64,000 nucleotides of DNA. Source: Zeus faber. Lineage: Eukaryota > Chordata > Actinopteri > Zeiformes > Zeidae. The translations under genes were made by a program, and so were the position numbers. The stretch covers positions 11,358,865-11,422,864 of the forward strand of contig OY482855.1 of NCBI GenBank assembly GCA_960531495.1, written 5' to 3'. A model generated the notes under the pieces. It was given only the letters and a program-made list of their open reading frames with translations. It made no database searches and was not told where the DNA came from. This document shows positions 1-64,000 of the stretch, one piece after another; positions within the stretch are counted from its first letter, which is position 1; the number at the start of each line of letters is the position of its first letter.

Positions 1-2050
1 TGGCTGCTTATTTCAATTTTAGAATTAGTTGAGGCGTCTCGTCTAGACACCATAACTCTGAGGTGCTAATTTGGTAAATCTTGCAGTTCATTGACCTAAT
101 CAATATCCTTTTTTTGTGCTAATCAATGGAAACTAATAGTTTTTCCAAAGTGAAACAACATCACAAGTTATATTTTGAAAGTAATCCAAAGTACAATACA
201 AAATACTTATGAGTCATATATTACAAATGCAAATAATCAATTTGGAGGTAATTGACGCATTATTAAAAAGTGGGATGTATGGATGTGAAGAACCAAATAT
301 TGTAATACTTAAGTACTCCCCCCCTTTTCCAACTTTAATTCTCCTGTAAACTAACCACTAATTGTACGGTTCAAAGGATCTAGAGCCACCATATTGTTCT
401 CAGTACATCAGATACACATGGAATCATATTTTTGCCTATTATTGCTCAAACTTTATGCTAATATACCAGTTGTGTCAGTGATATTAGAAATTATACCGAA
501 ATCTTGACATTAACCTAACCACAAACAAAGGTGAAATTGTCAAGGCTTGCCTCCACTTGGACTAAGGCCCAGATACTCTTCAACATAGCGATCTCCTGCA
601 CAACTCTCCTAACTAACCAGTGCTGTGTCAGTCTTAATGATATATATTGGTGTTTCACTGTCCCCAAATAGCTTGCGATGTCATCGCCTACCTTTGTCCT
701 CTCTTCATCTTTGGTCCTGTTGTCCTCTCAGGCAATGATTCTCACCCTTATTTATTTCAATGACAGTCACGTTGATCCGCATTAGGCCACAGACCCCATT
801 TGATCGTTTTATTGTTGGGTATGATTTGATCTAAACTTCTATAGTTAGAGATAACTGTGAAACAATGGTCAGGACTCCACATTCAGAACCGCTTTAGTAG
901 GGGTGTAAGAAAATATCGATACACTTAAATATCGTGATATTATGTTTTGTGATACTGTATCAATTCTCAAAAACACTATTGATTTTTAATTTATAGTTTA
1001 CATGCAAAGATTCATGGCAGTGGTTAATTTTGTGTTGTGTTTAAACCCCCGACTGGTCTAATAAGTTATCAAGTTTGACATGTTGCCAGAAACATACCAG
1101 ATCACTGCCGAACAATTTCGGCATGCTGCTTTCGTCTTATCCACTTGTCTTTTCTACTTGTCTACGTTGTTGTATTTCAGCGGGAAACCGGAGTGTTCTC
1201 AAACAGGAGACCTTAATGATAAGGGAAGGGTCTTGAAGTTCTGGCTTCTTGTTTTCATTGGCCTTGACGTTAGCTAGCCAGAGGCTTGGCTGGGCTTGCT
1301 AAGCTAAGCGTGCTGTGTGTGTGTAGTGCGCTCAAAGTGCAAGGCGGAGACTAAACAAACTTCCAGCCTGCCACTTAATGTTTGTGGGAACTCTGATTTG
1401 AAGTATGTTCCGCACGCAAAAAAAGCCTACTTTGCGTTGGGTACACATCTGCACCCTACCGAAAGTCCTGTATGAATATGTGTACAGTTACACCCCACAA
1501 GCGATGTTTGTTTTATTTTCTTAATTTGTTTACCTAAAAAATCCTGTAAGCACTTTTATTTTTTTATTTTTTACTAATCTAGGCAAATGTTAATTCCTTG
1601 GCTCAGATTGCACAAAAAGTATTGCTATGATGTCGGATGTTACAGGGACTGTAATAAATAACAATGCAGATGCCACTGTTCTGATTGCATATGACAGTTT
1701 TCCTAAAATTAGATTAAAAATAATTGCAATATATCGCCTTACTTACAGTATCGCACTATATTGAATCGTAAGCCCTGTATCTTGATACGTATCCTATCGC
1801 CAGATTATTGCCAATTCACAGCCCGAGTTTTCTTCTTGAAGCCTGCCACTGATTTAGCTTCTGGAATTTTAGTGTCGCACATGTTGCAAAACAATACTCG
1901 TCAAATTTCATTGAGTATCAAACTTTACTTTTGCTACTTTAATTACTTCCGCTTGTTGGTGTTCCGAACAGACAATCGCACTGCAAATGTGTGTAATTTA
2001 TGTATAGATCAAAATATAGCATTTGTAATGTATCCTCATTGTCCCCCTAG
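1..2050 (+). other. csnk1e: CSNK1E intron (5' part, incomplete)
   Basis: No exon is visible here. The next upstream CK1 exon should end at the LLADQM segment and is not present, so the window starts inside this intron. The sequence is AT-rich, with short homopolymer runs and no ORF of interest. The pyrimidine tract and AG at 2049-2050 form the acceptor. Confidence 0.7.
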
Positions 2051-5000
2051 ATCAGTCGCATCGAGTACATCCACTCCAAGAATTTCATCCATCGGGACGT
2101 GAAGCCAGACAACTTCCTGATGGGGCTCGGCAAGAAGGGGAATCTGGTGTACATCATTGACTTCGGATTGGCCAAAAAGTACAGAGATGCACGCACACAC
2201 CAGCACATCCCATACAGGGAGAACAAGAACCTGACCGGCACTGCCCGCTATGCCTCCATCAACACACATCTGGGAATCGGTAAGATGCCGCTCAGGGGTG
2301 TGGAAACATGTAATCATTTAATGCGTGTATGTTGCCCTGGTTTGTAAGCTCTTTGTTAGTTAGCCATCACATCCCCTGCCAGTTGGTTTGGGTCAAAATT
2401 GTGCCCCAAAACACTGTGCAAGGCAAAAAAAACCAAAACTTAATTGTTCCAAAAAGTCTATTCATGTCACTGGAAGCTTTCTGCAAACACCATGTTGAGT
2501 CATTGGAGCTGGCATGTGGTAATGTTTTCCTCCTCTCGACACTCATCTGTAGCTCTGAGGTTCAAGTTCAAGATATTATTTCTCACATACATACACATAC
2601 GGTCGTACATATATGCAGTGAAATGTCATGACACCCGGTGATTACACACAAGCTCTATAAGCTCGAAAAATACTCAAATGTGCGTAATCGACACGTGGCA
2701 CTCGTGCAGGCGGCCGCAAGGGGCGGCGCCACAATCGCGATTCTGGGTTCTATAATTATATAATAGGATTAAGTGTCTGTGTTGTATTAAATATGCATCT
2801 AAATCCTCCGAAATGAAACTTTACCATAACTTACCTCCAGTACTTATCTCACAGAGTAGAAATCCTAACAAAGCAGGCAAATGAAAATTTTCACAGACAA
2901 GTCAAACCGGATCCTTGTCTTGTTTACGGAAGTGACGTCAGCAATTCTTACTCGGCGATACATGCCCCCTCCACAACAATGTCTCCAGGTGTGTGTAAAA
3001 GTAGTACGATTTAAAGGTTGAACTCTTATCAGAACGGTTTTATATTGTGACTTCACATCATATGGAATATGGATGAATGATCTTCACCTGGACTGTCGCT
3101 ATGATAGCGATGTACTACATGCAGCTGTAGTACAATTGATTTTTCTAGTTATAATATCAAATGTAAATATAAGTCTTGAACGAACCCTACACTGTGATGA
3201 TAGAACACCACCAGGCACGTTGGCACAGCGTATGGGCGCTACATTCTGTAAGTGCCGCTTTCTTTTAAAACTGCTATTGGAGCTCCACTGGCCAGGTCAG
3301 CTGCACGGGGCCCTCGCGGGGCTGGGCAGTGTTTCTGATTTTGATAGGTCTATTAAGTGCTTGCGGCTACACAAGCCTTTTCCATACAAACATGAGATAT
3401 AACTACATATAAATGTTTTTTTAAAGAGTGCAATCAGTTTCAATGTGTTTTATATGAGTCAACATTGTACCAGAGAGCTAGAGCTGCTGTCAGATTTGCT
3501 GATTGATCAAGACCCAAAGAAATACAAAGAACAAACATAACGGAAATACATAGATATAATGCAACGCAGTACAAAGATGTCCTACTGACAAACTTACGAG
3601 TTGTGAACGCTTTTGTCCGTCATCTGTCATCCTCGGTATTGTTTTGCTTTTATAAATCCGTCACATTGCCTCACTCGATGTTGTCTGAGAGCCTAACAAT
3701 GCTCCCTGAATATTTTAGTGGCTTTAATCTACAGCGAGGTTCTTTTTCCATTCAGGAAGCAAAAAGTGTTCTTCTCTTAGATCGAATAGGCTTAAGTGTT
3801 GTTTTTTTGCTTTGTTTTTTCACGGCAAAGTTTCTTCTTTTAATGTTGTTGCCATCAGATTTGGGGGGGACTACGGGCTCATTAGCGCAAGCAGAAACAG
3901 AAAGGGGGCGTGGGTGGGATGTCTGGCATGGAAAACAAGTTGTCATCTTGGGCCCCAGCCTCATCATTCCTATATAATGTACTGTAATAGATATTGTGCG
4001 GAGCATTCATTATATGGCTCAGCCTTCAAAATGGTCTGTGCTTGAACAGAAATATAACTGTTTTATTTTAAGACGTGTCTTTTGAGATATTTTCTTATTT
4101 TTAACAAACCTTTCGATCATCATTTCTATGTGCACTTTGGCACATTATTTTGATACAACTAATGCGTGACGCAATTCTCTGATAATGACTTAAGTCAGCC
4201 AGAAAACAAATGACGTTGCATCTCCGTTGTCTTTTAAAGCGTGCTCTCTCCTTGTTTCGGTAACCCTGCAAGTGTTTGTCCCACTCTCTGTCCACAGAGC
4301 AGTCCAGGCGCGATGACCTGGAGTCTCTCGGCTACGTTCTCATGTACTTCAACCTGGGCTCCTTGCCGTGGCAGGGCCTCAAGGCGGCCACCAAGAGGCA
4401 GAAGTACGAACGCATCAGTGAGAAGAAAATGTCCACTCCCATAGAGGTGCTCTGCAAAGGATACCCCTGTGAGTCCACTGTCTTTGGGCAGCCGTGGTTA
4501 GATATTCTAGTGTTTTTCGTCAGATTTGCTCTGGTGTAAGTTAAAAGATAACACTTTATTGATTCGAAGGCCAAAGGCTTGTCTCTGCTCTGAACTTCTG
4601 TGCCGTCCGGTCCTCTTGACACAGCCGAGTTCTCCACGTACCTGAATTTCTGTCGCTCGCTGCGTTTCGACGACAAGCCGGACTACTCGTACCTGCGACA
4701 GCTGTTCAGGAACCTCTTCCACAGACAGGGCTTCTCCTACGACTATGTCTTTGACTGGAACATGCTCAAATTTGTGAGTTACGATTTAGTCGTTCATTGT
4801 AGCTTTTCATGCAACCTTTTCACCTGGTCTCTCGTGTGGATTCATGGTGATCTCTCAACCCCCAGGGTGCCAGCCGGACAGCCGAAGACGGCGACCGGGA
4901 ACGGAGGACGGCAGACGACAGGGATGATCGGGGAGCCCCCAGGGGGTCTGCCACACGGGGCCTCCCCCCGGGACCCAACCCCCCACCTGCCAACAGAGTC

Positions 5001-5463
5001 AGGAACGGACCGGAGCAGGCCATCTCCAACCCAGCCTCGCGGGTCCAGCAGTCGGGTGAGTCTGAATTAGAGTAAATGAGCTCTACAGTGCACAGAATAT
5101 TCTAATACGCGCCTGGCCCTAAATGGCCATGACACAGTTTGATTATCATCAAAGGCCCTTTTTTATTTTTGCCACCTTAGGCAACACGTCACCCCGTGCG
5201 ATATCCCGCGCGGAGAGGGAGAGGAAGGTGAGCATGCGGTTACATCGGGGGGCTCCCGCTAATGTGTCGTCCTCTGACCTCACAGCCCGTCATGACCCGT
5301 CCCGAATCTCCACGTCACAGGTCAGAAGATGCGCCCGTCGCCCTCTACTTTAGCGACTTCAGCTTATTCGTCTTGTTGCAGTCGCTTATTACCGTTGCCT
5401 CTGAGTCACTAACTTTCTGTTTGCTTCCAGGTCAGCATGCCGTTCGAGCATGTGGGGAAGTGA
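2051..5463 (+). CDS. csnk1e: Casein kinase 1 epsilon, 3' part (six coding exons; 5' exons lie before the window)
   Basis: Ser/Thr kinase of the CK1 delta/epsilon group, which phosphorylates PER clock proteins and Wnt components. Exons: 2051-2279, 4298-4468, 4625-4773, 4866-5055, 5181-5320, 5431-5463; all borders are AG/GT and phases match. About 303 residues are visible. They start just after the alpha-E/catalytic-loop boundary ([21 protein letters not shown]), carry the HRD and DFG motifs and the CK1-specific SIN in place of APE, then the C-lobe ending at DWNMLKF. The tail has a [10 protein letters not shown] segment and a Ser-rich stretch ([18 protein letters not shown]) and ends MPFEHVGK. 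That tail points to epsilon; delta is the main alternative. A GTGAGC inside exon 5181-5320 is read through, because the conserved RKVSMRLH continues across it. The N-lobe and glycine loop are outside the window. Confidence 0.95.
2280..4297 (+). other. csnk1e: CSNK1E intron with a dispersed repeat
   Basis: Intron between the catalytic-loop exon and the C-lobe exon. It contains a copy of a dispersed repeat (about 2560-2690) that recurs in DDX17 intron 2, and a GC-rich patch near 2700-2740. I see no coding sequence. Confidence 0.6.
2560..2690. repeat. Dispersed repeat, copy 1 (family not assigned)
   Basis: Begins with TTCAAG-like hexamers, then a TATT-CTCACATACATACACATACGG segment, then AGTGAAATGTCATGACACCC and a run ending near AAAATACTCAAATGT. 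It matches 25100-25245 almost base for base. It resembles a common teleost interspersed sequence, but I cannot name the family with confidence. Confidence 0.7.
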
Positions 5464-5657
5464 AGTCCTCAGGCTCTGCGTTGTGAATGAAACCGACAGG
5501 TGGGGCCCGATTTTACTTGTGCTAGCTGGGTAGACGGACAGACAGACGACAGACAAACACAATCTCACTCTCTCCTCATTGAACCTGCTTCTTGTTGCAG
5601 GGCTCCGAGAGATGCAAATCGCTCCAGGTTGTTGTTTTTTTTTTGTTTGTTTTTTTT

Positions 5658-5681
5658 GGGGGGGGGGGGGGGGGGGGGGGG
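5658..5681 (+). repeat. G homopolymer (24 nt) in CSNK1E 3' UTR
   Basis: Uninterrupted G run preceded by T-rich sequence. Seen directly. The length may be affected by sequencing or assembly error. Confidence 0.85.
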
Positions 5682-6301
5682 TTCTTTTCTGAAATATGTT
5701 GGTTTTGTTTTGTCTTTTATATAATTGCCAATAAGACACCGTGGATCTTTTAGGAATGCACAGACCCTGAAAGATCAAAAAAATTTACAGTATCCGGCTT
5801 CTTGGATCATTCTGGGACCTCGGTTTACAATCAATGACACCCACCACCACAATACAAGGGGAGAATGAACACCATTTCAAGTCTTGTCTCCTCTCCTATT
5901 TCCCGGGGGTAACTCATCACGCTCGCCCCATATCCGGCTCCAGATGAACATTCCCACAATGCCCCGTCGGTCAAATGTGAAGTATTGTTGGCGTCAAAGA
6001 AGCTTGATGGAAGGTGTCATGGTGCACAAACATGATTCTGGCCTGGGACGAACTGCCCATTGGCTTTATGGCTATGTTTTATTTTGTACTCTGCAAGCGA
6101 CAGTTGTACCTTTTTATTTTTTTTTTATGAATGACATAACCTGTTTTAATGTTTCCTAGAATAGTATTGGGGATGTATAGTATCCTGGTTTGTGAATACA
6201 TTGCATTGATCGAAATGCACCCTTTCGCGGTTAGATTGGAGGTCTGTGTTTCCACGAGCGGACTGCTAAAAGATGTAAGGGCGGAGAGGTGTAGTTGAGG
6301 T

Positions 6302-6320
6302 GGGGGGGGGGGGGGGGGGG
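6302..6320 (+). repeat. G homopolymer (19 nt) in CSNK1E 3' UTR
   Basis: Second uninterrupted G run about 640 nt after the first, on the sense strand of the transcript. Confidence 0.85.
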
Positions 6321-7702
6321 ACAGGATGAAAGCAGAAGGAAGGATGCGTAAGTGATTGTTTTAGCCGTCATGGTTTTTGAAATTGCGATTGGTGCGTCGC
6401 CCATGATTTACCCATGTCTTACCGACTTATTAGTCCTGCAGTAAAGTTCAGCAGTCCACTTCACTTGTTTTCTCATGCATCCTCAGCATCTTGCCCCACA
6501 CACCAACACGCACACCACACTTTTTGTGTTGGCTTTTTGCCCTGTTTTTGTGTTCTTTGATCATGACATTGTGTAGGTAAGAAAACAAAGGGGTAATCAT
6601 AAATATTGTAAAGGCACACTATCAGCATTAGAAATTCTCAGTTTATATTCTTGCAAAAATTCTTAATGTATTTGACTGGAGCTGCCTGTTCTGGCTACAG
6701 TTTTTTTTTTTTTAAAACATTGGTTCTTAATGTCACAGCTTTTCCATTTCTTATTTTTTGTTAATGTAGGTTTGCCGGGAATGGGTGGACTGGCTAAGTT
6801 TAATACGGGGATGGGTCAAGACGTAAGACTACGTTTCTCACTGTAAATATATTTTTATTTCTGTGGAAAGCCAAAATGTGATTGGTTGTTTTAAGGTGTA
6901 AAGTAGAAAAACGCATACTAAATACGTAAATCAGGGCTGGGTTCAGGATTTTAGAAGCTATTAGAAGTACTACATTATGGGATGGGCGTTAAGCAAATGT
7001 TACACTGCCAGCTGGGTCTCAGTGTTTTGTGTGTGCGTACGTTGACAGAAAAGCACACACTCCTGCAAGCTGAGAATACAGAGTTCATAGTGTCTTTATG
7101 TTGATAATTTTTCTTTGTATCTGTGCTATTTATTTTCGACTTGTGTTTTGTCAGTGGAATCTTTAAAGCTGTACCCTTGTCATTGTTTTCCTTTTCAGTT
7201 AACCAGCCTGTAATCTGTAAATGGCATCTTGTTCACCTATTAAGTCTCGGCACTTCATTTAAATTGATGGTTTGTCCTCCCAAGAGTTAAGCCTTTCTGT
7301 CCACCTCTGAAAATGATTAGTTCATCATTTGTCTTCACAAGGTTTTTTTGTTTTGTTTTGTTTTTTTAAATAGTGATTTGGATTCAAACTTCCAGCAACC
7401 TTAATGATGTCATTGAGATAAAAAACAACAATCTGAAGCATTTTGGGTGGTTATGTAAAACAGTCGGTGACCTTTGTTTTGTGTCCTGGGTGGGCCGACG
7501 TGGCCCAGTGGCAGTGTAAGTGCTTGGGGCAGGGCAACTAGAAATGCTTGGGACAATGGGAAGTCACTTTATGTATTGTGTACTGATATCTTGTACAGTT
7601 CTTTAACACACTTTTAACTTTATTTACAACAGTATTTGTGTATATTTTATGAAGTAATAAAAATTAATAAAAACGTTCACAACATTTTCTCTGGTCTATA
7701 TG

Positions 7703-7998
7703 CTTTCTTTACACTTTGTATTTAAATGGAAGCAATTGAGACATTGAACTTGAAACTGCAATGCAAACGATTGTGGATGTATTGTCTTCTTAAAATGTGG
7801 ATAGTTTTGAGAATAAAGCCTTGAGGGCAGGTAGGGCTGGGGGACAAGACAATGCTTTACACTTTGTATTTAAATGGAAGCAATTGAGACATTGAACTTT
7901 AAACTGCAATGCAAACGATTGTGGATGTATTTTATTCTTAAATTGTGGATAGTTTTGAGAATAAAGCCTTGAGGGCAGGTGTGGCTGGGGGTACAAGA
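7703..7998. repeat. 148-bp direct tandem duplication
   Basis: Two adjacent near-identical units, offset by 148 bp. Each carries ACACTTTGTATTTAAATGGA, GCAATGCAAACGATTGTGGA and GAGAATAAAGCCTTGAGGGC. Small differences (for example CTTGAAACTG against CTTTAAACTG) show modest divergence. The unit includes an AATAAA hexamer. It lies just past the CSNK1E 3' end. Confidence 0.9.
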
Positions 7999-8250
7999 CA
8001 ATAGCACATGCACAGCAGGTCCAGCTGGCAGCTGTATGACGTCACCTTGCTGTGGAAAAGGCCAGTTCCAGGCGATCCAACTATCTGCGCGTGCGCAGAA
8101 ACAACGGGAGTTTTGTCGGGCACTGCAACAAGAAGAAGCCGAACACTTGGAAATGGAGTGGAAGTAGTGATTATATCAACACTTTCCGAGATGACTCGTT
8201 TTAATTAATGTAAAGGGAGTGGCATTGTGATTTTTTTTTTTTAATGTATT

Positions 8251-8542
8251 TTCGCAACTAGCGCTTGTCCAGAGTTAACGGAGAAACGGGCAAGCTAACG
8301 CCAGGCTAGGCTAACTTGGCATCCAAGTTAGAACGCACCGCGAGTGTTTAGCCGCTTGAAAAAAAAACCCAACAAAAAACAAACAAAAAAAGAACCGGGC
8401 AAGGTGCAAACAAACATGCGGTGTATGGCTTCACTCGCCTAGCGATTTTTTTTTTTTTTGCGTGTGACATTTAGGATTGGGTTTGACATCGACACAGCTT
8501 ATGCGCTAAACTGATGCTCAGAGTCAAAGCACTGCAGAGGAG
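8251..8542 (+). promoter_or_regulatory. tmem184b: Probable TMEM184B promoter and non-coding first exon
   Basis: CpG-bearing segment ending in GAGGAG|GTAAGC, a strong donor with its GT at 8543-8544. The TMEM184B start codon directly follows an acceptor at 13096-13097, so the gene needs an upstream non-coding exon. This is the best candidate, but the start point is unknown and the pairing is inferred. Confidence 0.35.
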
Positions 8543-10529
8543 GTAAGCCGCACACTGGAGATGGTGATGTCTATGTGTACCGCAGGTTCCACCTCTCCCA
8601 CCTCGCCTATGCTCGCTAACTGTACGCGTATGGATTGGTATTTTAATGTCGTCACGGTTATTACATCATCGCCCGATCGCGATCTTTTTTTTTTGTGTGT
8701 GAAGTCGTTCGATTCCTCAAGCATGTGTTTTCACCAAAATTTAAGTGTAGTGTTGAGGAAATGTCGCAATAATAATAGAACGAGGATTGGTTGTTGCCTT
8801 CGGTTAGGGTTGAGGAAAATTGACTCGTTTACCCCAAATGCTATATTCCGATCTCCGATGCCAATAAGTGTCTGTTCTGCAATTAATAGACATGAAGATT
8901 GCATTTTTTATTTTATGCCACTAGTATAGCGGTATAAAAGTAACGAGTAAGACAATTTACATTCTTAAAAGCAATTTGTGTTCCTTTTACAGTTTACTCA
9001 AATTTCATGATCGTGACAGCCTAAATTGTAAACATCGAAAACATGATCAATGTGTCAGAAATGTCAGAAAATGCAATGCAGCACGGTGGCTGCGGGCGAG
9101 TTTCCACTAGAAAGTAGTCCATTCCATTGACATCCGAACAGAAGAACAATTGCAAAATGACAACAATAAAATCCAGTGTTGTTGTTATTGTGATGCTTTG
9201 TGTCGCATTAGCCCCAGCAAAAAGCTGCTGAGGTCATGCCAGAGAGCCTGCTGTTCTCATTTAGGTCAAAGTACAATGGCTGCTTTGGAACAGTCCTTGG
9301 GGTGCTGTCAGCGGGATTGATGACCTGCCTTTGTATGAATGTGTTGTGGGAAAAATAACTAACAAGAGTATTTGGTGTTTTAACCAATGATCATATGGTT
9401 AGCTTTGTTTTTGTTCCAAAGCTCATTGAAATGTGCCCTTTCATATTTTTAAAGCATCTCTAGACTATTGTGATAGAAAAGTGCAATACTTGATATGTTA
9501 TATATAACCAATGGATCATAATTTTTCTATTTTCATAAACAAGCTCTTGCCTTTTGCTCACATGATTGGCTCATACGCTCCACACTGTTCGCCAGCTTGT
9601 CTGACGTCACAATTTGCCTGTGGGCGGACATGCAGCCCACAGCATTCAGTAGTCACAAGATGATTCAGCAATCTTCTAGCTTCCAGAAATTTCTCAAAAA
9701 AATTGTAGCTTGTGTGAGGTCAGAGTGGCGTCACAAAACGACTCCTTTTCCGATAAGACTCCCCACTTTGGGAGATATACTACAGAGCGCTGCTATCACT
9801 GCTTTGGAAGTGTGTCTTTATATCTCTCCTTATTGTGCAAAATAAATTTAGTTCTGGTGAATAGACTGAGCGTCTCAGTTCGTTCCAGATAGCAAGGGTT
9901 ATTCTTATCGACCAGGCAGCGGAATTTTGCCGACTATATTGGTTCCTTTTCCATAATTTTTAACATCAAATTGTAAACCATTGGACTCTGATTTGACTCT
10001 CAGGCTGACATTCTTAGCTTCTGCGCAAACATAAACATGGGATTTGAGGAATTTTACCCCACACAATCTCCATTTAATTTCCCAACCGTTTTCACACAGT
10101 CTTTGTTAGAAATATCCGCAGGCAAGGCCGGTCTGATTTTGTATGTCATTGTGATGTGTTTCATTGTGACCGGCCAATTAAGGCCTCTCGGAGCTACTTT
10201 ATGCGAGTCATCGCTTCATCCCATATTTAGGTGATGGGAGACAGGATGGTACCATCAAAATCAGTTTGATTAGTGATTAGGTTATTAGCTTCCTGTCATG
10301 CAGCCCGAGTGACTGATACTGTCACAGATGGCAGAACATGTTGATGCTTTGATCATCAGGGTTGGGCGTCTGTTAGGCATCTTACTGGCTTTCTTTTGAC
10401 GTCACCTTATCTGCTTTTAATAGCCAGTCTGATTTGCTTAACCCCTTCTAAGGGACCCTGGGCTCAAATCCCTGCAATATCTAAACACATTCGATTAGAC
10501 GCTTGCGAAAGGAACCGCAGCTTCATCCC

Positions 10530-11700
10530 CAAGACCAGCGTAACAGGTTGTGAAGACCAAAGAACGGTGTGCCGCAGGGGTCAGTCCTTGCACCGATGCT
10601 ATTCAACATCTACATCCACGACCTTCCAGTGACTGAGTCAAGGAAGTATGGCTACGTGGACGACCTGGCTATCTTGCTCCGAACACCGTCATGGACTACG
10701 ACTGAGGACAGGCTCAACCAAGACATGGGCATCCTGGCCACATACCCGAGGAAGTGGGGACTGAAACTCAGTATAGGCAAGATGGTATCGGCAGCCTTCC
10801 ACCTCAACAACAAGGAGTCAAAAAGAGAACTGGAGGTGTTTGTCGACAACAAGCGACTAACATTCCAGCAAGCTCCCAAGTACCTAGGTGTGAAGATGGA
10901 CCGTACACTGGGCTTCAAACAACACCTAGAAGAAGTCAAGGCCAAGGTAACATCACGGGCAATGCTCATCCGTCGACTTGCTGGTACAACATGGGGAGCT
11001 GACGCCAAGACGCTACAGATAGCAACTCAGGCCCTGGTCTTCTCTGCAGCTGAGTACTTCGCACCTGTTTGGGGACGGAGTCCACACGCAAAGAAGGTGG
11101 CTGTGGCGATAAACAACGCGCTCCGAACTGTGACAGGCTCCCTACAGTCCATGCCAGTCAGCCAGCTCCCTGTCCTAGCAGGGATTGCCCCTGCCGCCAT
11201 CAGAAGGGAAGCCGCCACCTGCGCTTTGGCAAGAAAGGCCAAGATGCATAAAGAGCACCTGCTGCACCAGACAACAACCACGGTAGCACCCCCAAACAGA
11301 CTGGTCTCATGTCAGCCCTACAACCTGGCGGCACAGAAGTTACTGCAAGCGGCTCCAAAGGGACAGTCAAGAATGACTCGCCTCGTCCTGGACGGTAGAG
11401 TGGGAGACTGCTGAGCCCACGCGACTCCACCGCCACATCTGGGACCCGGGTGGAGGAGTCAAGGGTGAAGAACTGCCACGCTAACAATGGACAACACTAC
11501 ACCGGCTGCGAACAGGTGTGTGTCGCTTCAAGTCCTTCATGAAAAAATGGGGTCTCTGCCTGCATATGTGGGGAACCTGAGCAAACAGCGGACCACATCA
11601 TCAATGGGTGCGACTACCACAGTGCACCGTCTGAAGCTGGCCACTTCGAACTGGACCTGGCGACGATGAAATGGCTACATCATAGTGAACTGGACGTATG
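10530..11700 (+). mobile_element. Non-LTR retrotransposon fragment (jockey-like reverse transcriptase), 5'-truncated
   Basis: The reading frame from about 10569 to 11414 gives a reverse-transcriptase C-terminal half: the VPQGSVLAPMLFN motif, the YVDDLAIL catalytic box, then a LSIGKM/YLGVKMDRTLGFKQH region typical of jockey-type LINEs. After a stop at 11412, related sequence continues in other frames (RLRTGVCRFKSFMKKWG), so the C-terminal region is frameshifted. The endonuclease and N-terminal reverse transcriptase are missing. A dead, old copy inside the probable TMEM184B first intron. Confidence 0.8.
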
Positions 11701-11767
11701 ATGTCCATTTTACTGTAATATCTGACATCTTTGGTGTAGCCTCGCTCTCTGTTGGATTGTTTTTGTG

Positions 11768-12170
11768 GGGTGGGGATGGTGTGGTTTGAGCAGCCACACC
11801 TGTCTTAGGGCTAGGTAATTCGGCCTAGGATAAGGGTGGCTGTATGCCTGTTGCTCATTAGACTAATCAACAAGCAACAGGTAAAACCCCCATCCCCACA
11901 CACACAGGAGAGGAGCCCTTGTCATGACATGTTGTCCATCTGCTCCATACTTGTTCCACCTAGCTCACTCGCTACAATAAAACTGGTGTGTTTTTGGAAC
12001 CTATGGCACAAAGACACGGACACTGAGGTTTGAAACACACCAGTTTCGTGTAGCGAGTGGGCTAGGTGGAACAAGCCCAGTGCAGATGGACAACATGTCA
12101 TTACAAGGGCTTCAATTACCTAGACCTGAGACAGGTGTGGCTGCTCAAACCACACCATCCCCACACCACG
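11768..12170. repeat. Large imperfect palindrome (foldback element)
   Basis: Two arm pairs in mirror order. The outer arm at about 11768-11822 (GGGATGGTGTGGTTTGAGCA, then a CACACCTGTCTTAGG segment) is the reverse complement of 12106-12170. The inner arm at about 11908-11985 (CATGTTGTCCATCTGC, TTGTTCCACCTAGC, AAACTGGTGTGTTT) is the reverse complement of about 12034-12105. The left half has an extra 80 bp, with its own small hairpin (CCTGTTGCT / AGCAACAGG). The loop is about 48 bp. Such a form suggests a foldback transposon or an inverted duplication. Confidence 0.85.
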
Positions 12171-12209
12171 GTTTTGTATCGGGATGTTGTAATACTGATA
12201 TTGGTGTGT

Positions 12210-12292
12210 CATCCATCGAGTTCAACCCTATTTTAGCCAGACTGCACTGGCTTCCTGTCTCTGTTAGGATTGATTTTAAAGTCCTCAGCTGA
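12210..12292 (+). mobile_element. Short LINE fragment (L2/Rex-type reverse transcriptase C-terminus)
   Basis: Encodes FNPILARLHWLPVSVRIDFK, matching the HWLPV..RI.FK block of L2/Rex-group LINEs. The antisense LINE at 56.2-58.7 kb carries the related LHWLPVAARIKFK. Only a fragment, directly beside the palindrome. Confidence 0.6.
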
Positions 12293-13097
12293 TATCACAA
12301 CAGTAAATAAACAGTTTCCACATACAATAACCAAATTGGCCTTATTGTAGTCTACATCTTCCAGTTGACTTCATTTTCTAGGTCTCTAGAGCAGCAGATA
12401 TGTGTTGAAACTCAGTTTTACAGGTTTTTTTCTCTCGCTGCGGTTCCGGTTGGCGTTTCAAAAGAAAATCCAAAAGTAGCCGTGTTTGCAACGCATCTTC
12501 CAGGAGCCCTTAGGTCAAACATGCCTCTGTGTGCTCTGTTTTGGTGGTGTGTGGCAAGGTGTTCCTGTCCTCTGTAGGGATTTGTTTGTGCCTAGGCCTA
12601 TTTACAGCTCCCTGTGCTGCTCCCTGCCCTCAGAAAAAATGCAGAGAAATAGGCGAGTAGAATTTGGGTCAGCAGCTCTTGTCTCGTTGGCTGTCACACC
12701 ATTTCGTTCTGTTTGACAGATTTGTGCTCTGTTCCCCTCTCTCCCATGTTTTTTTTTTTTTTTTTTTTCCTCCATTTTGACACCACACACCTACCTGCCT
12801 TGTGTCTCCTCGCTTCGCTCAATCTCTCTGTCTTTACATGGTTATCCAGATTCTCTTCTTAGCTCTGTGTATCTCTACACTGTCCTAGTTTGGTCTCCTG
12901 CATATCTTGTTTTGCTGTTCTATTTTCTTCATGCCACTCGATATTCTTTTCTGAAGAACCTTAAATATTTGCGATTTATATGCTTCTCAATGTAATGTGA
13001 TTTACTGCTCGAACAGTGTAAAAAAATCTCTTACTGCTGATTACCATTGTGGATATGTCTTACGGTGTTGAGGTAAAAATGTGTTTTCTTCGTTCAG

Positions 13098-21960
<8,863 letters not shown>

Positions 21961-21976
21961 GAGACACACACACACA

Positions 21977-22053
<77 letters not shown>

Positions 22054-23915
22054 GATATCGTCCTTGTGACACAAATCCAATATTTACATTTCTTCCTAAA
22101 CGAGGGGGACTCCGATTCCATTCGGGTGCTTTTGTCACCCATGTTAAGTTCTTTGTGAGACCCTCGGCTGCAGCACAGCCGCTGGGCTGGGCGCGTCAAG
22201 AAGGGAATGGAGGATTTCTACAATGGAAGGAAAATGAAGGATAAGATCTGGTGATCTAGGAAAAATTGGGCATTAAAAGTGGTCGAGCGATGGAGTAACT
22301 ACTTTAGTTAGGAGGCAATTAGTGGAGTTTAGGAGAATTATTGTATTGGTTTTCACCATTTATATATCTTTTTTTTTTCATTAACTTGTCACAGCATTGA
22401 ATTCACTTCAGGTGAACTCCTTCACTGTTTTTATTGCACATAAAGATGCAGACTACATAGATTAAGAAACATACCGCATACAAACTCCAACATTGATCAA
22501 TATGCTACGCTTACACAGTAGCGCAAGTGCCATCCTGAGTTAAAACACAATCTTAAGTGTTTAATTTTGTTTTCCTAATTGAATGTCAACTCAGCTCTTA
22601 CTCTGCCAACTCTGCCCATTACTGAAACGTTGCCAAATAGAGAAGGAGGACTCAGGGGTCACCCGCTCCTTCCTCAAGAGTCACTTAAGTAAAGATTTAC
22701 ATTTTATGTCATTTATGGGCGACCAACACTAAAGAGTTTTAAATTGCTGGAATTTATTTTAATATATTATTTTTTTTTACTGATCTTTTTTTATGTTCTT
22801 TAGACCATAAAGGTACAACTAATTTACAAATATTCTATTGGAAAGCTGTTTATTCAAGCGATGTTACAAGGAATCTTACTATGTATGTGTAAATATGTTT
22901 CCGTGTGCTTATTTGAGCGGGTGTATCAGAAGACTGATCGATCTATTCTGTTTTGTAGTTAGATGTACTGCTGAGGAAACAGCTGTTTTTTTGGTATCCC
23001 CCCAAATTTATTGACTTATATTCCAGTAAAGCTCAACATGCCGCCCCCTGGTTGTGGTCCTAAGTAACTGGACACTCAGAGTACAGTTCTATCATGCTGA
23101 CCCTCTGAACCTAATTCTCGCATTCATCTCCTCTCGTGTCAAATGCAGAATTCCAAGCGCCTACGTTCGGGCAACAATCGGACTTAAATGACACAGGATT
23201 GTTGAAGATTATCGGCGTGAAAACGTAACGTTAAAAATGAGCTACCTCTTACAAGCCATGTGGACATGGACCCAACGTTTTGTTGGTGTTTTTGTGTCTA
23301 TTCTGCAGCTGTTAAAATGAAAGTCGCTGAATTTTGTAATCCACCCGTCACTGACAAGTGGATGAAAACTCGTCCACCTCCCAATCGGTTGTTTTGCTTA
23401 ACTTCAACACTCGGGCACTGAAGCGAGACCTTTGCCTTTTACCAGGTTCACCTTTTGAGCCCAGAAAGTCGAGAAACGGAAATTTGTAATGTTGACTGAA
23501 TTTGTTCTAGATGTACCACTGGCTTGGTTTGTATTTCTTTCCTTTCATACCTTATTTGTAGTATGCCCCCAAAGGTAACCACGTCAAGCTTAAGCTTCTT
23601 GAACAGACAAACTATCAATTGATGCTTTTGATACTGTGTATTCTAAAATGTATATTCTAATGAAAGCAGAATATATTATACCACAAGGAAAATATTGTAA
23701 ATACGGTTTGAGTTTCACAAAAACATTTAAGATGGTGACTATAGTGTTTGGATAGTGCTCTATTTTGTATCCGCTCAATTCTTATTCATTTTATTCTTGT
23801 TTTATATTTCTTGCCTTTATTTGTAAATTGGTATTATATCTTAGATGTAATGCTATAGTTGTCTTTCTGTTGGTGTTGGAAATGGAAATAAAAGTTGGCA
23901 AGCGCGATAAGTTAG
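21961..23915 (+). other. tmem184b: TMEM184B 3' UTR
   Basis: Begins with a (CA)n tract (21964-22051) three bases after the stop. The likely poly(A) signal is AATAAA at 23887-23892. No other gene is visible. Confidence 0.6.
21964..22051. repeat. (CA)n microsatellite directly after the TMEM184B stop
   Basis: About 44 dinucleotides with a short CG interruption, in the proximal 3' UTR. Confidence 0.95.
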
Positions 23916-24741
23916 TTGTGAATTCAGTGGCAATCACTACCTGTAAATGATTGGTTGGTGTGACAAAGATGTCGTTATCCGAATTGAATTTGATTTGCAC
24001 TGAAACATCCAAAGGAGAGACGGAAAAAGCAACGCCGTCAGGGGGTCGTCAACGTGCCTGTTTCGGATTCGGATTAGAGTTGTGCACAATAATCATTGAT
24101 CCAATTCGAATACAATTCAAACAACATTTAAATCAAAGGCCAATTCTTAATTCGAAAGTCAAAACATTAATGTGAGTTGGCTGTGATCAGGTTTAACGTC
24201 GGAAAAGTTCAATGGGCGTACAGCGCTGGCCAGGTGGTGGGTGTGGCCTAACAGCCTGCCACCGCAACAACAACACGGCAGAGCAGTGACGAAAGGGTTG
24301 ACTCGTGTTTTTTTTTCAGATTCGCCTTTTGACGAGTGACTCGGGAAAAGGGAGCCGTTCGATTTTACGATTCTTCCGAGTTGTGGAAGGATATTCTCAC
24401 GGTTATGTCAAAAGTATTAATTCGGCGAAATAATACAAAGTGTGGATGGCAAATTTTGTCAAAATTTGTCAAAGAAATGCAAAGTGCGATTCTTAAAAAA
24501 ATAATAATAATAATTAATTGCGAAACAAAACGAACGAGTCGTTTGACGGACCGACCCCGAACTCCCGATTCATTTGAAACATTCTTCTTTCGCTACGAAC
24601 GAATCGTTTGCGAGTCTTGCGTCCCTCGGCCTCGTTCAAACGGCGCCTCATTGCGAGCCTCCGAGTGAAGCGACGCGCTGAGTTTAACTCACTAACCAGC
24701 TCATCCACACCGAACGTACACAGAAACAGCGTTATTCTAAA
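23916..24741 (+). promoter_or_regulatory. TMEM184B-DDX17 intergenic region, DDX17 promoter and 5' UTR
   Basis: The first part is AT-rich with no gene. 24520-24741 becomes CpG-rich (many CG pairs around 24530-24680) and leads to the DDX17 ATG. An in-frame TAA at 24685-24687 precedes that ATG. The transcription start cannot be fixed from sequence. Confidence 0.45.
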
Positions 24742-32711
<7,970 letters not shown>

Positions 32712-33560
32712 CTGGGTTTTGTGGGAGGGTGCATGCATGTACATGCACAATTCACACCAAAAAAAAACAAACAAACCGCTGCATACAGTGGGAGAGGTGA
32801 ATTACACACACAGTTGATCAGAAATGGCATTGCAGTTTTACTTACAGTGCTGAAAATGTCCAATAGGGGGGAGTCCTGTCCTCCAAGCTTGTTTTTGGTT
32901 TTTGAACGAGCAGCAGGTCGGGACGGTTGAGCTGGTTTGTCTGCACCGAGCTCAGCGTTCCTCCTCACTGCGTGTAAGGTGAGTTAAGGCCGGACTGGAT
33001 GACTGAATTCCTTAACTATGTTTCTAATGAAATGCAGAATTCACATCTTTGTTCCATGGAAGCATTTTGATTGCAGTGTTTGGCTGGCGTTGCCGCTTTG
33101 CTAAGACAAGTTATTTTATTTTTTATTTTTTTGTATTCTGAGCATCTACTAATGTGAGCTGCTTCACTGATTTATTTGATTTTTGCCTTTAGGTGTATCA
33201 AAGGTAGGTGCCTCAGTTGTGTATTCTTAGTTAAGGTTTTGTACATTACCCTTTTAGTAAACAGAACTATTGTTTAGGAAGATTTAAGAAACATGTCCTC
33301 ATATTATCCGTAAACCATACTAGACCTTTAGCCTTAGTGTTTATATATTCAATAGATGCAGTTTTAGTTTGGGAACATACCATAATTATTTTAGGTTTGA
33401 TGCAGAGTGGACCCACAGATATTCACATAATGTACAGTAACTGTACTTCCAACATTAGTTGACATGCACAATTACAGATTGTTTGGCTCGGTAACAGTAT
33501 GGTCTTTATTACATACTTTATTTTTCAGGGTTTAATAAAGTCTTTCAGCGTACCATTGTA
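32712..33560 (+). other. ddx17: DDX17 3' UTR
   Basis: AATAAA at 33534-33539 is the likely signal. Nothing else is coding here. Confidence 0.6.
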
Positions 33561-34754
33561 TGTCTGATTTTTATTTACAATTCTGATTTTATACATTCTT
33601 TTGAGTTTCGAGAGATTTTCCACATACATTGCTTCTTGAGCTACAGAACAAAAGTGAACATACTTTTATTTGCCAAGGAAAAAAATACTTTTATTACCCT
33701 TTTGATATATTTCCAGTGTTAATGCTCTTACACTTAACAGAACTGCCATTGTCAACTGTCATCCGTACTGACAAAGCAGGAACGGTTCTGGAGTCTACGA
33801 GGGAAGAAATGAGCTGGAGCAGGGCATGCTTTGCAGACAGGGTGTGCACATTTGAGACGCTGCAACAAAGTGGGCGGGGCTGAGTTTTTTCGAAGACTCG
33901 CACGACAACTTCCAACTCAAATTTACCACAAGTAAATCAGAAACCCTCGACTGCGAACAAGAACCCTCCCAACATCCTGGTGCAGCACCCTCACAAACGC
34001 ATTTTGCTTCTTGAAACTCAATATAGCTGAAACAAAGACGGCTGCAAAGCAGAATGAGACTGAAAGAGGCACGTATGGGGGATTAAACAGAACTCTGAAG
34101 GTTGTTGATACATGAGAGGGGAAAACAGTACGTAAGTATGTGCAAATCAAGTTCAGTCTTCAGCAAACAGAAGCACCTATTTACCCATCACAAAACAGCA
34201 TACACAAAAAAAAAAAAGAAAAAAAGTTGAGCAGAGCTTGTTATATTTTTTCTTTCTATTAAAGATGTGAGATTTATGGACAGGCTCTCCCATTCCATCA
34301 TCCTGTTGGTTTTCGCGTGCTCGTAGCTTCGGTAAGGCATGCAAAAGAGAACTCCAGCAGTCTGTATTAATCCTCTACACACAAAAACTGCATCGGTTGC
34401 ATAAACCATCGTAACCATGAGGAATCATGAACCCGGTTGGCTTTCCCTCCAGCGTAACTTTTCAGCACGCCCATTACGGACAAGACTACAACACAACTGG
34501 ATCTTCACACCCACAGGGTTGGTTTTTTTTTTTTTTCTTTTGCATTTTGAAACCGACATATCAGCAGACAAACTTAAGAAATACACGACTCATTGAAAGC
34601 AAAGCATGAGCACAATACACTGGGGTTGGGGGATAGAGAGTAATCAGTACCAGTTCTAAAGAAAACAACAGTGTGGTTTAAAATAAAGATCTGCAAGGTG
34701 TTGAGTTGGAGAGAAGAAAGCGGAGACAGTGTCAGTTTGTCGTCCAGCGGAGTG
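33561..34754 (-). other. gga1: GGA1 3' UTR (minus strand)
   Basis: On the minus strand, candidate AATAAA signals lie near 33570 and 33665 (TTTATT on +). So GGA1 and DDX17 transcripts end within roughly 100 bp of each other, or overlap. No other gene is seen. Confidence 0.5.
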
Positions 34755-46040
<11,286 letters not shown>

Positions 46041-47286
46041 CGCTACGGGATTTCTGTCAAACATCGGTCTCGCGAGGTGCGGACGAGCGGTGGGCGTGGT
46101 GGCAAAGAGCGTTCTCGACGTGCGATGCGTTCAAGTCAAGTGGGGAAATAAGAATTAGCTTCGTCTTATAGTTTCACTTTTAGTTGTCCATGCGTTGGCA
46201 ATGTAAACTCACGCTTCCCAAGTCCTTTGAATCTAAAAACAAAAACAAAAAAAAATGGCATTGAATCACCGTTAAAGGCGTGATTACCGTAAAAATATCT
46301 TTAAATCAGAAAGTAATGACTAAATTACACCGATGATAGAACGCATTGGTCTTTATTTATCTATATTAAGCCTATCTATAATAGCTCTAGGTTACTTGAA
46401 AAATGAGTTTTGTTTGCTTTTATTCGCCATCTCGCGTTGGACATGAGGGGGGGGGGGGTGATATAGGTCAACTCAAAGATCACAAATAATATTTTCGACT
46501 TGAAGGAATGAAACTGAAGTGAAATTGTACTTTCAGGTCGGAAGACGCGTAATTTCCATCCCTCCCACATGACTTGAACGCTGCATCTGCGCACACACGC
46601 ACACTTACCTTTGCCGTGCGCTGTTGTTATTGTCACATAGGGTCGGTGCATGTTGAGTGTTCTTACTGAAATGCATCCTCACTGTCCGTGTATTGGCTGT
46701 AAATCCAATGTAATTTGCAACTAGTAGACCTCGTTGTTGAATTAAATCATATAACCAAATGTATAATACAACCCATCTGAAAAATACATTTGAAACAAGA
46801 AACCGGGCCCATCTAATTATAGTGACTAGACGTTTGTCTCCCCCTAGCGACACCCGTTGCGAACTACAGCACATGAAAAGCGCCACAAGTACAAAAGAAT
46901 AACGGTATTTTATTTTATTTTATTTTATTTTTAGATCGATATTTCGCCTGCGAGATGAAAACAAGCCGTTCGGGATCGTTCAATCGTTGGAGACGCACTC
47001 GACGGGGACGGGAGTGAACACATTCCTCCCGCAGCGTGGACGCGTCCGTGTTGACAAACTTGGGAGCCGCCGCCGTTGTCCGCGGACCGTGGGTCTCCGC
47101 GTCAACTCGCGGGGCGCCGTGGGGGCGGCACCGACGCTTTGTTTGGGTTTGGTGGAGTAGGAGGAAACCGAGCCCTCCCGTGGCCTCGGGGCTTCCGACG
47201 GGGAGGTTCGGATGAAGGTGCTCCGCTTACGCGATTAGGGACGCCTGGGATCCCGTTAACACGCGAGATTCGGCCCCGGTCTCGGC
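46041..47286. promoter_or_regulatory. Head-to-head GGA1 / MICALL1 intergenic region
   Basis: GGA1 starts at 46040 going left and MICALL1-like sequence starts near 47287 going right. CpG-rich patches flank it (45750-46110 and about 46960-47330). The middle is AT-rich, with a G run near 46447-46457 and a TTTTA pentamer array at about 46902-46933. It may act as a two-way promoter; I see no defined core elements. Confidence 0.4.
46902..46933. repeat. (TTTTA)n pentanucleotide array
   Basis: Six or so units, ending in TTTTTAG. Confidence 0.85.
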
Positions 47287-47405
47287 GCGCTCCTCACCGG
47301 GAGCGGTCCCGCTCGTTCTGCCCACGACACCCCAATGTTGACATAAGGGAAGTGTCGACCTCGTTCAGAGATGGACTTCATCCACAAACATCGACCTCGC
47401 TCCAC
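47287..47405 (+). pseudogene. Broken first CH-domain exon of MICALL1
   Basis: 47319-47373 reads CPRHPNVDIREVSTSFRDGL, a good match to the start of the MICAL-like calponin-homology domain (C..YPNVDIR..STSFRDGL). Directly after it the expected AFCA is missing and the frame shifts, so that IHKHRPRS follows in another frame (net loss of 11 or 14 nt). Upstream, GCGCTCCTC (ALL) and GAG-CGG-TCC (expected EWC) are two bases out of frame, with W and C altered. No in-frame ATG fits. A normal donor GTAAGT follows at 47406. Confidence 0.65.
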
Positions 47406-48415
47406 GTAAGTAACGATAACGAGGCTCCTGCGCACTTCCTCTTGCAGGTAGAGCTGCAAGTCTTTTTATTTGGTATTTTATATGTATTTAGTATATTTAT
47501 TTGTATTTATGTATGATATTTAAACTTTACTAAACTTATTTTATGAAAGTGACTCATTTTATTTATTGACTACTCTTATTTAAATTAACGATTTAATTTT
47601 TTTTATTGCATTGCAATTCATTAAGTTATTGTAATTTAATACAAATGAACTGCTTGATATTTCGACCTTTCAACCTCATGGACACGAGAAGTGCGGTCAG
47701 GTAGTCAGGTAGCAGTGACGCTCAGCTCATTGATGCGGCATTTAAAAAAAAAACCTCCCTGATCCCTTGGAACCAATGTTTGAAACTGTTCCGGATCTGG
47801 AACATTACCATGTCATCATGAGGCTGTAGGAGGCCGAAAAACCTGCTGCTCTTTCTTGAACCTGAGATGCTCTCCTCCGCCGGATCCTCCTGTGCTCACG
47901 TTTCCCTGTTTCTAGCCCCGCAGGTTGTGGGAACACCATACCTTTTGCATAGAACAAATAAGCTCAAAGAAGTACCTCAAGTGGGTCCCCAATTTGTGTC
48001 GGTTCCATTCCTATCTGCATGATCTCCATTCAGTTTTAGCACATGTTTAATAACAAATTCTAATTTCTTTAATAACCCATGACTTACTGTCTTAACTTTG
48101 CTCCAGAGTGTAGTCTGCCTTGGTTTAAATGGTCTCAAAATGGCATTGCCTTACTAGCTTTGTGTACAGTTCCTATTTTTATTTGGTGTATTTCCATTGT
48201 ATATTTTGTATATTTTTATATAGATATTTACATTTTAAAATTTGTCATCATAGTGCTTGACTTTGAAACAACCTGCTTGAACATCTTGGACTGCCAAATG
48301 CCAATTGTCTTTAATTTTCTTCCTTTCCAAGTGTTGTGCAATTGGTAATATTCATTGAAAATGGAAAAATACAGAATAGAATATTGATCCCTCATTATCT
48401 TTCCTGATTTGTAAG

Positions 48416-48555
48416 GCCCTTGAGGTTGCAGAGACCAAACTGGGGATCCCTGCCCTGCTGGATCCAGAGGACATGGTGCCCGATCGTCAAGGTGTCATCA
48501 CTTACCTCTACCAGTTATACTGCTTCTTCAATCACGCTGTGAAGCTAATAGAGGG
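48416..48555 (+). pseudogene. CH-domain exon of MICALL1, with in-frame deletion
   Basis: Reads [20 protein letters not shown], then [20 protein letters not shown], matching the second half of the MICALL1 CH domain. About four residues are lost between EDMV and PDR. Acceptor TTGTAAG and donor GG|GTGAAG look usable. The exon that should join it to 47405 (KDNVYENN region) is not found between them, so the CH domain cannot be complete. Confidence 0.6.
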
Positions 48556-48954
48556 GTGAAGTGGGGGCGGAGGATTTTTGAATTTGTTGTTTTGTCAGGC
48601 CACGTCACTGTTGATGCCATCACATTAACGGTAACTAGAATTAAAGCCCACTGCTCCTAGATACGTAAGATACTAGGATGGGTAAATGCAGAGAAATTGC
48701 GAATTTCCCCGTTGTGGGACTGATAAGGGTTTATAAATAAATAAATAAATAAATAGATAGGTAAATAAATCAATAAATAAAGGCTGGATTCCCTTTAACG
48801 CTTGAAAAGTCCTGTTGGAAACTGGAAGACTTTACCGCAGATCTGGCTTCTCCTTTACAAGTGTTCCCCATCCACTTTCCACTCTACCTCTCTTCCCCAT
48901 AATGCCCCAAAGAGAGTCATCAAAGAGTCATCTATCAAAACAAGATTAAGAGTT

Positions 48955-49262
48955 CTTCGTCATTTCTCAACACTCGCATACACTGAAAGAAAATTTGTCC
49001 TCTGCCTTTGACCCATCTTACATACCCTAGGAGCAGTGGGCAGCTGCAGTGCAGCACCCAGGGACCAACTCCTGCTCTTTTTGCCAGCGCCTTGCTCAGG
49101 GGCACCAGTAGGAGTATTAACCCCAAACTACATGTTCTTTTACGGTGAGAGGAAATCAAAGCACCCGGCAGAAACCCGCACAAACATGGGGCCAGCCGGG
49201 GTCTGAACCCGGGACCTTCTTGCTGGGAGGTAACAGTGCTATCACTGAGCCACTGTGCCGTC
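48955..49262. repeat. Teleost dispersed repeat (copy 2)
   Basis: Longer copy of the repeat at 34985-35175, ending in ACCTTCTTGCTGGGAGGTAA and a CACTGTGCCGTCC end. Lies between the broken MICALL1 5' exons. Confidence 0.75.
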
Positions 49263-49368
49263 CAAATAGACACAGAGCACATCTTAATCCATACAAGGCC
49301 TTGTATGTCAAACAAATTTGCTCATGTCACAATGTGTGTCACCTGATTGCATTCTCTTTACTCTGCAG

Positions 49369-49478
49369 CCAGTCCTGCCAGTTTGGTGTCATCCCACGCC
49401 ACAGTCCAAACCAATCTCATAAAGAGCAAAGTTTCCGCTGCCGTGAAACCCCCTCAGGGGTCATTTAAAAAGCGCACA
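49369..49478 (+). pseudogene. Possible MICALL1 linker exon remnant
   Basis: Acceptor CTCTGCAG, then SPASLVSSHATVQTNLIKSK in the frame that best resembles a Ser-rich linker. That frame does not join in phase to the exon ending at 48555, and no clear donor follows. Homology is weak. Confidence 0.3.
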
Positions 49479-50053
49479 TAACTCATAGCTCATGTCAACG
49501 GCATTTTCTTTTATCTTGTTTGCTATGTTGTCACAGTCGGGCGCCAGCTTTTCTTCTATTTTCAGACCTCGTCTGGTCATTGTTCTCGCACAGAAGGTGA
49601 TGGATCCAGACGCAATCCAGTGATTGTGTGCACTTTGTTTAGAAAGCATGTTCATCTGGTACAGAGGCATCTAGTGGAAGGAAACATCTACCATCGCACC
49701 AATCCATCCACCAATTCAGTCAACCTACCACCGTACTTGGTCATCTGGCCTCGGGTCAGCTGTTTTTGAACCACAACACTTCCCCTCATGACCAAGTACG
49801 CTGGCCAGGTTCACTCAAATGAAATACAACGTGGGCTTACGTATGTTACTCCCTGGTAAAATCATTCTTTTTATGAGGTTCAGCAATCAACTGGGGTATT
49901 TTGATTCAAACTTTGAGTTTCTTTGATTCTAGTTATTTGAGATTCAGTACTATCAAATGCACAAGGCAATCACTGCATTTTGTGCTCCATTAAGCCCTGT
50001 ATACAAAGTATCACTAATGCCTCTCAGTGAAAGTCCTCATTCTCGTATTTCAG
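49479..50053 (+). other. Region lacking the expected LIM first-half exon
   Basis: No CXXC...H zinc-finger half is visible in any frame, and no other gene. Ordinary AT-moderate sequence. Confidence 0.4.
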
Positions 50054-50206
50054 ATGCAAAGTATGCAGTAGCAGCCTTCTCCCCAGATCTTATAGACCAG
50101 GACGGGGTACCGGCTCATTGATCTGCACAGCTGCCCCGACCTCGGCGGGCAAATTTGACCGACCAAGAATCGGCCCAAAGTTGAGTACCGCAAAGATAGA
50201 CGGTCT
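50054..50206 (+). pseudogene. C-terminal half of a LIM domain (MICALL1), zinc ligand lost
   Basis: After TTTCAG the frame reads CKVCSSSLLPRSYRPGRGTG, then SLICTAAPTS. It matches the second zinc finger of the MICALL1 LIM domain (C..C......L......G.F.C..H), but the final His/Asp ligand after C is replaced. The first LIM half (C..C HVHLVQR) is not seen between 49480 and 50050. The frame reaches TGA at about 50205, or could splice at CT|GTGAGC. Confidence 0.5.
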
Positions 50207-50357
50207 GTGAGCATACTTGCTCATTACACTCAGAAAACAGAGTCACAAGACGGCTAGGCGCCTGGAAGAGGAGAAAGCAGAGGCTCAAAGGTCAAGCTAA
50301 GGAGGCCCCCCCCCCCCCCCGGCCCGGCGTCACATACGAGATCTGCAGCCCAGCTAG

Positions 50358-53300
50358 GAAAGCAGGACGCCCACCCACCTGGCAGACTTGCAGGAGGACG
50401 CGGCAGAGGCTCTAACCCCCCCCAGGCTCACCGCTCCATCATCAGGTGTTTCACTTTCAGAAGGAAGTCGTCTGCCATTTGCGTCACCGAGACACATGAA
50501 CGTAGACTCTTCCGTGCCGCCTGTTCCTGCGCCCAGAAGCAAAACAGTAGAGAAAATGAAGAGCTCCAGCTCTACAGGTGAGTATTTGCTGAGTCTCCCA
50601 GACATTGTGTGTGTGTATGTGTGTGTATGTGTGTGTGTTTGTGTGTGTGTTTGTGTGTGTGTTTATGTATTATGTAACATCAAATTGACTGACTGAAAAC
50701 ACTTTTCATTTCCTGTCTGTTCCTCTGCGCAGGAAAACCATCCTCTCAAACTGAATCTCCGCCCGGTTCCTCCAGCATGTAAGTGTATCAAAACCAAACA
50801 GCACAATCTTTTAAAAGTCGGGCCGGCACATTTGCTGTGCTTCAAAGTCAAGGAACCTTGATGGCAAAAGTAAAATAATCGTCCTCATATTTTGCCATAT
50901 ACAGCAGCGTTCACTACCATAATAACTCTCCTCCTCATATTTGTAATACCTTAACCATTAGTGTTATTGTTATTCCACCTGTGTAATATCCAGTACACAG
51001 ACACTTTTACCAAATTATCCGCGGATCTCACATGGGTCTCGGCGTCTCATATGATGCTGATAATTGTTTCATTCTGTATGGCTATTAAAGTTTATATTTG
51101 ACCAGTAAAAACATAATCGCAAGAAGCTATAGGCTTTTACTTTTCAAGACATTTATAGCACAATTTTAAGAATGGAAAAGATTCAGTCCTGTATTCCACA
51201 ATGAAAGATGAAACTGCCGGTGTGAAGTAGATCGGATGAACGGTTGTCGAGATAATCAAAGGACATACAGACCGACAGAGATTCCTTCCTTTATAGTTCG
51301 ATAAAAAATGATTTTTGATCATTCTCAGTTGCAGAAAGAACGGCTACAATTCTCACCTGCCCTTAGGTCACTAAAATGTATTTTTTTCCCCATTGTCCTC
51401 TATCTTCTAACACTAGTCCGACCAGCCATAAAGTCAAGATGAACCATCCCTGGATGGCCATCATCCACCCAGGACCATGGACACAACTTCCCCCTGCACC
51501 GGCCCCCATGACTCCTCCTCGATCAAGCTCCTCCCCTGCCATGCGAGGGACTTGGTTCAAACCCAGGGCCATCCCCAGCAACCCTTTTGGTGACATGAAT
51601 GTGGACACTAATGAAGATGCAAGAAAGGAGGCTACTGAGCCTGAAGCTGCCACCCAGTCAGCAGACACACGTGGTCGGCTGAGCTCAGGTGACAATACAA
51701 ATGATAAACCAGCGGATAAACCGGTTCCATTGAAGAAAGATGCTCATAGTGATCCCCCTTTACAGAATTCAGACTGGGCAGAGAGAGATGGTTCAGCTGC
51801 TTCCCACAGCCCTTCCGGTACGAGCGGAAGTGGTAGTCAAAGCACAGACGACCCTAATGCACCTGATCTACCCCAATCACACTATGTGGTCAAAGCCGGT
51901 CCTGAAGGTTCACTTGGGGAACCTGAACTCGCTAAGTTGACTGGTGGACTTGCTGTAACCTGCCTGGCAGGGAGAGTGACCTCAGTGGATGTATCGGTTC
52001 TGTCTCAAGTTGCTGGTGTTGATGGTTTGACTGGAGGTTCAAGTGGAGCTGGAGGAATTCCCGACATGGCCGTCCCTGCAGAAGTGCTTGGAGTCGTCCC
52101 TGATATGGCTGCAGCGGCCAGTTCCTTTGGATTGCCCAGCTTGACGGGAGCGGGTGGCCCTGATGGTTGTCCTACTACTGTGGGTGGTGTAGGATTACCA
52201 GGGCTTGTAGGCGCAGCCGTGGGACTGGAGATACCAGGCTTAGATGGAGATGGTGGGATGGCTGGTGGACTGTCAAGTGAATTTGGTGTTTCTGAACAGA
52301 ACACCGAATTTGGTGGACTTGGGTTGAATGAATCGGTAACGGGAGGTTTGCCAGGAGGTTCAGGTGAAGCATCAAGTGAGCACGGTCTTCCAGATTTAGC
52401 TACAGAAGGTGCTCTCAGTGAACTGGCTGGGGGTGAGTTCAACATTGATCTTGGATTACCCGGTTTAGCAGGATCCTGTGGCTTAGACACTTCAGCTGAT
52501 ATTGAGGGTGATTGTCCGTGCTTGGCCGGTGCTGCTGGTGGAATGGCCTTCCCCGACCTGGCCGAAGGTTTTGCAGAGACGGCAGGGCTATGTGGCCTGT
52601 CACCCGTTGCCCATAGTTTGCCCAAGGGCGTCTCTGTGCCAGCCCTCTCCTCCGCCATCCCCCACAGTCCTTCCGTCTCCTCTGAGCAGCCCGAAAAAAA
52701 CCATTGTGGTGGAATGACACAATCAAAGAGCAAGGTAAGATGTTGTACGTTACATGTCGTGGTGCACAGTTTAATGTCGTCCATCCTAGCCGCATGGACT
52801 GTTTGGTTGACACAAATCAATATAGTGCATATGTAAACGGTTCCTAATACAATCCAAGTGCTTTATTTAGTGTTTGCCAGAAACAATGATATGAATATCC
52901 TGTGCTGCTTGGTCAGTTTGATCAATAGACGTAAAGTTAAAACATTCAACGTTGTCAGAAACAAACATCTGACCGTACTTTCATCAGTACCTTGTCCTGA
53001 TTGAGCTGATTGTCACGCGTGTTATTGGAGATCCATCAAGTTTTCAATGCACATTACTTTCAGATAAATCAGGTGCATATGAACAGCATTCTACTGTACA
53101 TTCTGTCACATAAAATTTGATATTTCCTCCAAATTGTGGCAGCGAACACAACCCTGTAACTATGTAACTGAATTGAACTCACCAAAAGCTAATGATCCTA
53201 AATTACCCACAGTAGGTTTTAATTGAGGGTAAAGTGACTGTAGATCATAGAGACCGTCAACAACTCAATGATGTGTGTATTTGTTTTCTTTTTTCCCTTT

Positions 53301-54473
53301 TCTGTTTTTAATCGCGTTCCATTTTCGTCAGGCCTGCAAAGGGAACCCTTTTGATCGAAAATCTGCTATTCCTAAATCGGAGACTTTTCAGGCCACTCCG
53401 TCCAGGCGGGCACCTGCTCCCGGATATGGTTTCCCTCCCATCAAGAGGAAGGTAATGTCATATATTCTGTAATATATTATGACGAACTTGAGACTTGATT
53501 TAGACTTCACTTAATTTGATTTAAATGGATGATCATATAACATTACAAGATAGGACCGAATCAGTTGGGAGTTTGAACTCATTGTGATATTGTTATATAT
53601 ATTTTCATTTATATGTATTGATATTGCGTTAAAATGATATTATTCTAATAACAAATTATTTCCTGGAACTATATACACATTAACATTGAGCCGTCGGGGC
53701 CGTTACTTGTGTTTCAAGTGGAAAGTGGATTTACCCAGTTTTCCCTGAAAGTGCCAATCTACAAAAATGTAAAATATAATCTTTAACATAAATAATGTAT
53801 GTTAAATGTATAAATATTTATTCCCACCTTGTAAATATTGTTTAATTAAACAACGTTAACCTCATTAGCCTGTCACTTTCTGACAGCAGTTTTGTTTTGA
53901 AATGAAAATCTGACGATATTTGTCAAAAGAAAAGCCACATTGTAGAACGTGAAATAAAGCTTAATTTCAATGATCTGATATTCTGCTTTGTTTTTCTATT
54001 TCACTTCCATTTGGTATTTGACAGCGAGTTTTGTCTATTTATGTTCAGGTTCAAACAGATCCATTCCTTCCCACTGAAGACCTGCAGGTGGAGATGGGAA
54101 AACTGAACGAGCGGCTGGAGGCGCTGGAGCTAAGAGGCGTCAGAATGGAGAAGGAGCTGAGAGATTGCAAAAATGGTAATTTATTGATCAGAGTTTTACA
54201 CAATGTAATGATTTTCCATGTAATAACGATGATGATAACATGCATGTTAGCACGAGTTGTATATATCTAATATATTCTGCGCAGGTAAGTTTGTAAATCC
54301 AGCAGTAGAATGGGCTTTACTACTGTGGTAGTGGGCAGTGGGCAGTGTTTTTGGCGCCATCGGCAGATGGGGGGGAGGTGGGTTTGCTCACTTTCTCACC
54401 TGACAGTGACGTTGGGCTCCCATTGCAGAGCTGTCTGACATTCATCTTATGAGACAAACGTCTGTATTTTCTG

Positions 54474-54522
<49 letters not shown>

Positions 54523-57500
54523 CAGCAGCTTTTAAAGCCTGCTAATTACCCCTGCTGGTTGCCAGTGTTGGCTGCCACCACCTGCAGATTGCGCCAAAAC
54601 CACAACTGCATTTCAACACTTTGCTGTAGTTTGCAGCTAAATAATGAATCACTATATATATAAGCATATAAATTCATAGACCCATTTTTGTGACTTGAAA
54701 ATGTGGCCTCTCATCAACAATTTTCTTTAAATGAAGGTCATATACTGCTTACTTAATGGTGCAACAGTGCCTTTTAACGTATCCATTTTTTATCCCAAAG
54801 AAATTAAATGTTATCTGCGCATATGATGCACATATTTTGTTTTGGCTTCACAGTTTCATGGAGACTATTCACTGGTATTATTTCTTGTGCGTTATTTCTT
54901 GTAACTGTTCTCTAAAATTGTTATTCATATTGTTCTTCTCCTTGTTTATATTATTATTTATTTTATTTATTATTATTCCACTCTTTTCACCTGGATATCC
55001 GTTGTAGACTCCACCAGTTTAATACAAACAAACTCTATCCAAATATCTCAAATCCTGGATTAACAAAGCTCACTGACGTTGCAGTTGTTTGACTTTGACT
55101 TTCATAAGCCGTTTTAAAAGCCCTTACTGAGATGCTTGTGTTCAACAGTCCCACAAGATGCTCCTGGGTGTTTGATCTTTGGATTGGTGGACAGTTACAA
55201 TATGTGTCTATGGTTTCCTTTCAACTCCAGAGAAAGAGGAAGAGGAAATGCTGCTGGACTGGATGACCCTCGTTCACGAGAAACGCGTGCTTGTGCGGCG
55301 CGACACAGAGCTTGTCCATCTGTGAGTGAAAAGACCATATCATATTTTTACCTTATTTTTACCGCACATCCGAAATTTACGTTGAAGCTTTCTATGGCTT
55401 TTGTCTTCTCTGTGTGAAAAGGGCCAAGCAGAAGAAATTAGAGGAGAGGCAGGAGGATTTGGAGTATGAGCTCCGATGTGTTCTTATCAAACCAGGTGAA
55501 CTTATCTATCTATCTATCCATCTGATTAAATATGATGTGGTCCATAACAATGCATTGTGAATCAAAGCAGACGATTGTTATTGCAGCACAATAACAATTG
55601 CCCTTTTTGTTTTGTCATCAAGAGGAGTATCTTAAAGGGGACCTATTATGCTCATTTTCAACAAGTTAATATAGGTCTCTGAGGTACCCAAAACAGCCAT
55701 TCTAGCCATTCTGACATGCCTCTATATCCCTCCTGTTCTCGATGGGCTGTTTTGGTGTGTGCCGCTTTAAATGTAAATGAGCCGCCAGGCCCCTAGTTCT
55801 GGGAGCCAATGGGGGTTTGAGCATTAGTAGGGTTCCATTGTATGAAGTACGTAAACTTTCACCGATTGTACCTTAGCAGTCCAACAAAATTTTAGGCGAG
55901 AGCTAAGCAATCCAGGTGCAGAATCTTCACTCATAGATCTACAAGGCCCTATCTAAAGGTTTTTTCCGACTTTCGTAGGACACGGGCACTGCTGGTTACA
56001 CGGGACGTGACACCGCACCAGGCTTTTTTTGTTTCATTTACATTTACATTTACATTTAGTCATTTGGCAGACGCTTTTATCCAAAGCGACTTACAAGGGA
56101 GAATAACATTCAGCTACATTGCGACAGAGATTAGTGTAACAACAACATTGGTGTAACAATAAATACTGCAAGGTGGTGCAAAGTAATTGTAGATTAGGAC
56201 AGGAGGTACTCACTGAAGAGCTGGGTCTTCAGGTGCTTCTTAAAGACAGAGAGGGAGGTCCCCGCTCTGGTCATTTTTGGCAGCTCGTTCCACCAACGTG
56301 GAACTACAAATGAGAATAGCCTGGATTGCCGTGGCTGTATGGCCGGCAGAGCCAGGCGACGCTCATTTGACGAGCGCAGCATCCGGGGGGCAACATGTGC
56401 TCTTACAAGAGCATTTAAGTAGGCGGGAGCATTCCCAACAATCACTGTGTAGGCCAGCATAAGAGACTTGAACTTGATGCGGGCGGCTACAGGTAACCAG
56501 TGGAGCTCGATGAGCAGCGGAGTGACATGTGCCCTCTTTGGCTGGTTGAACACCAGTCGCGCCGCCGCATTCTGTATCATCTGTAGTGGCTTCACCGCAC
56601 AGGCCGGCAAGCCTGTTAAGAGGGCGTTGCAGTAGTCGAGACGGGACATCACCAAGGTTTGTACCAGCAGTTGAGTGGCATATTGGGTCAGGTACGGCCT
56701 GACTTTTCGGATGTTGAGTAGTGCGAAGCGGCAGGACCGGGAGACTGCGGCAACATGGTCCGAGAATGTCAGTTGGTCATCAATAATGACACCAAGATTC
56801 CTTGCAGCCTTGGTAGGAACAAGAGATAGAGAGTCGATTTTAATATCAATGTTGTGATAAATACCTTGTTTGGCCGGGAAGACCAGCAGTTCCGTTTTCG
56901 CCAGATTTAGTTGAAGATGATAATCCTTCATCCATGTGGATATGTCAGCGAGACAATCCGAGATCCGCGTCGAGATAGTAGGGTCGTCTGGCGGGAAGGA
57001 CAGATAGAGTTGAGTATCATCCGCATAGCAGTGATATGAAAAGCCATGTGAGCGGATGATTGGGCCCAGTGAGGTGGTGTATATGGCAAAGAGGAGGGGT
57101 CCTAGCACCGAGCCTTGGGGCACCCCTGTGGTGAGGTTGTGAGGCACAGACAGCTGGCCTCGCCATGTCACACTGAACGAGCGCCCAGTAAGGTAAGATT
57201 CGAACCAGGAAAGTGCACTGCCCGTTATGCCCATGCTTGAGAGTATGGACAGGAGTATGCAATGATTGACAGTGTCAAAAGCAGCTGATAAGTCAAGCAG
57301 AATGAGGACCGAGGATTTGGCAGCAGCTCTAGCAGTTTTTAAGGCCTCTGTCACAGACAACAGGGCTGTTTCAGTGGAGTGACCACTTTTGAAGCCAGAT
57401 TGAAGTGTATCAAGAAGGTTGTTTCTTGACAGGTACTCTGTAACCTGTCTAGAGACCGCCCTCTCTAAGGTTTTGGAAAGGAATGAGAGGAGAGAGACCG

Positions 57501-59837
57501 GCAGATAGTTTCCTACTTGATTGGGATCGAGTGAGGGTTTTTTGAGCAGTGGTGCGACCCGAGCCGCTTTGAAAGCGGAAGGGAAAGTGCCGGAAGTTAG
57601 GGAAGAATTAATCACATGTGTGATTGCCGGGGTGATAGTCGGTGATATGGCTTGAAGGAGGTTGGATGGGATCGGATCTAGCGGACAGGTAGTGGGACGG
57701 CTACATGTTAGTAGTTTAGATACCTCACTTTCAGCGAGGGGGGTGAAACCAGGGAACGATGAGCCTAGGGCTGGAGAAGACAGGTTGTGAGTAAGTTGTT
57801 TAGTGAATTGGCTGCTGATGGCTGCCACTTTGTTAGTAAAAAAGGAGGCAAGGCAGTCAGCAGTGAGGTTAGTAGGTGGGGGAGGTGGTGGAGGGTAAAG
57901 CAGAGACTTGAAGGTGGCGAATAACTTACGTGTGTCTGTGGCACCGTTGATCCTATCGTTGAAGAAGGCCTTCTTGGCAGCAGTGATGCTGGAAGAGAAG
58001 GAGGACAGCAGTGTCTGGTAGCTAGCAAGATCCTCAGTTGTTTTGGATTTGTGCCATTTCCTCTCGGCTGCTCTGAGGTCGGTGCGCGTTGTCCGGAGGG
58101 TGTCAGTCAGCCAAGGGTGCGACTGGGTTGAACGAGCAGGTCTGGTGGATAGTGGACACAGGCTATCCAGACATGAGCTCAAGGTGGAGCAGAGGGAGTC
58201 AGTGGCATCATTAACCTGCAGAGAGGAGAAAGTGCCGTGGGGTGGAAGAGAAGAGGAGAGCACAGAGGAGAAGTGGGTGGGAGACAAGTTGCGGAGATTG
58301 CTGCGGATAGTAACCATGGGTGGGGAGGTGGGGGGTTGTTTTGGTAGCTGGACATTGAAGTGGATGAAGAAGTGGTCAGAGAGATGAAGAGGAGTGACCC
58401 ATAGGTTGTCGGTGGTACAGCTCCGAGCAAGAATGAGATCAAGCTCTTTGCCAGCCTTGTGAGTCGGTGGAGTCGGGATCTGTCTTAGGTCGAACGAGCG
58501 AACCAAAGACAGGAAGTCAGCCGAGCTCGCACTGTCCAAGTGGATGTTCATGTCTCCGAGGACGAGCATGGGACACTCGTGCTCAGGGATTGATGACAGC
58601 AGGGTGTCAAGCTCATGTAGGAAGTCACCTAGTTGTCCTGGTGGACGGTAGATGACGACCACATAGGCTTTCACCGGAGCAGTCACCAAGACGGCGTGAT
58701 ATTCAAAGGAGGCAAAGTTGTTTAAAGGCAGTTTGTTTAAAGTTGTTTAAAGTTGTTTTAATCAGGAAATGTCAGAAAATAAAAGAAATACATCTTCAAT
58801 AAAAACAAACAGACTGTGCACCGCATACCTATTTTATTTAAAAAGTAAATAATTTTTGAAAGAAACACACAGCAGAATTATTTATAAAATACTGATTTAT
58901 GAAAAACTCATTTGCAGTTTTTTGTCAGACACTTAAATATGTATCTGTATTAAATCCTCTTTCTTTTGAAAGATTTGTGGGCAGCACTTGGTAGTTCTCC
59001 AGGCATGGGTGGTGTTACTCACATTGGGGGCGGTTGTAATTCTATTGAGTCTCAACGTCACGTAAGACTGAGACACAAATCTGAACGGCTTGCTGAATGA
59101 CATGTTTTCAGACATAGGCAGCTCACAAAAAAAACTGTAAATGTATGTGCACAAGCACTGAAAAAAGTGAGTTTTTTCATAATAGGTTCATCCCCTTTAA
59201 AGTCAAGTGTAGTCAGTGGTGTGATTTATCGATGCCACGCGTCGTATCCCCAACATGCAGAGAGCGAGTGGAGCGCGGAGGATCGAAGTCACGAGCATCA
59301 GCTGATGGACCAACTGGTCACGGTCATTGAAGAGAGGAACCAGATCATCAGCAGCTTAGATCAAGACAGACAGAGGTGCACAGGGTTTTCACATTCTCCA
59401 CATTTGTAGCAGCAATAAATAGATATTTAACAAGGTTTTTTTTGTCGTTATACAGGGAAAAGGAAGAAGATATTGTGCTGGACGCCATGATGGAGAAGAA
59501 AGGTATCTTCTCTTGCATATGCAGAGTCCATCTGTTTTCAGCCCAAGGCTCTTGGGAGTTTAGCAAAAAAATAAATAGGCTTGATCCTGGACTCAAATAT
59601 AATAATGTCCTTGTCTTCGTGGGGGAAAGTCAAGAAGAATCCCCAAACACTTACCATTTCAGAACATTCTTTTGTAGATGACGTCCACCATTTCACTCGA
59701 GCGCGCTGTGCTGCGTTTCCTTTCTAGAACTCCAAAAAGAGGGATTGAAGGAGCTGAAGAAGTCCAAAGGGAGATTCAAGCCCATGAAAGTGTTTAAGAT
59801 GCTTAGCGCTAAAGAACCCAAGGAGAAGAAAAGCTGA
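50358..59837 (+). CDS. micall1: MICAL-like protein 1, C-terminal part (NPF motifs and bMERB coiled coil)
   Basis: MICALL1 binds Rab8/Rab35-type GTPases and EHD1 on recycling endosomes. Exons: about 50358-50577 (start unsure), 50733-50778, 51417-52734, 53332-53451, 54049-54175, 55231-55321, 55422-55495, 59261-59375, 59456-59502, 59728-59837; phases match through to the stop. NPF motifs that can bind EHD1 lie in SNPFGDMN and CKGNPFDRKS. APGYGFPPIKRK precedes the bMERB helices (VQTDPFLPTEDLQVEMGKLN, RLEALELRGVRMEKELRD, DWMTLVHEKRVLVRRDTELV, EERQEDLEYELRCVLIKP, QLVTVIEERNQIISSLDQDR), and the end is basic (KSKGRFKPMKVFKML). Exon 51417-52734 is unusual: some 250 residues are rich in Gly, Leu, Ala and Ser. 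The 5' CH and LIM exons of the gene appear broken, so the true start is unknown. Confidence 0.8.
50604..50664. repeat. (GT)n-rich tract after a MICALL1 donor
   Basis: GT repeats with TATGT and TTTGT interruptions, starting about 27 nt after the donor at 50578. Confidence 0.85.
50779..51416 (+). other. micall1: MICALL1 intron, nothing recognised
   Basis: No repeat family or exon recognised. The acceptor before 51417 is CTAACACTAG. Confidence 0.5.
52735..53331 (+). other. micall1: MICALL1 intron, nothing recognised
   Basis: AT-rich. A strong pyrimidine tract sits at 53281-53330. No coding sequence. Confidence 0.5.
53452..54048 (+). other. micall1: MICALL1 intron, nothing recognised
   Basis: AT-rich, with no repeat I can classify. 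Confidence 0.5.
54176..55230 (+). other. micall1: MICALL1 intron with (GA)n tract
   Basis: Contains a pure (GA)n run at 54477-54519. The rest is AT-rich without coding sequence. Confidence 0.6.
54477..54519. repeat. (GA)n microsatellite
   Basis: About 21 uninterrupted GA units. Confidence 0.95.
55632..56030. mobile_element. Teleost interspersed repeat next to the LINE
   Basis: Opens with AAAGGGGACCTATTATGCTC, a start I recognise from many fish interspersed repeats, and ends where the LINE tail begins. Class and right border are unsure. Confidence 0.45.
56031..58730 (-). mobile_element. L2-like LINE, 5'-truncated, antisense in a MICALL1 intron
   Basis: The minus-strand frame (58689 down to 56194, about 831 codons) has no stop. 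It begins inside the endonuclease (YVVVIYRPPG, LVLGDMNIHLD, LSDHFFIHF), followed by a complete reverse transcriptase (VAPLLKKPSLDPNQVGNYLP, LLDLSAAFDTVNHCILL, TGVPQGSVLGPLLFAIY, HCYADDTQLYLS, KAARNLGVIIDDQL) and the C-terminal block LIELHWLPVAARIKFKSL ending in KTQLFSEYLLS. The 3' region carries the CAGACGCTTTTATCCAAAGC sequence common to fish L2-type tails and a (TGTAAA)n end, seen as TTTACA repeats at 56031-56057. The N-terminal endonuclease and ORF1 are missing. Confidence 0.9.
56194..58689 (-). CDS. LINE ORF2-like polyprotein fragment (endonuclease/reverse transcriptase)
   Basis: Uninterrupted frame of the element above. The first codon is TTG, and the frame stays open a little further upstream (LPLNNFASFEYHAVLVTAPV), so there is no true start. 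The reverse-transcriptase catalytic AFDTVN and YADD boxes are intact. The endonuclease lacks its N-terminal catalytic part, so the copy should not move on its own. The lack of stops over 2.5 kb suggests a young insertion. Codon use differs from the host gene. Confidence 0.85.
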   Translation of the reverse strand: MVTAPVKAYVVVIYRPPGQLGDFLHELDTLLSSIPEHECPMLVLGDMNIHLDSASSADFLSLVRSFDLRQIPTPPTHKAGKELDLILARSCTTDNLWVTPLHLSDHFFIHFNVQLPKQPPTSPPMVTIRSNLRNLSPTHFSSVLSSSLPPHGTFSSLQVNDATDSLCSTLSSCLDSLCPLSTRPARSTQSHPWLTDTLRTTRTDLRAAERKWHKSKTTEDLASYQTLLSSFSSSITAAKKAFFNDRINGATDTRKLFATFKSLLYPPPPPPPTNLTADCLASFFTNKVAAISSQFTKQLTHNLSSPALGSSFPGFTPLAESEVSKLLTCSRPTTCPLDPIPSNLLQAISPTITPAITHVINSSLTSGTFPSAFKAARVAPLLKKPSLDPNQVGNYLPVSLLSFLSKTLERAVSRQVTEYLSRNNLLDTLQSGFKSGHSTETALLSVTEALKTARAAAKSSVLILLDLSAAFDTVNHCILLSILSSMGITGSALSWFESYLTGRSFSVTWRGQLSVPHNLTTGVPQGSVLGPLLFAIYTTSLGPIIRSHGFSYHCYADDTQLYLSFPPDDPTISTRISDCLADISTWMKDYHLQLNLAKTELLVFPAKQGIYHNIDIKIDSLSLVPTKAARNLGVIIDDQLTFSDHVAAVSRSCRFALLNIRKVRPYLTQYATQLLVQTLVMSRLDYCNALLTGLPACAVKPLQMIQNAAARLVFNQPKRAHVTPLLIELHWLPVAARIKFKSLMLAYTVIVGNAPAYLNALVRAHVAPRMLRSSNERRLALPAIQPRQSRLFSFVVPRWWNELPKMTRAGTSLSVFKKHLKTQLFSEYLLS
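58731..59260 (+). other. micall1: MICALL1 intron, remainder after the LINE
   Basis: Starts with three AGTTGTTTAA-like units (58731-58757) at the LINE 5' break, then AT-rich sequence. No exon before 59261. Confidence 0.5.
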
Positions 59838-60310
59838 GGCCCGTTCCATCGAGAGGTGAAGAAGCCCGGGCCTGAAGAAAATCTGGACATGTGAGCTCCT
59901 TGAATATCAAAGCCATGTGACGATTTTAGGAACCTCCGTCCCCCTCCCTGAACATCACACCTACTTAGAAATGTATGTACTATTTTCAAAAAGATATACT
60001 GAATCATGGATGAATAAACTTCATGATTCACCATTTGAAACAGCATTTAGAACTGGAAGAAATTGTTATTCCAATGGAAACTACTTCTCTGATATTTTTT
60101 TGCATGACATTTTTTGTAAGGATTTTGTATTTTCACTGTTTACTGTCAATGCGGTTTTATATATATATTAAAAAAAAAAAGCTGTAATTTCATTTTGATC
60201 ATCGTTTTCATGTGTTTCAACGTGTTTTAATTGTCATTCGGGAAATGTATATATTGCAATTTACTTGTGCGTATGTGTTTAGTGTGAATTCAATAAATTA
60301 TTCATTTGAG
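59838..60310 (+). other. micall1: MICALL1 3' UTR
   Basis: AATAAA hexamers at about 60013 and 60290. A run of A follows TATATATATTA near 60165. Confidence 0.55.
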
Positions 60311-61527
60311 GGTCGGTACCTGTCGTTTGTAGCGGACGAAGCGCTGAGGCCGGTCTTTTGGGAGCCGAAGCTACGCCGACAGCGACACCTGGTGGTCGAC
60401 AGGAGTCATAACACACAGACCGACCGCAAACAGTCGAACGTGCACTAAACTACATAAGTGTAGGAAATACAAAATCAAGAGAAATCACATTTTACAACCC
60501 CTGAGGAAGGCAAAGGAGCAGGACTTTTCATTGCCAGGTGTTTTGGGGAAAACAGCAGGAAAAAAAAAAAAATGGTGTGACATGAATATGTTTTTGAAAC
60601 CTGAAACGTTTATAAACTGATTTGGCTAAAAACGTCTAGATCGTTTTTGGGTTTTTTTTTTTCTTTCCTTTTTTGAATTTCATTTTTATTATATTTCATT
60701 TCCCGCATAACTCCCGTGCACCACTCCAGTCCAGTTTGTGACGGTAACGCAGCTCAAAGCCAACCGCCGATAAGCACAGAAGAAGAAGAAGGCCTCATTA
60801 AAGCTCCATTAAAATGTTCAGATGCCTTGTCTAATGAGTACATGTTATTTGTTTCAATGGAGGCAAACAATATGAAAGCGGAATAAACCATCGCATATAA
60901 TGAGTTTCCAGTGTAGTACAGGCCATACCAACACTGTTCCAGTGTTGCAGAATGTTGTGAAATGGCTGCGGATAGTGCAGTGGATCCCTCGGTAGAGAGG
61001 CAGAGCTTTTTCTTATACCATTGTCCGTTATGCCGAAATGTGTTTATTCTTCTGTTAATATCTCGAGTGAACCGCTTATGTCTTTATTCTCCCGATCTGC
61101 GCGTCAATATCAAGGTGTACTGGGTTTTTTTTTGGGGGGGGGGCAAGAGTTGAAACCTTCGAACCTCTTCCGGTGAGTTAGTGACGTTCGACGCTTTGTG
61201 ACGTCTTCGTAAAGCGCCAACAACACTGTCTCGAAAACAAGCATCGATCCAAGCGTCGATCCATCGGTATCACGTTCCCTTCCCATAAAACACGCGAATA
61301 GATAAATAAAGACATTTGCACAGCAAAAGCCTTTACCTTTAAACGTTAGCGTTTGTTCTGCGGAACCTTCACGAACGATTCCCGAGAATTACACGGAATG
61401 TTTTTGTTGACGTACCGTTTGTGCAGGAAGTCGGGGCGCCATTGCGCTGGTTGCGGCGGACGTAGACGCATGTGTCTTATTTGAAGATTTATTTCTGCAG
61501 GGCCGAGCTTTTGTATAACAAAGAACC
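60311..61527 (+). promoter_or_regulatory. MICALL1-POLR2F intergenic region and POLR2F promoter/5' UTR
   Basis: Holds a teleost repeat at 60711-60790 and a G run at 61132-61142. CpG-bearing sequence from about 61390 (GTCGGGGCGCCATTGCGCTG) leads to AACCATG at 61525. There is no other gene. The transcription start is inferred. Confidence 0.4.
60711..60790. repeat. Short teleost dispersed repeat
   Basis: Carries CCACTCCAGTCCAGTTTGTG, GCGGTAACGCAG and CAACCGCC, and ends in AGAAGAAGAAG. I recognise it as a frequent fish sequence; the class is uncertain. Confidence 0.55.
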
Positions 61528-63304
<1,777 letters not shown>

Positions 63305-63770
63305 ACCGTTCGATGCCGGGAGCTGCCTTCCGTTCTTGGGAAAACAGAACATTCCAACGCTCGGAGGCGTTACCTCTTCTATTGGGAGGTGGATAAGATC
63401 CATGTCCCCGGCCGGCACCCTAGTGAGATGGCTCTGTATGTGGGGATTTACAGACACTGGAGAGTTCTGCTTCCATAAAAGTCGACTAAGGACATTGAGT
63501 TCACTTAAAATTCTCCTGTTTTATTGCGATTAGATGTTTTGGTGTGCTGACACTGCTATGCCCTCATTTGAGCTGTATCTTCTGAGTGTAAGTTAAATAT
63601 CAGTTGAATCTCCCCACAAGGGGGAATCTAACTTTAGTCAAACATTTACTTTCTGAAATAACCTTCTGTTGTTAGTGAGGGGATTATTGTTTTGAAAAAG
63701 AGATAAAGAAGATTCTCAGAAACAATTTTATTATTGTGAATAAATGTTTTTGTATACTTGCTATTCCGCA
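63305..63770 (+). other. polr2f: POLR2F 3' UTR
   Basis: AATAAA at 63739-63744 is the probable signal. Confidence 0.6.
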
Positions 63771-64000
63771 TCACTTTTTGTCACATAATCAGGCAGGTAT
63801 TTAAAAATGGCTTTTAATTGCACTGTAGACATTTATAAAATAATGCAATATGAAACTGATTGGCTTCTACTGTGAGCTAAACCTGTGTTATGGTCTGTTG
63901 TGTCCTGTTTTCATATTTTGTTACTGGAAACAAGTGCAGAGCTTCACCAACAAAACCAGAGCGCACTGAAGTCTCATTTATCAGAAGAAACTATAAATTC
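63771..64000. other. Intergenic end of window
   Basis: 230 nt of AT-rich sequence with nothing I can identify. Confidence 0.5.

Follow-up and report, generated by a model that had tools for sequence, protein, structure and literature searches.

The MICALL1 locus and its duplicate

The window, by which we mean the whole 64,000-nucleotide stretch that was analysed (C11:11358865-11422864 of an 803 Mb assembly in 153 contigs whose gene content looks fish-like), carries on its + strand a MICALL1 gene that has a duplicate on contig C4. Upstream and head to head with it stands a gene with a VHS-domain exon (43924..44040, - strand), which its N-terminus suggests to be GGA-like; a VHS exon also adjoins MICALL1 on C4 (C4:11046402). 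Downstream of the window copy lies a polr2f-like exon (61978..62115, + strand), matched to RNA_pol_Rpb6 with an E-value of 1.3e-5 and a score of 25.6 bits, just short of the 26-bit threshold. The neighbourhood agrees with that of a MICALL1 gene, as judged by the gene order around human MICALL1. A genome search with Rpb6 listed neither C4 nor the window, where the gene is split by introns. The same search gave one match on C141, a contig of bacterial appearance, and an intronic LINE is present at the locus.

In the interval that separates the VHS gene from the former exon 1 of MICALL1, the CpG profile is high over 45650..47700 (no strand; observed/expected about 0.9-1.5) and reaches 1.1-1.5 at 46.9-47.7 kb, around old exon 1. 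A CpG-rich stretch is found at the C4 copy too, and the one in the window is likely to be an old promoter shared with the VHS gene. The profile contains no CpG-rich stretch at 50-52 kb.

On C4, the MICALL1 copy occupies 11.03-11.04 Mb, and its CH, LIM and bMERB exons are all open, scoring 90.1 bits for the whole CH domain, 34.8 bits for LIM and 156.6 bits for bMERB. A protein search of the genome with the window CH exon, in which five candidates were scored, led to four places: the window itself, C4:11038932 (- strand), C11:24322063 and C4:13513364. The last two are presumably MICALL2-like, to judge from their CH, LIM and bMERB exons, and this search revealed no third CH copy of MICALL1. Because C4 and C11 have at least three gene pairs in common (MICALL1, the VHS neighbour and the MICALL2-like genes), as expected of ohnologs, the sequence evidence makes a whole-genome duplication the most likely origin of the two MICALL1 copies. 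An earlier note, written from the window alone, had raised a duplicate (a/b) copy in the course of losing domains as one possibility and had proposed comparison with the other copy; with a VHS exon beside both genes and the CH, LIM and bMERB exons open on C4, that possibility is supported.

Decay of the CH and LIM exons

CH exon 1 survives as a remnant (47331..47405, + strand) in which PNVDIREVSTSFRDGL, occupying 47331-47378, is followed by a 14-nt deletion and then by IHKHRPRS in a different frame, up to a retained donor (gtaagt) at 47406. The deletion, which had been described as not a multiple of three, is confirmed by an anchored alignment to C4, in which 14 nt are missing and the frame is shifted. 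The absence of a fitting start codon holds as well: no in-frame ATG occurs from the last upstream in-frame stop (47052) to the remnant, and the sole ATG in that interval, at 47212, is out of frame (scan of 46900-47329). Homology of this exon rests on the protein match plus the anchored alignment. A DNA alignment to a wider stretch was dropped, having landed on an unrelated GC-rich part with a score that 10 of 200 shuffles reach.

The middle CH exon, reported missing in the earlier note, could not be detected by us either: C4 CH exon 2 aligned to 47400-48420 no better than shuffled sequence, 138 of 200 shuffles reaching its score (41 of 200 when flanks were included). CH exon 3 (48416..48535, + strand) is clearly homologous to its C4 counterpart (0 of 200 shuffles reach the alignment score), and the loss of about four residues claimed for it corresponds to a 12-nt deletion of exactly four. 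Against the Pfam CH model the remnant scores 23.9 bits, under the 26-bit cut-off, and the motifs LSI/LSV and SQYYN, found in the C4 copy, the MICALL2-like genes and human MICALL1, have become QGV and YQLYC. With CH1 frameshifted, CH2 absent and CH3 four residues short, the N-terminal CH domain that characterizes MICALL1 is no longer encoded. A DNA search with 47287-48600 returned three short repeat-like matches besides the query itself.

The LIM domain is damaged on both sides of its intron. Its first half persists at 49629..49697 (+ strand) as CTLFRKHVHLVQRHLVEGNIYHR, clearly homologous to C4 (its alignment score was equalled by 0 of 200 shuffles), in which CxxC has become CTLF, with loss of the second cysteine, and the sequence diverges ahead of the donor present in the C4 copy, so that the 3' exon end is lost. 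The second half, together with the rest of the old exon, occupies 50052..50357 (+ strand); it reads RCKVC...ICTAA, and the LIM part proper (50052-50129) ends in ICTAA where C4 has ICTHH, the ligand pair HH having changed to AA with loss of the last zinc ligand. The earlier note had recognized a second half only, without its last zinc ligand: the ligand loss stands, whereas the first half does survive. The post-LIM part of this old LIM2 exon contains three in-frame stops, and a 15-base C run lies within the exon. Alignment of the entire LIM2 exon to C4 does not stand out clearly from shuffled controls, of which 15 in 200 score as high, and we therefore call only its LIM part homologous with confidence. 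The joined LIM remnants gave no family match at E<=1, whereas the C4 LIM scores 34.8 bits, and, with ligands lost in both halves and an exon end gone, a LIM domain with its zinc ligands is not encoded.

An open 3' half

Downstream of these remnants the gene is open. Ten exons on the + strand, A to J (50461-59837), join in matching phases into 2165 nt, or 721 codons, with the final stop only; having no internal stop and no phase break across these codons, the locus as a whole does not present as a pseudogene by that measure. Exon A (50461..50577) is the counterpart of the last part (3' end) of LIM2 on C4, has a candidate acceptor at 50460 and fits the phase of exon B (50733..50778). Exon C (51417..52734) encodes the linker, with an NPF motif (SNPFGDMNVDTNED) and a 228-residue Gly/Leu/Ala-rich stretch, and is free of stops in the coding frame, whereas the remaining sense frames contain 34 and 19. 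A second NPF motif (KGNPFDRK) lies in exon D (53332..53451). The bMERB domain starts in exon E (54049..54175), continues through exons F (55231..55321), G (55422..55495) and H (59261..59375) and ends in exon I (59456..59502), and exon J (59728..59837) supplies the C-terminal tail and the stop codon. The A-J borders retain AG and GT, although outside these dinucleotides the exon G acceptor and the exon H donor are off consensus.

Given the base composition of the 3' half, 720 random codons should contain about 33 stops, and since none is present, chance is excluded as the cause of the open frame. The earlier claim that the exons from 50733 to 59837 keep phase, motifs and stop survives as to phase and stop, and the borders have AG and GT, with the correction that the frame opens one exon earlier, at 50461 or directly behind the in-frame stop that precedes 50358. 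Translation from the in-frame ATG at 50496, at 50556 (both in exon A) or at 51439 would give about 709, 689 or 659 residues by hand count. The ATG at 50496 has a weak start context, and the only ATGs ahead of it in the LIM2 exon, at 50054 and 50063, belong to a single short upstream frame. The predicted product has two NPF motifs and one DPF.

Predicted Rab and EHD1 binding

The window bMERB domain scores 131.5 bits against PF12130 and is nearly full, covering positions 2-131 of the 134 in the model, as a MICALL1 bMERB should. In a bMERB tree it groups with the C4 copy and human MICALL1, and so with MICALL1 rather than MICALCL, with low support (82/90, drawn open). The human MICALL1 sequence used as a probe agrees with published landmarks.

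For Rab binding, PMC5026484 gives, in Table 3, sixteen positions of Mical-1 in contact with Rab10. We mapped these by alignment, assuming that the PDB chain is numbered from residue 918, and the letters fit at all sixteen. Ten are identical in the window, five in site 1 (L956, E964, V978, K981, V985) and five in site 2 (L1011, E1030, V1038, R1044, I1048), and three show conservative replacements (L975 to M, L1034 to M, V1041 to I). At two positions the polarity or charge differs (N982 to R, and D1045 to N, the N being present in the C4 copy also), and one, V971, lies in an alignment gap. With 10 of the 16 published contacts identical and three conservative, Rab binding by the window bMERB is plausible.

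The EHD side is probably weakened. According to PMC13282721, EHD1 binding by MICAL-L1 requires the first NPF with an acidic tail, NPFEEEEED. The C4 copy has NPFEENDEEEEEEE and NPFDEDDELDEEE; the window has NPFGDMNVDTNED and NPFDRK, neither of which carries a long acidic run, and this is why EHD1 binding by the window product is likely to be weaker. Of the pure Rab/EHD adaptor proposed in the earlier note, the Rab-binding domain is thus retained, whereas the NPF with a long acidic tail, reported as the EHD1 requirement, is gone.

Substitutions and the timing of loss

Codon by codon against C4, the alignable 5' remnants differ at positions 1/2/3 by 0.24/0.20/0.60 (112 codons) and the bMERB exons by 0.30/0.14/0.49 (146 codons). 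The 5' values are the signature of long protein-level selection, which suggests that CH and LIM were disabled rather late in the history of the pair. The contrast tests took only alignable 5' stretches (113 sites, 112 codons, excluding the CH1 start, CH2 and most of the LIM2 exon), and for that reason the 5' part appears better kept in them than it truly is. On the 3' side the selection tests covered bMERB; the linker of the C4 copy reads differently from exon C.

The earlier note had suggested a dN/dS comparison of the 3' exons with the 5' remnants, and this yields no contrast: pN/pS is 0.27 in the 5' remnants and 0.31 in bMERB, the bootstrap interval for this difference running from -0.17 to 0.10 and synonymous sites being near saturation. 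Conserved sites have changed in 12 of 62 cases in the 5' remnants and, for bMERB, in 15 of 60 (Fisher p 0.52). When human MICALL1 serves as the outgroup row, one-sided changes number 23 in the window versus 4 in C4 for the 5' part, and 31 versus 9 for bMERB, and the bMERB branch is about five times longer in the window (0.61) than in C4 (0.12); constraint has therefore relaxed on the 3' half as well. The two halves are set apart by lesions only, not by substitutions.

This record bears directly on whether the entire gene might be a young pseudogene, in which the 5' lesions killed function, the C4 copy covers for it and exons A-J are open for lack of time. Changes at conserved bMERB sites as frequent as those in the 5' remnants, pN/pS values equal within error, the long bMERB branch and a first in-frame ATG in weak context are all what such a gene would show. 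The distribution of the damage argues the other way, the counted frame lesions all lying 5' and none in the 2165 nt of A-J: for five to eight evenly spread lesions, the probability of all landing 5' (~943 nt, against 2165 nt 3') is 2.6e-3 to 7e-5, a rough figure given that the 5' length is estimated, the lesions are perhaps dependent and the 3' part was picked for being open. The AG and GT dinucleotides kept at the A-J borders, and the agreement at the published Rab contacts, also speak against a dead gene, and on balance we regard one as unlikely.

A probable CH/LIM-less Rab adaptor

Several lesions in the CH and LIM exons, an open frame behind them and a complete second copy occur together in this genome. 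We think it probable that the window holds a MICALL1 duplicate whose CH/LIM part has been disabled by these lesions and whose linker and bMERB exons are still an open gene for a Rab adaptor lacking CH and LIM. A shortened protein from a new start is the most likely product to judge from the reading frame, and is compatible with the data because the 721 codons run in phase and include in-frame ATGs. Transcription would start from the presumed old CpG-rich promoter shared with the GGA-like VHS gene, the former CH/LIM exons would be skipped or form part of the 5' untranslated region, and translation would begin at the in-frame ATG at 50496, 50556 or 51439. The protein, of ~660-710 residues, would bind Rab GTPases via bMERB, would have neither CH-mediated actin binding nor LIM partners and, as a CH-to-bMERB closed state would be impossible for it, would be permanently open; the full-length role would be left to the intact C4 copy.

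A working 5' end that escaped recognition, for example new upstream exons giving the protein a different N-terminus, strikes us as very improbable. Our scan of 46-50.4 kb covered CH/LIM homology and simple reading frames, which short new exons would escape; however, no promoter-like CpG-rich stretch lies near 50-52 kb, and the CH and LIM remnants stand in C4 order and resemble the old 5' end. Poor assembly of the stretch, the other possibility raised in the earlier note, or a consensus error, for which the 15-base C run in the LIM2 exon is the type of place where indels arise, is hardly credible when the window has zero Ns, the damage is varied over 3 kb (clean 14-nt and 12-nt losses, zinc-ligand substitutions, stops and a missing exon), the adjoining 2165 nt of coding exons are clean and a DNA search with 47287-48600 shows no second copy of that piece in the assembly.

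If the window gene does encode a Rab adaptor without CH and LIM, it is conceivable, though we consider it doubtful, that this product acts as a permanently open Rab effector beside full-length MICALL1, so that the other copy would have in it a natural antagonist or a brake on dosage. Rab8/Rab13/Rab35-family proteins would then be occupied without an actin link and with little EHD1.

Comparison with known systems

MICALL1 (MICAL-L1) is a CH-LIM-NPF-bMERB adaptor of tubular recycling endosomes, and the window gene resembles it in its NPF linker, bMERB domain and conserved C-terminal tail (FKPMKV), and resembles C4 MICALL1 in the order of its exon remnants and in its VHS neighbour. It differs from full-length MICALL1 in that CH and LIM are not codable, the acidic NPF is weakened, exon C contains a Gly/Leu/Ala-rich stretch and bMERB has changed faster. 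No title on comparable domain loss in MICALL1 appeared among the matches listed from the open-access literature, and look-ups in PMC4214196 and PMC4163657 yielded no passage on CH or LIM.

Reports differ on whether the CH domain of MICAL-L1 restrains its Rab-binding domain: folding of the MICAL-L1 CH onto bMERB has been reported, and one biochemical study failed to detect such folding for Mical-family members (PMC7442826). The same source describes EHBP1, in which bMERB keeps the protein's own CH domain shut until Rab8 binds, and which illustrates a possible CH-bMERB interplay within the family; EHBP1 itself retains CH and also carries a C2 domain, whereas the window product would have neither. 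A natural bMERB copy without CH and LIM would offer a ready test of this restraint.

Among the bMERB-only proteins, the reading frame in the window would fit an architecture similar to that of Mical-cL (MICALCL) and C16orf45 (BMERB1). Both have bMERB but lack CH, LIM and monooxygenase domains (PMC5026484). The bMERB-only architecture is therefore not new, and what differs is the origin from a MICALL1 duplicate: in contrast to Mical-cL and C16orf45, the window gene still has its lost domains visible as decayed exons in place, which makes it a clear example of a duplicate caught shedding whole domains from one end, with the comparison copy in the same genome.

Repeats within the MICALL1 copy

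In the window MICALL1 copy, a dispersed repeat takes up part of the intron that follows exon B and precedes exon C (51220-51300); for this repeat, a 601-base query returned at least 49 genome matches (40 of 1,523 candidates scored), and most of the listed matches cover ~80 bases at 85-95% identity. A candidate tRNA-like, SINE-looking sequence was read by eye on the minus strand at ~49190-49265, in the interval between the CH3 and LIM1 remnants. The decayed LIM2 exon contains a C homopolymer (n = 15, 50306-50320), which is a candidate spot for consensus errors. Further downstream, the intron separating exons G and H carries a LINE (56054-58746) in antisense orientation to MICALL1. Its open frame of ~850 residues matches reverse transcriptase (119 bits) and endonuclease, a UnaL2 3' element is also present, and the element may be a young insertion.

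Other loci in the assembly

The bMERB exons at three loci (L022, L024 and L027) belong to a different group, with the signature IHxLVxxRDFLV[DE]D; one lies 55 kb away from the MICALL1 copy on contig C4 and another is close to a VHS gene on C11. We take these to be, possibly, BMERB1-like bMERB-only genes. An Rpb6/omega match falls on C141, an unplaced 63-kb contig of bacterial look (region L041, G000:C141:40001-50000) with tightly packed open frames, close to frames that were judged by eye to be transposase-like and, in pieces, RelA/SpoT-like. This contig is probably contaminant or symbiont DNA.

Composition of exon C

Exon C encodes a Gly/Leu/Ala-rich stretch of 228 residues (52 G, 29 L and 29 A; ~51950-52610) that contains GLPxL-type motifs, and the antisense strand of exon C holds a Pro/Ser-rich open frame of 285 residues. 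In contrast to the Gly/Leu/Ala-rich stretch of the window copy, the linker of the C4 MICALL1 copy is Pro/Ser-rich.
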